Assembly: GCF_041242975.1 (NCBI RefSeq)
Contig: NZ_CP162488.1
Span: forward strand, 1,974,001 to 2,038,000
Source: Xanthomonas sp. DAR 35659
GTDB lineage: Bacteria > Pseudomonadota > Gammaproteobacteria > Xanthomonadales > Xanthomonadaceae
DNA length: 64,000 bases
Direction of reading: 5' to 3'
The notes beneath the pieces are model-generated. The model was not told the origin of the DNA. It did not search any database and saw only the letters and a list, made by a program, of their open reading frames with translations. Every line of letters starts with the position of its first letter. The first letter of the stretch is position 1. This document shows, one piece after another, positions 1 through 64,000 of this stretch. The translations under genes and the position numbers were made by a program.

Positions 1-1689
<1,689 letters not shown>

Positions 1690-1733
1690 GGCGTTTGCTG
1701 GGCGCTTTGGTATCGCGGCCGTTTCATCGTTCT

Positions 1734-1797
1734 GTCGCGGCTGAAGCCGCTCCTACAGGGAGCTCATGCTTCGTGTAGGAGCGGCTTCAGCCGCGAC
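1734..1797. repeat. Inverted pair of REP-like GGAGCGGCTTCAGCC repeats
   Basis: A 23-nt unit (core GGAGCGGCTTCAGCCGC) occurs in minus orientation at 1734-1756 and in plus orientation at 1775-1797, separated by 18 nt. Transcribed through, this makes a 23-bp hairpin just after the ABC transporter stop codon. The same unit recurs at 5199-5221, 5244-5266 and 7558-7580. Each core is itself partly palindromic (GCGGCTTCAGCCGC). Confidence 0.9.
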
Positions 1798-1928
1798 AAA
1801 AAAATGGAGCAGACGGTGATGCCTCAACCACGCAAATTCCGAACGCGAGGTTGTTCGAAGTGCCCTGAAGTCGCTCCCACAATGAGCGAGCCAGCGAGGC
1901 GCCGCGCCATCGGATTCGCGCTGTCGCC

Positions 1929-2016
1929 CCCACAGTTTGCTACGCAAACCGTGGGTCCCGGCTCATCATCCCCCACATCCCCGCGCCTGTCGGCGCGCCC
2001 CCTTGACTCAAGGGGG
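1929..2016 (+). repeat. 88-nt three-hairpin intergenic element, copy 1
   Basis: Three successive hairpins are visible: A at 1929-1955 (12-position stem with one A-C mismatch), B at 1982-1997 (6 bp around TGTC) and C at 1998-2016 (CCCCCTTG / CAAGGGGG). The spacer contains CCCGGCTC and ATCCCC. A copy of exactly the same length lies on the minus strand at 31160-31247 with stems A and C changed on both sides, so base pairing is preserved. Confidence 0.75.
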
Positions 2017-2097
2017 CTCTTCTCCAGATGGACCACGTGAGGCATCAGGCGTGGGAAACGCGTTTGCGATTCCCCATTCCCGAATCCCCATTCCCAG

Positions 2098-3912
2098 CTA
2101 CTGGATCGGCTCGTCCAGCATCAACTCGCGCACGAATCGCACCGGCGGCGCGCCATAGGACAGCACCTGGTCGTGGTAGGCCTTGAGGTCGAACGTGTCG
2201 CCGAGCTTGGCCTGCATCGCCTTGCGCAGGTCCAGGTGCTCCTGCACGCCGACGAAGTAGGTCGGCAGCTGCGCCGAGGTCAGCTGCGCGCGCACCCACT
2301 TGCCCTCGGCCTCGCTCTGCTGCTGGAAGGTGTCGTGCACCATCAACTGCAGCGCCTGCTCCTTGCTCCAGCCGTCCACGTGCACGCCCTGGTCGAGCAG
2401 CGCGTTGGCGATGCTGCGCAGGTAGAACTTCAGCTGCACCAGGTGGAACAGCGGGTCGTTGTCCAGGTAGCCCTGCTCCTGCATCATCCGCTCGGTGTAC
2501 ACCGCCCAGCCCTCGGCGAACACGCCCGAGCGCAGCACGCCGCGCAGGGTCGAGGGGAACTTGGCCGAGTGCCAGCCTTCCACGTAGTGGCCGGGCACGC
2601 CTTCGTGGATGCTCAGCAGGTGGATCATGCGGCCGTTGTATTCGCGCAGGAACGACTCGGCCTGCTGCGCGCTCCAGTCGTCGGGAATCGGCGACACCGC
2701 GTAGAAGGTCTTCAGGTTCTTGTCCAGCGGGCCGGGCGAATCGCAGTAGGCCACCGCCACGCCGCGCTGGAATTCGGGCATCAGGATGATGTCCACCGGC
2801 GCGTCGGGCAGGGTCAGCAGGTTCTTGCGGCGCACGAACTCGGTGGAGGACGCCAGCGAGGCCTTGGCGTCCTCGACCACCTTGTCGCGCGCCGGGTGTT
2901 GCGCGTAGGCCAGTTCCAGCGCCGCCTCGATCGCCTGTTGCTGCTGCGCGTCGCTGGGCGCGTCGGGCAGCGCCGGCGCGTTCGGCTTGTCCTTCAACAC
3001 GGTGCGGGCGATGCCGTACATCTCCTCGCGCACGCGCGTGAGCTCGGCCTGCGCGCGCTGCTTGATCTCGGCGCGCGACAGCGACGAATTGAGTGCGAAC
3101 TTGAGCTTCTGGTCGTACTTTTCCGCGCCGATGCGGAAGTCGCCCTTGGCGTTGGGCACCAGGGTCTTGTCCAGCCAGGTCTGCTGCTCGGCCACCGCCT
3201 TCTTCAGCCCGTCGATCGCCGCCTGCAGGCGCTGCGCGTCGGCGGCCGGCAGTTCCTTGACGTGCGGGACGATGAAGCCGTCGACGATGCTGAGGATGCC
3301 CTGGTTCTGCTTGGCCACGGTCTGCGCGTTGATCAGCGGCACCCGCGCCGGATCCAGGTTCTCGCGCGCCTGCGCGAACAGCGCCGGGATCTTCTCCATG
3401 CGCGCGGTGGCCGACTTCAGTCGCTCCGGCAGCGGCGCGAATTCGCGCGCCATCAGCCCGTAGATCGCGCCGCCGGCCAGGCCGTTGTAGACCTGCGGAT
3501 CGGTCGCCCAGCCCTGCGCCACCTCGCTGTTCCAGATGTCGGACTGCAACTGGTTGCGCAGGATCGCCGCGTCCACCTGGTTCTCGCGCGAGAGCTTGGC
3601 CACGTCGAGCTTGTCCAGGTCGGCCAGCAACTGCTTGCTGGCATCCAGGCTCTTCTGCCGGCCGGCGGCGCTGAGGTCGTCCAGCTCGCTGTCGTAGCGG
3701 TGGTCGCCGGTCTGGGTGGCGCCGACCGGGGACAGCTGCATCCAGGTGTCCACGGCGCGCTTGGACAGGGCGGCGAAGGCGGCATCGGCGGCCGCATCGG
3801 CGGGGGCGGCGCGGCCGGGCGCGGCGGCGGCGGGCGACGACGGGGCATCGGCGGGCTTCTGGCAGCCGGCGAGGGCGGCCAGCAGGGCGGCGGCGAGCAG
3901 GTGCTTGCGCAT
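2098..3912 (-). CDS. DUF885 family lipoprotein, probable zinc metallopeptidase
   Basis: The 604-residue product starts with a lipoprotein signal ending LAALAGC, so it is probably anchored in the cell envelope facing the periplasm. This start was preferred to an in-frame one 19 codons upstream because it places the signal at the N-terminus. The family is DUF885. The motif HEGVPGH near residue 433 is the expected zinc-binding HExxxH-like site, and a Glu-containing WAVY segment follows it. Family members are generally annotated as uncharacterised or dipeptidase-like; the substrate is unknown. It appears monocistronic, and its stop codon abuts a block of ATTCCC repeats. Confidence 0.85.
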   Translation of the reverse strand: MRKHLLAAALLAALAGCQKPADAPSSPAAAAPGRAAPADAAADAAFAALSKRAVDTWMQLSPVGATQTGDHRYDSELDDLSAAGRQKSLDASKQLLADLDKLDVAKLSRENQVDAAILRNQLQSDIWNSEVAQGWATDPQVYNGLAGGAIYGLMAREFAPLPERLKSATARMEKIPALFAQARENLDPARVPLINAQTVAKQNQGILSIVDGFIVPHVKELPAADAQRLQAAIDGLKKAVAEQQTWLDKTLVPNAKGDFRIGAEKYDQKLKFALNSSLSRAEIKQRAQAELTRVREEMYGIARTVLKDKPNAPALPDAPSDAQQQQAIEAALELAYAQHPARDKVVEDAKASLASSTEFVRRKNLLTLPDAPVDIILMPEFQRGVAVAYCDSPGPLDKNLKTFYAVSPIPDDWSAQQAESFLREYNGRMIHLLSIHEGVPGHYVEGWHSAKFPSTLRGVLRSGVFAEGWAVYTERMMQEQGYLDNDPLFHLVQLKFYLRSIANALLDQGVHVDGWSKEQALQLMVHDTFQQQSEAEGKWVRAQLTSAQLPTYFVGVQEHLDLRKAMQAKLGDTFDLKAYHDQVLSYGAPPVRFVRELMLDEPIQ

Positions 3913-4021
3913 CGGGGTTCCTGATGTGGGTCGATCCACCAGCATAGGCGGCCGCCGCCGCCCGCGCACCTGCCGTTGGATTACCCTTGCGCTTCTCGAC
4001 TTGGATCTAAGGAGTGCAGGG

Positions 4022-4378
4022 ATGAACTATACCGGCAGCTGCCATTGCGGCCGCATCGCCTTCGAGCTGGACACCGAAGCGCCGATCGCGGAGGTCTACG
4101 ATTGCAATTGCTCCATGTGCCGCCGCCGCGGCGGGCTGCTGTGGTTCGGCGCGCGTGCGGCGCTGTCGCTGCGCAGCGCGGCCGAGGCGCTGGGCACCTA
4201 TCGCTTCCATCGCGAGCACATCGAGCATCACCATTGCCCCGACTGCGGCATCGCGCCGTTCAGCGAGGGCCGCCATCCCAAGACCGGCGAGCCCACCGTG
4301 GCGGTCAACGTGCGCTGCCTGCCGCAGGTGGACCTGCTGGCGCTGCAGGTGCACCGCGTGGACGGAGCCAGTCTGTGA
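4022..4378 (+). CDS. GFA family (glutathione-dependent formaldehyde-activating-like) protein
   Basis: This 118-residue protein has the Cys pattern of the GFA zinc fold: C7 and C9 (GSCHCG), C28, C30 and C33 (CNCSMC), and C72 and C75 (CPDCG). Members bind zinc and were named for glutathione-formaldehyde adduct formation, but most have no proven reaction. The ATG is preceded by AAGGAG about 10 nt upstream. The stop codon overlaps the GTG of the following lipoprotein gene as GTGA, so the two are probably translated together. Confidence 0.85.
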   Translation: MNYTGSCHCGRIAFELDTEAPIAEVYDCNCSMCRRRGGLLWFGARAALSLRSAAEALGTYRFHREHIEHHHCPDCGIAPFSEGRHPKTGEPTVAVNVRCLPQVDLLALQVHRVDGASL

Positions 4379-5181
4379 GGGGCGCGACACTGCAGTGCGG
4401 CGTGCTGCTGCTGGCGCTGGTGGCAGGCGGCTGCTCCAGGAAGGTCGGCGAAGCCAGCGCGCCCGCCGGTGCCGGTGCCGCTGAAGCCGCGGCGGCAGCC
4501 GCGACGGCGGACGGCCGCGCGGCGATGCTCGCCTACGAGCACGAGGTGAGCGTGGAACTGCCGGCGGCGCAGATCGAGGCGCGGCTCAAGCAGGCTCAGG
4601 AGAGTTGCCTGAGCGGGCGCTTCGGCGCGTGCAACGTGCTGTCGGTGGAGCAGCGTGGTGGCGATTTTCCGCGCGCGTCGCTGACCGTGCGCGTCGTCCC
4701 GGCGGGAGTCGAGCCGCTGATCGCCCAGGCCGGCAGTGGCGGCGAGATCGGCAGCCGCAGCACCCAGGCCGAGGACCTGGCGCAGGTGGTGCAGGACAAC
4801 GCCGCGTTGCAGCAGCGGCTGCAGGCCGAGCAGCGTCGCCTGCAGGAGTTCCAGCAGCGGCGCGACCTCAGCGTCGCCGACATGATCAGCCTGTCGGAGA
4901 AGATGGCCGAGGTGGACACGCAACTGCTGGCCGCCAGCCAGGACGCGGCGCAGCATCGCCGGCGCATCGAGACGCAGAAACTCACCTTGCGCTTCTCCGC
5001 GCCCGACGGCGAGCGCGGCCGCGGCGAGATCGGCGAGGCGTTCACCGACATGGGGTCGATCTTCGCGTCCGCCACGGCCTGGGCGATCCGCGCGGTGGCC
5101 GCATTGGCGCCCTTCGTGCTGCTCGGCGCCGTCCTCTGGTGGCTGGTCGCCTGGCTGCGTCGGCGTCGCAGGCGCGCTTAA
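4375..5181 (+). CDS. DUF4349 lipoprotein with coiled coil and C-terminal membrane helix
   Basis: The GTG start overlaps the preceding stop by 4 nt and puts a lipoprotein signal (LLLALVAGGC, Cys20) at the N-terminus of a 268-residue product. A conserved DUF4349 region follows, then a Gln/Glu/Arg-rich coiled coil at about 135-185, a hydrophobic helix near 238-258 and an all-Arg tail. The topology suggests an envelope protein held at both ends. The family has no assigned function. Confidence 0.8.
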   Translation: MRGATLQCGVLLLALVAGGCSRKVGEASAPAGAGAAEAAAAAATADGRAAMLAYEHEVSVELPAAQIEARLKQAQESCLSGRFGACNVLSVEQRGGDFPRASLTVRVVPAGVEPLIAQAGSGGEIGSRSTQAEDLAQVVQDNAALQQRLQAEQRRLQEFQQRRDLSVADMISLSEKMAEVDTQLLAASQDAAQHRRRIETQKLTLRFSAPDGERGRGEIGEAFTDMGSIFASATAWAIRAVAALAPFVLLGAVLWWLVAWLRRRRRRA

Positions 5182-5198
5182 GGTCTGATGCAACACCT

Positions 5199-5266
5199 GT
5201 AGGAGCGGCTTCAGCCGCGACCGGGCATTACCGGTAACGCCCGGTCGCGGCTGAAGCCGCTACTAC
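5199..5266. repeat. Near-perfect REP hairpin after the DUF4349 gene
   Basis: Two opposite copies of the 23-nt GGAGCGGCTTCAGCC unit (5199-5221 and 5244-5266) enclose CCGGGCATTACCGGTAACGC, which continues the pairing. The result is an almost uninterrupted hairpin of about 30 bp with one mismatch (CTCC versus CTAC). It lies between convergent genes and could act as a bidirectional transcript end. Confidence 0.85.
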
Positions 5267-5293
5267 AGGCCTGCGGCAACCGCAAGGCAGGCG

Positions 5294-5587
5294 TCAGCCT
5301 TCGTCCTGCTCGAACTCCACGATCACCTCCAGGTCGAAGGCCAAGGCCTCCACCGCCTCGCGCACCTTCTGCGCGGTGGCGAGGTTGCCCGCCTCGATCT
5401 CCACTTCGTGGGTGCCCGGGCCCTGGTCGTCGGGCAGGCCGGCGGAGCTGGAATCGTCGTCGTCCATATGGTCCATCAGGTCGTCGATCTCCTCGACGTG
5501 CTCGATGCCTTCCAGGCTGCCCAGCAGGTTGATGATCGCGCGCGCGTCGTCTTCGCTGCCGGTGATGCGGATACGGAGCAGGGGCAT
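5294..5587 (-). CDS. Conserved small acidic protein, function unknown
   Basis: The 97-residue product opens with LLRIRITGSEDDARAIINLL, which looks like a beta-alpha unit. A very acidic linker (EEIDDLMDHMDDDD, about residues 32-45) follows, then a second beta-alpha-beta-like half. I do not recognise a family. It lies 45 nt downstream of the DUF2867-like gene on the same strand and may be co-transcribed with it and the ArsR regulator. Confidence 0.65.
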   Translation of the reverse strand: MPLLRIRITGSEDDARAIINLLGSLEGIEHVEEIDDLMDHMDDDDSSSAGLPDDQGPGTHEVEIEAGNLATAQKVREAVEALAFDLEVIVEFEQDEG

Positions 5588-5632
5588 GGGCCTTCCTCTG
5601 AGTGGGGAAGGGCAAGGCTAGGCAGGCGCCGG

Positions 5633-7099
5633 CTAAGGCGAAGTGATGACGCCTCGGCGCGTGCGCGGCTCCAGCGCGGTCTGGTCCAGCGCGGTCTCGT
5701 CCAGCACCGGCGCCAGCAGCGCCGTGGCCGCCGCACGCAGCATCGCCGGGGCGATGTAGTGGCGATGGGCGCGCGCGATCAGCGCCATGTACAGGTGGCC
5801 GAAGCCGTTGCGGCAGGCCACGCGCGTGTCCAGGCTCAGGTCGACGCTGCCGTCCTCGGCCACCGCCACGCCCACGCAACTGCGGAACGCCAGGTGCCGG
5901 TCGTCGGCCCCGAGCAGGACCTGCGCGCGCCGGTCGTGCGGCGCGTGCGCCTGGTCCAGTACCGGGAAGCGGCCGGCGAACAGGCGATCGCGTTGTGGCG
6001 ACAGCAGCGAGGACACCGGGCAACCCAGCGGCGAGGTGCGCAGGTGCAGCGGCGCGACCAGCACGTTGCGGATGCGCATCAGCCAGGTCACGCCCAGCGG
6101 CGGACGCTGCATGAAACCTTCCAGCAAGGACACCATCAGCGCGTGCGCGCCACGCTGGCGCAGTTGGTGCGCTTCGATGCGCAAGCGCACGCTGTCCTGG
6201 TGGTGGTGCGCGGGCAGGGCACGCCACAGCAGCGAACCGGGCGCCGGCTCGGGCAAGGCGCGCACCGGCGCCAGCCGCGGCGCCAGCGCCGCGAAGCCCG
6301 GTGGATGCCGCCAGCGGCTCAGCGCCTGGCGCAGGCGACCGCTCAGCGCGCGCAGGCCGGCGCACCACGCCAGCCGGCGGCTGCCGGGCGAGGCGGACAG
6401 CGACAGGCGCACCGTGGGCACCCGCATGGCCTGCGCCTGCGGCGATGCCAGCAGCGCGGTCACCGGCGCCGGCAGCAATTCGGTCAAGGTCGCGATGTCG
6501 GCGTCGCCGGCCAGCACCTGTGCGCGCACGGCGTCGGTCAGTTCGCCGCCGGCCTCGTCGCTGTGGCAGGACAGGGCGAAGAACGCCGGATGCGCCGCGT
6601 TGGCGCGCAGCGGCACGAACTGGTGCCAGGTGCCGCCGCCGAAGCGCACGGTGAACAGGCAGTCGGCCGGCAGGTCGATGTGGCGCAGCGCGGCCAGGAA
6701 GTGCTGCGGGTCCTGCTCGATCTGCGCCATCGACGCGGTGCTGAAGCGCAACTGCGCGCCGCCGCTGCCGGTGATCGCGGTGAACATGCGATGGCCGGCA
6801 TGGCGATGGAAGGGATGGCCGTCCGCGCCGACCGCGAAGGAGAACAGCGCGGTGCGCTCGCCGTTGCCGAAATCGGTGCCGGCCAGGCGAGCCGACGGCT
6901 CGTCCAGCGCGTCGCGAAAGGTCGGATGCGCGCGCTGGCGCACGCAGGCCTGGGCGATCAACGGATCGCCGGCGCCGGCGCCGAGCTGCGCGATCAGCGT
7001 CACTTCCACCGGCAACCCGCCGCTGTAGGAGGCCAGGCGCACGGAGGGAAAGCCGGCCTGGGCGGCGGCGGTTTCGCGAAGCGGGGCACTGGTGGACAT
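5633..7099 (-). CDS. Two-part protein with DUF2867-like C-terminus
   Basis: The product has 488 residues. The N-terminal ~200 residues contain HRHAGHRMFTAI and GGGTWHQFVPL, which look like a cupin-type metal-binding fold. The C-terminal half, from about residue 290, resembles DUF2867 (HHHQDSVRL, HLRTSPLGCP and GFGHLYMALIARAHR). It sits 33 nt downstream of the ArsR-type regulator on the same strand, so the regulator probably controls it. The family assignment is from pattern memory and is tentative. The fusion of two putative small-molecule domains is unusual. Confidence 0.6.
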   Translation of the reverse strand: MSTSAPLRETAAAQAGFPSVRLASYSGGLPVEVTLIAQLGAGAGDPLIAQACVRQRAHPTFRDALDEPSARLAGTDFGNGERTALFSFAVGADGHPFHRHAGHRMFTAITGSGGAQLRFSTASMAQIEQDPQHFLAALRHIDLPADCLFTVRFGGGTWHQFVPLRANAAHPAFFALSCHSDEAGGELTDAVRAQVLAGDADIATLTELLPAPVTALLASPQAQAMRVPTVRLSLSASPGSRRLAWCAGLRALSGRLRQALSRWRHPPGFAALAPRLAPVRALPEPAPGSLLWRALPAHHHQDSVRLRIEAHQLRQRGAHALMVSLLEGFMQRPPLGVTWLMRIRNVLVAPLHLRTSPLGCPVSSLLSPQRDRLFAGRFPVLDQAHAPHDRRAQVLLGADDRHLAFRSCVGVAVAEDGSVDLSLDTRVACRNGFGHLYMALIARAHRHYIAPAMLRAAATALLAPVLDETALDQTALEPRTRRGVITSP

Positions 7100-7132
7100 C
7101 GGCGGATTCCTTGTGGCCGTGGCGGATTGGGG

Positions 7133-7447
7133 TCAGGCGTTCTTCTTCGCCAGCTTGCGCGCTTCGCGCTTGAGCGGGCCGGCGCTGGGGCAGACCTCGA
7201 AGGCGAAGCCGCTGAGCGTGTTGACCAGGTTGTCCGGAGTCAGCCGGTACACCACGAACTGGCCGCGGCGCTCGCTGGACACCAGGCCGGCCGCTTCCAG
7301 CACCGAGAGATGCCGCGAGATGGCCGGCGCGCTCATCGCGAAACGCTGGCCGATCTGCCCGGCGGTGAGTTCCTGCGCCGACAGGTAGGCGAGGATCTCG
7401 CGACGGGGGCGCGAGGCAAGGGCTTCGAAGACGCGGTCGATGGACAT
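7133..7447 (-). CDS. ArsR family winged-helix repressor (SdpR-like)
   Basis: This 104-residue regulator has a compact winged helix with PRREILAYL, AMSAPAISRHLSVLEAAGLV as helix-turn-helix (about residues 37-57) and a wing RRGQFVVYRL. No Cys pair typical of metal-sensing ArsR proteins is visible, and the lone Cys86 lies near the C-terminus. It is therefore closer to the SdpR/autorepressor type. A palindromic AT-rich site lies 12 nt upstream of its start codon, consistent with autoregulation. The DUF2867-like gene follows 33 nt downstream. Confidence 0.85.
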   Translation of the reverse strand: MSIDRVFEALASRPRREILAYLSAQELTAGQIGQRFAMSAPAISRHLSVLEAAGLVSSERRGQFVVYRLTPDNLVNTLSGFAFEVCPSAGPLKREARKLAKKNA

Positions 7448-7458
7448 CTGGTATTAGC

Positions 7459-7480
7459 TAATTAACGAACTAGTTAATTA
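7459..7480. promoter_or_regulatory. Palindromic operator candidate for the ArsR-type repressor
   Basis: TAATTAAC (7459-7466) and GTTAATTA (7473-7480) form perfect 8-nt inverted arms around GAACTA. The AT-rich site stands out from its GC-rich surroundings and is 12 nt upstream of the regulator's ATG, so a bound dimer would block initiation. A partial further half-site (ATTAG, 7453-7457) lies closer to the gene. Confidence 0.6.
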
Positions 7481-7557
7481 ATGACGCGTTGTCGGGCGGA
7501 TGTCAAGGGCAGGCGGCGCGGCCCGATCCGGCGGTGGCGTTGGGGACGCTGCCTCGC

Positions 7558-7580
7558 GTAGGAGCGGCTTCAGCCGCGAC
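7558..7580 (+). repeat. Single copy of the REP-like GGAGCGGCTTCAGCC unit
   Basis: This copy is identical over 23 nt to the plus-orientation unit at 1775-1797. It stands alone between the LytTR response regulator gene and the ArsR regulator promoter. Confidence 0.85.
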
Positions 7581-7699
7581 AGGCACCCTCGGTCCGCGCA
7601 CGGGCGGAAGGCACGATGATCGAGCCAGGTCCGCAGCGGTGGTGCCGGCGTGATCGCCGTTGGGACCGCCGAGACGACGGGCGCGGTCCCGCGCTTCGT

Positions 7700-8479
7700 T
7701 CAAGGTTCCTTGCCGGTCGTCACCAGGCGCAGGAAGGCTTCGTGCTGGTAGCGGCTCATGCGCAATTGCTGGCCGGTCTCCATCGTGACCACATGGTGGC
7801 CGTTGAACCAGGGGTGGATCGCCTTGACCCGGCGCAGGTTGACGATCGCCGATCGATGCACGCGGGCGAAGTGGCGCGGATCCAGCCGCGCGGCCAGCGT
7901 GGCCATGGTCTCGCGCAGTTCATGGGTACGGTCGGTCAGGTGGATCAGCACCGTGTTGCGGCTGGCCTTGATCCAGACGATGTCTTCCACCGCGACCAGC
8001 GTCACCGCGTCGTCGACCCGCACCGGAATCCGTTGCAGATAGTCGTCGCGCTGGCGCAGCGCATCCAGGGTCTGCAGGATGCGCGCCTCGGCAAGGGAGC
8101 CCATGCCGCTGCCGGCGGACAGTCGCCGCTTCGCGCGCTGCAAGGTCTCGGCGAAGCGTTCGCGGCTGAAGGGCTTGACCAGGTAGTCCACCGCATTGGC
8201 CTCGAATGCACGGACCGCGTACTGCTCGTAGGCGGTGACGAAGATCGTCGCCGGCATGTGCGCCGCGCCGATGGTGGCGAGGACGTCCATGCCGGTCATC
8301 GCCGGCATCTGGATGTCCAGGAACACCAGGTCGGGCGACTGGCTGCGGATCGCGATCACCGCCGAGGCGCCATCGCCGCATTCGCCGAGCAGTTCGATGT
8401 CCGGATCGGCGCGCAGCAGCCGCACGATGGCGTGGCGTGCGATCGGCTCGTCGTCGATCACCAGTGCGGTGACGCTCAT
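7700..8479 (-). CDS. LytTR-type response regulator
   Basis: The 259-residue protein has an N-terminal receiver domain (acidic pair D9/D10, phosphoacceptor D55 in VFLDIQMP, conserved Lys in DYLVKPFS near 107). A LytTR DNA-binding domain follows from about residue 155 (IVWIKASRNTVLIHLTD and HFARVHRSAIVNL). It should bind direct repeats upstream of target genes after phosphorylation. Its start overlaps the sensor kinase stop by 4 nt, which marks it as that kinase's partner. Targets cannot be inferred here. Confidence 0.92.
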   Translation of the reverse strand: MSVTALVIDDEPIARHAIVRLLRADPDIELLGECGDGASAVIAIRSQSPDLVFLDIQMPAMTGMDVLATIGAAHMPATIFVTAYEQYAVRAFEANAVDYLVKPFSRERFAETLQRAKRRLSAGSGMGSLAEARILQTLDALRQRDDYLQRIPVRVDDAVTLVAVEDIVWIKASRNTVLIHLTDRTHELRETMATLAARLDPRHFARVHRSAIVNLRRVKAIHPWFNGHHVVTMETGQQLRMSRYQHEAFLRLVTTGKEP

Positions 8480-9582
8480 GCGGGGAGGTGCTCCGGGGCT
8501 TCCTCGGCGTCCAACTCGCGGAACGGCAGCCGGATGCGGCAGGCAACGCCTTGCGGATAGAGCGTGTCGAGCCGGATGTCGGCGTTGTCGCCGTAGAGTT
8601 CCTTCAGCCGTAGGCGGGTATTGGAGAAGCCGATGCCGTGTCCGCCCGCTTTGCTGTTTTCCTCCAGCGTGCTGTTGCCATTGCGCACTTCGATGGACAG
8701 CGTGTCGCCTTCGCGGCGGCTCTCGATCTCGATGCGGTCGCTGCCGACGCGCTGGCCGATGCCATGGCGGATCGCATTCTCCACCAGCGGTTGCAGCAGC
8801 AGGCTGGGCACCGCGCAGTGCAGCGTGCCGGGCGCGACGTAGACGGTCGTGCGCAGGCGATCGCCATAGCGCTTGCGCTGGATGCCGAGATACAGGTCGA
8901 GCAGGGCCAGTTCGCGTTCCAGGGTGATTTCCTGGCCGTCGTATTCCTCCAGGAACGCGCGCAGCAGTTCGCTCAAGCGCAGCAGCATGTCCTCGGCGGC
9001 GACGGTGTCTTCGTCCAGCAGGGTGACGATGGCATGCAGCGTGTTGAACAGGAAATGCGGTTGCAGTTGGCTCTTCAGCACTTGCAGGCGCGACTGCGCG
9101 AGCTCGGCGGCCAGGCGGCTGGCTTCCACTTCGCGCCGGGCCTTCTCGGCATGGAAGTGCAGCGCTTGCTGGATCGCGAACAGGGTCCAGTAGGTCAGCA
9201 ACCCGATGGCGAAGTGCTGTTCCAGGAAGTAGCCCAGCTGTTCAGCGAAACCGCTGGGCTCGAACAGGGTGGAGGCCAGCGCGCCGATGACCATCGCGGC
9301 AAACGTCACGCACAGGCTTGCGACTGCCTGCGCGCCAAGCCCGTGGAAGCGCTGAGCGCCGCGGACAGGAAAGCGTTCGGCGAGCCGGAAGACGGTGGGC
9401 GCCAGGAGGGCCCAGCTGTACCACTGGATCAGCGACCATCGGATGAGCACCTCCAGAGGCCATCTGCCGATAGACGCACCGTTGTTGACGATGTTCTGGA
9501 GCATGAACACCATGGCCACCAGCGTCCACAGCGCGATGTAGCGCCCCAGGCGGATGTCGGTATTGCCGAGTCGGACGTTCAT
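8476..9582 (-). CDS. LytS/YehU-type sensor histidine kinase
   Basis: The 368-residue membrane kinase has four hydrophobic segments in the first ~145 residues, then a His_kinase domain with phosphoacceptor His176 in LQPHFLFNTLHAI. An HATPase domain follows with VENAIRHGIG (N-box) and GHGIGFSNTRLRL (G-box). It has no recognisable extracellular sensor domain, so the membrane part probably senses. It is the first gene of a two-gene operon with the LytTR regulator. A small secreted-protein gene is divergently arranged 213 nt upstream. Confidence 0.9.
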   Translation of the reverse strand: MNVRLGNTDIRLGRYIALWTLVAMVFMLQNIVNNGASIGRWPLEVLIRWSLIQWYSWALLAPTVFRLAERFPVRGAQRFHGLGAQAVASLCVTFAAMVIGALASTLFEPSGFAEQLGYFLEQHFAIGLLTYWTLFAIQQALHFHAEKARREVEASRLAAELAQSRLQVLKSQLQPHFLFNTLHAIVTLLDEDTVAAEDMLLRLSELLRAFLEEYDGQEITLERELALLDLYLGIQRKRYGDRLRTTVYVAPGTLHCAVPSLLLQPLVENAIRHGIGQRVGSDRIEIESRREGDTLSIEVRNGNSTLEENSKAGGHGIGFSNTRLRLKELYGDNADIRLDTLYPQGVACRIRLPFRELDAEEAPEHLPA

Positions 9583-9795
9583 CCAGGGGCGGTCGAGGGG
9601 GACGGAGGCATCCTAGGCGCAGCGACACGCCGTGGAAAGCGCCGGTGCGCGCGCACTACGATTGGGAGCGCGATAGCGACGATTCGTCCCAAAACGATTT
9701 GCAGCCGCGCGGCGACGCGGCCTGATGGGCATGCCAGTACACGGGGAATTCGTTCCGCTCGCGGCTGGCGAATCCTTCCCGTCGGAGCTCACGTC

Positions 9796-10185
9796 ATGCC
9801 CTCGATCCGTCTTCTTGCCTTGTCCCTTTGCTTGTCCGTCGCGACACAGGCTGCCGCGTCCGAGCCGATGCGCTATCTGGAACTGAGCAACCGCGCCCAC
9901 GACGCGCTGACCGCGCTGGCGGTCGCCGCGCCGGGCAGCGATGCCTTCCGTGACGTCGCGCTCGGCGCGCCGCTGCAGGGCGGTGGCGACGCCGCGACCT
10001 TTCGGCTCGCAGGCGCCGCCTGCCGCTACGACCTTCGCTTCACCTTCCGCAACGGCCGCTCGATGCTGTATCCGAACGTGGACATCTGCGCGAACCGTGT
10101 CCGCATCCGGCCGCTGCCGCTGCTGCATCCGCAGTCGGGCGGACGTGCGCTGCAGGTCGCGGAGACGGCTGGAACGTCGCCTTGA
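9796..10185 (+). CDS. Small secreted protein, function unknown
   Basis: The 129-residue product begins with a signal peptide (LLALSLCLSVATQAAA, cleavage near residue 21). The mature part has two Cys (GAACRYD and VDICANR) that could form a disulphide in the periplasm. GGAG lies 8 nt ahead of the ATG. I recognise no family. Its position, divergent from the LytS-like kinase, makes it a possible target of that system, but this is inference only. Confidence 0.65.
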   Translation: MPSIRLLALSLCLSVATQAAASEPMRYLELSNRAHDALTALAVAAPGSDAFRDVALGAPLQGGGDAATFRLAGAACRYDLRFTFRNGRSMLYPNVDICANRVRIRPLPLLHPQSGGRALQVAETAGTSP

Positions 10186-10189
10186 CCCG

Positions 10190-10351
10190 CTCTCCCGATG
10201 GGAGAGGGGCTCGCGGCTTTTCCTTCTCCCCTCGGGAGAAGGTGCCCCGCAGGGGCGGATGAGGGTACGGGCGCAGCCTCGTGCACCCAAACTCCGCGAG
10301 TCGCTTTCGCGCCGGACCCTCACCCCAACCCCTCTCCCGGCGGGAGAGGGG
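10190..10351. repeat. Cluster of three GGGAGAGG hairpins
   Basis: Three hairpins share a CTCTCCC/GGGAGAG core: 10190-10206, 10222-10242 (CCTTCTCCC / GGGAGAAGG) and 10329-10351 (CCCCTCTCCC / GGGAGAGGGG). CCCTCACCCC precedes the last. A single related hairpin with the same CCCTCACCCC flank occurs at 55477-55499. The cluster lies between convergent genes and looks like a non-autonomous intergenic repeat. Confidence 0.75.
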
Positions 10352-10425
10352 CTAGGCGTTCCCTTCTCTGTTGCGTTTGGCTTCGCGGTGGCGGCACGCC
10401 GATCCAGCGCGCGCGGCCAGGCGAG

Positions 10426-11367
10426 CTAACTCGCCGTCGGCGGCAACCCGAGCAGTTCCGCCGGCAGCGCCGGCATCGGCGTGCGCTCGTCCTGGGCCTC
10501 GCGCTTGAGCCAGTCGATGAACTGGCTGGCCGCCGGACTGGGCAGGCGATGCCCGGGATGCACGATGTAGTAGGAGTAGCGCGCCTTCAGCGCGGGGCCG
10601 GGCAGGCGCACCAGCTCGTAGCGCTGCAGGTACGGCTGGGCGATGTGCTTGCGCGCCAGCACCGCGCCGACGCCGTATACCGCCGCGCGCATCGCGTCGG
10701 TGCTGTCGTTGAAGGTGTGCATCGGCGGCAGCGCCACGCCGCGCACGCCGGCGGCGCGGAACCAGTCGCGCCACCCCTGCGGCGACATGTCGGTGAGCAG
10801 CGGCAGTCGCGCGATCTGCTCGGGGCGATGCAGCGTGGCCAACTGCGGCAGCGCCGGCGAGGCCACCGGAAACAGCGCGTCGTCCATCAGGTGGTGCGAG
10901 GTCAGTCCCGGCCACGCGCCCTGGCCGTAGCGGATGCCTAGTTCCGGGCCGCCGTCCTCGAAGCGCGAGAACGCCGCGTCGGTCTGGATGTCCAGGCGCA
11001 CGTGCGGATGCGCCTGGCAGAAGCGCGGCAGCCGCGGCAGCAGCCAGCAATACGACAAGGAACGCAGCGTGGTGATGCGCAGCGGCGCGGTGTCGGCCTG
11101 CGGATGCAGGTTGCCGGCCACGGCGGCGATGTCGGCCAGCGCCGCGCTGGCCGCGTCGGCCAGTTGCCGGCCTTCCGCGGTCAGCTTGACCCCGCGGGCG
11201 TGGCGCTGGAACAGGGCGGTGCCGAGCAGCGCTTCCAGCTTGCGCACGTGGTGGCTGACCGCGCTGGCGGTGAGGTGCAGTTCCTCCGCGGCATGGGCGA
11301 AGTTCTGGTGGCGGGCGGCGGCGGCGAACACGCCGAGCGCGGGCAACAGGGCGGGGCGCAATTGCAT
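10426..11367 (-). CDS. LysR family transcriptional regulator (GcvA-like)
   Basis: This 313-residue regulator has an N-terminal helix-turn-helix (FAHAAEELHLTASAVSHHVRKLE, split across about residues 22-44) and a LysR co-inducer domain (LRITTLRSLSYCWLLPRLP onward), most like the GcvA subgroup. An in-frame GTG 11 codons upstream is possible, but the ATG places the helix-turn-helix at the usual position. It is divergent from an EamA transporter gene with about 200 nt between them, the classic arrangement for control of the neighbour. The ligand is not predictable. Confidence 0.88.
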   Translation of the reverse strand: MQLRPALLPALGVFAAAARHQNFAHAAEELHLTASAVSHHVRKLEALLGTALFQRHARGVKLTAEGRQLADAASAALADIAAVAGNLHPQADTAPLRITTLRSLSYCWLLPRLPRFCQAHPHVRLDIQTDAAFSRFEDGGPELGIRYGQGAWPGLTSHHLMDDALFPVASPALPQLATLHRPEQIARLPLLTDMSPQGWRDWFRAAGVRGVALPPMHTFNDSTDAMRAAVYGVGAVLARKHIAQPYLQRYELVRLPGPALKARYSYYIVHPGHRLPSPAASQFIDWLKREAQDERTPMPALPAELLGLPPTAS

Positions 11368-11388
11368 TGGCAGGCACGCGGCAGATTT

Positions 11389-11400
11389 GTGGCTCGCCAC
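11389..11400. promoter_or_regulatory. Palindrome in the lysR/eamA intergenic region
   Basis: GTGGC-TC-GCCAC is a perfect 12-bp palindrome 21 nt upstream of the LysR start. It is a candidate operator for autoregulation and for control of the divergent transporter. The match to the loose T-N11-A rule is weak. Confidence 0.3.
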
Positions 11401-11573
11401 GATACTACGCGCTTGTGGACATTGCGGCGTGGCAGGATCCTGGCAGCCATGCGCAAGATGCGAGGCCGGTGCAGCCCATGCGGGCCGCGGCGGCCGCCTG
11501 CCTGTGCCCGGTGCGCCGGGCGCAAGCAGCCCGCGACGACATCGCCGCGCCCCCCAGTCCAGGAGACATCACG

Positions 11574-12479
11574 GTGAATGCAGCCAACCCCGCTTCCGGC
11601 GAACCGCTCGACCATCGCCCCGCGGCGGTGCGCGATTGGCGCACGCCGCTGGAACTGTTGTTCCTTGGCATGGTCTGGGGGTGCTCGTTCCTGTTCATGC
11701 GTGTGGCGGCGCCCCGGTTCGGCGCCTACGCGCTGGTGGAACTGCGCCTGGCGCTGGGCGCGGCGGTGCTGCTGCCGTTCCTGTGGATGGCGCGCGCGCG
11801 CTTTCCGCTGCGGCGCTGGCCGACGCTGGCGGCGATCGGCCTGCTCAACTCGGCGCTGCCGTTCCTGCTGTTCGCCTGGGGCGCGCAGCACGCGCCGGCG
11901 GCGATCGGCGCGATCTGCAACGCGATGACCGTGCTGTTCACCGCGCTGATCGCGTTCCTGTTCTTCGGCGAGAAGATCGGCACGCGCCGCGCGCTGGCCT
12001 TGCTGATCGGCTTCGCCGGCATCGTGGTGCTGGCCACCGGCAAGTCGGCGGGGCTCAGCGTGGGGCCGGCCGCGTTGGCCGGCACCACCGCCTCGCTGCT
12101 GTACGGCATCGGCTACAGCCTGGTGAAGCGGCATATGAGCGACCTGCCGCCGGCCGCCGCCGCCGCCTCCACCCTGGGCTGCAGCGCGCTGTTGCTGGCG
12201 CCATTGGCATGGACGCATTGGCCGGCCGCGCCGGTGCCGGCGGTGGCCTGGGCCTGCGCCGGCGCGCTGGGCGTGGTCTGCACCGGGCTGGCGTTCCTGA
12301 TGTACTACCGGCTGATCCAGCGCATCGGCCCGGCGCGTGCGTCGACGGTGACCTACCTGGTCCCGGTGTTCGGTGCGCTGCTGTCCTGGGCGATTCTCGG
12401 CGAGCCGCTGACCTGGAGCATGTTGCTGGCCGCGGTGCTGATCCTGGGGAGCGTCGCCTTCAGCCAGCGCGCGCGCTAG
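11574..12479 (+). CDS. EamA/DMT superfamily inner-membrane transporter
   Basis: The 301-residue product has about ten transmembrane helices in two EamA repeats (first LELLFLGMVWGCSFLFMRVA, second from GPAALAGTTASLLYGIGYSL). Such proteins usually export amino acids or small metabolites. The GTG start is chosen because AGGAG lies 8 nt ahead of it and it gives the usual family length; the frame is open further upstream but that stretch is not membrane-like. Control by the divergent LysR regulator is likely. Confidence 0.88.
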   Translation: MNAANPASGEPLDHRPAAVRDWRTPLELLFLGMVWGCSFLFMRVAAPRFGAYALVELRLALGAAVLLPFLWMARARFPLRRWPTLAAIGLLNSALPFLLFAWGAQHAPAAIGAICNAMTVLFTALIAFLFFGEKIGTRRALALLIGFAGIVVLATGKSAGLSVGPAALAGTTASLLYGIGYSLVKRHMSDLPPAAAAASTLGCSALLLAPLAWTHWPAAPVPAVAWACAGALGVVCTGLAFLMYYRLIQRIGPARASTVTYLVPVFGALLSWAILGEPLTWSMLLAAVLILGSVAFSQRAR

Positions 12480-12648
12480 GGCGCGGCGGCCTGCCGCAGT
12501 CGGCGGACATGCGCGTGGATCGGAGATACTCGGGCGCGTGGCGAGCGTTCCAGTCGCGCGCCAGGGCGACGCCCTCGATTCGTGGCGTAGGCCATGGCCT
12601 GGAGATCCGCCGCAACGACACATTCCCTATGGCCTGGAGGCCGTCGCA

Positions 12649-13158
12649 ATGACACAGTCCCTGCTCGCATCGCAGTTCGCCTTCAAGGCCTGGGCCAACG
12701 CCGAGCTGCTGCAGGCGCTGGCGCGGATCGACGCGGACGCGTATCCGGCGCAACGGCACCGCGCGATCCGGCTGTTGAACCACACCTACGTGGTAGACCA
12801 AATCTTCGCCGCGCACCTGGACGGTGGCACGCATGCGTTCACCGCCAGCAACACCCCGCAGACGCCGGAACTGGACGCATTGGGCGCCGCCGTCGCCGCA
12901 TCCGATCGTTGGTATGCGGATTACATCGCCCGGCTCGACGCGAACGCGTTGCAGCAGTCGCTCGCGTTTCGCTTCACCGACGGCGATGCCGGGCGCATGA
13001 CCCGCGAGGAAATGCTGTTCCACGTGCTCGCGCACGACGCCTTCCACCGCGGCAACATCGCCATGCTGCTCAGCGACTGCGGACTGGAACAGCCGCGCGA
13101 ACTGTTCACCCGCTTCCTGCACATGCGCGACCCCGAACGCCGCGGCGCGGCGCCCTGA
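12649..13158 (+). CDS. DinB family protein
   Basis: The 169-residue protein is a DinB-like four-helix bundle with histidines in NHTYVVDQIF and AHDAFHRGNI, placed as the family's metal ligands are. Members include damage-inducible proteins and thiol-dependent transferases; the activity of this one is unknown. An upstream in-frame ATG exists, but the first 37 codons from there do not look like the family, so the start at MTQSLL was used. Confidence 0.82.
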   Translation: MTQSLLASQFAFKAWANAELLQALARIDADAYPAQRHRAIRLLNHTYVVDQIFAAHLDGGTHAFTASNTPQTPELDALGAAVAASDRWYADYIARLDANALQQSLAFRFTDGDAGRMTREEMLFHVLAHDAFHRGNIAMLLSDCGLEQPRELFTRFLHMRDPERRGAAP

Positions 13159-13213
13159 TCGTTCTGCCGTGCGCGAACCAACGACCGCGGCAAGCCGGTA
13201 GGCACGCGACGCG

Positions 13214-14128
13214 TCACTGCGGCGGCGTGCGCACCGGCAGCGGCACGTTGCACAGGTCGATGTTGCCGGCCGGGCGCTTGTAGAAATCGTCCTTGCGGTT
13301 GCGCCGCGCCTCGACCACGTCGCGGAAGGTCTGGGTATCGGTGCGCAGCAGCTGCAGCGGCGTGCGTTGCGCCTCCGGCACGTCGCTGGCGAGGGTGATC
13401 GCGCGGATCGGCGTGCGCTGTTCGGGCTTGGCGTAGAAGCCCATCGGATCCGGCCCGCGCGGGATCACGCTGAGCAGTTCCATGCCCTTGACCACGCGCC
13501 CGACCACGGTGATGTTGCGGTCGAGCTGGCGCGGCGATTGCCCGGTGACGACATACAGTTCGGCGCCGATGCTGCTGTCCTCCTCGTTGTTGCGTCCGGC
13601 GCCGAGCGTGCCGTAGCAATGCGCCAGCCACGCGGTGCCGTCCTTGGGATCGCGCGCGGCCGGGAAGCCGTCGACGAAACCCACCTGCGGCGCCCAGCCG
13701 TCGCGATCGGGCAGCGCCTCGAACGGCAGGCCCTTGGCCGGGCGCTGGAATTCGGCCGGCAGGTGCCGTTTGGCCGACCCCAGCGACTTGGCCTTGCCCG
13801 GCTCTTCGCCGTCGGGATCGCCGAACTGCACCACGAAGTTGTCCTGCGAGCGGTAGATGCTCAGTCCGTCCCAGAAGTGCGCGTGGGCCAGGGTCCGGAT
13901 GTTGCCGACGTGTTCCGGCGCGAACGCCGGCGCCAGTTCAATGACCACGCGGCCGCTGTCCAGGTCCAGATACAGCGTGTTGGCCGGGTCCAGCGTGCGC
14001 CAGTCGCTGGGCTTGGACGCGTCCAGGATCTGCTGCGGACTGCGGTACGGCGTCGCCGGCGCGGCGGCCTGCGCGATGGGGGCGGCGGACAGCAGCGCGA
14101 GGGCGAGCAGGGTGGGGCGCAAGGGCAT
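13214..14128 (-). CDS. Secreted cyclophilin-type peptidyl-prolyl isomerase
   Basis: The 304-residue product has a signal peptide ([15 protein letters not shown]) and a cyclophilin domain at about 45-230 ([40 protein letters not shown] and [15 protein letters not shown]). It should catalyse Xaa-Pro isomerisation in the periplasm. Insertions around residues 110-165 and a C-terminal tail make it longer than the ~190-residue periplasmic PpiA. It lies 98 nt downstream of the XVIPCD gene on the same strand. That spacing makes co-transcription possible but not certain. Confidence 0.88.
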
Positions 14129-14226
14129 GGCGGCAGCCTGGAGGACGGTAGCCGATTCTTACCCAGCCACCGGCGGCTGCCAATGCCAATGCCGACGCCG
14201 CAACGCCGCCGTTGCGGCGATCGGGT

Positions 14227-15990
14227 TCAGCGCGCCGGCGCGGCGCGCTGCTGGACGTCCTGCATGTCCTGGGTGGCGGCCGCCGCGGGCGGGGTCGCCG
14301 CGCGCAAGGCGTCGAGCTGGCGCATGCTGTCCTGCAACGGGATCGCCGCGGCCTGCGCATCCACGTAGGCGGTGCGCTTGTCCGCGGCCAGCGGGTCGCC
14401 CTGCACCGCGAACACGCGGCCGGCGTCGTTGCGCAGCACATGATCGACCTCGGTCAGGCCTTCGCGCTTGGCCGACAGCAGCAACTGGGTCGCCAGTTGG
14501 GGGTCGGCCGGACGCAGCTTGGCGTCGATCGCGCACTGCATCGCATAGTCGGGGTGGGCCGGATCGCGCGGATCGGGCGCGGCGCTCGTCGTGCGCGCGC
14601 CTGGCGTGGCGGCTGCCGCAACCGGGGTGGTCGCGCCGATCCCGGCATCGATGCGGGTCAGCGCGCCGCTCAGTTGGCCATCGGCGTCAGCGGCGACCTT
14701 GAACAGGCGCTCGCTCAGGCCGTGCGGGGAGTTGCCCAGGTTGCGCGCCAGGCCGATCGCGAAGTCCTGGTTGCTGGCCGCGGCATAGGCGGCCGCCTGC
14801 TCGCGATCGAACGGGCGCGCCTGCGCCGCCCGTGCGTATTGCTGGCGCAGCGCGCCCATCTGCGCCTCGGAGAACTGCAGGTTCACGTCCTGGCCGGCGA
14901 CGATGGGGCCATCCGCGCCGGCCTTCCCGGACAGCGCCGCGTTGAGCAGTTGCGCCTGGTTGCCATCGACCTTGCCGAAGTCGAACGCATAGCGGCGCGC
15001 CTCGACGTTCTCGTGGCCGGCGGCATCGAACTGGCGGGTGAGGGTGAGCGGCACGTTGCCGGGGTACTGCAGCCGGCTGCTGACGCTGCTGCTGCCGTCG
15101 GCAAGCGTGGTGCGCACGTTCTCGCCGCTGCTGCGCTGGCCGGCCAGGTCCACGCTCAGCGGCCCCAGGCCGAGTTTGCCGCGGGTCTGCGAACTCATGG
15201 TCAGCGTGTCGATCCGCTGCACGTCGCTGAGCCCGGACGCCTGCGCCGGCAGCTGGCCGCTGCCGAGGAAGTCGCGATAGGCGGCCTGCGCCTGCGGATC
15301 GCGCAGGTCGAACGTGGCGGTGCGCATGCTGGCCTGGCCCAGCGCGTCCTGGCGGCCGAGCATGGCCTGCGCCACCGGCGTCTTCAGTCCGACCATCTCC
15401 AGCCGCTCGATCGCCGCGGTGGGGCCGGTCGCCACCCGCACATGGTGTTCGTCCAGACGCTGCGCGGTATAGCTGATGCCGGCCGCGTCGGTCCGCTCGC
15501 TGCTGGTGGCGAAGCTGCGGAACGAGGCCTCCAGCGAGGTGCGGACGAAGGCCTGGCCGTCGAGCTTGACGCTGCCGCCGACCGGAATGGTGAGCGGATT
15601 GAAGGGATTGACGCCGCGCGCCGCCTCGACGTCGGCCTCGCCGGGCAGGCGCACGCTGTAGCGCGCGCGTTCGCCGAGCTGGGTGGCGTGCTCCGCGCTC
15701 GCGGCGTTCCGGCCGCTGGTGGCGGCCTTCGTCTGCTGGCCCTGGCGGAACTCCATCTCCAGGCCGAATTCGGTGCTGCCGTCGACGCTGCGGCGGCTGG
15801 CGCCGACGCTGCGGGTGGTGACGAGCTCGTGCTGCAGCGGCCCGGTGCGTCCGAGCGCCTGGCGCTCGGTGCGTTCGGCGCCGACGCTGCCGTCGTCCGG
15901 ATTCCACTTCAGCGGACCGGCGCTGACGCTGCCGGCGGCGCTGCCGAAGGTGGGGTCGGTGGCCTGGGCGGGGGGCGGGGTCGAACTCAT
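14227..15990 (-). CDS. Candidate T4SS antibacterial effector with C-terminal XVIPCD-like domain
   Basis: The 587-residue protein has a strong AAGGAGG site at 15996-16002 ahead of its ATG. The last ~120 residues match the XVIPCD, the signal that Xanthomonas type IV effectors use to dock on VirD4: DPAHPDYAM near residue 468, then EGLTEVDHV and VFAVQGDPL, followed by a Gln-rich tail. There is no Sec signal, as expected for a T4SS substrate. The N-terminal ~460 residues are rich in Ser, Thr, Gly and Ala. I find no lysozyme, lipase, nuclease or amidase motif in them. No small lipoprotein immunity gene flanks it; a cyclophilin gene is downstream and a PadR gene is divergent. Confidence 0.72.
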
Positions 15991-16144
15991 GCATTCCTCC
16001 TTGAGCGCCTGCGGCGCGAGCGGCGGCACTGTAGCCAGGCCGACGTTGCCGAAACGTTAGGCGTGGGTGGGTGGGGTGACTAGCGGCACATTCGCTATAC
16101 CTAACTCAACAGTATTGTGGAACCCAACCTAGCGGCAGCCCGCG

Positions 16145-16510
16145 ATGACCGAGCCGGATGCGCAACTGAAGAAGTTTCAGAAGGAGCTGAGCGCCGGCAC
16201 GGTGTCGCTCGCGCTGCTGGCGGTGCTGGCCGAGGCCGGTGAGCCGCTGTACGGCTACCTGATCGCCAAGCGCCTGGAAAAAGTCGGCGACGGCGTGCTC
16301 AGCGGCAAGCAGAGCGCGCTGTATCCGGTCCTGCGCAACCTGGAGGCGGCCGCGCTGCTGTCCAGCCATGTCGAACCGTCGGTGGCCGGGCCGCCGCGGC
16401 GTTACTACCGCATCACCGATGCCGGCCGCGCCACGCTGCGGCAATGGACCGTGGCCTGGCGCGCCACCCGCGATTCCGTCGATTCCGTCCTGAAGGGGAT
16501 TCCAGAATGA
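16145..16510 (+). CDS. PadR family transcriptional regulator
   Basis: The 121-residue protein has the PadR winged helix (VSLALLAVLAEAGEPLYGYLIAKRLE, spread over about residues 20-45, with SALYPVLRNLEAAALL and the wing RRYYRITDAGRATL). PadR proteins repress membrane-protein genes in response to stress or ligands. Its stop overlaps the next gene's start as ATGA, so it is translationally coupled to the HAAS-domain membrane protein it probably regulates. Confidence 0.88.
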   Translation: MTEPDAQLKKFQKELSAGTVSLALLAVLAEAGEPLYGYLIAKRLEKVGDGVLSGKQSALYPVLRNLEAAALLSSHVEPSVAGPPRRYYRITDAGRATLRQWTVAWRATRDSVDSVLKGIPE

Positions 16511-17433
16511 GCAGCGAACACACCCAGGCGCGGCCGTTGCCGGCCACCATCCCCGACTACCTGGCGCAGCTGCGCGCGGCGCTGGCCGGGGCCGATCCGG
16601 CGCTGGTACAGGACGCGCTGTACGACGCGGAGGAATACCTGCGGGCGGAATTGGCCGAGCAGGCCGGCAAGAGCGAGGCGGAGGTGATCGCCGAGGTCGC
16701 CGGCAGCTACGGCGCGCCGGAGGAGGTGGCGGCGATCTACCGCGATACCGAGGTCACGGTGAACCGCGCGCTGAAGCCGCCGGCGCCGCCGAAGCGCACC
16801 TCGCTGCTCGGCCGCTTCTTCGGCGTGGCCGCCGATCCGCGCGCCTACGGCGCCCTGTTCTACATGCTGCTGGCGCTGGTCACCGGCATCTTCTACTTCA
16901 CCTGGGTGCTGACCGGGGTCAGCGTGTCGCTGGGCATGCTGGTGCTGATCATCGGCGTGCCGTTGCTGGTGCTGTTCTTCGGCTCGGTGCGGCTGTTGTC
17001 GCTGGTGGAAGGGCGCGTCGTGGAAGTGCTGCTGGGCGAGCGCATGCCGCGGCGGCCGCTGTACAGCGAGCGCGCGCAACCCTGGCTGCGGCGCATCGGG
17101 CAGATGTTCACCGACGCGCGTACCTGGACCACGATGCTGTACTTCGTGCTGATGCTGCCGCTGGGGATCTTCTACTTCACGGTGTTCGTCACCCTGCTCA
17201 GCATCGCGCTGGGGCTGGCCGCGGCGCCGCTGGGGTTGCTGTTTCCCGAGCACTTCTATCTTGGCTTGGGATTCGGTGACCTGGTCGTCGCGGGAACCGA
17301 CCTATGGCTACTGCCGCTGTCGACCGCACTGGGTGTCGTGCTGCTGTTCGTTACCCTGCATCTGGCGCGCGGGATGGGCAAGCTGCACGGCATGCTGGCC
17401 AAGCAGCTGCTGGTGCACAGCGCGGGGCAATGA
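16507..17433 (+). CDS. HAAS-domain sensor-like membrane protein
   Basis: The 308-residue product begins with a HAAS-type helical domain (PDYLAQLRAALAGADPALV and YDAEEYLRAELAEQAGK, residues 14-75). A putative-sensor membrane region follows with two similar halves, each containing a GIFYF helix (near residues 130 and 220). Members are commonly paired with PadR regulators, as here. The ligand and mechanism are unknown; by family analogy the HAAS domain may contact the regulator. Confidence 0.75.
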   Translation: MSSEHTQARPLPATIPDYLAQLRAALAGADPALVQDALYDAEEYLRAELAEQAGKSEAEVIAEVAGSYGAPEEVAAIYRDTEVTVNRALKPPAPPKRTSLLGRFFGVAADPRAYGALFYMLLALVTGIFYFTWVLTGVSVSLGMLVLIIGVPLLVLFFGSVRLLSLVEGRVVEVLLGERMPRRPLYSERAQPWLRRIGQMFTDARTWTTMLYFVLMLPLGIFYFTVFVTLLSIALGLAAAPLGLLFPEHFYLGLGFGDLVVAGTDLWLLPLSTALGVVLLFVTLHLARGMGKLHGMLAKQLLVHSAGQ

Positions 17434-17478
17434 CGCGGTGCCGCGGCCGGCGATTGCCGGCCGCGGACGCGATGCCGC

Positions 17479-18789
17479 TCAGCCGGCCTTGCGGCTGCCG
17501 CGGCGCTTGAGCGGGGTGACGTTGCCGGCCGGCGCCTGCGCGCTGGCCGAGGCGTTGGCGGCGATGAACGCACGCACCTGCGGATAGACGATGTCGCGCC
17601 AGCGGCGGCCGCTGAAGATGCCGTAATGGCCCGCGCCTTCCACTTCCAGGTGTTGGCGGCGGGTCGCGGGGATGCCGGTGCACAGGTCGTGCGCGGCGGC
17701 GGTCTGGCCGAGCCCGGAGATGTCGTCCAGCTCGCCTTCAATGCTGAGCAGCGCGGTGTCGCGGATCGCGGACGGGTCGACCCGCTCGCCGCCGATCACC
17801 CATTCCCCGCGCGGCAGCAGGAATTCCTGGAACACCACCCGGATCGTGTCCAGGTAGTAGGTCGCCGGCATGTCCAGCACCGCGTTGTATTCGTCGTAGA
17901 AGCGGCGGTGCGCCTCGGCGTCCTGCAGGTCGCCCTTGACCAGGTTGGCGTAGAAATCCCAGTGCGACATGAAGTGCCGGCTGGGGTTCATCGCCAGGAA
18001 TCCGGTGTGCTGCAGGAAGCCCGGATACACCGCGCGGCCGTGCCCCGGATAGGTCTGCGGCACGGTGTGGATGACGTTGTGCTCGAACCAGGACAGCGGA
18101 TTGCGCGTGGCCAGGTTGTTGACCTCGGTGGGGCTGCGGCGCGCATCGATCGGCCCGCCCATCATCACCAGCGAGCGCGGCGTGGTCTCGCCGCGCCCGG
18201 CCATCAGCGACACCGCCGCCAGCACCGGCACGGTCGGCTGGCACACGCTGATCACATGCAGCTTGTCGGCGCCGATGTGGCGGATGAAGTCCTGCACGTA
18301 GTTGACGTAGTCGTCCAGGCCGAAGTCGCCCTCGGCCTGCGGCACCATGCGCGCGTCGATCCAGTCGGTGACGTAGACCTTGTGGTCGCGCAGCAGGGTG
18401 CGCACGGTGTCGCGCAGCAGGGTGGCGTGGTGGCCGGACAGCGGCGCCACCACCAGCACGGCCGGCTGCTGCTTGAGGCCGGCCACGATCTTGGCGTCGT
18501 CGCTGAAGCGCTTGAAGCGCAGCAGGCGGCAGAACGGCTTGCGCAGCACTTCCTGCTCGACGATCGGCAGCGGATGGCCATCGACCTTGACGTGGTCGAG
18601 CGCCCAGGCCGGCTTTTCGTAATCCTTGCCGAGCCGGTGCAGCAGTTCGTTGCTGGCGGCCAGGCGCTCGGCGCCGGGCAGCGTGGACCACAGGCTGTTG
18701 GCGTCGGAGAAGATCTTGGCGTTGGCCGCGGCCTGGTGGACCCAGGGGGCGAGCAGGTTGCGGGTCAGTTCGTGCCACTGGTAGAGCAT
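17479..18789 (-). CDS. phaZ: Intracellular polyhydroxyalkanoate depolymerase
   Basis: The 436-residue alpha/beta hydrolase belongs to the intracellular PHB depolymerase family, which mobilises stored polyhydroxybutyrate to 3-hydroxybutyrate. The nucleophile elbow is VISVCQPTVPVLAAV with Cys in place of the lipase Ser, as in the PhaZ1 type. The conserved PLSGHHATLLRDTV, VYVTDWIDAR and late VEGAGHYGIFSGRRW (active-site His) segments are present. It has no signal peptide. No PHA synthase or phasin gene is in this window. Confidence 0.88.
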   Translation of the reverse strand: MLYQWHELTRNLLAPWVHQAAANAKIFSDANSLWSTLPGAERLAASNELLHRLGKDYEKPAWALDHVKVDGHPLPIVEQEVLRKPFCRLLRFKRFSDDAKIVAGLKQQPAVLVVAPLSGHHATLLRDTVRTLLRDHKVYVTDWIDARMVPQAEGDFGLDDYVNYVQDFIRHIGADKLHVISVCQPTVPVLAAVSLMAGRGETTPRSLVMMGGPIDARRSPTEVNNLATRNPLSWFEHNVIHTVPQTYPGHGRAVYPGFLQHTGFLAMNPSRHFMSHWDFYANLVKGDLQDAEAHRRFYDEYNAVLDMPATYYLDTIRVVFQEFLLPRGEWVIGGERVDPSAIRDTALLSIEGELDDISGLGQTAAAHDLCTGIPATRRQHLEVEGAGHYGIFSGRRWRDIVYPQVRAFIAANASASAQAPAGNVTPLKRRGSRKAG

Positions 18790-18852
18790 GCCGGCGTTTC
18801 CATCCTGAGCGTATGCTGCCGTGCAGCATAACCCAATGCGGCCGCGTGCACC

Positions 18853-19458
18853 TTAATGGGGCGCCAGACCAATCGTTTCCAGTGCGGCCACATCCCCCGC
18901 CAGCGCTGGCGATAGCCAGCAATGACTGCCCACCGGGCGCAGGCCCAGTGCACCAAACTGGCGCCGGTACCAGCGTGCCGGCCGCGCCTGGAAGCCGGCA
19001 TGGTCGCCATCGAACGCGTCCTCGCTGGCGAAGGTTTCCAGGAACGCGACCCCGCCGCACAGCTCGGCCAGGCCCGGCAGGCCCCGGCGCAGTTCGCGGC
19101 TGGGCACGTAGTGGAGCACGTCCGAACAGACCAGCAGGTCCACCGGCGCGCACGGCCGCAGCCAGGCGAAATCGCCGAACCGGGCCGGATGCAGATTGCG
19201 CTGGCGGCCGTAGCGCGCCACCGCGTAGTCGCTGCTGTCGAATCCCAGGTATTTCAGCTTCGGCCGCAGTTTCAGCAGCGGCGCGCGCCAGGCGCCTTCG
19301 CCGCAGCCGATGTCCAGCACGCTGCGCAGCGGGCGTTCCAGGTAGTACTCGGCCTGGGCGACGGCGAGCGCCACCTTGCGCGCCAGGCGCGCGGCGTCGC
19401 CGATGCCGTCGCGGCGGTACCAGCGCTGGAAGTAGTCGGCGTCGTACTGTTTGTCCAT
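18853..19458 (-). CDS. SAM-dependent methyltransferase, class I
   Basis: This 201-residue protein has motif I VLDIGCGEGAW near residue 50, an acidic residue after YLGFDSSDY and motif IV-like DLLVCSDVLHYV. The substrate is unknown. Starts 12 to 17 codons further upstream are possible; MDKQYDADYF was chosen because the family conservation begins there. It is divergent from hemJ with under 80 nt between starts. Confidence 0.8.
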   Translation of the reverse strand: MDKQYDADYFQRWYRRDGIGDAARLARKVALAVAQAEYYLERPLRSVLDIGCGEGAWRAPLLKLRPKLKYLGFDSSDYAVARYGRQRNLHPARFGDFAWLRPCAPVDLLVCSDVLHYVPSRELRRGLPGLAELCGGVAFLETFASEDAFDGDHAGFQARPARWYRRQFGALGLRPVGSHCWLSPALAGDVAALETIGLAPH

Positions 19459-19536
19459 GCGGGGTGTCATCCGTGCGGGCGCCGGGCGAATCGGCGAAAA
19501 TGGCCGCACATCCTACGCCAGCGCCCTGGAGCCAGC

Positions 19537-19992
19537 ATGCAACTCTATCTGTGGATCAAGTCCCTGCACCTGCTGTTCGTGGTCGCATGGATGGCGGCGG
19601 TGTTCTACCTGCCGCGGATCCTGGTCAACATCGCCGAGAGCACGGGACAGCCGCAGGTGCAGGAACGGCTGGCGCTGATGGGACGGCGCCTGTACCGCTT
19701 CGGCCACAGCATGTTCGGGCTGGCGCTGCTGCTGGGCCTGACGCTGTGGCTGGGCTACAAGGTGCTGCCGGACTTCCCGACCATGGTCGCGCCCGGCCAC
19801 AGCGGCTGGCTGCACGCCAAGCTCGGCCTGGTGGCGCTGATGCTGGCGTATTACGTGTTCACCGGACGCTGGCTCAAGCGCGTGGGGCAGGCGCAGGCGC
19901 TGCCGTCGTCGCGCGCGCTGCGCGTGTTCAACGAAGTGCCGGTGCTGGCGCTGCTGGTGGTGATCTGGTTGGTGTTGGCCAAGCCGTTTTGA
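19537..19992 (+). CDS. hemJ: HemJ-type protoporphyrinogen IX oxidase
   Basis: The 151-residue four-helix membrane protein matches the HemJ/UPF0093 family, which oxidises protoporphyrinogen IX in the haem pathway of bacteria lacking HemG and HemY. The first helix has the conserved His in LYLWIKSLHLLFVVAWMA and RM/RI-type segments follow; a second conserved His and Lys occur in GWLHAKLGLV. The gene ends at a GGGATTGGGGAGTC-type repeat. Confidence 0.85.
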   Translation: MQLYLWIKSLHLLFVVAWMAAVFYLPRILVNIAESTGQPQVQERLALMGRRLYRFGHSMFGLALLLGLTLWLGYKVLPDFPTMVAPGHSGWLHAKLGLVALMLAYYVFTGRWLKRVGQAQALPSSRALRVFNEVPVLALLVVIWLVLAKPF

Positions 19993-20059
19993 GCGGGGAT
20001 TGGGGAGTCGGGATTGGGGATTGGACATCCCCGCTTGCCTGCCTGCTTGTCGCAGCCTG

Positions 20060-20818
20060 TTAGGGACTCGCGCTGTCGAGGTGTTTGAGGGCGGTGCGGG
20101 CCTGGTCGATCCAGTGGCGTTGGTCGCGTTGGTAGTAGCGCGGGGCCACGCTTGAGCGTTTCAGGACCTCGTTGAACACGTCGCGCGCGCGTTGCGTCTG
20201 GCCGGCGCGCTGCAGCAGTTGCGCGTAGCGCACGCGGGCTTCCTCGCCGGGGTAGTCGTCGGCGAGCGCGGCGTATTCTTCCAGCGCCGCCTCGGTCTCG
20301 CCCACCGCCTCGGTGGCGCGGGCGTAGAGCAGGTGGCCGTCGTGCGAGTGGAACTGCGGGTTGGCGGCGATCAGCCGGTCCAGGGTGGCCTTGACCGCGG
20401 CCGGCTGGTCCAGGCCGAACTGCGCCTTGGCCAGGCCCAGCAGCAGCCCGGGATCGTCGCGGTGAATGCCGCGCAGGGCGCCTTCGAACACCTCGGCGGC
20501 CTGCGCGTACTCGCCCTTGTCCAGGTGCAGTTCGGCCAGTTGCCGGCGGTTGTCCGCGGTGTCGGCCAGCGCCAGCCGGGTGTCGGCGGCGCGCTTGTCC
20601 CGGTTCGGGTCGAGCGTGGCGCCGACCTTGCGCAGGTGGCGGCGCGCGCGCGGGTCGTTGCGCCATTCCGGCAGCAGCTCGGCGATGACGTAGATCAGGA
20701 TGCCCAGGTACGAAAACAGCAGCAGGATGAAGATCCAGTACAGCGGCCGCCCGCTGCGCACCACATGCACGCAGCAGGCCAGCTGCAGGGCCAGCGACAG
20801 CAGGACGATGGGGCTCAT
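20060..20818 (-). CDS. Membrane-anchored TPR protein
   Basis: The 252-residue product has two N-terminal hydrophobic helices (LLSLALQLACCVHVV and WIFILLLFSYLGILIYVIAE), resembling the PLDc_N membrane module. Four or five tetratricopeptide repeats follow from about residue 85 (ADNRRQLAELHLDKGEYAQA, PGLLLGLAKAQFGLDQP and later units). It is the last gene of the large minus-strand cluster, 20 nt after accA. The TPR part probably faces the cytoplasm or periplasm as a protein-binding scaffold; its partner is unknown. Confidence 0.75.
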   Translation of the reverse strand: MSPIVLLSLALQLACCVHVVRSGRPLYWIFILLLFSYLGILIYVIAELLPEWRNDPRARRHLRKVGATLDPNRDKRAADTRLALADTADNRRQLAELHLDKGEYAQAAEVFEGALRGIHRDDPGLLLGLAKAQFGLDQPAAVKATLDRLIAANPQFHSHDGHLLYARATEAVGETEAALEEYAALADDYPGEEARVRYAQLLQRAGQTQRARDVFNEVLKRSSVAPRYYQRDQRHWIDQARTALKHLDSASP

Positions 20819-20838
20819 GCGGCGCTTCCTTGTCGCGA

Positions 20839-21798
20839 TCAGGCCGCTTCGTACGCCCCGTAGCCGCGCAGGCGCTCGTAGCGCTTCTGCAGCAGTTGCG
20901 CGATCGGCAGCTTCTCCAGCGCGTCCAGTTCGTTGAGCAGCACCGCCTTCAGGCGCCTGGCCATCTGCGTGGGATTGCGGTGCGCGCCGCCGATCGGCTC
21001 GCGCACCACCTTGTCCACCAGGCCCAGCGCGGACAGGCGCTTGGCGGTCAGGCCAAGTTGCTCGGCGGCGTCCTTGGCCTTGGCCGCGTCCTTCCACAGG
21101 ATCGAGGCGCAGCCTTCCGGCGAGATCACCGAATAGGTGCCGTACTCGAGCATCAGGGTGCGGTCGCCGACGCCGATCGCCAGCGCGCCGCCGGAGCCGC
21201 CTTCGCCGATCACGGTGCAGATCACCGGCACCTTCAATTCGGCCATTTCCAGCAGGTTGCGGGCGATGGCCTCGCTCTGGCCGCGCTCCTCCGCGCCGAT
21301 TCCGGGGTAGGCGCCGGGGGTGTCGATGAAGGTCAGCAGCGGCAGCTTGAAGCGCTCGGCCAGCTTCATCAGCCGCAGCGCCTTGCGGTAGCCTTCCGGG
21401 CGCGGCATGCCGAAGTTGCGCGCGATCTTGCTCTTGGTGTCGCGGCCCTTCTGGTGGCCGATGATGACCACCGGACGCCCGTCGATGCGGCCCAGGCCGC
21501 CGACGATCGCCTTGTCGTCGGCGAACGCGCGGTCGCCGGCCAGTTCCTGGAACTCGTCGCAGAACACGTTGATGTAGTCCAGCGTGTACGGACGCTGCGG
21601 ATGCCGCGCCAGTTGCGAGATCTGCCACGAGGACAGGTCGCGGAAGATCTGCGCGGTCCGCACCCGCAGCTTGTCCTGCAGCGCCCGCACCTCGGCGTCG
21701 ACGTTGACCGCCGGGCCGGTGCTGGCATTGCGCAATTCCTGGATCTTGGCTTCCAGATCGGCGATGGGTTGCTCGAAGTCGAGGTAGTTCGGGTTCAT
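20839..21798 (-). CDS. accA: Acetyl-CoA carboxylase carboxyltransferase subunit alpha
   Basis: This 319-residue protein is full length for AccA, which with AccD transfers the carboxyl group from biotin to acetyl-CoA to make malonyl-CoA. Visible family segments are [39 protein letters not shown] and [13 protein letters not shown]. The last two form the crotonase-fold oxyanion region. In many proteobacteria accA directly follows dnaE. Here a lipoprotein gene lies between them. Confidence 0.98.
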
Positions 21799-21982
21799 GG
21801 AGCGCCATGGTGAACGACAGGACGGGAAGTGTAGCCGAACCGGCTCGGCGCACCCGTACGCCGCAGTGCGGTCGGCGTCGGGACGGGCGGGGCCGCTCGG
21901 CCTGCCGCCGCCGGGCGCGGCGCGGTGGCGGGCGGGCGCGGCGTCGTTGCGCCGTGCGCGGCGACGGGGCCGGCGGGCAGGA

Positions 21983-22864
21983 TCAGGGCAGGATCAGCAC
22001 GCTTCTGGAAAGGATGTCGTTGTACTGCTGCATGAAGCGGTTCACGGCCTCGTTCTCTGCGACGCTGTTCTTTATGGCCAGGCCGGCGGTGCCCTTGCTA
22101 TAGGCCATGGTCGCGTCGAACTCGGCCTTGTGCATGGCCTTCACGTCGGCCGCGCTGCGTGCGCGCAGGTGCGCGGCGTAGGCATCGCGCATCCCCGCCG
22201 CATGCGCCTCGTAGCGCGGCGGCAGCGGCGGCAGGGTGGACGGGGCGGGCTGCACCTGGGGCGGTGCGGCGGCGTCCTGGTGTTGCGGCATGTCCGTGTC
22301 CGCGCTCGCCTCCACCGGCTCCTCGTAGGCGGCGAACTCGCGCACGGTGAACAGCTTGTCGCTGATCCGTCCATGGCGATCCGCCGGGCCGCCGCCGGTA
22401 TAGACCCGCTGCTCGTCGGGGAACGGCTCGCGCAGGTCGAAGGTCCAGGTGCGATCGATGAACAACCCCTCCACGCGATCGAAATTGCCTTCGTAGGTCC
22501 TGCCGTCCACCACGATGCGCTTGGGAATCATGCCGAAGTGCTTGAGCTGGGACGCGTCGGTCGTATAGATCTCGCGCACCAGCACGTAGGGCGACAGCGT
22601 CGGGTTGATCAGCGTGCCCTTCTTCGCGCCCAGCGCGACGAAACGCACTTCGCCGAGCCGCTCGCTGCGCAGGCGATGTTCGCCCTGCGCCAGTTCCACC
22701 GGCACCGCGCTGTCGGCGGGGACGTCGTAGCGCGTGTCGTCGATGTACACCTGCAGCGGCGCATCGGTCGGATTGTCGATCTGGAAGCGGTGCGTGGTGG
22801 TGGTGCCGATGCCGTTGCAGGCGCTCAGGCACAGCAGGGCGAGGGCCAGCAGCGCGTGTTTCAT
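21983..22864 (-). CDS. Lipoprotein of unknown function between dnaE and accA
   Basis: The 293-residue product has a lipobox (LALLCLSAC, Cys16). Residues 20-80 look like an immunoglobulin-like beta domain ([22 protein letters not shown]), a Pro/Gln-rich linker lies near 185-205, and the C-terminal part is helical. Conserved aromatic and acidic segments such as [20 protein letters not shown] suggest a folded domain, but I recognise no family. It lies 53 nt after dnaE and is probably co-transcribed. Confidence 0.7.
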
Positions 22865-22917
22865 GGTCAGTCCTTCGAAGATCGCGTCCATTGCTGCGCG
22901 GATGCCGCGCAGTGGGC

Positions 22918-25900
22918 TCAGGTGGCCCAGGGCGGATTGTACTTGACCTTCACCGCGCGCACGCCGGGGTCGGCACGCAGCGTATCCAGCAATTGCGGGT
23001 CCACCCGCACCGCATGGCCGCCGTTGAGATCGAGCATGCCGGCCACCGCGCCGTGTTCGGATTGCAGCAGCAGATCCAGGCGCAGCGGCGTCTTGCCGGG
23101 GCGGTGGCGCGCCAGCAGCGCGTCGATGCGTGGCCAGGTGCTGCGCTGGCGCAGGTCCAGGCGAAGCGACAGGCGTTGCGCGTGGTGGGTGCAGATCTGC
23201 TCGTAGTCCCAGCACTGGCGGATGCGCATCGCGTAGCCGCCGTTGAACTCGTCCTCGCGCACGCCGCCCTTGACGATCAGGATGCGGTCGCGGGTCAGCA
23301 GGTGGCCGAACTCGGCGATGGCGTCGGTGAACGCGCTGCACTCGATGCGGCCGCGGCCGTCCTCCAGTTGCACGAACACCTGGCTGTCGCCCTTGCGACG
23401 CACGCCGACCACCTGACCGGCGAGGATCGCGCTGACCTCCGGGCGCCAGGCGCGCTTCTCGCCGTCGCCGCCGCCACCGCGGCCGCCGCCGGATTGCGCG
23501 CAGATCTTCTCCAGCGCACTCAGGTCGCAGCCGACCAGTTCGCGCACTTCCTCGCGGTACGGGTCGAACGGATGGCCGCTGAGGTAGAAGCCCAGCGTCT
23601 CGCGCTCGCCGGCCAGCAACTGGCCCAGCGGCCATTCCTTGCTCTCCGGCAGGTCCAGGCGCAGCGCCGGGGCGCTGGTGTCGGCACCGCCGAACAGCGA
23701 GTTCTGCCCGGAGGCACGCTCGCGCGCCATCTGCTCGGTGGCCTTCATCACCTCCGGCAACTGCAGCATCAACGTGGCGCGGTTGCTGCCCAGCCCGTCC
23801 ATCGCGCCGGCGTTGATCATCGCTTCCAGCGTGCGCTTGTTGAGCTTGGCCGATTCGACGCGGGTGCAGAAATCCAGCAGCGAGGCGTATTCGCCGCCGC
23901 GCTCGCGCTCGGCCACGATTGCCTCGCAGGCGCCGCGGCCCACGCCCTTGATCGCGCCCAGGCCGTACTGGATGGTGTCCGGGGTGGCCGCCTCGAACAT
24001 GTAGGCCGAGGCGTTGATGCGCGGCGGCAGCACGGTCAGGCCGAGGTTGCGCACCTCGTCGAGGAAGCCGACCACCTTGTCGGTGTTGTCCATGTCCGAG
24101 GACAGCGTGGCCGCCATGAACTCGGCCGGGTAGTGGCGTTTCAGCCACGCGGTCTGGTAGCTGACCAGGGCATAGGCGGCGGCGTGCGACTTGTTGAAGC
24201 CGTAGCCGGCGAACTTCTCCATCAGGTCGAAGATTTCGTCGGCCTTGGCCTCGCCGACGCCGCCCTTGGCCGCGCCCTCGCGGAAGATCTCGCGGTGCTT
24301 GGCCATTTCCGCCGGCACCTTCTTGCCCATCGCGCGGCGCAGCAGGTCGGCGCCGCCCAGCGAGTAGCCGCCGACGATCTGCGCCATCTGCATCACCTGC
24401 TCCTGGTACACCATGATGCCGTAGGTGTCCTGCAGGATCGCTTCGGTGCGCGGATCGGGATAGACGATCTCCTGCTGCCCGTGCTTGCGCGCGTTGAAGT
24501 CGGGGATCAGGTCCATCGGGCCGGGGCGGTACAGCGACACCAGCGCGATCAGGTCCTCGAAGCGGTCGGGGCGGGCGTCCTTCAGCAGCCGGCGCATGCC
24601 CGAGGATTCGAACTGGAACACCGCGCCGGTGTTGCCCGAGGCGAAGATGCCCTTGTAGGTGGGCGCATCGTCGAGCGGGATCGCGGCGATCTCCACCGGC
24701 GGGATGCCGGCGCGCGCGTGGCGCACGTTGATCGCCTTCACCGCCCAGTCGATGATGGTCAGGGTGCGCAGGCCGAGGAAGTCGAACTTGACCAGGCCGA
24801 CCTGCTCGACGTCGTCCTTGTCGAACTGGGTGACCGGGTTCTTGCCGAAATTGTCGACGTCGTGTTCGGCGAACAGCGGGCAGAAGTCGGACAGCGGCGT
24901 CGGCGCGATCACCACGCCGCCGGCGTGCTTGCCGGCGTTGCGGGTCAGGTCCTCGAGCTGCCGCGCCAGGTCCATCAGGTCGCGGACGTCGTCCTCGCTC
25001 TGGTAGCGCTGGATCAGCTCCGGCGAGGCCATCTCGCTGTCCTTGCCTTCGCCCATCGCGTCCTTCAGCGTGATGCCGAGGATGTTGGGGATCAGCTTGG
25101 CGACGCCGTCGACCAGGCCGTACGGGAAGCCGAGCACGCGGCCGCAGTCGCGCACCACCGCCTTGGCCGCCATGGTGCCGTAGGTGATGATCTGGCTGAC
25201 CCGGTCGCGCCCGTACTTGCGCGCGACGTAGTCGATCACCTCGTCGCGGCGATCCATGCAGAAGTCGATGTCGAAGTCGGGCATCGACACGCGTTCCGGG
25301 TTGAGGAAGCGCTCGAACAGCAGGTTGTACGGCAGCGGGTCCAGGTCGGTGATCTGCAGCGCCCAGGCCACCAGCGAGCCGGCGCCGGAGCCGCGGCCCG
25401 GGCCGATCGGGATGCCCTGGTTCTTGCCCCACTGGATGAAGTCGGCCACGATCAGGAAGTAGCCGGGGAAGCCCATCTTGATGATGGTGTCCAGCTCGAA
25501 CTCGAGCCGGTCCACGTAGTCCTGGCGGGTCTTGCCGGGCGCCAGCGGGTTCTTCTCCAGGCGCGCGGCCAGGCCGTCGCGCGACTGGCTGCGGATCCAG
25601 CTGTCCAGCGTCTCGTCGTCGGGCACCGGGTAGGCGGGCAGGAAGTAGGTGCCCAGCTGCATCTCGATGTTGCAGCGTTGCGCCAGCGCCAGGGTGTTGT
25701 CGATCGCGTCGGGGATGTCGGCGAACAGCGCGGCCATTTCCTCGGCCGACTTCAGGTATTGCTGGTCGCTGTACTCGCGCGGGCGCTTGGGATCGTCGAG
25801 CACGCGACCGGAGGAGATGCACACGCGCGCCTCGTGCGCGGCGAAGTCGCTGGCGTACAGGAAGCGCACGTCGTTGCTGGCGACCACCGGCAGGCCGCGC

Positions 25901-26508
25901 ATGCCCGCGGCGTGCAGCGCGAACTGGTTGAACGCCTCCTCACCGTCGCGGCCGGTGCGGGTTAGTTCCAGGTGCAAGCCGTCGCCGAAGATGCGCTGCC
26001 AGTCGGCCAGTTGCTGCTCGGCCAGGTCGTGCTGGCCCTCGGCGGCCAGGCGTCCGGCCAGGCTCTCGCGCCCGGCCAGGGCGAACAGGTTGTCGCTGCC
26101 GGTCTGCAGCCATTCCGGGCGGATCGCCACGCCGCCCTCGTTGCGGTGGCCTTCCAGCCAGGCGCGGGTCAGCAGCCGCGACAGGCTTAGGTAGCCGTCG
26201 CGGTTGCGGCACAGCACGGTCAGCCGCCACGGCGCCTGGGCGCCGTCGCTGATCACCAGGTCGGCGCCGGCGATCGGCTTGATGCCCACGCCCTCGGCGG
26301 CCTTGTAGAACTTGACCAGCGCGAACAGGTTGTTCAGGTCGGTGACCGCGAGCGCGGGCAGCTCCAGCTCGACCGCGCGGCTGAGCAGGTTGGCCTGCTT
26401 GGCTTTCTTCGGGTCGGCCTGATCCGGTTTCTCGGGCACACGGATGGTCGAATCCGCCAGCGAGAACTCGGTGTGGACGTGCAGATGGGCGAAGCGGGAA
26501 GTGGACAT
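22918..26508 (-). CDS. dnaE: DNA polymerase III subunit alpha
   Basis: The 1196-residue replicative polymerase is slightly longer than the E. coli protein (1160). It has the N-terminal PHP domain (FAHLHVHTEFSLADSTIRV), the catalytic palm with PDFDIDFCMDRRDEVIDYV carrying two of the three catalytic Asp residues, and the thumb and fingers (KSHAAAYALVSYQTAWLKRHYP). A Gly-rich insert (GGGRGGGGDGE) near residue 1000 precedes the OB-fold and C-terminal tau-binding region. It lies in the lpxD-accA cluster, with an inverted-repeat module between it and rnhB. Confidence 0.98.
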   Translation of the reverse strand: MSTSRFAHLHVHTEFSLADSTIRVPEKPDQADPKKAKQANLLSRAVELELPALAVTDLNNLFALVKFYKAAEGVGIKPIAGADLVISDGAQAPWRLTVLCRNRDGYLSLSRLLTRAWLEGHRNEGGVAIRPEWLQTGSDNLFALAGRESLAGRLAAEGQHDLAEQQLADWQRIFGDGLHLELTRTGRDGEEAFNQFALHAAGMRGLPVVASNDVRFLYASDFAAHEARVCISSGRVLDDPKRPREYSDQQYLKSAEEMAALFADIPDAIDNTLALAQRCNIEMQLGTYFLPAYPVPDDETLDSWIRSQSRDGLAARLEKNPLAPGKTRQDYVDRLEFELDTIIKMGFPGYFLIVADFIQWGKNQGIPIGPGRGSGAGSLVAWALQITDLDPLPYNLLFERFLNPERVSMPDFDIDFCMDRRDEVIDYVARKYGRDRVSQIITYGTMAAKAVVRDCGRVLGFPYGLVDGVAKLIPNILGITLKDAMGEGKDSEMASPELIQRYQSEDDVRDLMDLARQLEDLTRNAGKHAGGVVIAPTPLSDFCPLFAEHDVDNFGKNPVTQFDKDDVEQVGLVKFDFLGLRTLTIIDWAVKAINVRHARAGIPPVEIAAIPLDDAPTYKGIFASGNTGAVFQFESSGMRRLLKDARPDRFEDLIALVSLYRPGPMDLIPDFNARKHGQQEIVYPDPRTEAILQDTYGIMVYQEQVMQMAQIVGGYSLGGADLLRRAMGKKVPAEMAKHREIFREGAAKGGVGEAKADEIFDLMEKFAGYGFNKSHAAAYALVSYQTAWLKRHYPAEFMAATLSSDMDNTDKVVGFLDEVRNLGLTVLPPRINASAYMFEAATPDTIQYGLGAIKGVGRGACEAIVAERERGGEYASLLDFCTRVESAKLNKRTLEAMINAGAMDGLGSNRATLMLQLPEVMKATEQMARERASGQNSLFGGADTSAPALRLDLPESKEWPLGQLLAGERETLGFYLSGHPFDPYREEVRELVGCDLSALEKICAQSGGGRGGGGDGEKRAWRPEVSAILAGQVVGVRRKGDSQVFVQLEDGRGRIECSAFTDAIAEFGHLLTRDRILIVKGGVREDEFNGGYAMRIRQCWDYEQICTHHAQRLSLRLDLRQRSTWPRIDALLARHRPGKTPLRLDLLLQSEHGAVAGMLDLNGGHAVRVDPQLLDTLRADPGVRAVKVKYNPPWAT

Positions 26509-26579
26509 GCGGAACCAGGACGATGCCCGGTCAGGTTAGCGGCGGGGGGCGGGGCGAACAAGGCTTGACAGCGAGGCGC

Positions 26580-26720
26580 GGGGATTCGGGAGTGGGGATC
26601 GGGGATGCATCGCGGTCTCACTGGGCGTTGAGTGTGCGTGCTCGGGGGCGCACCAGCTAAACGGCCTAAGCGAGTTGCAACGGCTCCAGCGAATCCCCCA
26701 TCCCGACTCCCGACTCCCGG
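26580..26720. repeat. Inverted GGGAAT/ATTCCC module at the rnhB-dnaE junction
   Basis: GGGATTCGGGAGTGGGGATC (26581-26600) faces GAATCCCCCATCCCGACTCC (26691-26710) plus another ACTCCCGG, about 90 nt apart. The right-hand arm is translated as the C-terminal residues of RnhB ([11 protein letters not shown]). The same module type recurs at 27283-27410, 28558-28660 and 38598-38745. Confidence 0.75.
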
Positions 26721-27361
26721 CCCGCCAGGGCCATCCGCACCGGCGCGAAGCTGCGTCGGTGCTGCGGGCAGGGGCCGTGCGCGGCCAGCGCTGCCAGGTG
26801 CGCCGGGGTGGCGTAGCCCTTGTGCAGGTCGAAGCCGTAGTGCGGGTGTTCGTCGTGCAGGCGCTGCATGATCCGGTCGCGGGTGACCTTGGCCACGATC
26901 GAGGCGGCCATGATCGCGCGGTCGCGGGCGTCGCCGCCGACCAGCGCCTCGGCGGCGCAGGGCAGGCCCTTGGGCACCCGGTTGCCGTCGATGCGGGCGA
27001 AGCCGGCCACGTGCGCCACGCCCTCGACCGCGCGGCGCATGCCCAGCATGGTCGCCTGGTAGATGTTCAGGCGGTCGATCTCCTCGGCCTCGATCAGCAC
27101 CACCTGCCAGGCCAGCGCGCGGTCGACGATGCGCGCGTACAGCGTCTCGCGCCGCGCCGCGGTCAGTTGCTTGGAATCGTCCAGCCCGTTGATGCGGGTG
27201 CGCGCCGGATCGAACACCACCGCCGCCACCGCCACCGGCCCGGCCAGCGGCCCGCGCCCGGCTTCGTCGACGCCGGCGTAGAGCCGGGAATCGGGAGTGG
27301 GGAATAGGGAATGGGACAAAAGCGACTGCTGCGGCGTCGGCGGGGAAAGGGAGCGCTTCAT
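26666..27361 (-). CDS. rnhB: Ribonuclease HII with repeat-derived ends
   Basis: RNase HII removes ribonucleotides and RNA primers from DNA. The catalytic core is complete: [16 protein letters not shown] near residue 28 with Asp and Glu ligands, the DSKQLT segment and [14 protein letters not shown] with later metal ligands. At 231 residues it is longer than E. coli RnhB (198). The ATG overlaps the lpxB stop as ATGA, which supports this start. Residues ~14-27 ([14 protein letters not shown]) and the tail after residue ~214 ([11 protein letters not shown]) are translations of GGGAAT-type repeats, not family sequence. Confidence 0.95.
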
Positions 27362-27410
27362 GCCGTTGCTCCTGACGATTCCCGATTCCCGATTCCCGAC
27401 TCCCGGCTCT
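27283..27410. repeat. Inverted GGGAAT/ATTCCC module across the lpxB stop and rnhB start
   Basis: CCGGGAATCGGGAGTGGGGA (27285-27304) continuing to GGGAATGGG faces ATTCCCGATTCCCGATTCCC (27379-27398) and ACTCCCGG. The overlapping ATGA of lpxB and rnhB lies between the arms. One arm encodes the N-terminus of RnhB and the other encodes the C-terminal [12 protein letters not shown] of LpxB. Confidence 0.8.
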
Positions 27411-28668
27411 CAAGCAATTCGAGCACCGCATCGGCCGCGCGTGCCGAGGCGTCCTGCCGCAGTAGCCGGTGCAGGCGTTCGTACTCCGGTTGCAGCGCGG
27501 CGACCGCCTCCGGATCGCGCAGCCAGTGCAGCAGCGCGGCGGCGAGGGCGTCCGGTGTGCACGCGTCCTGCATCAGTTCCGGCGCCAGGTCGCGGCCGGC
27601 GAGGATGTTGGGCAGGGCGTAGCGATCGACCTTGAGCAGTCCCAGCGCCTTGACGATGCGGTAGGTCAGCGGCGCGACCTTGTAGCCGACCACCATCGGC
27701 CGCTTCACCAGCATGGTCTCCAGCGTCGCGGTGCCGGAGGCCAGCAGCACCGCGTCGGCGGCGAGCAGCGCCGTGCGCGCCTGCCCGTCGAGCAGGTGCG
27801 AATACACCACCGGCAGCGCCGAGCGCGACAATTGCTCGGCGAGCAGCGCCTTGCAGGCGGGATTGGCTGCCGGCACCACCACGTGCGCGCCGGGAATCTG
27901 CTGCAGTACCTGCCAGGCGGCGGCGAAGAAGGTGTCGCCGAGCCGGCCGATCTCGCCCAGGCGGCTGCCCGGCAGCACCGCCAGCACGGTTGCGCCCGCC
28001 GGCAGGCCGAGTTCGGCGCGCGCCGCCGCGCGGTCGCCGTGCAGCGTGATCGCATCGGCCATCGGATGGCCGACGAAGCGCGCATCCACGCCGTGCCTGG
28101 CGTAGATCGGCGGCTCCATCGGGAACAGGCACAGCACGCGGTCGGCGCTGGCGCCGATCTTGGCTGCGCGCCGCTCGCGCCAGGCCCACACCGAGGGGCT
28201 CACGTAGTGCACGGTGCGGATGCCGCGCTGCTTGAGCCAGCGCTCCACGCCGAGATTGAAATCGGGCGCGTCGATGCCGACGAACACATCCGGCTGCCAG
28301 GCCAACAGGCGCTCGCGCAGGGTGCGGCGCAGCCTCAGCAGCCGCGGCAGATGCCGCAGCACTTCCAGCAGGCCCATCACCGCCAGTTCGCTGGCATCGA
28401 ACCAGGTCTGGCAGCCGGCGCTACGCATCGCATCGCCGCCGATGCCGGCGAACTCCGCCTCGGGATGACGCGCGCGCAGCGCCTCGATCAGCCCGGCACC
28501 GAGCTGGTCGCCGGACGCTTCGCCGGCGACCAGGGCGATGCGCAGCTTGGCTGCGCCGGGAATCGGGAGTTGGGAATGGGGAATGGTTGAAGCTAGAGCG
28601 GGGCTGCGGCCGAGCGTGGGATCGCTCTTGCCATTCCCCATTCCCGATTCTCCACTCCCGGCCTTCAT
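27358..28668 (-). CDS. lpxB: Lipid-A-disaccharide synthase with repeat-derived ends
   Basis: LpxB joins UDP-2,3-diacylglucosamine and lipid X to form the lipid A disaccharide on the inner membrane. The conserved core begins at [19 protein letters not shown] near residue 42 and continues with [32 protein letters not shown] and the donor-binding LPGSRLGEI. The product is 436 residues against about 382 in E. coli. The ATG overlaps the lpxA stop as ATGA, so the long N-terminus is probably translated. Residues ~5-38 ([10 protein letters not shown] and PHSQLPIPG) and the last ~16 residues come from GGGAAT-type repeats. Confidence 0.95.
28558..28660. repeat. Inverted GGGAAT/ATTCCC module inside the lpxB N-terminal coding region
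   Basis: GGGAATCGGGAGTTGGGAAT (28558-28577) faces CATTCCCCATTCCCGATTCT (28631-28650) and ACTCCCGG across about 50 nt. It lies entirely within lpxB codons 3-37 and is read in frame without a stop. Confidence 0.8.
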
Positions 28669-29456
28669 CGCAACAACGGCCGCTCGCTGGCCTCGATGAA
28701 TTCAAGCATCGCGCGCACGTCCTCGCTGCTTTCGGCCAGCACCGCCAGTTGCTGCTTGGCTTCGGCCAGCGGCAGGCCGGCGACGTACAGGGCGCGGTAG
28801 GCGCGCTTGATCGCGGTCAGGCGCTCGGGGTCGAAACCGCGGCGCTTGAGGCCTTCGCTGTTGATGCCGCGCGGGCGTCCCAGCGAATTGCCGCCGACCA
28901 TGGTGAACGGCGGCACGTCGCCGTTGATCAGCGCGCCCATGCCGAGGAAGGCGTGATCGCCGATGCGGCAGAACTGGTGCGCGCCGGCGAAGCCGCTGAT
29001 GATGACGTGGTCGCCCACTTCCACGTGCCCGGCCAGGGTGGTGTTGTTGGAGAACACGCAGTGGTTGCCCACGATGCAGTCGTGGGCGACGTGGGTGTAG
29101 GCGAGGAACCAGTTGTCGCTGCCGACCCGGGTGATGCCGCCGCCGCTGCCGGTACCGCGGCTGACGGTAACGAACTCGCGGATCACGTTGCGGTCGCCGA
29201 TCACCAGTTCGGTGCGTTCGCCGGCGAACTTCTTGTCCTGCGGGTCGCCGCCGAGCGCGACGTGGCCGACCAGGCGGTTGTCGCGGCCGAGCCGGGTCGG
29301 GCCGACGATGCTGCAATGCGAGCCGATCTCGCAGCCTTCGCCGATCTCCACCTCGGCGCCGATCACGGTGAAGGCGCCGACGCGCACGTCGGCGGCCAGC
29401 GTCGCCGCCGGGTCGATGATGGCGGAAGGGTGGATCAGGGGGGCATTGGCGCTCAT
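28665..29456 (-). CDS. lpxA: UDP-N-acetylglucosamine acyltransferase
   Basis: This 263-residue left-handed beta-helix enzyme performs the first step of lipid A synthesis, O-acylation of UDP-GlcNAc by acyl-ACP. Hexapeptide repeats fill residues 1-190. The catalytic His lies in [14 protein letters not shown], and the C-terminal helical part ([26 protein letters not shown], split over ~40 residues) is typical. It lies 19 nt after fabZ and overlaps lpxB by 4 nt. Confidence 0.97.
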
Positions 29457-29475
29457 CGCAGGTCTCCTGCCTGGG

Positions 29476-29943
29476 TCATTCGCGGGTGCCGGCGCATAGC
29501 ACCTCGGCGCAGGCGACGACCTTGCCGTCCACCTTCGCCTCGCCGTAGTACACCGCCATGTTGCGGATCACGCGCTTGATCTCCACGTGCAGCTCCAGCA
29601 CGTCGCCGGGCACGACCTGGCTGCTGAAACGCGCCTTGTCGACCTTGACCATGTAGAACAGCTTGGATTGCGCATCGCGGCCCAGCACCAGCTGGGTCAG
29701 GATGCCGCCGGCCTGGGCCAGCGCCTCGACGATCAGCACGCCGGGCATGATCGGCTGGCCCGGGAAGTGGCCCTGGAAGAACGGCTCGTTGATGCTGACG
29801 TTCTTGTGCGCGACGATCTTCCTCGCCTCGAAGTCGAGGGAGATCACCTTGTCCACCAGCAGGAACGGATAGCGGTGGGGCAGCAAGGCCTGGATCTGCG
29901 CCATGTCCGGCAGGCACTGGGCGTGGTGGTGGCTGTGGCTCAT
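29476..29943 (-). CDS. fabZ: (3R)-hydroxyacyl-ACP dehydratase FabZ
   Basis: The 155-residue hot-dog-fold dehydratase of fatty acid elongation has catalytic His in [14 protein letters not shown] and catalytic Glu in [15 protein letters not shown]. The ATG overlaps the lpxD stop by 4 nt. FabZ and LpxA/LpxD draw on the same 3-hydroxyacyl-ACP pool, which explains their co-transcription. The N-terminus is His-rich (MSHSHHH), beyond the usual family start. Confidence 0.97.
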
Positions 29944-30962
29944 TCGTTCTCCTTGCGGACAGACAGGATGCGACGGGCCAGGGCATCGAGCTGCTTGAAG
30001 CGCGCGGCGTTCTTGCGCCACGTGCGGTTGTCGGTCAATGGGGTGCCGGAGGAATACTCGCCCGGCTCGTGAATGGAATTGCGCACCACCGACTTGCCGG
30101 TGACCACGACCTTGTCGCAGATCTCCAGGTGGCCGACCACGCCGACCGCGCCGCCGAGCATCACGTAGCGGCCGATCTTGGCGCTGCCGGCGATGCCGGT
30201 GCAGCCGGCGATGGCGCTGTGCGCGCCGATGTGCACGTTGTGCGCGACCTGCACCAGGTTGTCCAGGCGCACGTCTTCCTCGAGCGTGGTGTCTTCCAGC
30301 GCGCCGCGATCGACGCAGGCGTTGGCGCCGATCTCGCAGTCGTCGCCGATGGTCACGCCACCGAGCTGCGGTACCTTGATCCAGCGGCCGGCGTCCATCG
30401 CCAGGCCGAAGCCGTCGGCGCCGAGCACCGCCCCGGGATGCACGCGCACGCGCTGGCCCAGGCGTACCCGGGTGACCAGGGTGACGCGTGCGATCAGTTC
30501 GCTGCCGGCGCCGACCTGGCAGTCCTCGCCGATCACGCAGCCGGGGCCGATCACGCAACCGTCGCCGACCACGCTGCGCGCGCCGATGCTGACGAAGGGG
30601 CCGATGTGGGCGGTCGGGGCGATCTGCGCGCTGGGGTCGATGCTGGCGCTGGGATGGATACCGGGCGGGCGCACCGGCACCACCTCGAACAGCGCGGCGA
30701 TCTTGGCGAAGGCGACGTAGGGATCGCGCGCGATCAGCGCGGTGCCCGGCGCCGCCTCGGCATCGTCCGCGCGCAGGACCACGATCGCGGCGGCGCTGTC
30801 GGCCAGTTGCGCCCGATAGCGCGGATTGGACAGGAAGCTGAGCTGGCCGGGTCCGGCATGCGCCAGCGTGGCGACGCCGTGCACGGCCACGGCGCCGTCG
30901 CCGTGAACCTGCAGGCCGAAGCGCTCGGCGATCTCGTGTGCGGTATAGGTCGGAGTATTCAC
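29940..30962 (-). CDS. lpxD: UDP-3-O-acylglucosamine N-acyltransferase
   Basis: The 340-residue enzyme adds the N-linked 3-hydroxyacyl chain in lipid A synthesis. An N-terminal uridine-binding domain (VNTPTYTAHEIAERF) is followed by a hexapeptide beta-helix at about 100-300 with catalytic His in LVQVAHNVHIGAHS. The start is GTG. It is the first lpx gene after bamA; the 321-nt gap ahead of it holds repeats instead of skp, so lpxD may need its own promoter. Confidence 0.97.
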   Translation of the reverse strand: MNTPTYTAHEIAERFGLQVHGDGAVAVHGVATLAHAGPGQLSFLSNPRYRAQLADSAAAIVVLRADDAEAAPGTALIARDPYVAFAKIAALFEVVPVRPPGIHPSASIDPSAQIAPTAHIGPFVSIGARSVVGDGCVIGPGCVIGEDCQVGAGSELIARVTLVTRVRLGQRVRVHPGAVLGADGFGLAMDAGRWIKVPQLGGVTIGDDCEIGANACVDRGALEDTTLEEDVRLDNLVQVAHNVHIGAHSAIAGCTGIAGSAKIGRYVMLGGAVGVVGHLEICDKVVVTGKSVVRNSIHEPGEYSSGTPLTDNRTWRKNAARFKQLDALARRILSVRKENE

Positions 30963-31283
30963 CGGGCGATTCTACCGTGTGCCACCAGCACGGTCATGCT
31001 GCCCTGCGTAGCGGGCATGGCGACACGGATCAGCTACCGCCTGCCGAGCGGGCTGGCCGCCATCGACCAACTGCAGGAACACCCCTGACCGGCCTATCGC
31101 CCGGCGACCATCTCGACACATTCCCCATGTCAGACCGCGACCAACTGACTGGAGCAAAGCCCCCTTTAGTAAAGGGGGCGCGCCGGCAGGCGCGGGGATT
31201 TGGGAGAAGACGAGCCGGGGCCCACGATTCGCGCAGCGAATCGTGGGGCGTCAGCGCGAACGCGATGACGCGCGAGCAGTTCG
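30963..31283. other. Gene-free interval between bamA and lpxD
   Basis: These 321 bases hold no credible gene. They contain the second copy of the three-hairpin element (31160-31247). The chaperone gene skp, present at this place in E. coli and Pseudomonas, is absent. A short minus-strand frame crossing the element and the bamA 3' end is a repeat translation. Confidence 0.7.
31160..31247 (-). repeat. 88-nt three-hairpin intergenic element, copy 2
   Basis: Read on the minus strand: hairpin A at 31247-31221 (perfect 12-bp stem CCCACGATTCGC, loop TGC), B at 31194-31179 (6 bp) and C at 31178-31160 (CCCCCTTT / AAAGGGGG). Length and order equal copy 1 at 1929-2016. The stems differ at several positions, but both sides have changed together. 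Confidence 0.75.
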
Positions 31284-33704
31284 TCAGAACTGCCCACCAA
31301 AGGTGAACTGCAGGCGCTCGATCTCGTCGTTGTCTTCCTTCTTCAACGGGAACGCGTAGCTGATCGAGATCGGGCCGACCGGCGCGCGCCACAGCAGCGC
31401 CACGCCCGTGGAGGCGCGCAGCTGGTTGGACTTGAAGTTGTCCACGCCGTTGAACACGTTGCCGACGTCCACGAACGCCGAAATGCGCGCCGACGGGCTG
31501 TCGAACAGCTTCGGGAAGTACAGTTCCGCCGAGCCCACGGTCTTGAACGAGCCGCCCAGCGGCTGGCCGCGGCTGTACGAGGCGGTGGCCTCCGAGCGCG
31601 GGCCGAGGGTGTTGTCCTCGAAGCCGCGCACCGAGTTGGTGCCGCCGGCATAGAAGTTCTCGTAGAACGGCAGGCCGGAAGCGGTCACGCGGCGGCGCAG
31701 ATTGGTGCCATCACAGGCCTGCGGGTTGTACACCGTGACGCCTTGCGCAGTGGTCGTGTAGGTGCCGCAGATGTCGCGCGAGACGTCGCTGCCGTAGCTG
31801 TCGCCGTAGCCGAACTCGGCGCGGGTGTTGAGCACGATGGCCGGGATCAGCGTCCAGTACTTGGAGATCTGGTAGTTCAGCTTCCAGTACTCGACGGTGG
31901 AGCCGGGCAGGGTCGCTTCCAGGCCCACGCGCTGATACATGCCGCGGGTCGGCATGAAGTAGTCGTTGCGGGTGTCGCGCGCCCAGCCCAGTTCGGTGCG
32001 CCAGGCGTGGAAGGTCTTGGTCCCCATCGCGTCGATGTAGTTGATGATCGCCTGCGGGGTGTAGCTGGGATAGACGGTGATCTGGTTGCTGTCGACGCCG
32101 AACATCAGCGAGACGGTGTCGTTCTCGGTGATCGGCACGCCGAAGATCATCTGCGCCGCGCCGTTCTTGCTGTTGTACTGCGCGGTGCCGAAGTCGGAGT
32201 AGTCCAGCTTGCGGTAGGAGAGGTTGTAGCCCAGCGACACGCCGTCGTCGGTGAAGAACGGATTGGTGTAGGAGAACGCGTAGCGCTCCTGGTAGCTGCT
32301 GCGCGAGGCGTCCACCGAGACGCGGTTGCCGCCGCCCAGGAAGTTGTTCTGCGAGAGCTGGATCGAGGTGGTCACGCCGTAGGTCTGCGAGTAGCCCAGG
32401 CCGAAGGTGAAGCTGCCGGAGGTGGTCTCCTTGACGCTGTAGACCACGTCGACCTTGTCGTTGCTGCCCGGCACCGGCGGCGTTTCCACGTCCACCGACT
32501 CGAAGTAGCCCAGGCGCTGCAGGCGGATCTTGGAGCGGTCGATCGCCGCCTGCGAGTACCAGCTGTTCTCGAACTGGCGCATTTCCCGGCGCAGCACTTC
32601 GTCGGAGGTGCGGGTGTTGCCCTTGAACAGGATGCGGCGGACCGCCACGCGCGGACCCGGCACCACCTGCAGATTGATCGCGACGGTGCGCCTCTCGCGG
32701 TCGGTGGTGGGGATCGGATTGACCTTGGCGAAGGCGTAGCCGATGTTGCTCAGGGTATTGGTGATCGCGTCGGAGCTGAACTCCAGCAGCGCGCGCGAGA
32801 AGGTGTCGCCCGGCTTGGGGATCACCAGCTTCTCGACCTCTTCCTGCGGCAGCACGGTGTCGCCGGTGACCTTGATGTCGGAGATCTTGTACTGCTCGCC
32901 TTCGGTGATGCCGGCGGTCAGGTACATGTTGCGCTTGTCGGGGCTGATCGACACCTGGGTGGAGTCGACGCTGAAATCGACGTAGCCGCGGTCCAGGTAC
33001 CAGGAGTTGAGCTTCTCCAGGTCGCCGGACAGCTTTTCCTTGGAGTATTGGTCGTCGCGGCGGTACCACGACAGCCAGTTGTGCTCGCGCGATTCCCAGT
33101 TCTCCAGGATGTCCTCGGTGGCGAACTTCTCGGTGCCGACGATGTTGACGTGCTGGATCTTGGCCGCCTTGCCTTCCTTGATCGCGATCGCCACGTCGAC
33201 GCGGTTGCGGTCCAGCGGGCTCACCGTCGGGGTGATCTCCACGTTGTACTTGCCGCGGTTGTTGTACTGGCGGGTCAGTTCCTGCGTCACCCGGTCCAGG
33301 CTCAGCCGGTCGAAGGTGCCGCCTTCGCTCAGGCCGATGTCGGACAGGCCCTTGAGCAGTTCCTCGCTCTTGATGTCCTTGTTGCCGGTGACGGTCAGCT
33401 TGTTGATCGCCGGGCGTTCCTTGACCGTGACCACCAGGATGTTGCCCTGGCGATCGACCTGCACGTCCTCGAAGAAGCCGGTGCGGTACAGCGCGCGGAT
33501 CGCCTCGCCGACCTTGGCGCTGTCCACCGTGTCGCCGCGTTCCACCGGCAGGTAGGTGAACACGGTGCCGGAGGAAATGCGTTGCAGCCCGTCGACGCGG
33601 ATGTCGCTGGCGGTGAAGGGCTCCGTTACCTGCGCCATGGCCGGCAGGCTGAGGCTGGCGGCGAGGGCGAGGGCAAGCAGGCGGCGAGTGGGAAATCGCG
33701 TCAT
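31284..33704 (-). CDS. bamA: Outer membrane protein assembly factor BamA
   Basis: The 806-residue Omp85 protein inserts beta-barrel proteins into the outer membrane. It has a signal peptide (LLALALAASLSLPAMA) and five POTRA domains over about 22-425, starting FTASDIRVDGLQRISSGTVF. The 16-strand barrel includes the conserved YGDSYG and GGTNSVRGFEDNTLGP (the lid-lock VRGF motif). It ends in Phe (FTFGGQF), the outer-membrane insertion signal. It follows rseP by 85 nt. Confidence 0.98.
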   Translation of the reverse strand: MTRFPTRRLLALALAASLSLPAMAQVTEPFTASDIRVDGLQRISSGTVFTYLPVERGDTVDSAKVGEAIRALYRTGFFEDVQVDRQGNILVVTVKERPAINKLTVTGNKDIKSEELLKGLSDIGLSEGGTFDRLSLDRVTQELTRQYNNRGKYNVEITPTVSPLDRNRVDVAIAIKEGKAAKIQHVNIVGTEKFATEDILENWESREHNWLSWYRRDDQYSKEKLSGDLEKLNSWYLDRGYVDFSVDSTQVSISPDKRNMYLTAGITEGEQYKISDIKVTGDTVLPQEEVEKLVIPKPGDTFSRALLEFSSDAITNTLSNIGYAFAKVNPIPTTDRERRTVAINLQVVPGPRVAVRRILFKGNTRTSDEVLRREMRQFENSWYSQAAIDRSKIRLQRLGYFESVDVETPPVPGSNDKVDVVYSVKETTSGSFTFGLGYSQTYGVTTSIQLSQNNFLGGGNRVSVDASRSSYQERYAFSYTNPFFTDDGVSLGYNLSYRKLDYSDFGTAQYNSKNGAAQMIFGVPITENDTVSLMFGVDSNQITVYPSYTPQAIINYIDAMGTKTFHAWRTELGWARDTRNDYFMPTRGMYQRVGLEATLPGSTVEYWKLNYQISKYWTLIPAIVLNTRAEFGYGDSYGSDVSRDICGTYTTTAQGVTVYNPQACDGTNLRRRVTASGLPFYENFYAGGTNSVRGFEDNTLGPRSEATASYSRGQPLGGSFKTVGSAELYFPKLFDSPSARISAFVDVGNVFNGVDNFKSNQLRASTGVALLWRAPVGPISISYAFPLKKEDNDEIERLQFTFGGQF

Positions 33705-33789
33705 GTCACGTCCGGTAGAGGTCGATATATCGTTGTTGCATGGGCGCCGGCGTAAGACGACAGCGTGGTCGGGTGGAGCGGCAGCGGAC

Positions 33790-35151
33790 TCATCGCAGAA
33801 CCTGGCCGAAAAGGTCGTTGTAGAACGCCAACCCCATCAACCCGGCCAGTAGCGCCAGCCCGACGAACTGCCCCGCCGCCATGGCACGCTCGCTGAGCGG
33901 GCTGCCCTTGACCAACTCGATAAGGTAATACAGCAAGTGCCCGCCGTCCAAGATCGGGATCGGCAGCAGGTTCATGATCGCCAGGCTCAGCGACAGCAGC
34001 GCCAGGAAATTCAGGAACCAGTCCGGGCCCTGCTTGGCCGAGACATTGGCGACCTTGGCGATGGTGATCGGCCCGGACACGTTCTTCAGCGAGGCCTGGC
34101 CGGTCAGCATGCGGCGGATGATGCCCAGCGTGTCCCCGGCCAGCTTGCCGGTTTCGCGGAACGCGGCCGGGATCGCCGCCAGCGGTCCGTACTGCAGCTT
34201 GGCGTCGAACGCCGGCGCCGGGCGCTCGCCGCCGATGTCCACGCCCAGCGACAGGCCTTTCAGTCGCGGGTCCTTGCTGGGGGTCAGGCGCACGTCCAGC
34301 GCCAGCCGCTCGCCATTGCGCCAGACCTCGACCAGGCCGCTGCCGCCGTTGCGGGCCAGTGCCTGGACCTGCGCGGCGACCTGGTCGGCGCTGGTGATCG
34401 AGGCGCCGTCCACCGCCAGAATGCGGTCGCCCGGGCGCAGCACGCCGTCGGCGGCCGAGCCAGGCGCGACCTTGGCGATCACCGCCGGCTGCAGCATGAA
34501 GCGCCAGGTCAGGCCGGCCAGACGCGGCACCTGCTGTTCGTCGAAACCGGCCGGCAATTGCGACAGGCGCAGCGTATGCACGCGGCTGGCGCCATCCTGG
34601 GCGTCCTCGGTGTGGATGCGCAAATCCGCGCCGTCCATCGCCGCCACGGTCAACTGCATGCTGGCATCGCTCCAGCTGGACACCGGGCGCGTGCCGATGC
34701 GCACGATGCGCTCGCCGGGCTGCAGCCCGGCCTGTTGCGCCAGGCCCTCGGCGCGGCCGACCACCGCCGCATAGTCCTGCTTGCCGATCACGAACATCGC
34801 CCACAGCAGCGCCACGCACAGGATCAGGTTGGCGATCGGGCCGGCGGCGACGATGGCGATGCGCTGCCACACGCTCTTGGTGTTGAAGGCCTGGTCGCGC
34901 TCGGCCGGGGCGACCTCGCCCTCGCGCTCGTCGAGCATCTTCACGTAGCCGCCCAGCGGGATCGCGGCGATCGCGAACTCGGTGCCATGGCGGTCGTAGC
35001 GCGACCACAGCGGCTTGCCGAAGCCCACCGAGAAGCGCAGCACCTTGACCCCGCAGCGGCGGGCCACCCAGAAGTGGCCGAATTCGTGGAAGGTCACCAG
35101 CACGCCCAGGCTGACGATCATCCACCAGACGGACCCGAGGAAATCACCCAT
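33790..35151 (-). CDS. rseP: Site-2 intramembrane zinc protease RseP
   Basis: The 453-residue protease releases the envelope-stress sigma factor by cutting its anti-sigma factor in the membrane. The zinc site HEFGHFWVARR lies in the first helix near residue 22. Two PDZ domains fill about 120-310 (GLAQQAGLQPGERIVRIGTR and GVLRPGDRILAVDG). The C-terminal LLPIPILDGGHLLYYLIE provides the third zinc ligand. Confidence 0.97.
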   Translation of the reverse strand: MGDFLGSVWWMIVSLGVLVTFHEFGHFWVARRCGVKVLRFSVGFGKPLWSRYDRHGTEFAIAAIPLGGYVKMLDEREGEVAPAERDQAFNTKSVWQRIAIVAAGPIANLILCVALLWAMFVIGKQDYAAVVGRAEGLAQQAGLQPGERIVRIGTRPVSSWSDASMQLTVAAMDGADLRIHTEDAQDGASRVHTLRLSQLPAGFDEQQVPRLAGLTWRFMLQPAVIAKVAPGSAADGVLRPGDRILAVDGASITSADQVAAQVQALARNGGSGLVEVWRNGERLALDVRLTPSKDPRLKGLSLGVDIGGERPAPAFDAKLQYGPLAAIPAAFRETGKLAGDTLGIIRRMLTGQASLKNVSGPITIAKVANVSAKQGPDWFLNFLALLSLSLAIMNLLPIPILDGGHLLYYLIELVKGSPLSERAMAAGQFVGLALLAGLMGLAFYNDLFGQVLR

Positions 35152-35177
35152 GCGCGTGGCTCATAGCGGCGTGCGTC

Positions 35178-36392
35178 TCAGACATGGGCGGGCTGACGGG
35201 CGATGGCGAGTTCGGTGAGCTGGCGCGATTGCGCGTCCGCCGCGAGCAGCGCGTCCAGCGAATCGGCCGCGCCTGCAGGCAGCACGGTCAGGGCGTTCTC
35301 GACCAGCGCAGGAATCGATAGGAAACCGATCCGGCCCTGAAGAAAGGCTGAAACGGCCACTTCGTTGGCCGCGTTCAGGATCGCCGGGGCGCTGCCGCCG
35401 GCCCGCATCGCGCGCCAGGCCAGGCCCAGGCAGGGGAAGGCGTCCAGGTCGGCCGGCTCGAAGTCCAGGCGGCCATGCGCCAGCAGGTCCAGGCCGGCGA
35501 CGCCGGAGGCGATCCGCTGCGGCCAGCCCAGGCCCACCGCCAGCGTGGTGCGCATGTCCGGCAGGCCCATCTGCGCCAAGGTGGAACCGTCGATGAACTC
35601 CACCAGCGAGTGCACCAGGCTCTGCGGGTGCACCAGCACCTCGATGCGCTCGGGCGCCAGCGCGAACAGGTGATGCGCCTCGATGACCTCCAGGCCCTTG
35701 TTCATCAGGGTGGCCGAGTCCACCGAGATCTTCGGGCCCATCGACCACTTGGGGTGGGCCACCGCCTGCGCCGGCGTCACCGTCTGCAGGCGCGCGCGGT
35801 CCCAGCCGCGGAACGGGCCGCCGGAGGCGGTCAGCAGCACCCGTCGCACCTCGGTGCCGGCCTGGCGCGAGCGCAGGCACTGGAAGATCGCGTTGTGCTC
35901 GCTGTCGATCGGGATGATCTCGGCGCCGGCCGCCGCCGCCGCCGCGGTGACCAGTTCGCCGGCCAGCACCAGCGCTTCCTTGTTGGCCAGCAGCAGGCGC
36001 TTGCCGGCGCGCGCGGCGGCCAGGGTCGAGGCCAGGCCGGCGGCGCCGACGATGGCGGCGACCACGCTGTCGCAGGCGTCGCTGGCGACGAGTTGGTCCA
36101 GCGCGGCGGCGCCGGCGTGCGCCTGGGTGCGCAGTCCGGCATCGCGCAGGCCGTCGCGCAGCGCCGGGTACAGCGCCGGGTCGGCGATCACCGCGTGCGC
36201 GGGCCGGTGCGCGGCGCACAGCGCCAGCAGCGCGGCGACGTTGCTGCCGGCGGCCAGCACGCTGGCGCGCAGCCGCTGCGGATGGCGCGCGATCACGTCC
36301 AGCGCCGAGGCGCCGATCGAGCCGGTGGCGCCGAGCACGGCGATGTGGCGGACGGCGTCGCTGGCGCCGCGGCCTGTCCCGAGAGTCTGCAT
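35178..36392 (-). CDS. dxr: 1-deoxy-D-xylulose 5-phosphate reductoisomerase
   Basis: The 404-residue enzyme commits DXP to the MEP isoprenoid pathway. NADPH-binding [18 protein letters not shown] lies near residue 18, with [14 protein letters not shown] and the metal and substrate region [12 protein letters not shown] and [10 protein letters not shown]. Later [22 protein letters not shown] is typical. An ATG 29 codons upstream would run into cdsA and is not supported. Product flow to uppS in the same operon is logical. Confidence 0.97.
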
Positions 36393-36396
36393 AGGC

Positions 36397-37221
36397 CTAG
36401 AACCCGAAGATGTCCTTGCCCAGCGCGAAGATCGGCAGCGCCGCCAGCACGCCGTCGACCCGGTCCAGCACGCCGCCATGGCCGGGGATCACGTTGCCCG
36501 AATCCTTGGCGCCGACGTGGCGCTTGAGCAGGCTCTCGAACAGGTCGCCGACCACCGAGGCCAGCACGCTGACCGCGGCGACGGTCAGCAGCCCGGGCAA
36601 CTGCGGCAGGGTCACCCCGGCCAGCCAGCCGAAGCCGGCGGCCACGATCAGCCCGGCCAGCAGCCCGCCGATCAGCCCTTCCACGGTCTTGTTGGGGCTG
36701 ATCCGCGGCGCCAGCTTGTGCTTGCCGAACTGGCGGCCGGCGAAATAGGCGCCGGAATCGGCCGCCCACACCGTGGCCAGCGCGGTCAGCAGCCAGCGGT
36801 GGCCGTTCGGCTCGCTGGCGTGGATCAGGCCCAGCGCGGCCCAGGCCGGGACGATCGCCAGGGTGCCGGCGGCGAGCTTGAACACGCGCGCATAGGTGGC
36901 GTGGTCGGAGCCGAAGCGGTAGAAGCCCAGCCACAGCAGCGCCACGCACCACCAGCCGACGCCGACCAGGGTGGTGAGCTGGAACAGCACCAGCGAGCCG
37001 GCCGAGGCCCACACCAGCAGCACCATCAGCAGCAGGTTGAGCATCAGCAGGATGGTGCGCGGCAGGGTGTCGTCGACCTCGGCCAGCTTCAGCCATTCCC
37101 ACAGGCCGATCAGGAAGATCAGGGCGGCCAGCGCCGCCAGCCACTGGGTCGGCAGCAGCAGGATGGCGCAGATGGCCAGCGGGGCCATGATCAGCGCGGC
37201 GATGACGCGGGTACGGGTCAT
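36397..37221 (-). CDS. cdsA: Phosphatidate cytidylyltransferase
   Basis: This 274-residue polytopic enzyme makes CDP-diacylglycerol, the precursor of all phospholipids. About eight transmembrane helices are visible. The C-terminal family signature reads [20 protein letters not shown] followed by VLDRVDG, with the metal-binding Asp residues. The ATG overlaps the uppS stop by 4 nt. Confidence 0.97.
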
Positions 37222-37976
37222 GCGGATGTGCTCTCCGTCGCCGTGGCGACTTGCGCGCTGGTCAGGCCGAAACGCCGCTCGCGGCTGGCGTAGTCGTCCA
37301 GCGCTTGCTGCAGTACCTCGGCGCCGAACTCGGGCCACAGGGTCTCGGTGAACCACAGTTCGGTGTAGGCCAGCTGCCACAGCAGAAAGTTGCTGATGCG
37401 CACGTCGCCGCCGGTGCGGATGAACAGGTCCGGCGGCGGCAGGTCGGCCAGCGCCATGCGCGCCGACAGCGCGTCCTCGTCGATCTGCTCCGGGCGCAGG
37501 CGCCCGGCCGCGACGTCCTCGGCCAGCGCGCGCGCGGCCTGGGCGATGTCCTGGCGGCCGCCGTAGCTGGCGGCGATCGACAGGTGCAGGGCCTGGTTGT
37601 CGCGGGTGGCGCTTTCGGCCGCGGCCATGCGCTGGCGCAGCGAGGGCGCGAAGCGCGCGCGGTCGCCGATGAAGCGCACGCGCACGCCGCGCCGCTGCAG
37701 TTCCTCGACCTCGCGGTCGAGCGCGTGCAGGAACAGCTTCATCAGCGCGTCCACTTCCTCCTGCGGCCGTCCCCAGTTCTCGCTGGAGAAGGCGAACAGG
37801 GTCAGCGCGGCGATGCCGCGCTCCAGGCAGAAGTCGATGGTGCGGTTGACGGCGCGCGCGCCGGCGCGGTGGCCGATCACGCGCGGCCGGCGGCGACGCT
37901 GCGCCCAGCGGCCGTTGCCATCCATGATGATGGCGATGTGGCGGGGCAGGGACATGGAGGGCAGGTCGGAAGGCAT
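37218..37976 (-). CDS. uppS: Undecaprenyl diphosphate synthase
   Basis: The 252-residue cis-prenyltransferase makes C55-PP, the lipid carrier for peptidoglycan and O-antigen. IAIIMDGNGRWAQRRR carries the catalytic Asp, and FAFSSENWGRP and DLFIRTGGDVRISNFLLWQ are the other signatures. A second ATG seven codons in (MSLPRHIAI) is also possible. The order frr-uppS-cdsA-dxr is the Pseudomonas-type order rather than that of E. coli. Confidence 0.97.
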   Translation of the reverse strand: MPSDLPSMSLPRHIAIIMDGNGRWAQRRRRPRVIGHRAGARAVNRTIDFCLERGIAALTLFAFSSENWGRPQEEVDALMKLFLHALDREVEELQRRGVRVRFIGDRARFAPSLRQRMAAAESATRDNQALHLSIAASYGGRQDIAQAARALAEDVAAGRLRPEQIDEDALSARMALADLPPPDLFIRTGGDVRISNFLLWQLAYTELWFTETLWPEFGAEVLQQALDDYASRERRFGLTSAQVATATESTSA

Positions 37977-37993
37977 GGCCGGCAGGCGCAGGC

Positions 37994-38551
37994 TCAGACC
38001 GCCATCAGTTCCTGTTCCTTGCCCTTGACCACCTCGTCCACGTCCTTGATCGCCTTGTCGGTCAGCTTCTGGATGTCGTCCTCGCTGCCGCGGGCCTCGT
38101 CCTCGGTGACCTTCTTGTCCTTGAGCAGATCCTTGATCTGCTGGTTGGCGTCGCGGCGGATGTTGCGGATCGCGACCTTGGTGTCCTCGCCTTCGCCGTG
38201 CACGACCTTGGACAGCTCGCGGCGGCGCTCCTCGGTGAGCGCGGGCAGGTTGAGGCGGATGGTGGTGCCGGCGGTGTTCGGGGTCAGGCCCAGGTCGGAG
38301 GCCAGGATCGCCTTCTCCACCGCGCTGACCATCTGCTTTTCCCACGGGGTGATGGTCAGCGAACGGGCGTCGGCGACGGCAACGCTGGCGACCTGGCTCA
38401 GCGGCATCTCCGAGCCGTAGTAATTGACCTTCAGGTGCTCGACCAGGGCGGTGGAGGCGCGGCCGGTGCGGACCTTGATCAGCGTATGCCGCAGCGCCTC
38501 GATGCTCTTGGCCATGCGGGTCTGTGCGTCTTGCTTGATGTCGTTGAGCAT
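37994..38551 (-). CDS. frr: Ribosome recycling factor
   Basis: The full-length 185-residue factor splits post-termination ribosomes with EF-G. The family is clear from LNDIKQDAQTRMAKSIEALR, VRTGRASTALVEHLKVNYYG and LNLPALTEERRRELSKVVHG. It lies 17 nt ahead of uppS. A repeat module occupies the gap to pyrH. Confidence 0.98.
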   Translation of the reverse strand: MLNDIKQDAQTRMAKSIEALRHTLIKVRTGRASTALVEHLKVNYYGSEMPLSQVASVAVADARSLTITPWEKQMVSAVEKAILASDLGLTPNTAGTTIRLNLPALTEERRRELSKVVHGEGEDTKVAIRNIRRDANQQIKDLLKDKKVTEDEARGSEDDIQKLTDKAIKDVDEVVKGKEQELMAV

Positions 38552-38597
38552 CGCCGGTGTCCGTGCTGAATCTGAATCGGACGATTATAGCCTGCTG

Positions 38598-38745
38598 GGA
38601 GTGGGGAATCGGGAATGGGGAATCGTAGAGGCGGGTCCGGAACGATTCACTAACCACTGGCCATGTGGGGGGAGGTCGGCTGCACGCGATGCTGCAGCGC
38701 GCAACGTTCTACCATTCCCCAATCCCGATTCCCCATTCCCGGCTT
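38598..38745. repeat. Inverted GGGAAT/ATTCCC module between pyrH and frr
   Basis: GGGAGTGGGGAATCGGGAAT (38597-38616) and GGGGAATCG face CATTCCCCAATCCCGATTCC (38712-38731) and CCATTCCCGG across about 85 nt. Unlike the lpxB and rnhB modules this one is non-coding; the pyrH stop lies 4 nt beyond the right arm. Confidence 0.8.
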
Positions 38746-38748
38746 TTT

Positions 38749-39471
38749 TCAGCCCCGACCCTTCACCAACGTGCCGATGTCGGCGCCGCGCAGGATCTTC
38801 AGAAGTTCGCCGGGCTGGCCCATGTTGAAGATGCGCAGCGGCAGGTCGCTGTCGCGGGCCAGGGCGAAGGCGGCGGTATCCATCACTTCCAGGTTGCGGG
38901 CGATGACCTCGTCGTAGGTCAGGCTGTCGAAGCGCACCGCGTCGGGATGCTTCTTCGGGTCCTTGTCGTACACGCCGTCGACCTTGGTCGCCTTCAGCAG
39001 CAGGTCGGCGCCGATCTCGATCGCGCGCAGCGCGGCGCCGGAGTCGGTGGTGAAGAAGGGGTTGCCGGTGCCGGCGGCGAAGATCGCGATGCGGCCCTTT
39101 TCCAGGTGGCGGATCGCGCGGCGGCGGATGAAGTCCTCGCACACGTCGTTGATCTTGATCGCGCTCATCACCCGCACCTTGGCGCCGAGCTTCTCCAGCG
39201 CGTCCTGCATCGCCAGCGCGTTGATGACCGTGGCGAGCATGCCCATGTGGTCGCCGGTGACCCGGTCCATGCCGCCGGCGGCCAGGCCGGCGCCGCGGAA
39301 GATGTTGCCGCCGCCGATCACCAGCGCCACTTCCGCGCCGGCCTGCTGCGCCTCGATCACTTCATGCGCGAGGCGGTTGATGATCTTGGGATCGATGCCG
39401 TAATCCCCGTCTCCCATCAGCGCTTCGCCGGATAGTTTCAACAGGATGCGGCGATAGGCGAGCTGGGACAT
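38749..39471 (-). CDS. pyrH: Uridylate kinase
   Basis: This 240-residue hexameric UMP kinase of the amino-acid-kinase fold is full length. [14 protein letters not shown] gives the phosphate-binding Lys and Gly, [14 protein letters not shown] is the nucleotide region, and [17 protein letters not shown] and [11 protein letters not shown] are family segments. It is separated from tsf by the HDOD-GGDEF gene; the two are close neighbours in most relatives. Confidence 0.98.
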
Positions 39472-39547
39472 GGCGACCTCGTTGGGGGGACGGGCAAACC
39501 ATGCGATTCTAGCCCAAGCGCGCCGCGGAATCTGCCGTGTCGGAGGT

Positions 39548-41056
39548 TCAGGCCGGGGTGTCGCGGAACGAGCGGGCGGTGACGCGCTTGCGGCCGCCGT
39601 GCTTGGAGCTGTACAGCATGTCGTCGGCGGCCTGCAGCAGTTCCTGCGCGCTGCTGAAACGTTCGTGCCCGCCCTGGGTGGCGATGCCGGCGGAGAAGCT
39701 GACGTACAGCGGTTCGCCCTTCACCTGCGCCATCGGCCGCTGCACGAGCTCGGCGAGGATGCGCCGGATCACGTTCAACGCCGCCTCCTCGCTGGTGTTG
39801 GGCAGCAGCACCAGGAATTCCTCGCCGCCGAAGCGGGCCACGGTGTCGCTGCTGCGCAGCAGCGGCTGCAGCGCCTGCGCGAAGGCGCGCAGCACCTGGT
39901 CGCCGATCAGGTGGCCGTGGGCGTCGTTGATCTTCTTGAAGTCGTCCAGGTCGATGAAGGCGACCGACAGCGGCCAGTCGTGGCGCGAGGCCAGGTCGAA
40001 TTGCTGGGCGAGCAGGGTGTCCAACTGATGCCGGTTGTAGACCCCGGTGAGCGCGTCGCGGCTGGCCTGCTCGGCCAGGCGTCGCGCGCGGTGCTCGGTT
40101 TCGTCGGCCTGGTGCCGGGCCTGGGTGGCTTCCTGGATCTCGCGCAGGTTGCGCAGCACCATCAGTTCGCGGGCATGGCTGATGATCGCGTCGATCCGCT
40201 CCGGTTGGGCGATGCGCACGTCGAAGATCGGGGCGATTTCCGGCAGCGTCGCGGCGATGCCGGCGATGACCTCGTCGAAGCGGCGGCTGTCCAGTTGCAG
40301 GTCGCGGTAGGCGCGTTCCATTGCCACGCTGCGCGCGGCATCGGTGTCGCTGGCCAGCCAGATGTCGGCGATGGCGCCGGACAGTTGCACGCAGCGCGCG
40401 AAGGTGTCCGCTACAGGGGCGGTGCCGGCGCCGCGGCCGATGCTGCGCTGCAGGTATTCGGGCAACTTCCACTTCTGCGCCAGCCAGGCCCCGACCTCGG
40501 CGCGGTCGCAGCCCAGCCGCTCGCGCTCCCGCGCGGACAGGCCTTGTCCCGTGCCGTCGTCGCCGGCCTCGCGCAGCAATGGCGCGTACTCGTCGTAGCA
40601 CACGTGCAGCAGGGCCAGCGCGCCCATGTCCTGCAGCAGCCCGGCCAGCATCAGTTCCTCGTGCTTGCGCAGGCCCGCCGCCTGGCCGAGCATGCGGCTG
40701 GCCAGCGCCGACAGCACGCTGCGCCGCCAGATGCGTTCCTGCAGGTCGTTGGCGGTGCTGCCGTCGCGCAGGCTGTGCACCATCGAAAAGCCCAGCGCCA
40801 GGCTCAGCGCGGCATTGAGCCCGAGCATGGTCAGCGCCTGGCCGAGGTTGTCGACGCGGCGCCGGCTGGCGTAAAGCGGCGAGTTGGCGATGCGCAGCAT
40901 GCGCGCGCTCAGCGCCATGTCCATCGCGATGGTGTCGGCGGTGGTGGCCAGATCGACGTCTGGATCCTGGGCCAGTTCGATGATGCGCAGCGCGATTCCC
41001 GGCGGCGAGGGCAGGTTGCGGGAGTGAGCCAGGATGGCTTCGAGTTCAGGGCGCAT
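39548..41056 (-). CDS. HDOD-GGDEF protein, probable diguanylate cyclase
   Basis: The 502-residue protein has an N-terminal HDOD domain at about 10-210 ([20 protein letters not shown] and [20 protein letters not shown]). A linker with a short coiled coil lies near 290-330. The GGDEF domain (about 335-495) carries an intact [11 protein letters not shown] active site and an RSSD inhibitory-site motif five residues upstream. It should make cyclic di-GMP and be product-inhibited. It has no membrane segment. It sits between tsf and pyrH on the same strand, but an intrinsic terminator separates it from tsf. Confidence 0.9.
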
Positions 41057-41120
41057 GCGGTTCCGCGTAAGAAGTGTGACCTGGGCGGCGACATGCCCGA
41101 CGTGCAGAGCGTACCACCTG

Positions 41121-41155
41121 CAAAAAAAAAGCCGCGACCATGCGCGGCTTTTTTC
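41121..41155 (-). terminator. Intrinsic terminator after tsf
   Basis: GCCGCG (41131-41136) and CGCGGC (41143-41148) form a stem around ACCATG, flanked by A9 on one side and T6 on the other. The hairpin can terminate in both directions. On the minus strand it ends the rpsB-tsf transcript, 18 nt after the tsf stop. Confidence 0.9.
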
Positions 41156-41173
41156 TCCCGGGAAACGCGGGCG

Positions 41174-42052
41174 TCAGGCCAGTCCGGCCTGCTTCATCAC
41201 TTCGGCGGCGTAGTCCTCCACCACCTTCTCGATGCCTTCGCCCACCGCCAGGCGCTGGAAGCCGACCACGTCGGCGCCGGCGGCCTTGACCGCCTGCTCC
41301 ACGGTCTGGTCGGTGTTCAGCACGTAGGGCTGGCCGTACAGGGTGACCTCGTTGACGATCTTGGCGATCTTGCCGCTGATGATCTTCTCCAGGATGTCGG
41401 CCGGCTTGGCCTTGTCCTTCTCCGACATCTTGGCCAGCTCGATTTCCTTTTCCTTGGCCACGAACTCGGCCGGCACGTCGGACGCCTTGACGTGCGGCGG
41501 GTTCATCGCCGCGATGTGCATGGCGATGCCGCGGGCCAGCTCGATGTCGCCGCCCTTGACCTCGACCAGCACGCCGATGCGGCCGCCGTGCACGTAGGCG
41601 GCGACGTTGTTGGCGCTGTCGATGCGCGCCAGGCGGCGCACCTGCACGTTCTCGCCGACCTTGGCGATGACCGCGGCGCGGGCTTCCTCGACGGTCTCAC
41701 CGCCGGGCAGCTTGGCGCTCTTGAGCGCTTCGGCGTCGGCGGCGCCGGAGCTCAGCGCGGCCTGGGCCACGGCGTCGGTGAAGGCCAGGAAGTTGTTGTC
41801 CTTGGCGACGAAGTCGGTCTCGGAGTTGATTTCGACCAGCACGGCCTTGCCGCCGTCCTGGGCCATCGCGATGCGGCCTTCGGCGGCGACGCGGTCGGCC
41901 TTCTTGTCGGCCTTGGCCAGGCCCGACTTGCGCAGCCACTCGGCGGCGTTGTCGATGTTGCCGGCGTTCTCGGTGAGCGCTTTCTTGCACTCCATCATGC
42001 CGGCGCCGGTGCGCTCGCGCAGTTCCTTGACCAGGGAAGCGGTGATTTCCAC
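41174..42052 (-). CDS. tsf: Translation elongation factor Ts
   Basis: The 292-residue nucleotide exchange factor for EF-Tu has the N-terminal UBA-like domain ([19 protein letters not shown]) and core [18 protein letters not shown] and [19 protein letters not shown]. It follows rpsB by 149 nt containing a GGCCGG-rich inverted repeat near 42080-42102 and is followed by the intrinsic terminator. Confidence 0.98.
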
Positions 42053-42201
42053 GGGGTGACCTCACAAAAGGTGGGAAAGGGCCGGCTTGCGGCCGGCCGG
42101 GAATTCTGGAAAACGGGCGCTTGCGGCGCCCGCGGACCCGGGCGCGCCGCGCGCGCCGGGGGGGCGACCGCGCATGTTCGCGCAGTCGCATGGCGCGCCG
42201 G

Positions 42202-43002
42202 TTACTCGGCGGCGGGAGCGGCGGCTTCTTCGGCCTTCTTGCCGTTCTTGCGCGGGCCGCGGCCCTTGTCGTCGCCGGCTTCGCTGAACTCGTCCTCGCG
42301 CACGCTGGCGGCGTTCGGCGCGGCGGCCTTGCCTTCCAGCACGGCGTCGGCGGCGGCGCGGGCGTACAGCTGCACGGCGCGGATGGCGTCGTCGTTGCCG
42401 GGGATGGCGTAGTCCACCAGTTCCGGGTTGTAGTTGGTGTCGACCACCGCGATCACCGGGATGCCGAGCTTCTTGGCTTCCTTGATGGCGATGTCTTCAT
42501 GGCCGATGTCGATGACGAACAGCGCGTCGGGCAGGCGGTTCATTTCCTTGATGCCGCCCAGCGAGGCCTGCAGCTTGTCGCGCTCGCGGCGCAGGGTCAG
42601 CACTTCGTGCTTGACCAGCTTGTCGAAGGTGCCGTCGGTCTCGGCCGCTTCCAGCTCCTTCAGGCGCGCCACCGACTGCTTGACGGTGCGGAAGTTGGTC
42701 AGCGTGCCGCCCAGCCAGCGCTGGGTCATGAACGGCTGGCCGCAACGCTCGGCTTCTTCCTTCACCGAGTCGCGGGCGCTGCGCTTGGTGCCCAGGAACA
42801 GGATGGTGCCGCGCTTCTGCGCGACGCTGGAGATGAAGTTCATCGCGTCGTTGAACAGCGGAACCGTCTTCTCGAGGTTGATGATGTGGATCTTGCCGCG
42901 CGCGCCGAAGATGTACGGCGCCATCTTGGGGTTCCAGTAGCGGGTCTGGTGGCCGAAGTGGACGCCGGCTTCCAGCATCTGACGCATGGTGACCTGAGGC
43001 AT
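42202..43002 (-). CDS. rpsB: 30S ribosomal protein S2
   Basis: The 266-residue S2 protein begins [20 protein letters not shown], with AGGAG 8 nt upstream. Family segments include [20 protein letters not shown] and [19 protein letters not shown]-terminal tail (about residues 235-266) is charged and Ala/Lys-rich, longer than in E. coli. The promoter and a ~230-nt leader with a candidate S2-responsive structure lie upstream. Confidence 0.98.
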
Positions 43003-43098
43003 TGCAGTGACTCCTGATGGGGAACCGGCCGTGCGCGGGCGGTGATAGGTGACGTCCGCGCATGGACGTGCAGGCCCTGGCGGGCAGGCACGACGGTT

Positions 43099-43154
43099 CC
43101 GGGGTTGGGCCTCCCTGCGGCCTCCGTGACCGAACTCCTCGCGGAGCACCCCGG
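43099..43154 (-). promoter_or_regulatory. Candidate structured leader of rpsB
   Basis: In the rpsB leader, CCGGGGT (43154-43148) can pair with ACCCCGG (43105-43099) to close a junction holding two hairpins: CTCC-GCGA-GGAG (43146-43135, a GNRA loop) and GGCC-GCAGGGA-GGCC (43122-43108). Autoregulation of rpsB by S2 through its leader is known in gammaproteobacteria. Whether this fold is that element is inference. Confidence 0.4.
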
Positions 43155-43240
43155 CACGGGCGATGGCAGCAGGTGTGGATTCGCCGGTGCGTCCGGCGTG
43201 GACGGTTCGCTGGCCCGGATGGGCGCAATGAAGCAGCGGA

Positions 43241-43269
43241 ACTATAACCGGCCGCGGCTGGCAGCGCAA
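43241..43269 (-). promoter_or_regulatory. rpsB: Sigma-70 promoter of rpsB-tsf
   Basis: On the minus strand TTGCGC (43269-43264), a 17-nt spacer and TATAGT (43246-43241) form a good sigma-70 promoter. Transcription would start near 43234 and give a leader of about 230 nt. The pilus operon's last gene ends 17 nt behind the -35 box. Confidence 0.65.
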
Positions 43270-43285
43270 ACCCGCGTGTGGCGGG

Positions 43286-43999
43286 TCATTCGGCCGGCAG
43301 CGCCTGCAGCGCCGCGTCGCCGTCCAGGCGGGCGGCGAAATGGCCGCCGCGCGCGGTGCCGAGCTCGGCCGGCAGCGGCCAGCGCTTCTGTTCGCCGGCC
43401 AGCACGTAGCCGGCCAGGTTGTGGAACAGGGTCACCGTGCGGCCGTCGGCGCCGACGAAGCTCAGGTCGCTGAGCCGTGCGTACGCGTTGCCGCGATTAC
43501 GCACCTGCAGTTCCGGGCCGTGGACGTCGACGACCACGCTGGCGCTGAGCGCGGGGGCCGCCGCGGCGCCGGGCGCGGACAGGAACACCGGGGTGGAATA
43601 GCGCAGCAGCAGGCGTGGGTCGGCGGTGGCGGCGTCCGCCGCCGGGCGCTCTTCCAGGACCAGGCGGTAGGCCTGTTCGCGGTCGGTCGCGCCCGGCCCG
43701 GTGCGGACCACCCGCAACAATTGCCGCCCGTGCGCGGGAATGTCGAGCAGTTGCGGGCTGAGCTGGACGTCGTCGGTCGGCAGCAACTGCTCCGCGCCGT
43801 TGGTCTGATGCCAGCGGTACAGCCGGGCCTGGGCCTGCCAGGGCCGGTCCTGGGTGTTGTCCAGCCAGATCTCGGCGGTCTGCGCATCGGCGGCGAGGCG
43901 CACGATCATCGGGCTGATGCGCACCCCGGCGGCCGCGGCCAGGCCCGGCAGCACCGCCAGCAGCAGGCCGGCTAGGCGTGCGCGATGGCGCCGGCGCAC
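43286..43999 (-). CDS. Second pilus periplasmic chaperone of the Csu-like operon
   Basis: The 237-residue product has a signal peptide ([15 protein letters not shown]) and the PapD-like two-domain fold ([24 protein letters not shown], split over 24 residues, and [14 protein letters not shown]). The GTG start follows the preceding stop directly. It is a diverged paralogue of the chaperone at the other end of the operon: both share AGYVL-G-Q/EKRWPLP near the C-terminus. Csu-type operons usually need one chaperone, so the last two genes may form a separate subunit-chaperone pair. Confidence 0.82.
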
Positions 44000-44323
44000 T
44001 TAGAACGCGACCGTGGTGTAGCGCGCATCCTGGCGCAACGGGCCGCCGGCCGCGCTCAGGCTCAGTGCCAGCGCGCCGTTCGTGCCCGGCGCGCTGGCGC
44101 CGTCGATGCTGACCTGGTAGGGCAGGGGCCGGGTGCAGGCCACCTGGGCGATCGCGCCGGGCTGGTCGCGCGCGGCGGCGCCGATCTCGCAGCTGCGCTG
44201 CAACTGGATGCCCACCCGGAACGCCGTGCTTTCGTTGGCGGCAATGGACTGCGCGGCGGCATTGGCGCAGACGGCACACAGGCTTGCGAGCAGCAACGAT
44301 TGCATGAACGGGCTGGCGGTCAT
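44000..44323 (-). CDS. Short spore-coat-U-like protein
   Basis: The 107-residue product carries a signal peptide (LLLASLCAVCANAAA) and about 80 mature residues with two Cys (RSCEIG and VACTRPLPYQVS), like the N-terminal half of SCPU pilins. The YRDAARS-WGSTL segment and the final YSDVV-VTVTW strand found in the other two pilins here are missing. It may be a shortened subunit, a chaperone-bound cap or a decaying gene. It is directly followed by the second chaperone. Confidence 0.6.
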   Translation of the reverse strand: MTASPFMQSLLLASLCAVCANAAAQSIAANESTAFRVGIQLQRSCEIGAAARDQPGAIAQVACTRPLPYQVSIDGASAPGTNGALALSLSAAGGPLRQDARYTTVAF

Positions 44324-44405
44324 GGGCGGTTTCCCGGAGAGGACACGACAGATAACGGCGCCCGCCAGCGCAACTTTATCGCCGCCGCGGGCACGCGTTC
44401 ATCCG

Positions 44406-45428
44406 TCAGTAGGTGACCGTGACCTTGACCACGTCGCTGTAGCTGCCCGGGCGCGGGGTCTGCGCCGCCGGGACCCGACCGTACAGGATCAGCGATTGCG
44501 CGCTGCCGGTGCCGGTGCCGGTCTGGGTGTCGCTGTTGAGGGTGCTGCCCCAGCGCTGGCTGCGCGCCGCGTCGCGGTACAGCTCGTAGGTCAGGTACTG
44601 CCCGGCGGCGTTGCGCATGCGGCGGACGGTGCCGCTGGCGTTCTGGCCATTGTCCAGGCTGACCTGCCAGGCGGTGCGCCGGCGGCAGTTCATGCTGAGC
44701 GTGGTGGTGTAGTTGAGCGCGGTGTCGACCAGGCCGGACTGGGTGCCGAAGTCCAGGTCGGCGATGCTGGCGATGGTGCAGACCGGGGCCACAGTGGCCG
44801 AGCCGACGAACGGGAACTGCACCGCGCTGGCGCCGCCGGTGCCGCCGGTGGTGCAGGAGGCGGGCATGCTCGCCGGGGTGCCGATCAGCGGTTCGTCGTA
44901 GCGGTACTGCAGGTTGGTGTAGACCCCGCTGAAGTTGTTCTGGTACGTCCCGGTGGCGATGCCGCTCTGCAAGGGGATGCGCCCGTAGAGGGTGTAGCTG
45001 GCGCTGCCGCTGCCGCCGGTCACCAGCGAGGAATAGGTCAGGTCCACCTGCAGCGGGGTGGAGGCGTTCAGCGTGCTGCCCCAGATCAGGCTGCGCGCGC
45101 TGTCGCGGTAGAGCTGGAAGCTGAGGCTGTCGCTGAGCGGGTTGAGCATGCGCCGCGGCGCGATGCCCAGGCCGCCGCCCTGCGCGCCTTCGCCGATGTT
45201 CAGGCACATGCGCACGTAGATGGTGCCGAGGATGCTGAGCGCGCCGGTCTGGCAGGTGACGGTGATCTGCGCGGAGGTGTCGGTGGCCGCGCTGTTGGAG
45301 ACGCTGCCGAAGTCCAGCGCGGTGGCCACCGCCGTGCAGGTGGTGGTGGCGCCGGCGCGCAGCGGCGCCAGTGCGGCGGCCAGCGCCAGGGCCAGTGCCA
45401 GGCAGCAGCGCCAGACGGCGGCGCTCAC
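44406..45428 (-). CDS. Two-domain spore-coat-U protein, probable tip adhesin (CsuE-like)
   Basis: The 340-residue secreted protein has a signal peptide (LALALAAALAPLRAGA) and two SCPU domains, about 27-170 and 190-340. Each has Cys residues, a YRD-ARS-xWGSTLN segment and a closing strand; the second ends YSDVVKVTVTY. A two-domain subunit after the usher matches the tip protein of archaic Csu pili. The GTG start overlaps the usher stop as GTGA. Confidence 0.82.
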   Translation of the reverse strand: MSAAVWRCCLALALALAAALAPLRAGATTTCTAVATALDFGSVSNSAATDTSAQITVTCQTGALSILGTIYVRMCLNIGEGAQGGGLGIAPRRMLNPLSDSLSFQLYRDSARSLIWGSTLNASTPLQVDLTYSSLVTGGSGSASYTLYGRIPLQSGIATGTYQNNFSGVYTNLQYRYDEPLIGTPASMPASCTTGGTGGASAVQFPFVGSATVAPVCTIASIADLDFGTQSGLVDTALNYTTTLSMNCRRRTAWQVSLDNGQNASGTVRRMRNAAGQYLTYELYRDAARSQRWGSTLNSDTQTGTGTGSAQSLILYGRVPAAQTPRPGSYSDVVKVTVTY

Positions 45429-47791
45429 GGCGCCGCCTCCGCGCCGCAGCGCAACGGTCCCAGGCGGGTCGGGCGGCGCTGCGCGGCGTGGTCGATGCGC
45501 ACCCGGCAGTTGCCCGCCACGGTCTCCACCTCCAGGTCGTTGGGTCCGGCCTTGAGTCCTTCCAGGTAGGCCTCGCCATCGTAGCCGACCACCGCGTCGA
45601 TGCCGGGGCCGCGGACCCGGCTACCGACCGGCAGCGGCGCGTCCTGCGCGTCGTGCAGTTGCACCAGCACGCCGTCGCTGCTGCGGATCGGGAAGGCCAC
45701 CACCACCCCGGTGCGGTCGCGCGGCACCACGATCTGGTCGACCCGCTCCGGGCGCATCTGCGGCGGCAGCCGCATCGGGTCGATCGACAGCTGATTGTGT
45801 TGCCAGCCCATCAACGGAGCGACCAGCAGGAAGCCGCGCGCGTCGGTGACGCCGACCGGGCGATTCTCCAGCAGCACCGGCACGTCGGCCACGCCGCCGG
45901 TGGAGACCAGGGCGAAGGCCTGGTCGAGATCGCGGCCGGGAAACCAGCCGCCGCCGATCCAGGCCACGCCGCCGGAGGCTTCGGCATAGCCGTAGCCCTG
46001 CCCGCCGTAGCTGGCCACCCCGGCCGCATAGCGCGCGTTGTCGCGCCGCCAGGTGGCTTCGGCCAGGCCGCCGGCGCCGTCCTGGCCGCTGCGCGCCTGG
46101 ACCCGCCAGCCGCTGCCGCCCTCGGCCGGGGCCGATTGGCTGAGGTCGGCGGCCACGCCCAGGCGCTCGCCGCCGGCACGCTGCAGCGCGACGCTGGCCT
46201 GGCGCGCGCCGCCCAGCGAGACCGACCAGCCCAGATACAGGCTGCGGTCGCTGGCCTGGTCCAGGTTCTGGTTGACGCTCAGGTTCAGCGAGGACTGCCA
46301 CGGCAGCGCCCGGCTCCAGAACATGCTGGCGTAGCGCAGATCGCCGCTGTCCGGGTAGGACAGGCGCACGTAGCTCAGGGCGACGTTGCCGACCCGGTTC
46401 CAGGTGACCCCGACCAGCGCGCGCTCGCTGATCCGCGGCGGTGCCGCGCCGTATTCGGCGGCCACGTCGCGGTAGTCGCGCTGCGCGCGTTGCGTGTCCA
46501 GCGCGACGTTGAAACGGCCGTTGTTCCAGCGATAGCCGAGCGCGTACTGGTGGCCGCTGCGGCCGTCGCCGTGGCTGTGCGCCAGCGACGCGCTGAGCAC
46601 CCCGGCGCGCGGCAGCAGCCAGATCCCGCCGGCGCCGGCGTTGCGCACCCCGGCGCCGGCCTCGGCGTGTGCTTCGGCGGTGAAGCCGGCGCTGACGCCG
46701 CGGCGCCAGCTGGCGCTGCCGACGATGGGGCCGGCGTAGTCGACGCTGTCGCTGCCGTAGCCCTGGCGGACACGGCCCAGCGCCAGCGACCAGTCGTCCA
46801 GGCCCGCGGCCAGCAGGTCCTGGGTGGCATAGAACGGGAACTCGACCGAACGGCTGCGGCCATAGGCGTCGGTGATCACCAGTTGCGCGTTGCCGGCGCC
46901 GTCCACGCCGGGCGCGGCCGACAGCTGGAACGGGCCGGCCGGCAGCGCCGAGCCGTATTGGCGGATGCCGTTGACGTACAGGTCCACGCTCGAGGGCACG
47001 GTCACTTCGCCGAGGAATTCCGGCAGCGGCGTAGTCACCCGGTACGGCTGCAGGCCGAAGTCGCGGCCGACCCGGATCCCGCCCAGGCGCAGCGCGCGAC
47101 TCCAGGTGGTGCTGCTGCTCAGGGTGTCGCCGAGCACCACGCTGGTCATGCGGTCGGGCAGCGACCACCACAGCTGCGTGTCCAGGCGGATCGCCTGGCT
47201 GCGCCAATCGCGGCGCGGCTCGCGGTACAGGCGGGCGACGAAGGATTGACGGAGCATGGCGCCGTCGAGCACGCCGCGGCCCAGGCCGAAGCCGCGCACT
47301 TCGCCGCTGGCGGTGAGGTTGCTGGCGCTGCCCTGGTGGCTGGCGTACAGGTCGTAGTCCAGCAGCGCGCCGGGCGAACTGGTCGCCGGCAGCGCCGCGC
47401 CGCCGCCTTGCGCGTCGATGCGGGTCACCGGCACGTCGAGCAGGGCCACCGGCGCGTCGATCGCCAGTTGCTGCAGGCCGGCGTCGTAGCGGTAGCTCAC
47501 CCCGTCCAGGTCGTCCAGCGCGATCGCCGTGCCGGCGTTGCCGTCCTCCAGGCGCAGGCCGAGCTGGCGCAGCGTGGCGGCATCGGCGCGCATGCGCTCG
47601 CCTTCGCGCTGGAAGCGGAACAGTCCGGGCTTGCGGGTCTGGTTCAGGGTGACCTCCAGGTACAGCGTTTCCTGTTCCGGTACGGCGCCGCTCGGCTGGG
47701 CGACCGCGAGCTGTGCGGCGCAGGCCCACAGCGCCAGCAGCAGCTCAAGGAGCCTGTGCGTCCAGCGCGAGCGACTGAGCAAGGGGCTCAC
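45425..47791 (-). CDS. Outer membrane usher protein (CsuD-like)
   Basis: The 788-residue usher forms the outer-membrane pore that assembles pilus subunits. After a signal peptide (LLELLLALWACAAQLAVA), the N-terminal chaperone-binding domain reads LYLEVTLNQTRKPGLFRF. The barrel with its plug follows (VPSSVDLYVNGIRQYGSALPAGPFQLS, split at the plug start) and two C-terminal domains end the protein with Cys residues VAGNCRVR and LRCGAEAAP. The GTG start gives a clean signal peptide and overlaps the chaperone gene by 47 nt. Confidence 0.88.
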   Translation of the reverse strand: MSPLLSRSRWTHRLLELLLALWACAAQLAVAQPSGAVPEQETLYLEVTLNQTRKPGLFRFQREGERMRADAATLRQLGLRLEDGNAGTAIALDDLDGVSYRYDAGLQQLAIDAPVALLDVPVTRIDAQGGGAALPATSSPGALLDYDLYASHQGSASNLTASGEVRGFGLGRGVLDGAMLRQSFVARLYREPRRDWRSQAIRLDTQLWWSLPDRMTSVVLGDTLSSSTTWSRALRLGGIRVGRDFGLQPYRVTTPLPEFLGEVTVPSSVDLYVNGIRQYGSALPAGPFQLSAAPGVDGAGNAQLVITDAYGRSRSVEFPFYATQDLLAAGLDDWSLALGRVRQGYGSDSVDYAGPIVGSASWRRGVSAGFTAEAHAEAGAGVRNAGAGGIWLLPRAGVLSASLAHSHGDGRSGHQYALGYRWNNGRFNVALDTQRAQRDYRDVAAEYGAAPPRISERALVGVTWNRVGNVALSYVRLSYPDSGDLRYASMFWSRALPWQSSLNLSVNQNLDQASDRSLYLGWSVSLGGARQASVALQRAGGERLGVAADLSQSAPAEGGSGWRVQARSGQDGAGGLAEATWRRDNARYAAGVASYGGQGYGYAEASGGVAWIGGGWFPGRDLDQAFALVSTGGVADVPVLLENRPVGVTDARGFLLVAPLMGWQHNQLSIDPMRLPPQMRPERVDQIVVPRDRTGVVVAFPIRSSDGVLVQLHDAQDAPLPVGSRVRGPGIDAVVGYDGEAYLEGLKAGPNDLEVETVAGNCRVRIDHAAQRRPTRLGPLRCGAEAAP

Positions 47792-48485
47792 CGTTGATCG
47801 TGGCCTTGAACGTGCCGTCGGCACGCACCAGCGCGGGAGGGAGCGGCCAGCGCTTGCGCTGGCCCGGCAGCACGTAGCCGGCCAGGCCGTCGGCGATCGC
47901 GGCACGGGTGCCGTCGCTGGCGATGAAATGCAGGTCCACCACCTGCGCGTGTTCGGTGCCCTGGTTCACGACTTCCAGCGCCGGCGCGTCGGCATCGCGG
48001 ATCACCCTGGCCTGCAACGACGGGGCCGCGGCGGCGGCCGGCTTGACGAAGATCGGCACCGAGTAGCGCAGCACGAACTGCAGGCCGGCGGCGTTGCCGG
48101 CGCCGGCGTCGGGCGACGGCAGTTCGTCCACCAGCACCCGGTAGGTGTCCTCGGTGGTGCGGGGCGCATCGTCCAGGCGGATGATGCGCACCAGTTGCCG
48201 CGAGTGCGGCGCCAGTTGCAGCATCGGCGGGCTGATCGCGATCCGGTCGCTGGCGTCGAGCAGGTCCTCGCCCTCGTGCTGGCGCCAGCGGAATACCCGC
48301 ACCTGCGCCTGCAGCGGCGTATCGCCGCTGTTGCTCAACCACAGGCCCTGCGCCGTCTCCTCCGCGCTCAGCTGTACCGAGGTCGGCGCGACCTGCAGGC
48401 TGGCGGCCTGGCCCGCCAGCGTCGCCGCCAGCCACAGGCCGGCGGCGGCCAGCACACGCAAAACGGGGAATCGGCGCAGGGACAT
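47745..48485 (-). CDS. Pilus periplasmic chaperone (CsuC-like)
   Basis: The 246-residue chaperone has a signal peptide (VLAAAGLWLAATLAGQA) and the PapD/CsuC fold: SLQVAPTSVQLSAEETAQGL, LVRIIRLDD as the G1-type region and FVLRYSVPIFV. It donates a beta-strand to SCPU subunits in the periplasm. It follows the first pilin by 12 nt and overlaps the usher gene. Confidence 0.88.
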   Translation of the reverse strand: MSLRRFPVLRVLAAAGLWLAATLAGQAASLQVAPTSVQLSAEETAQGLWLSNSGDTPLQAQVRVFRWRQHEGEDLLDASDRIAISPPMLQLAPHSRQLVRIIRLDDAPRTTEDTYRVLVDELPSPDAGAGNAAGLQFVLRYSVPIFVKPAAAAAPSLQARVIRDADAPALEVVNQGTEHAQVVDLHFIASDGTRAAIADGLAGYVLPGQRKRWPLPPALVRADGTFKATINGEPLAQSLALDAQAP

Positions 48486-48497
48486 GGGGTGCTCCGG

Positions 48498-49001
48498 TTA
48501 CCAGGTGACGGTGGCGGTGACGACGTCGCTGTACGCACCGGCAGGGTAATTGGTGCTGGCGACCTGGCCGTAGACGACCAGGGGTTGCACCGCACCATTG
48601 CCGGTGCCGGCCTGGGTGTCGGTACCGATGGTCGAGCCCCAGTTCTGGGTGCGCGCCGAGTTGCGGTACAGGGCGTAGGGCACGCGCGCGGTATTGCCGG
48701 CATCGGCGCTGCCCATGGTGCGCGAGGTCACCGTGGCGCCGGAGCCGCTGCCGGCGTTGAGCGCGATGTTGTACGGGGTGCCCGAGGTGCAGCGCACGTT
48801 CAAGGTACCGGTGCTGTTGATCGAGGTCTGGGTCGAGTTGACGCTGCCGAAATCGACGTCGGTTGGCGCGGTCTGGATGTCGCAGACGCTGGTGATCTGG
48901 ATCTTGACGTTGAAGGTGCGCGAGTCGGATTGGGCGAACGCCACGCCGGTCCCGGCGGCCAGCAAGGCGACAGTGGCAAGGGCGCGATGGAAAGCTTGCA
49001 T
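48498..49001 (-). CDS. Spore-coat-U major pilin (CsuA/B-like)
   Basis: The 167-residue secreted subunit has a signal peptide (LATVALLAAGTGVAFA) and one SCPU domain with Cys in TSVCDIQ and NVRCTSG. It contains the YRNSARTQNWGSTIG segment and closes YSDVVTATVTW. It is the first gene of the operon and the probable main shaft protein. The ATG at MQAFHR was used because the upstream extension lacks signal-peptide character. Confidence 0.85.
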   Translation of the reverse strand: MQAFHRALATVALLAAGTGVAFAQSDSRTFNVKIQITSVCDIQTAPTDVDFGSVNSTQTSINSTGTLNVRCTSGTPYNIALNAGSGSGATVTSRTMGSADAGNTARVPYALYRNSARTQNWGSTIGTDTQAGTGNGAVQPLVVYGQVASTNYPAGAYSDVVTATVTW

Positions 49002-49055
49002 GGGTGAAGGCTCTTCGGAATGACGGAGTCCGTCGGTGCCTGGGCCAATACAAAA

Positions 49056-49071
49056 CGTGTGCCATTTCACA
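49056..49071. promoter_or_regulatory. CRP/Clp-like site upstream of the pilus operon
   Basis: CGTGT-GCCATT-TCACA matches the CRP-family consensus TGTGA-N6-TCACA at 8 of 10 positions, with one perfect half. It lies 55-70 nt upstream of the first pilin ATG, in an AT-rich patch between the pilus operon and map. Xanthomonas Clp uses this consensus. The call rests on one site only. Confidence 0.3.
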
Positions 49072-49219
49072 TTTTTATGGATGCGCATCTAGGTTTTTGA
49101 CGTGATGTCCTTCACCGATCCACGGATTCGAATTTGTGAAGACGGTCGCATGGCGTCTCCGGGGTCGAAAATCCGACGGCCTCCATGGGCGCGTTCAGGA
49201 AGCCCGCGGATGAGCGATA

Positions 49220-50005
49220 ATGGTGGGTATGACCGTCAATCTGAAAAGTCCCCAGGACATCGAGAAGATGCGCGTCGCCGGCCGCCTGGCCGCCGAGGTG
49301 CTGGACATGATCGGGCCGCACGTGAAGCCGGGGGTGACCACCGCCGAGCTGGACCGGCTGTGCCACGACCACATCGTCAACGTGCAGCAGGCGGTGCCGG
49401 CCAATGTCGGCTACCGCGGCTATCCGAAGACCCTGTGCACGTCGGTGAACAACGTGATCTGCCATGGCATCCCCAACGACAGCAAGGTCCTGAAGGACGG
49501 CGACATCGTCAATATCGACGTCACCGTGATCAAGGACGGCTGGCACGGCGACACCAGCCGCATGTACTACGCCGGCACGCCGTCGGTGATGGCGCGGCGC
49601 CTGGTCGAGGCGACCTACGAGGCGATGTGGCGCGGCATCCGCGCGGTGCGCCCGGGCGCCACGCTCGGCGACATCGGCCACGCGATCCAGCAGTACGCCG
49701 AAAGCCAGCGCTTCAGCGTGGTGCGCGAGTACTGCGGTCACGGCATCGGCAAGGTCTACCACGACGAGCCGCAGGTGCTGCACTACGGGCGCCCAGGCGA
49801 AGGCTTGGTGCTGAAGCCGGGCATGACCTTCACCATCGAGCCGATGATCAACGAAGGCGCCCGCCACACCCGCGTGCTGCCCGACGGCTGGACCGTGGTC
49901 ACCAAGGACCGCAAGCTCTCGGCGCAGTGGGAGCACATGGTCGCCGTCACCGAGGACGGCGTGGACGTGCTGACCCTGTCGCCCGGCGGCCTCGGCGAGC
50001 CGTGA
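49220..50005 (+). CDS. map: Methionine aminopeptidase type I
   Basis: The 261-residue metalloprotease removes initiator Met. The pita-bread fold and metal ligands are visible: ICHGIPNDSKVLKDGDIVNI with first ligands, VIKDGWHGDTSRMYYAG with the second Asp, YCGHGIGKVYHDEPQV with His, and GMTFTIEPMIN plus WEHMVAVTEDGV with the Glu ligands. A start three codons later (MTVNLKS) is equally plausible. Its stop overlaps the glnD start as GTGA. Confidence 0.97.
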   Translation: MVGMTVNLKSPQDIEKMRVAGRLAAEVLDMIGPHVKPGVTTAELDRLCHDHIVNVQQAVPANVGYRGYPKTLCTSVNNVICHGIPNDSKVLKDGDIVNIDVTVIKDGWHGDTSRMYYAGTPSVMARRLVEATYEAMWRGIRAVRPGATLGDIGHAIQQYAESQRFSVVREYCGHGIGKVYHDEPQVLHYGRPGEGLVLKPGMTFTIEPMINEGARHTRVLPDGWTVVTKDRKLSAQWEHMVAVTEDGVDVLTLSPGGLGEP

Positions 50006-52641
50006 GCCTGCTGCCGGCCGGTGCCGATGCCGGCATGCCCGATGCCGGCGCCGACGATGCCGACTGGGCCGCGGCGGCGCGACACCTGCTGGCCCAGGCC
50101 GATGCGCGGCTGAACAAGCGCTTCGACCAGGGCGACGACATCGACCGCTTGCTGGCGCTGCGCGCGCGCGCGCTGGACCAACTGATCCGGCACGCCTGGA
50201 GCCGCTGCGTGCCCCGCGATGCGGGGCTGGCGCTCTACGCGGTCGGCGGCTATGGCCGTGGCGAACTGTTCCCGCGCTCGGACATCGACCTGCTGGTGTT
50301 CGGCGAAGCACAGTGCCAGCGCCTGCACGAGCAGGCCCTGGCGCGGCTGTTCGCGCTGCTGTGGGATGCCGGCGTGCCGGTGAGCCACGCGGTGCGCTCG
50401 GCCGCGCAGTGCACCGCGGCCTGCGCCGACCAGACCGTGCTGACCGCGCTGATTGAGGCGCGCCCGCTGCAGGCCGACGCCGCGGCCAAGGCGGCGCTGG
50501 CCGCGGCCATCGCGCCGCCGCGCGTGTGGCCGCCGCGCGAATTCTTCATGGCCAAGCGCGAGGAACTGCAGACCCGCCACCAGCGCTTCGGCGACACCGC
50601 CGACAACCTGGAACCGGACATCAAGGACGGCCCCGGCGGCCTGCGCGACCTGCACACGCTGGGCTGGATGGCGCTGCGCGCGTTCGGCGTGCGCGACCTG
50701 GAGCCGTTGATCGGGCTCGGCCACGTCGGCGGCGACGAGGCCGCCGCGCTGCGCCGCGAGCGCCGCGAACTGGCGCGGTTGCGCTACGGGTTGCACCTGG
50801 TCGCCAACCGGCCGGAGGAGCGCCTGCGCTTCGACTACCAGAAGACCCTGGCGCAACGCCTGGGCTTCTCCGACGACGCCGAGAGCCTGGGCGTCGAAAA
50901 GATGATGCAGCGCTTCTACCGCAGCGCCGCGATCGTGCGCCGGCTCAGCGACCGGCTGCTGCAGCGCTTCGAGGAGCAGTTCGACGGCGAGGCGCAGCCG
51001 CAACCGCTGGGCGAGGGCTTCTCGCTGCGCCGCGGCTATCTGGCGGCAGATGCCGAGCGTTGGCCGCAGGCCGACCCGGTGCAGGTGTTCGCGCTGTTCG
51101 CGACCTGGGCCGCGCATGGCGAGGTGCGCGGGCTGCATTCGCTGACCGCGCGTGCGCTGGCCGAGGCGCTGCCGCGGTTGCCGGCCTACGCCGATGCCGG
51201 CGCGGCGGCGCGCGAGCGCTTCCTGGCCCTCCTGCGCGGCCCGCGCGCGGTGCAGACGCTGACCCGGATGGCGCGGCTGGGCGTGCTCGGGCAGTGGATC
51301 CCGGCGTTCGCGCAGGTGTCCGGACGCATGCAGTTCGACCTGTTCCATGTCTACACCGTGGACCAGCACACGTTGATGGTGCTGAAGAACATGGCGGTGT
51401 TCGCCAGCGCCCGCGCCGACGACCGCTTCTCGATCGCGCACGAGGTGTGGCCGCGCCTGCGCAAGCCGGAACTGCTGCTGCTGGCAGGGCTGTTCCACGA
51501 CATCGCCAAGGGCCGTGGCGGCGACCATTCCGAACTCGGCGCGGTCGATGCGCGCGCGTTCTGCGCCGCGCATGGGCTGCGCGCCGCCGATACCGACCTG
51601 GTCGCGTGGCTGGTCGAGCAGCACCTGCGCATGTCGGTGACCGCGCAGAAGCAGGACATCTCCGATGCGGACGTGATCCACCGGTTCGCCACCCTGGTCG
51701 GCGACCGCGAGCGCCTGGACTACCTGTACCTGCTGACCTGCGCCGACATCGCCGGCACCAGCCCCAAGTTGTGGAACGCCTGGAAGGACCGCTTGCTGGC
51801 CGACCTGTATTTCGCCGCGCGGCGCGCGCTGCGCGAAGGCCTGGAGCATCCGCTGCCGGTCGCCGAGCGGGTGCAGGAGGCGCGCGAGGCCGCGCGCGCG
51901 CTGATGCATCTGCAGGGCCACGACGATACGGTCATCGACCGCCAGTTCGCCGGCATGCCGGACGAGAGTTTCCTGCGCTTCCGCCCCGAGCAACTGGCCT
52001 GGCAGGCGACGGCGCTGATGGAAGTGGAACTGGGCGGAACCCTGGTCAAGGTGCGTCCGGTCACCCCCGACGACGCGGCGCTGGAAGTGTTCGTGTATTC
52101 GCCCGACCGCGACGGCCTGTTCGCCGCGATCGTGATGACCCTGGACCGTTGCGGCTACGGCATCCACCGCGCGCGCGTGCTGGACGCGCCGCACGACGCG
52201 ATCTTCGACACCTTCGAGGTGATGCCGGCCGACGCCTTCGCCAGCGGCGACCCGGCGCAACTGGAGGCGGCGCTGCGCGAGGCGCTGGCCGGCGACCTGA
52301 CCCGGCTGCGCCCGGCGCGGCGGGTGGTGCCGCGGCAACTGCGGCATTTCCGCTTCGCGCCGCGCATCGAGTTCCGCGAGGACGTGGATGGTCGCCGCAC
52401 CCGCCTGAGCCTGGTCGCGCCGGACCGGCCGGGACTGCTCTCCAACGTGGCGCAGGTGCTGCGCCGCCAGCGCTTGCGCGTGCACGACGCGCGCATCGCC
52501 ACTTTCGGCGAGCGCGCCGAGGATCTGTTCCAGATCACCGACGAACACAATCAGCCCTTGCCCGACGCCTCCCGTCAGGCGCTGCATGCCGCATTGCAGG
52601 CCTGCCTGGACCCCGACATTCCGCCTGGAGATCCCCGCTAA
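50002..52641 (+). CDS. glnD: Bifunctional uridylyltransferase/uridylyl-removing enzyme GlnD
   Basis: The 879-residue nitrogen sensor modifies PII proteins. The nucleotidyltransferase site [21 protein letters not shown] lies near residue 75. The HD domain responsible for removal has [19 protein letters not shown] near residue 495. Two C-terminal ACT domains bind glutamine ([20 protein letters not shown] and [20 protein letters not shown]). GTG overlaps the map stop, and the TAA overlaps the dapD ATG by one base, so map-glnD-dapD is a tight operon. Confidence 0.97.
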
Positions 52642-53663
52642 TGGCCACCAAGAAGCCTGCCGCCGCCAAGAAGTCCGCTACCAAGACCGCCGCCGGCAAG
52701 ACCGTTGCCAAGAAGGCCGTCGCCAAGAAGACCGTCGCCAAGAAGACCGTCGCCGCCGCTGTCGCAACGCCCGTCGTCGCGCCGAAGCCGCCGGCCAGGC
52801 CGGTGCGCGCCAAGCCGGCCGCCGGCCCCAGCGCCGACGAACTGAAGTTCACCATCGACAGCGCCTTCGAGCGCCGCGCCACCCTGACCCTGGACGAGAT
52901 CGAAGGTTCGACCCGGCCGGTGGTCAATCGCGTCATCGATGGCCTGGAACGCGGCGAGTTCCGCGTCGCCGAGCCGGACGGGCATGGTGGCTGGAAGGTC
53001 AACGAGTGGCTGAAGAAGGCCGTGCTGCTGTATTTCCGGGTCAACGAGATGGCCGTGGTCGAGGCGCAGCCGGCGCCGTTCTGGGACAAGGTGGAGTCGC
53101 GCTTCGCCGGCTACCACGAGGCCGAGTTCCGCAAGGCCGGGGTGCGCGTGGTGCCGGGCGCGATCGCGCGCCGCGGCAGCTATTTCGGCAAGGACGTGGT
53201 GCTGATGCCGAGCTTCACCAACATCGGCGCGCACGTGGGCGAGGGCACCATGGTCGATACCTGGGCGACGGTCGGTTCCTGCGCGCAGATCGGCAAGCAT
53301 TGCCACCTGTCCGGCGGCGCCGGCATCGGCGGCGTGCTCGAACCGCTGCAGGCCGGCCCGACCATCATCGAGGACCACTGTTTCATCGGTGCGCGCTCGG
53401 AGGTGGTGGAGGGCGTGGTGGTCGGTCATCACAGCGTGATCGGCATGGGGGTGTTCATTGGGCAGAGCACGCGGATCTACAACCGCGCCACTGGCGAGGT
53501 GTCCTATGGGTACGTGCCGCCGTACAGTGTGGTGGTGTCCGGGCAGTTGCCGTCCAAGGACGGTTCGCATTCGCTGTATTGCGCGGTGATCGTGAAGCAG
53601 GTCGATGCCAGGACTCGCAGCAAGACCAGTGTCAACGATTTGCTGCGTGGGTTGGCGGACTGA
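52641..53663 (+). CDS. dapD: Tetrahydrodipicolinate N-succinyltransferase with histone-H1-like N-terminal tail
   Basis: DapD succinylates tetrahydrodipicolinate in lysine and diaminopimelate synthesis. The enzyme proper begins near residue 67 ([20 protein letters not shown], split) and includes the hexapeptide region [20 protein letters not shown] and [15 protein letters not shown]. It is preceded by about 65 residues made almost only of Lys, Ala, Thr, Val and Pro (for example [19 protein letters not shown]). This tail resembles histone H1/AlgP-type DNA-binding tails and is absent from ordinary ~275-residue DapD. The start is fixed by its one-base overlap with the glnD stop. Confidence 0.93.
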
Positions 53664-54508
53664 GTGGGGTGAGAACGGTGCAAGCCCGGTCTAGCTCTGG
53701 CATTTCCCCGCCGGCTTTTTGGCTAAACGGGGCCATCTTCCTACGTTGCGCAGTTGCTGTTTGAGCGTATGACGGTGGCATTTGCAAAGACGCGCGGCAT
53801 TGCGGTAGCACATCGTGTCGACGTTGAAGCCGCTCTTACATTGCCACTCATCAAGCATCTGAGCTTGGAGCAAGGGCAACGGCAAAGGCTTTCGCCCTTG
53901 CGGGCGAGTCACTTTTCTTTGCTCGTGCAAAGAAAAGTAACCAAAAGAAAGCACGCCCTGCCTTGCGCCCTCCGCGCTGCGCGCTCCGGGTCTGCGGATG
54001 CACCGGGGATCCGCGGAAGGGGCATCCTGCCCCTGCCGCGGACGGCGCACATCCATGTGCGCCGCCCTTCGGGTGTTTCCCCGGTCCATCCGCCGCTGCG
54101 GAAGGGAACCCGGTAAATCAAAAGCAAAAGCAAAAGCAAATGCAACGGCGGTATCTCGCGCAACGGACGGCCGCTGCGTAGGAGCGCCTCCAGCGCTTCG
54201 TGCTTGAAGCAAGCGGCAGCGTCGTGCGTCGTCGTCGGTATGCCAGGTAGCTGTTGGCCTAGCACCGCCGTGTAGCCTTCAGGTAGGCCGGACAACGGTT
54301 TTTGGGTCGCCGCCGGCGCGAGGCGGTGTTTGGTTTCCCACTGATTCGCGATCCCACGCTCAGGGGTAGGGCGCATACCCGGCGTACATCGGTGGCCGGA
54401 TACGCTGCCATGCAGGTTCGGGCGCCGCGGTGGCGGCGCGCATCGGACCCGACCATGCCCGGCGCAGACCGTCGCCGGGCGCTGCCGCTGCGCCGACAGG
54501 AGACTCCG
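53664..54508. other. 845-nt gene-poor interval with repeats
   Basis: No convincing gene is seen. The interval contains an 11-bp hairpin (53911-53938), GC-rich sequence with several short inverted repeats, three tandem AAAAGC units (54120-54137) and a degenerate GTAGGAGCGCCTCCAGC string near 54178. A 120-codon plus-strand frame across the hairpin is compositionally like repeat DNA and was not called. The interval may encode an untranslated RNA, but there is no clear promoter or terminator. Confidence 0.6.
53911..53938. repeat. Perfect 11-bp hairpin of a dispersed element
   Basis: ACTTTTCTTTG (53911-53921) and CAAAGAAAAGT (53928-53938) are perfect inverted arms around CTCGTG. The AT-rich arms contrast with the GC-rich surroundings. 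No T-run follows, so it is not a standard terminator. Confidence 0.7.
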
Positions 54509-55285
54509 ATGCGGAAGACGAAATGGGTTTGTTGGATGACGGTGGTGTTCGCGCTGTCCGGGTGCGGGCGCGAGGGCGCACCGGCGCAGACGGCCCCTGC
54601 GGGTGACCACACGCCTGCGGCGACGGTCGCTGCGCCAACTCCGCCGTCGGCCGCGACCTCCGCGCCTGCACAACCGCCTGCGACGCCGACGGCGAGTACC
54701 AGTGAGGCGACTGAGCCGCTGTCCTGCGTCGCCGAGATCGGCGCCGCCGCCGCGACCGCGCGGGTGACCACCTGCCGCGCGGTGTCGCCGGCCACCCATC
54801 CGCCCTGCAACGCCGCCAACAGCTGCGCCATGATCGACGACGAGATCGCCCGCGGCTGCGCGCTGCTCGGCCGCGACGGACCGACCACGGCCGAGTGCGG
54901 CCCGGCCGCCGACAGCCCGCAGGCGGCGGCGGACGTGGTGCGGCGTTACTACGCGGCGATCAACGCGCGCGACTACGCCGTGGCCTGGCGGCAGTGGGGC
55001 GAGGACGGGCGTCCGGGGCAGTCCTACGCGGCGTTCAAGGCCGGCTTCGCGCGGACCCGTGCGGTGACGGCGACGATCGGCGCGCTCGGCGCCGGCGAGG
55101 GCGCCGCCGGATCGGTCTACCAGCCGGTGCCGGTCACCGTGGAGGCGACGCTGGACGATGGCACGCGGCAACGCTTCCGTGGCGATTACATCCTGCGCCG
55201 CGTCAACGGCGTGGACGGCGCCTCGGCGGCACAACTGCGCTGGCGGATCGACTCGGCGCAGCTCAAGGAGGTGCCGGCGCAGTGA
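54509..55285 (+). CDS. Lipoprotein with Pro/Ala linker, function unknown
   Basis: The 258-residue product has a lipobox (VVFALSGC, Cys19) and ACAGGAGA about 7 nt ahead of the ATG. A 50-residue Ala/Pro/Thr linker follows. The next part has four Cys (LSCVAEI, TTCRAV, PPCNAAN and NSCAMI), and the C-terminal ~110 residues look like an NTF2-like domain (AADVVRRYYAAINARDYAVAWRQWG, split). It probably stands in the outer membrane facing the periplasm. I recognise no specific family. Confidence 0.75.
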   Translation: MRKTKWVCWMTVVFALSGCGREGAPAQTAPAGDHTPAATVAAPTPPSAATSAPAQPPATPTASTSEATEPLSCVAEIGAAAATARVTTCRAVSPATHPPCNAANSCAMIDDEIARGCALLGRDGPTTAECGPAADSPQAAADVVRRYYAAINARDYAVAWRQWGEDGRPGQSYAAFKAGFARTRAVTATIGALGAGEGAAGSVYQPVPVTVEATLDDGTRQRFRGDYILRRVNGVDGASAAQLRWRIDSAQLKEVPAQ

Positions 55286-55476
55286 GGCCTGGCGCGGCTG
55301 ATCGCGTTTCCCGCAGGGAGCCGACGGTGCGCATGCCGGGTAAGATCACGCGCATTGCCTGGGTGCCTGTCGATGACGGACGCACGGCTCGTATCCTTGC
55401 GGTCCCGCTCGCCGCCTTGCTGTGCGTGGAATCCTGAGGGATTCGATGCGCCCTGGCGGGCGGACCCTCACCCCGA

Positions 55477-55499
55477 CCCCTCTCCCGGTGGGAGAGGGG
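55477..55499. repeat. Single GGGAGAGGGG hairpin
   Basis: CCCCTCTCCC (55477-55486) and GGGAGAGGGG (55490-55499) pair perfectly around GGT. CCCTCACCCCG precedes it, as at 10329-10351. It sits 24 nt ahead of the Spx/ArsC-like gene and could act as a weak terminator or an mRNA-stability element. Confidence 0.75.
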
Positions 55500-55522
55500 C
55501 TTTAGTCAATGAGACAGTGCCG

Positions 55523-55879
55523 ATGACGACGTTGTACGGATTGAAGAACTGCGACACCTGCAAGAAGGCGACGAAGTGGCTGGACCGCTTCGGCGTGGCC
55601 TACAGTTTCGTCGATTACCGCGAGCACAAGCCCAGCCCGGAGACGCTGCTGGACTGGGCGGGCCGGGCCGGCGGCTTCGATGCGCTGGTCAACAAGTCCT
55701 CGACCACCTGGCGGCAATTGCCCGACAACAAGAAGACGCCCGGCTCGGAGGCCGAGTGGAAGCTGCTGCTGCGCGAGTATCCGCAACTGATCCGGCGGCC
55801 GCTGGTGGTGACCGAGGACGGTCAGTTCAGCCAGGGCTTCTCGGACAACGGCTTCAAGCAGCGCTTTGGGTTGAAATGA
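55523..55879 (+). CDS. Spx/ArsC family reductase-like protein (YffB-like)
   Basis: The 118-residue protein has the thioredoxin-like ArsC/Spx fold with CDTC near the N-terminus (GLKNCDTCKKATKWLD), the SSTTWRQLPDN region and RRPLVVTEDG before the last helix. It resembles YffB, which also precedes dapE in E. coli. The function is unproven; arsenate reduction should not be assumed. The stop overlaps the GNAT start as ATGA. Confidence 0.87.
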   Translation: MTTLYGLKNCDTCKKATKWLDRFGVAYSFVDYREHKPSPETLLDWAGRAGGFDALVNKSSTTWRQLPDNKKTPGSEAEWKLLLREYPQLIRRPLVVTEDGQFSQGFSDNGFKQRFGLK

Positions 55880-56334
55880 ACATCCGTCCTTATCGAGACG
55901 ACGACTGGGCGCGCCTGTGCGTCATCCACGACGCCGCGCGCCTGGAGGAACTGCAGGCCGCGGGGTTGACGGATGCGTTCCTGCCGCTGCCGATCGCGGC
56001 CGAGCGCGAGGGCCTGTTCGACTACCGCCTGCAGGTCGCCGAGTGCGATGGGCAGGTGCTGGGCTTCGTCGCCGACAACGGCGAGGAACTGGCCTGGCTG
56101 TACGTGGATCCGGCCGCGCGCCGGCGCGGGGTCGGCCAGGCGCTGGTGGCCGCGGTGCAGGCGGCGCAGCCCGACGGCCTGTCGCTGGAACTGCTCGAGG
56201 GCAATGCGGCGGCGCAGGCGTTCTACCGCGCCTGCGGCTTCGTCGAGACCAGCACGTACGGCGGTCGGATGCCCGGCAACGAGACCTTCGCGGTGCGCGT
56301 GCAGTGCATGCGCTGGCCTGGCGCGACCGAGTGA
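55876..56334 (+). CDS. GNAT family N-acetyltransferase
   Basis: The 152-residue acetyltransferase has the acetyl-CoA loop [15 protein letters not shown] near residue 83 and the late [22 protein letters not shown] helix-strand (split) typical of GNAT proteins. The acceptor is unknown. It is translationally coupled to the Spx/ArsC-like gene and lies 46 nt ahead of dapE. Confidence 0.85.
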
Positions 56335-56380
56335 CCCGTTCGTTGCGTTCCTTCCTTTGCGTTCCAGAAGGTGTCCTTGC

Positions 56381-57511
56381 ATGTCCGATGTCCTTGAACT
56401 CGCCTGCGACCTGATCGCCCGCCCGTCGGTCACGCCCGACGATGCCGGGTGCCAGGCGCTGATCGCGCAGCGGCTGGAGCGCGCCGGTTTCGTCCTCGAA
56501 CGCTTGCGTTGCGGCCAGGTCGACAACCTGTGGGCCACCCATCGCGGCGGCGATGGGCCGGTGCTGGCGTTGCTCGGCCATACCGACGTGGTGCCGCCGG
56601 GGCCGCGCGACGCCTGGGCCAGCGATCCGTTCGCGCCGCAGATTCGCGACGGCGTGCTGTACGGGCGTGGTGCCGCCGACATGAAGGGCAGCGTGGCCGC
56701 GTTCGTGGTCGCCGCCGAACGCTTCGTGGCCGCGCAGCCGCGGCACCCGGGCACGCTGGCGCTGCTGCTGACCAGCGACGAGGAAGGCGATGCGATCAAT
56801 GGCGTGCGCCACGTGGCGCGCCTGTTCGCCGAGCGCGGCGAACGCATCGACTGGTGCATCACCGGCGAACCCTCGTCCACCGACCGGCTCGGCGACTTGC
56901 TCCGCGTCGGTCGCCGCGGCAGCCTCTCCGGCACGCTGGTGGTGCGTGGCGTGCAGGGCCATGTGGCCTATCCGCACAAGGCGCGCAATCCGATCCACCT
57001 GGCCGCGCCGGCGCTGGCCGACCTGGTCGCCCGGCACTGGGACGACGGCTACGAGAGCTTCCCGCCGACCAGCCTGCAGATCTCCAACGTGCATGCCGGC
57101 ACTGGCGCCAACAACGTGATCCCCGGCGAACTGCAGGTCGCGTTCAATCTGCGCTACACGCCGCATTGGGATGCCCCGCGACTGGAAGCGGAAATCGCCG
57201 CGCTGTTCGATCGCCATGGGCTGGACTACAGCCTGCGCTGGCATCGCAGCGGCGAGCCGTTCTACACCCCGGAGGGCACGCTGCGCCAGGTGGCGCGCGA
57301 GGTGCTGGGCGAGGTCGCGGGCGCGCCGCCGGAGGAAAGCACCGGTGGCGGCACCTCCGATGCGCGCTTCATCGCCCCGCTGGGCGCGCAGTGCATCGAG
57401 GTCGGCCCGGTCAACGCCAGCATCCACCAGGTCGACGAGCATGTGCGCGTGGCCGACCTGGAGGCGTTGCCGGATCTGTACCTGCGCCTGATCGAACGGT
57501 TGCTGCGGTAA
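56381..57511 (+). CDS. dapE: Succinyl-diaminopimelate desuccinylase
   Basis: The 376-residue dizinc enzyme removes succinate from N-succinyl-LL-diaminopimelate, three steps after DapD. Metal and catalytic motifs are [36 protein letters not shown] and the C-terminal [11 protein letters not shown] and NASIHQVDE. Its promoter-distal end is directly followed by the asnB leader region. Confidence 0.97.
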
Positions 57512-57514
57512 CAG

Positions 57515-57543
57515 TTGCGCCGGCCCGCGCGCCGGGTTACGGT
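57515..57543 (+). promoter_or_regulatory. Candidate promoter of the asnB leader
   Basis: TTGCGC (57515-57520), a 17-nt spacer and TACGGT (57538-57543) lie directly after the dapE stop. The -35 box and spacing equal those of the rpsB promoter in this window; the -10 box is weaker. Transcription would start about 57549-57551, at the ATG of the leader frame, implying a leaderless or near-leaderless message. Confidence 0.4.
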
Positions 57544-57549
57544 CGCCGC

Positions 57550-57645
57550 ATGACCTCGCTGTCCGCCCTCCGCCCGAACACCACCAACGGCCGCAATCAT
57601 GCGCTGGCGAATAATCGTGCGCGGCCGATGCGGGTCTGCGACTAG
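57550..57645 (+). CDS. Asparagine-rich leader peptide of asnB
   Basis: This is a 31-codon frame ending TAG, located between dapE and asnB. Five of its codons are Asn (positions 10, 13, 16, 21 and 22), including an adjacent pair ANNR just before the segment that can form the antiterminator. Asn is otherwise uncommon in this GC-rich genome. The gene downstream makes asparagine. The frame has no evident Shine-Dalgarno site, but the candidate promoter would start transcription at the ATG. It reads as the control peptide of a transcription attenuator, by analogy with the trp, his and leu leaders. Confidence 0.7.
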   Translation: MTSLSALRPNTTNGRNHALANNRARPMRVCD

Positions 57646-57708
57646 GCGCTACCAGAAACACCGCGCCCAGCCACCAGAAAACCCGCATCGGCCGATGCGG
57701 GTTTTTTT
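57622..57708 (+). promoter_or_regulatory. Asparagine attenuator of asnB (antiterminator/terminator switch)
   Basis: Segment 1, CGGCCGATGCGGGT (57622-57635), overlaps the last codons of the leader peptide and is identical to the 3' terminator arm (57689-57702). The 5' terminator arm (57681-57694) is therefore able to pair with either, giving mutually exclusive 14-bp antiterminator and 12-bp terminator stems. A ribosome paused at the Asn pair (57610-57615) leaves most of segment 1 free. A ribosome reaching the stop (57643-57645) covers it and allows termination. Confidence 0.7.
57678..57708 (+). terminator. Intrinsic terminator ahead of asnB
   Basis: AAAACCCGCATC (57678-57689) pairs with GATGCGGGTTTT (57694-57705) around a GGCC loop, and the T-run continues to 57708. 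It is the strongest terminator in the window and lies 87 nt before the asnB start, on the same strand. No gene other than the short leader frame lies between dapE and it. Confidence 0.9.
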
Positions 57709-57717
57709 GTGCCTGCG

Positions 57718-57758
57718 GTGTGGATACCTCCACACGAGCCCGGCCATCCATGGCCGGG
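57718..57758 (+). other. Two hairpins in the asnB 5' untranslated region
   Basis: GTGTGG-ATACCT-CCACAC (57718-57735) and CCCGGCCA-TCCA-TGGCCGGG (57739-57758) lie between the attenuator and the asnB ribosome binding site (CAGGAG, 57782-57787). They may protect the read-through message. No function is claimed. Confidence 0.45.
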
Positions 57759-57794
57759 GATTGAAACACCATCCCCACGATCAGGAGCTTTTCC

Positions 57795-59486
57795 ATGTGT
57801 TCGATCTTCGGCATCTTCGGCCTGCAACCGGGCGACGACCTGCAGGCATTGCGGCGGCAGGCGCTGGACTGCTCGCAGCGGCAACGCCACCGTGGCCCGG
57901 ACTGGAGCGGCGTGTATGTCGACGACGGCGCGATCCTGGTCCACGAGCGCTTGGCCATCGTCGACCCGGCCGGTGGCTCGCAGCCGCTGCTGTCGGACGA
58001 CGGGCAACTGGCGCTGGCGGTCAACGGCGAGATCTACAACCACCGCGAACTGAAGCAGCGACTCGCCCAGCCCTACGCCTTCCAGACCGGATCGGATTGC
58101 GAGGTGATCAATGCGCTGTATCGCGAAGCCACGCCGACTGAGTTGCTGAACCGCCTCAACGGTATCTTCGCGTTCGCGCTATGGGACAAGGCCGCCGGCC
58201 GCGTGCTGATCGCGCGCGATCCGATGGGCGTGTGCCCGCTGTACTGGGGCCACGACACGCAGGGCCGGCTGCGGGTGGCCTCGGAAATGAAGTCGCTGGC
58301 CGACACCTGCGCCGACGTCGCCCAGTTCCCGCCGGGCCACTATTACGACAGCGCCAGCGGCGAGCTGGTGCAGTACTACCGCAAGCCGTGGCGCGACTAC
58401 GCGGCGGTGCAGGGCGTGGAGGTGAGCAAGCAGGAACTGCGCGAGGCGTTCGAGCGCGCCGTGCATCGCCAACTGATGACCGACGTGCCGTATGGCGTGC
58501 TGCTGTCCGGCGGGCTGGATTCGTCGCTGGTCGCGGCGGTGGCCGCGCGCTTCGCGCGCAAGCGCATCGAGGAGAACGACGAGGCCGAGGCCTGGTGGCC
58601 GCGCCTGCACTCGTTCGCGATCGGCCTGAAGGGCTCGCCGGACCTGGCGGCCGCGGCGATCGCCGCCGAGGCGCTGGGCACCGTGCATCACGGCTTCGAA
58701 TACACCTTCGAGGAAGGCCTGGACGCGCTGCCGGAGGTGATCCGGCACATCGAGACCTACGACGTCACCACCATCCGCGCCTCCACGCCGATGTTCCTGC
58801 TGGCGCGGCGGATCAAGGCGATGGGGGTGAAGATGGTGCTCTCCGGCGAGGGCAGCGACGAGATCTTCGGCGGCTACCTGTATTTCCACAAGGCGCCGAA
58901 CGCGCGCGAGTTCCACGAGGAACTGATCCGCAAGCTCGACGCGCTTTACAACTACGACTGCCTGCGCGCCAACAAGTCGATGATGGCCTGGGGCGTGGAG
59001 CCGCGTGTGCCGTTCCTGGACGTGGAATTCCTGGACGTGGCCATGCGCATGGACGCCCAGTACAAGATGATCGACAAGGCCAGCGGCGGCGCGGCGCGCA
59101 TGGAGAAAGGCGTGCTGCGCGACGCCTTCGAAGGCTATCTGCCCGAGTCGATCCTGTGGCGGCAGAAGGAGCAGTTCAGCGACGGCGTCGGCTATGGCTG
59201 GATCGATGGGCTGAAGGCGCACGCCGAGGCGCAGGTCAGCGACCGCGAACTGGCCGCGGCCAACAAGCGTTTCCCGGTGAACCCGCCGCAGACCAAGGAG
59301 GCGTACTACTACCGCAGCCTGTTCGAGCGCGCGTTCCCGAGCCCGGCCGCGGCCGAGACCGTGCCCGGCGGCAAGTCGATCGCGTGCTCGTCGCCAGCGG
59401 CGATCGCCTGGGACGCGAGCTTCGCGGCCATGGCCGATCCTTCCGGCCGCGCGGTGGCCGGGGTGCACGCGCAGGCATTGGCATGA
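57795..59486 (+). CDS. asnB: Asparagine synthetase B (glutamine-hydrolysing)
   Basis: The 563-residue enzyme makes asparagine from aspartate, ATP and glutamine. The glutaminase domain starts with nucleophile Cys2 (MCSIFGIFG) and contains RHRGPDWSGVY, LAVNGEIYNHRELK and GSDCEVINALY. The synthetase domain has the pyrophosphate loop LLSGGLDSSLVAA near residue 237 and LSGEGSDEIFGGYLYFHKAP near 350. Length matches E. coli AsnB. It lies 87 nt behind an intrinsic terminator, so its expression depends on read-through. A 14-bp hairpin follows its stop. Confidence 0.97.
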   Translation: MCSIFGIFGLQPGDDLQALRRQALDCSQRQRHRGPDWSGVYVDDGAILVHERLAIVDPAGGSQPLLSDDGQLALAVNGEIYNHRELKQRLAQPYAFQTGSDCEVINALYREATPTELLNRLNGIFAFALWDKAAGRVLIARDPMGVCPLYWGHDTQGRLRVASEMKSLADTCADVAQFPPGHYYDSASGELVQYYRKPWRDYAAVQGVEVSKQELREAFERAVHRQLMTDVPYGVLLSGGLDSSLVAAVAARFARKRIEENDEAEAWWPRLHSFAIGLKGSPDLAAAAIAAEALGTVHHGFEYTFEEGLDALPEVIRHIETYDVTTIRASTPMFLLARRIKAMGVKMVLSGEGSDEIFGGYLYFHKAPNAREFHEELIRKLDALYNYDCLRANKSMMAWGVEPRVPFLDVEFLDVAMRMDAQYKMIDKASGGAARMEKGVLRDAFEGYLPESILWRQKEQFSDGVGYGWIDGLKAHAEAQVSDRELAAANKRFPVNPPQTKEAYYYRSLFERAFPSPAAAETVPGGKSIACSSPAAIAWDASFAAMADPSGRAVAGVHAQALA

Positions 59487-59490
59487 GCGC

Positions 59491-59524
59491 CGCCAGCCTG
59501 CCGGTGATCGCCGGCAGGCTGGCG
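59491..59524. terminator. Strong 14-bp hairpin after asnB, lacking a T-run
   Basis: CGCCAGCCTGCCGG (59491-59504) and CCGGCAGGCTGGCG (59511-59524) pair perfectly around TGATCG, starting 4 nt after the asnB stop. No T-run follows on either strand. It may be a U-tract-less terminator or a 3'-end stabiliser. The remaining ~180 nt to the convergent cyclase gene hold nothing I recognise. Confidence 0.55.
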
Positions 59525-59707
59525 CTCGGCGCGATCAGCTCCGGCGCTGCGGCGCTGGCACGCACGCAGGGCCGTCGACCGGTTCAGCGCAGCGCTGCTG
59601 TGGGCATGCGCTTTTGTGGCGAACCGTAGAGCGGCTCGCGCGGTCACCCCTGCGGCGATGCGCGACCGGCGCGCGCGCGTCTGCCGCAGCGCGACGGCGA
59701 CGCGCCG

Positions 59708-60778
59708 CTACGGCAGATCCGCCGCCGTGGTGCCGTGGGCGCCGTGCAGGCCCGCCGGCGACTGGCCGCCGTCCACGCGGATGCGGCTCTTGCCGTCGCG
59801 CTTGGCCGCGTACAGCGCGCGGTCGGCGCGTTCGAGCAGGTCCGCGACCTCGCCACCCGGCCGCATGCGCGCGACCCCGGCGCTGAAGGTGAAGGTCACG
59901 CCCTTGGCGCGGATCCGCTGCACGCGGTCCAGCAGTCGTTGCAGCAGCGCCCCGGTCTGCGCGTCGCTCATGCCCTCGAACAGGATGCCGAATTCTTCGC
60001 CGCCGAGCCGGCCGACCCGGCAGCCGTGCTCCGGTCGCGCCAGTTCCGCGGCCAGCGCCAGCAGCACGGCGTCGCCGACATCGTGGCCGTGGGTGTCGTT
60101 GACCTGTTTGAAATCGTCGATGTCCAGCATCGCGAAATGCACGGCGCCGGCGTGGCCGCGTTCGGCGGCCAGCGCGTGCAGTTGCGCCATCAGCGCGCGG
60201 CGGTTGGCCAGCCCGGTGAGCGCATCGGTCTCGGACATGCGCCGGTAGTCCTCCTTCAGCCGGTAGCTGCTCAGCATGCTGCGCGCGAAGGCCAGGTTCA
60301 TCGCCACGCCGATCAGTGATACCGCTACCACCAGCAGGCCCAGCAGCGCCGGATCGCCGTGGGCCGCCAGCCGCAACGGTTGCCCGGTCAGCATGATCGT
60401 CCAGGTGTAGGCCAGCGCCAGCAGGTAGTCGCGCGTGAACGGGAACAGCAGGTTGATGCCCAGGCACAGGGTGACCGCGACCGGCAGCCGCCAGAAGGCG
60501 CTGTGCGTGCCCATCTGCTGCAGTTCGATCTGGTAGGCCAGCGCCAGCGCCAGCACGTACAGCGCGCTGCTCAGCCGCCATTGCCAGAAGCCGCGCGCCA
60601 GCAGGGTACTGGCCGCGGCGCCGCACATGACGGCCAACAGCGTCGCGTTGACCAGGTCCCAGGGTTGCGGCAGATAGGGGTTGAACAGCAGCGTCGCGAC
60701 CCAGATCGACAGGGTCAGGGCGTGGATGGCGGTGGTCGAACGGCCCAGCAGGTGGCGAATGTGCTCCCTGTACGTCAT
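59708..60778 (-). CDS. Membrane GGDEF diguanylate cyclase, copy A
   Basis: The 356-residue protein has about six transmembrane helices in residues 20-190 and a GGDEF domain at about 195-330 with active site GRLGGEEFGILFEG. The RxxD inhibitory site expected five residues before the GGEEF is absent (EHGC occupies it), so product inhibition may be lost. The membrane part matches no named sensor domain. The ATG at MTYREHI has AGGA close upstream; a GTG 20 codons earlier is an alternative and would match its paralogue's longer N-terminus. Confidence 0.88.
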   Translation of the reverse strand: MTYREHIRHLLGRSTTAIHALTLSIWVATLLFNPYLPQPWDLVNATLLAVMCGAAASTLLARGFWQWRLSSALYVLALALAYQIELQQMGTHSAFWRLPVAVTLCLGINLLFPFTRDYLLALAYTWTIMLTGQPLRLAAHGDPALLGLLVVAVSLIGVAMNLAFARSMLSSYRLKEDYRRMSETDALTGLANRRALMAQLHALAAERGHAGAVHFAMLDIDDFKQVNDTHGHDVGDAVLLALAAELARPEHGCRVGRLGGEEFGILFEGMSDAQTGALLQRLLDRVQRIRAKGVTFTFSAGVARMRPGGEVADLLERADRALYAAKRDGKSRIRVDGGQSPAGLHGAHGTTAADLP

Positions 60779-60992
60779 GTCCTGCCCAACGGCGCGTACC
60801 GGCCGGTTCGTGATGTGCGGGCGTGGCTGTGCCTGCACGGAGGCGCGCCCTGGATCGATGCGAGGTTATCGGCACGCAGGGGCGTGGACTTGAGCGGTGG
60901 TTGCCACGCAAGACGTTGCTGGTGGCGCGCGGCGATGACGTGGCGCGTCGTGCCGCCGCGGCGATGGCAACGCGGCCCGCGCCGCTGCCGGT

Positions 60993-62087
60993 TCAGGCGT
61001 CGTGCGTACCGTCCCGGTGGTCGAGATGGATCCGGCCCTTGCCGTCGCGCTTGGCCGCGTACAGCGCCTGGTCGGCACGCTTGAGCAGGTCGGTGGTCTC
61101 GCCGCTGGCGCCCAGCCGCGCGGCGCCGGCGCTGAACGCGAACGCCACGCCCTCCACGCGCAGGCCGCGGACCCGCTCCAGCAGGCCCTGCAACGCCGCG
61201 GCGACCTGCGCGTCGCGCATGTCCTCGAACACCACGCCGAATTCCTCGCCGCCCAGCCGGCCGATCCTGCAGCGCGGGCCCAGTTCGCCCAGTGCGGTGG
61301 CCAGCGCCAGCAGCACCGCATCGCCGACATGGTGGCCATGGGTGTCGTTGACCTGCTTGAAATCGTCGACGTCGAGCATCGCGAAGTGCACCGTGCCGTG
61401 CCTGCGCGCGGCGGCCGCGCGCAGCTGCGTCATCAGCGCGCGGCGGTTGGCGATGCCGGTCAACGGATCGGTCTCGGCCAGGCGCCGGTAGTCCTCCTGC
61501 AGCGTGTAGGCGGTGCGCATGGCGCCGACGAACATGCGGTTGATGGCGATGCCGAGCAAGGCCACCACCGTCAGCAGGATCGCCAGCAGCGGCAGGTCCA
61601 CCGCGGCCGGAACCAGTTGTGCTTGTCCTGCGAACATGAGGGTCCAGATGCAGGCCATCGCCACCAGGTAGTCGCGCGAGAACGAGAACAGCAGGCTGGC
61701 GCCCAGGCAGATGATGGCGGTCACCGGCAGCAGCCAGAACAGGCCGTGCTCGCCCATGGCGTGGAGTTCGACCCGGAACGCGGTGGTCAGCGCGATCACG
61801 AACAGGAAGCCGCTCTGCCGCCATTGCCAGAAGCGCTTGGCCAGGCTCATGTTGGCCGAGGCGATCAGCAGGGCGACGAAGACCAGCGCGTAGCGGGCGT
61901 CGAGCGGCTGCTGCAGATGCGGATTGCACAGGACCGACGCCGGCCACGCCACCAGGGTCAGCAACTGGATGGTGGCGATGGAACCGCCGAGCATGCGCCG
62001 GATGTAGTTCCGGTAGGTCGTCTCGTCGGCCGCAGACGCGGCCGCGTCGCGGCGGCGGTCTGCGAGGGAAACGCCATCTGGCTCCAT
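60993..62087 (-). CDS. Membrane GGDEF diguanylate cyclase, copy B
   Basis: The 364-residue product is a paralogue of the adjacent cyclase: the same six-helix membrane region (TYRNYIRRMLGGSIATIQLL onward) and the GGDEF domain with GRLGGEEFGVVFED. It also lacks the RxxD site (GPRC in its place). The two genes point the same way with about 210 nt between them, which marks a tandem duplication. The copies have diverged most in the membrane loops, so the sensed signals may differ. Confidence 0.88.
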   Translation of the reverse strand: MEPDGVSLADRRRDAAASAADETTYRNYIRRMLGGSIATIQLLTLVAWPASVLCNPHLQQPLDARYALVFVALLIASANMSLAKRFWQWRQSGFLFVIALTTAFRVELHAMGEHGLFWLLPVTAIICLGASLLFSFSRDYLVAMACIWTLMFAGQAQLVPAAVDLPLLAILLTVVALLGIAINRMFVGAMRTAYTLQEDYRRLAETDPLTGIANRRALMTQLRAAAARRHGTVHFAMLDVDDFKQVNDTHGHHVGDAVLLALATALGELGPRCRIGRLGGEEFGVVFEDMRDAQVAAALQGLLERVRGLRVEGVAFAFSAGAARLGASGETTDLLKRADQALYAAKRDGKGRIHLDHRDGTHDA

Positions 62088-62223
62088 GGATGCGCCTCGG
62101 CTGCCCTGATCGCCCGGTCGCTAGCGCCGCGGCCCGTTGCCGCCCGCGCGCACGGCGTGGGTCGGCGCACGCGCCGCAGCCGGCGGCGGCGCGCCCGCGC
62201 GCGCCCGTGCGTGGCGCGGCGGC

Positions 62224-63267
62224 CTATTCAAAGCGCATGCAGCGCCCGTAGCGCTCGGGTTGGATGTCCACGCCGGAGGCGTCGGCCCGGTTGTTCTTGC
62301 GCCACAGGTTCTGGCGGAACTCCGCGCCGCTGCAGTTGGCCGCGCGGTCCACGCCGATCGTGTAGGTATAGGGATTGCTCTGGAAGGTGTTGTTCTCGAA
62401 GGTGTTGTCCTGGCTCATGCTGTTGTCCCAGCACAGGATCTCCGGGGTGCGCTGGCGGATCGAGCAGGCCAGGTAGATGCCGGCGCCCTTGTTGCCGATG
62501 AACTGGTTGCCGACGAACAGGTTGCGCCGCGCATCGGCCAGGTACACGCCCTGGCTGCCGTTGCGCTCCAGACGGTTGTTGCGGATCTCGCTGTCTTCCA
62601 GGTGCTCGGTGGTGATGCCGGCGGCGACGTTGTCGTGGATGTAGTTGTCGACCAGCTTGACCTTGGCGGTGCGGTTGAACGAGACCCCGTCCCAGATCGC
62701 GCCGGAGACGTCGTTGCGCTCGATCAGCAGGTCGCGGCTGTCGTATTCGCTGAGCAGGCAGGCGCTGCGGCACTTGCTCACGCGCAGCCCGGACAGGCGG
62801 ATGTTCTGGCCGGCGCGCACCACCACCAGGCTGTTGCTCAGGTAGGGGCGCTCGGGCATGAACTCCTTCTCGGCGCTGCCGCCGACGATCTGCAGCTGTT
62901 CGATGCTGACGTCCCGGATCGGCCGTTGCGGGCGCTCGTTCTGGTAGTCGCCGAGCACGATGACCGGCTGCTGCACGCCATCCTGCATGCGCAGCACGGT
63001 GGCGTCGCCCTGGCCGCGCAGGCGCAGGCCGTCGCGCTGGATCGACAGCAGCTTGGTGACGTGGAAGTCGCCGGCGGTCAGGCAGACCGTGGCCGGCTTG
63101 CCGTCGTTGGGCACGCGGTCGACCGCGGCCTGCAGGTCGTCGCCGGGTTCGGCGCGCACGTTGCACGCGGTGGCCGCGGTGGCCGCGGGCGCCGCCGCGC
63201 CGGCGTCGCCGCCGTACAGGCCGGCGGCGAGTGGCAACAACAGGGCGAGCAGGGGGCGTAGCGTCAT
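62224..63267 (-). CDS. Secreted right-handed beta-helix repeat protein
   Basis: The 347-residue product has a signal peptide (LLALLLPLAAGLYGGDAGA) and a parallel beta-helix (about 60-330) built of NosD/polysaccharide-lyase-like turns such as NDVSGAIWDGVSFNRTAKVK, NYIHDNVAAGITTEHLEDSE and NRLERNGSQGVYLADARRN. The opening ACNVRAEPGDDLQAAVDRVP is the usual cap. Cys residues in CRSACLLS and near the C-terminus may form disulphides. It may bind or cut polysaccharide, but no lyase catalytic set could be assigned. Confidence 0.78.
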   Translation of the reverse strand: MTLRPLLALLLPLAAGLYGGDAGAAAPAATAATACNVRAEPGDDLQAAVDRVPNDGKPATVCLTAGDFHVTKLLSIQRDGLRLRGQGDATVLRMQDGVQQPVIVLGDYQNERPQRPIRDVSIEQLQIVGGSAEKEFMPERPYLSNSLVVVRAGQNIRLSGLRVSKCRSACLLSEYDSRDLLIERNDVSGAIWDGVSFNRTAKVKLVDNYIHDNVAAGITTEHLEDSEIRNNRLERNGSQGVYLADARRNLFVGNQFIGNKGAGIYLACSIRQRTPEILCWDNSMSQDNTFENNTFQSNPYTYTIGVDRAANCSGAEFRQNLWRKNNRADASGVDIQPERYGRCMRFE

Positions 63268-63364
63268 CGGATACGGGCTCGGCTGGGGAGGGAAGGGCGC
63301 AACGCGGTCGCGCGGCCGCCGTGGCGGGCCGCGCGGCGCCGGCAGGCAGCGGCTGTGCGCGATG

Positions 63365-64000
63365 TCATTGTCGCGCAGGCGGTCGTAACGTCAGCGTAAA
63401 GCGCGGCGGACCCGGCAGGAACGGCACGGCACGGCCCTGCACCCAGTCGGCGTGTCCGGCGCCCCAGAACGGCGACAGCGGGTGTTCGCTCTGCCCGCCG
63501 GGCATGTGCGCCAGGCCGTCGGCCTCGTGGCCGGGCGCCACCACCATGCGCTCGGAAGCGCCGAAGTCCGGACGTTGTACCCGCGGCATGTCGTTGTCGC
63601 CGGGCAGCGCTTGCGCCGGCATGCACAGCGGGCGCTTCAATGGGCCCGGCAGCGCGCCGGCCAGCGGATGGCAGATCGCGGCGATGTTCGCCTCGCCCCA
63701 GCGGCGCTGCGGCAGCGGCGTGTCCACGCCCGGCTGGTCGCGCACCTCGGCGGCGGCATCCTCCAGCAGCGCCTGCCAACTGCGGTAGCGGCGCGGCAGC
63801 AGGTGCGGCGGCTGCTGTTGCAGCAGCGGCCAGGCCACGCCCTCCAACTGCGGCAGCGGTGGCATCGCGTAGTCGGCGCCCAGGTTGGCGCGCGCCGGCG
63901 CGATCAGACCGTCGCGGATCCGGGTCAGCAGCGCCAGACGCCAGGCGCGCACCAGCCGGTAGCTCACCGACTCGGTGCTGGCACGCCCTTCCCAGTGCTT
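63365..64000 (-). CDS. Penicillin acylase family protein, C-terminal fragment
   Basis: The frame runs off the right window edge; 211 C-terminal residues are visible. The first codons read KHWEGRASTESVSYRLVRAWR, a typical beta-subunit segment of penicillin/cephalosporin acylases, which are N-terminal nucleophile amidohydrolases. Further support comes from RWGEANIAAICHPLAGALPG, GASERMVVAPGHEADGLAHM and PGGQSEHPLSPFWGAGHADW. The signal peptide, spacer and catalytic Ser lie outside the window. The natural substrate of this family in Xanthomonas is unknown, possibly acyl-homoserine lactones. Confidence 0.85.
   Translation of the reverse strand, partial: KHWEGRASTESVSYRLVRAWRLALLTRIRDGLIAPARANLGADYAMPPLPQLEGVAWPLLQQQPPHLLPRRYRSWQALLEDAAAEVRDQPGVDTPLPQRRWGEANIAAICHPLAGALPGPLKRPLCMPAQALPGDNDMPRVQRPDFGASERMVVAPGHEADGLAHMPGGQSEHPLSPFWGAGHADWVQGRAVPFLPGPPRFTLTLRPPARQ

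Follow-up and report, generated by a model that had tools for sequence, protein, structure and literature searches.

The window, a stretch of 64,000 nucleotides covering positions 1,974,001-2,038,000 of a 5.4-Mb single-contig genome, contains asnB (57795..59486), which encodes asparagine synthase B (NF006949, 877.8 bits against a cut-off of 499; PF00733) and has a Shine-Dalgarno motif, AGGAG, at 57783..57787. The features of its upstream region described here all lie with it on the + strand. Directly upstream of the leader, dapE ends at 57511 (stop codon 57509-57511) and is followed by a predicted promoter in which a 17-nt spacer separates a -35 element (TTGCGC, 57515..57520) from a -10 element (TACGGT, 57538..57543) that ends 6 nt 5' of an ATG; the predicted +1, at 57550, coincides with the A of this ATG. 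The frame that it opens (57550..57645, stop codon from 57643) has 31 codons, translates as MTSLSALRPNTTNGRNHALANNRARPMRVCD followed by the stop, and contains five Asn codons (10, 13, 16, 21, and 22), two of which form an adjacent pair. An intrinsic terminator with a seven-T tail occupies 57678..57708, reading AAAACCCGCATC-GGCC-GATGCGGGTTTT over 57678-57705 with the seven T at 57702-57708. The 14-mer CGGCCGATGCGGGT is present twice, at 57622-57635 within the end of the frame, where it forms the 5' segment of an antiterminator, and at 57689-57702 on the 3' side of the terminator. Hence a shared segment, ACCCGCATCGGCC (57681..57693), can pair either with 57623-57635 or, through its first part, with the terminator 3' arm, and folding places an inner antiterminator helix, GGCGC/GCGCC, within 57645..57667 (57645-57649 with 57663-57667). 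A sequence-only reading of this DNA had described an Asn-rich frame of this length on the asnB strand between dapE and an intrinsic terminator, together with the duplicated 14-nt segment at the frame's end, and its description is correct in every detail that we checked. Two further elements of the locus lie beside the leader. The near-palindromic 18-mer CCGGCCATCCATGGCCGG between the terminator and asnB (57740-57757) is a dispersed intergenic repeat, with two further copies in the genome (L003, L004) and one before the asnB of a Lysobacter (L021). Downstream of asnB, two adjoining genes for GGDEF (diguanylate cyclase) proteins on the - strand (59708-60838 and 60993-62087) are possibly the product of a tandem duplication.

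The pairing potential of the duplicated segment is far outside what base composition would give. The duplex of 57622-57635 with the terminator 5' arm and loop has an energy of -29.0 kcal/mol, whereas 5,000 dinucleotide shuffles gave a mean of -13.8 (sd 2.2, lowest -23.9), none of them as good. Before the terminator 3' arm is made, the RNA of the window has a folding energy of -48.3 kcal/mol (z -4.3), which none of 200 shuffles equalled, and the terminator itself (57656-57705) folds at -19.8 kcal/mol. A standard promoter and terminator scan listed nothing at the leader promoter or terminator, the miss at 57678-57708 apparently arising because the stem takes in part of the T run; the hairpin was found both by folding and by a separate terminator scan. 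The gene downstream of these elements is the genome's only clear asparagine synthetase gene. One AsnB lies over the cut-off, five weaker matches to the asparagine synthase model elsewhere in the genome stay below it, and AsnA was not found in the genome. AsnRS was found, whereas a search of 13 genomes from the genus (that of the window and 12 others) gave no GatB, so that Asn-tRNA should be made from free asparagine. Among the matches listed, the AsnB of the window is 91% identical to one from Stenotrophomonas and 88-89% identical to two from Xanthomonas.

The same device precedes asnB in 137 of the 215 asnB loci that were read, some genomes being read twice: the window, 41 of 80 named loci (the best 80 AsnB loci among the matches listed), and 95 of 134 loci from genomes of the same order, the last being the upstream regions read from 250 genomes, 169 of which have AsnB at E≤1e-150. 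Within the same-order set the device is nearly universal in the family of the window (f1, 47/49) and in two others (f2, 3/3; f12, 44/46), and rare or absent in more distant families (f7, 1/17; f9, 0/18), where the f7 count stands apart from a genome with only 95 nt upstream (G208). Families f4, f5, and f10 had AsnB matches outside the 134-locus count, while f3, f6, f8, and f11 had none among the matches listed, a listing to which the 61 genomes without a match do not belong. Named carriers include Xanthomonas, Stenotrophomonas, Pseudoxanthomonas, Luteimonas, Thermomonas, Lysobacter, Arenimonas, Rhodanobacter, Dyella, and Fulvimonas. The four exceptions in f1 and f12 (L125, L126, L174, and L175; genomes G091, G237, G230, and G067) encode an AsnB only 63-65% identical to that of the window, and the terminator scan gave no terminator or only weak hairpins before asnB in each. 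The remaining named loci without the device encode an AsnB 59-65% identical to that of the window. Three further loci without a leader, labelled Holophagales, Rhodococcus, and Deltaproteobacteria (L018, L024, and L044), have an AsnB 75-83% identical to that of the window and may reflect either transfer or mis-binning. Outside the carrier families a terminator-like hairpin without an Asn frame can precede asnB, as in G114 (f9) and L058 (Ferrimonas), and these look like other terminators. For 34 loci, which enter the presence counts only, the device was judged by visual inspection and from the frame with the most Asn, not by the terminator scan. One leader (G221) was found by reading its frame backward from the stop; far-upstream frames in G049 and G178, with four Asn in 20 residues, were taken as chance.

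The sequence-only reading had set the device between dapE and asnB and had asked for the asnB upstream intervals of relatives to be compared. That comparison shows the Asn codons, the frame, the antiterminator segment, and the terminator to be kept while other codons drift, and in the three families that carry the device no locus was found that keeps the terminator and has lost the Asn frame. The dapE setting is true of the window, but dapE is dispensable: a DapE match was found in 13 of 39 named leader loci, and the device is kept in the other 26, three of which hold little upstream DNA. This bears on the simplest alternative, that the hairpin is an ordinary dapE terminator with a chance frame beside it. 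The position of dapE directly upstream in the window and the 13 loci with a DapE match are what such a terminator would give, but the 26 loci without one keep the device, and the Asn enrichment, the pattern of variation by codon position, and the leader's own promoter, all described below, are so far from chance that we regard this explanation as extremely improbable.

The leader statistics are based on 127 leaders from the named and same-order sets, which overlap; merging the identical leaders in five groups gave 121 distinct leaders. They omit L182 (a chance frame with two Asn) and two loci that do carry the device, L037 (start unclear) and L040 (GTG start). A promoter score of at least 10 was obtained at 120 of the 121 leaders versus 25 of 629 other ATGs of those sequences, a contrast that, like that in spacing, is inflated somewhat because leader starts were picked by promoter score among in-frame ATGs. 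The distance from the -10 element to the ATG is 6 nt in 74 leaders, 7 in 43, 8 in three, and 5 in one, with spacers of 17-18 nt, and a Shine-Dalgarno-like motif stands before the leader in 14 of the 121 loci versus 114 before asnB. With +1 predicted at the ATG and few Shine-Dalgarno motifs in front of it, translation of the leader probably takes place on a leaderless transcript. This goes beyond the sequence-only reading, in that the frame probably opens where transcription starts. Leaderlessness is not universal, as the single f7 carrier (G082, locus L200), with a 22-residue frame of four Asn and a terminator, has its ATG about 25 nt after the -10 element; this leader represents either an older form or an independent origin.

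Asparagine is the commonest residue of the leader peptides (19.8% in the 121 distinct leaders, 3-10 per leader), and adjacent pairs (NN) occur in 118 and triplets (NNN) in 66 of them. An upstream ATG frame with four or more Asn exists in 112 of the 121, versus none of the 121 when the reverse strand is read and 61 of 2,420 shuffles; the leaders were themselves chosen as an Asn frame near a terminator, and the shuffles and the presence counts by family are the fairer tests. Frames with at least four Asn occur as well at four loci that lack the device (L052, L054, L066, and L072), probably by chance in AT-rich DNA. One of them, L072 from Photobacterium iliopiscarium, has a 26-residue frame with seven Asn before asnB and no terminator in the scan, possibly by chance in an AT-rich genome. 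None of four leader peptides matched an NCBIfam model up to E = 1; one has 78 relatives, of which those bearing a name are called hypothetical protein.

For codon columns, 96 of the 121 leaders were aligned in two groups, A and B. Seven Asn columns are conserved in at least 90% of leaders; their heterozygosity is 0-0.14 at codon positions 1-2 and 0.21-0.50 at position 3, where the variation is mainly the exchange of AAC and AAT; in one column across 42 leaders there are 20 AAT and 20 AAC. Drift at the best conserved Asn codons is thus nearly synonymous. When all Asn-majority columns are taken, group B shows a clear contrast at positions 1-2 (0.23/0.29 vs 0.49/0.45 in other columns), while in group A the two are scarcely different (0.28/0.31 vs 0.33/0.36). 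In f12-type leaders (group B), the pairing segment includes a codon with a free first base and invariant second and third bases, so that the residue changes, which is what RNA pairing would demand. Together with the third-base variation of the core columns, this indicates that what is conserved is the amino acid at the Asn codons and the RNA in the downstream segment. Of the 795 leader Asn codons, 376 (47%) are AAT, versus 53 of 336 (16%) in asnB of the window and the named leader loci (Fisher p = 4e-25, codons of related genes not being independent), an excess for which slower decoding or the avoidance of RNA structure are possible reasons.

The codon pattern also bears on two other explanations of the leader. 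A ligand- or protein-binding RNA, such as a riboswitch or T-box, that merely happens to contain a frame would account for the strong alternative structures, but an RNA blind to the frame would not vary mainly at the third base of its best conserved Asn codons. No Rfam family scored above its gathering threshold (Thr_leader reached 25.2 against 55 and Leu_leader 22.5 against 50), and a T-box was absent among the 11 Rfam matches up to E = 1; the sub-threshold matches (rsmX, miRNA families, SgrS, and Thr_leader, the last also on the other strand) were taken as chance. We therefore give such an RNA next to no credence. The second explanation is that the short RNA left by termination, or the leader peptide, has an additional role in trans, and that the conservation partly reflects this role. 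Plentiful asparagine would indeed yield a short leaderless transcript, and there is a precedent, in the part of the report available, in rnTrpL/peTrpL of Sinorhizobium meliloti (PMC7298713). However, the conserved C-terminal codons coincide with the pairing segment, the residue in group B changes where RNA pairing allows it, and the N-terminal half of the leader peptide is poorly conserved outside the Asn runs, so that we hold a contribution in trans to be very unlikely.

The two RNA structures differ in how they are supported by the alignments. The terminator covaries in two alignments; in one of them, with 39 distinct sequences, 100% of cells are paired and the covariation score lies above that of 500 of 500 shuffles. 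The antiterminator was followed in alignments A1 (43 of the 44 sequences of its group) and A2 (43 of 54; the other eleven, in which the leader is divergent or the segment lies elsewhere, were dropped, which favours A2), 23 of the 121 leaders being in neither source group. Its cells are paired in 83.8% (A1) and 95.5% (A2), and those of the inner helix in 66.0% (A1, with a four-pair helix counted) and 92.6% (the equivalent helix of A2). Its covariation score was reached by 92 of 500 shuffles in A1 and 14 of 500 in A2, and its pairs with two-sided changes by 100 and 71 of 500, respectively. The antiterminator is therefore well conserved and its covariation within clades is weak; its sequence differs between clades together with that of the terminator, in few independent events. 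The stop codon lies 19-37 nt from the terminator stem in the 121 leaders. Exact copies of the terminator arm reach p≤0.05 in only 57 of 121 leaders, and because exact-copy length is a poor statistic where G-U pairs occur it was replaced by duplex energy, for which the mean z is -3.4 and p≤0.05 in 87 of 121. Folding at the antiterminator stage gives z<-2 in 65 of 121.

We propose, with high confidence, that the asnB leader is a ribosome-mediated transcription attenuator with charged asparagine tRNA as its signal. Each part that the sequence-only reading had named for such a device (a frame, a terminator, and an antiterminator sharing its 5' arm) is present, the amino acid matches the downstream enzyme, and its interpretation is strongly supported by the comparison of relatives. 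Specifically, RNA polymerase would start on the A of the leader ATG or on an adjacent base, and the ribosome would begin on this probably leaderless start. When Asn-tRNA is scarce, the ribosome would wait at the Asn codons, leaving 57622-57635 free to pair with 57681-57693 ahead of the synthesis of the terminator 3' arm, such that no terminator forms and asnB is transcribed. When Asn-tRNA is plentiful, the ribosome would reach the stop at 57643 and cover 57622-57635, the terminator would form, and the transcript would end in vivo about 86 nt before asnB. AsnB makes asparagine and AsnRS charges it, which would close the loop and make asnB respond to asparagine supply.

In a model that drops all RNA behind the leading edge of the ribosome, the position of the ribosome selects the fold as the sequence-only reading had predicted, and the two folds are mutually exclusive. 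At the stage when the 3' arm has yet to be made, the terminator 5' arm has a mean probability of upstream pairing of 0.68 for a ribosome at the first Asn codon, 0.54 for one at the last, and 0.20 for one at the stop. The modelled difference between the first Asn codon and the stop exceeds 0.3 in 109 of 121 leaders versus 93 of 484 shuffles, and in 108-115 leaders for footprints of 10-16 nt. In the window, moving the modelled ribosome from the first Asn codon to the last and then to the stop raises the terminator probability from 0.00 to 0.05 and then to 0.96. A ribosome at the last Asn codon leaves little antiterminator in 19 of the 121 modelled leaders. At equilibrium most leaders favour the terminator even when the ribosome waits at the first Asn codon (median 0.93), so that control in those leaders must be kinetic, by kinetic trapping. 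When the ribosome is left out, the model still favours the antiterminator stage (mean 0.61, above 0.5 in 101 of 121 leaders, 0.75 in the window), and hence no protector hairpin like that of the E. coli trp leader is evident. This default also suits a leader that responds to translation in general, through initiation or a global slowdown rather than through asparagine alone, in which an untranslated leaderless start would switch asnB on. However, it is Asn in particular that is kept at the core codons, and the gene is one that makes asparagine; a general response is, in our judgement, unlikely.

Leader-peptide attenuators are known for the trp, his, leu, ilv, thr, and phe operons of Proteobacteria. 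If the Asn-specific, leaderless reading of the asnB leader is true, a transcript that begins with AUG would make ribosome loading part of the sensor. We incline slightly toward the fuller claim that this is an Asn-specific attenuator not described before, occurring in three families of one order on a leaderless frame, in which sensing includes ribosome loading and, contrary to the trp type, a transcript that no ribosome has loaded reads through by default. If so, asparagine would be a further amino acid sensed through ribosomes stalled on leader codons, and the device would explain how Xanthomonas, Stenotrophomonas, Lysobacter, Rhodanobacter, and their relatives may control asparagine supply. 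The more than 100 natural variants are a good system for measuring what codon number, the choice of AAC or AAT, and segment strength contribute to attenuation, and they also suit the testing of attenuation on a leaderless start. Among the literature matches listed, with subscription papers on attenuators mostly outside this scope, no asnB or Asn leader attenuator was found. None appears in the available parts of PMC2965389, PMC8632094, PMC3771888, PMC4833913, PMC4633059, PMC1183508, PMC7298713, and PMC1262725, and a text search of PMC3744752 gave no match.

Several proposed or known leaders resemble the asnB leader in part. As far as the accessible portions of these reports go, the transcript of S. 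meliloti trpL (rnTrpL/peTrpL) begins with the leader ATG like that of the asnB leader, but it concerns Trp, is alphaproteobacterial, and has reported functions in trans (PMC7298713). The mycobacterial cysteine-rich upstream frames (PMC4633059, PMC1262725) share a proposed attenuation by runs of codons for an amino acid outside the classical list, but they differ in the amino acid and in being actinobacterial, and conserved terminator hairpins were not seen in the part of PMC1262725 available. The uORFC-8-2 motif before cysS in Rhodobacterales likewise has leader codons for one amino acid and was proposed from comparison, but for cysteine, a tRNA synthetase gene, and alphaproteobacteria (PMC8632094, available text). 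The attenuator-like leaders of ilvB and leuA in Streptomyces coelicolor, where, according to the text available, mutation gave non-classical behaviour (PMC1262725), were counted against an asnB attenuator. With the classical attenuators, the asnB leader shares a short frame in which codons for the product amino acid abound, an intrinsic terminator, an antiterminator sharing its 5' arm, and conservation across relatives; it differs from them in its Asn specificity, in the gene asnB, in an antiterminator segment inside the end of the frame, in having no evident protector hairpin, and in being probably leaderless. In the E. coli trp type, the protector hairpin (1:2) leaves the antiterminator sequestered when there is no translation, whereas the model gives the opposite for the asnB leader in 101 of the 121 cases, and we therefore do not file it under the protector-hairpin subtype. 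By the features tested, the asnB leader belongs to the ribosome-mediated attenuators.
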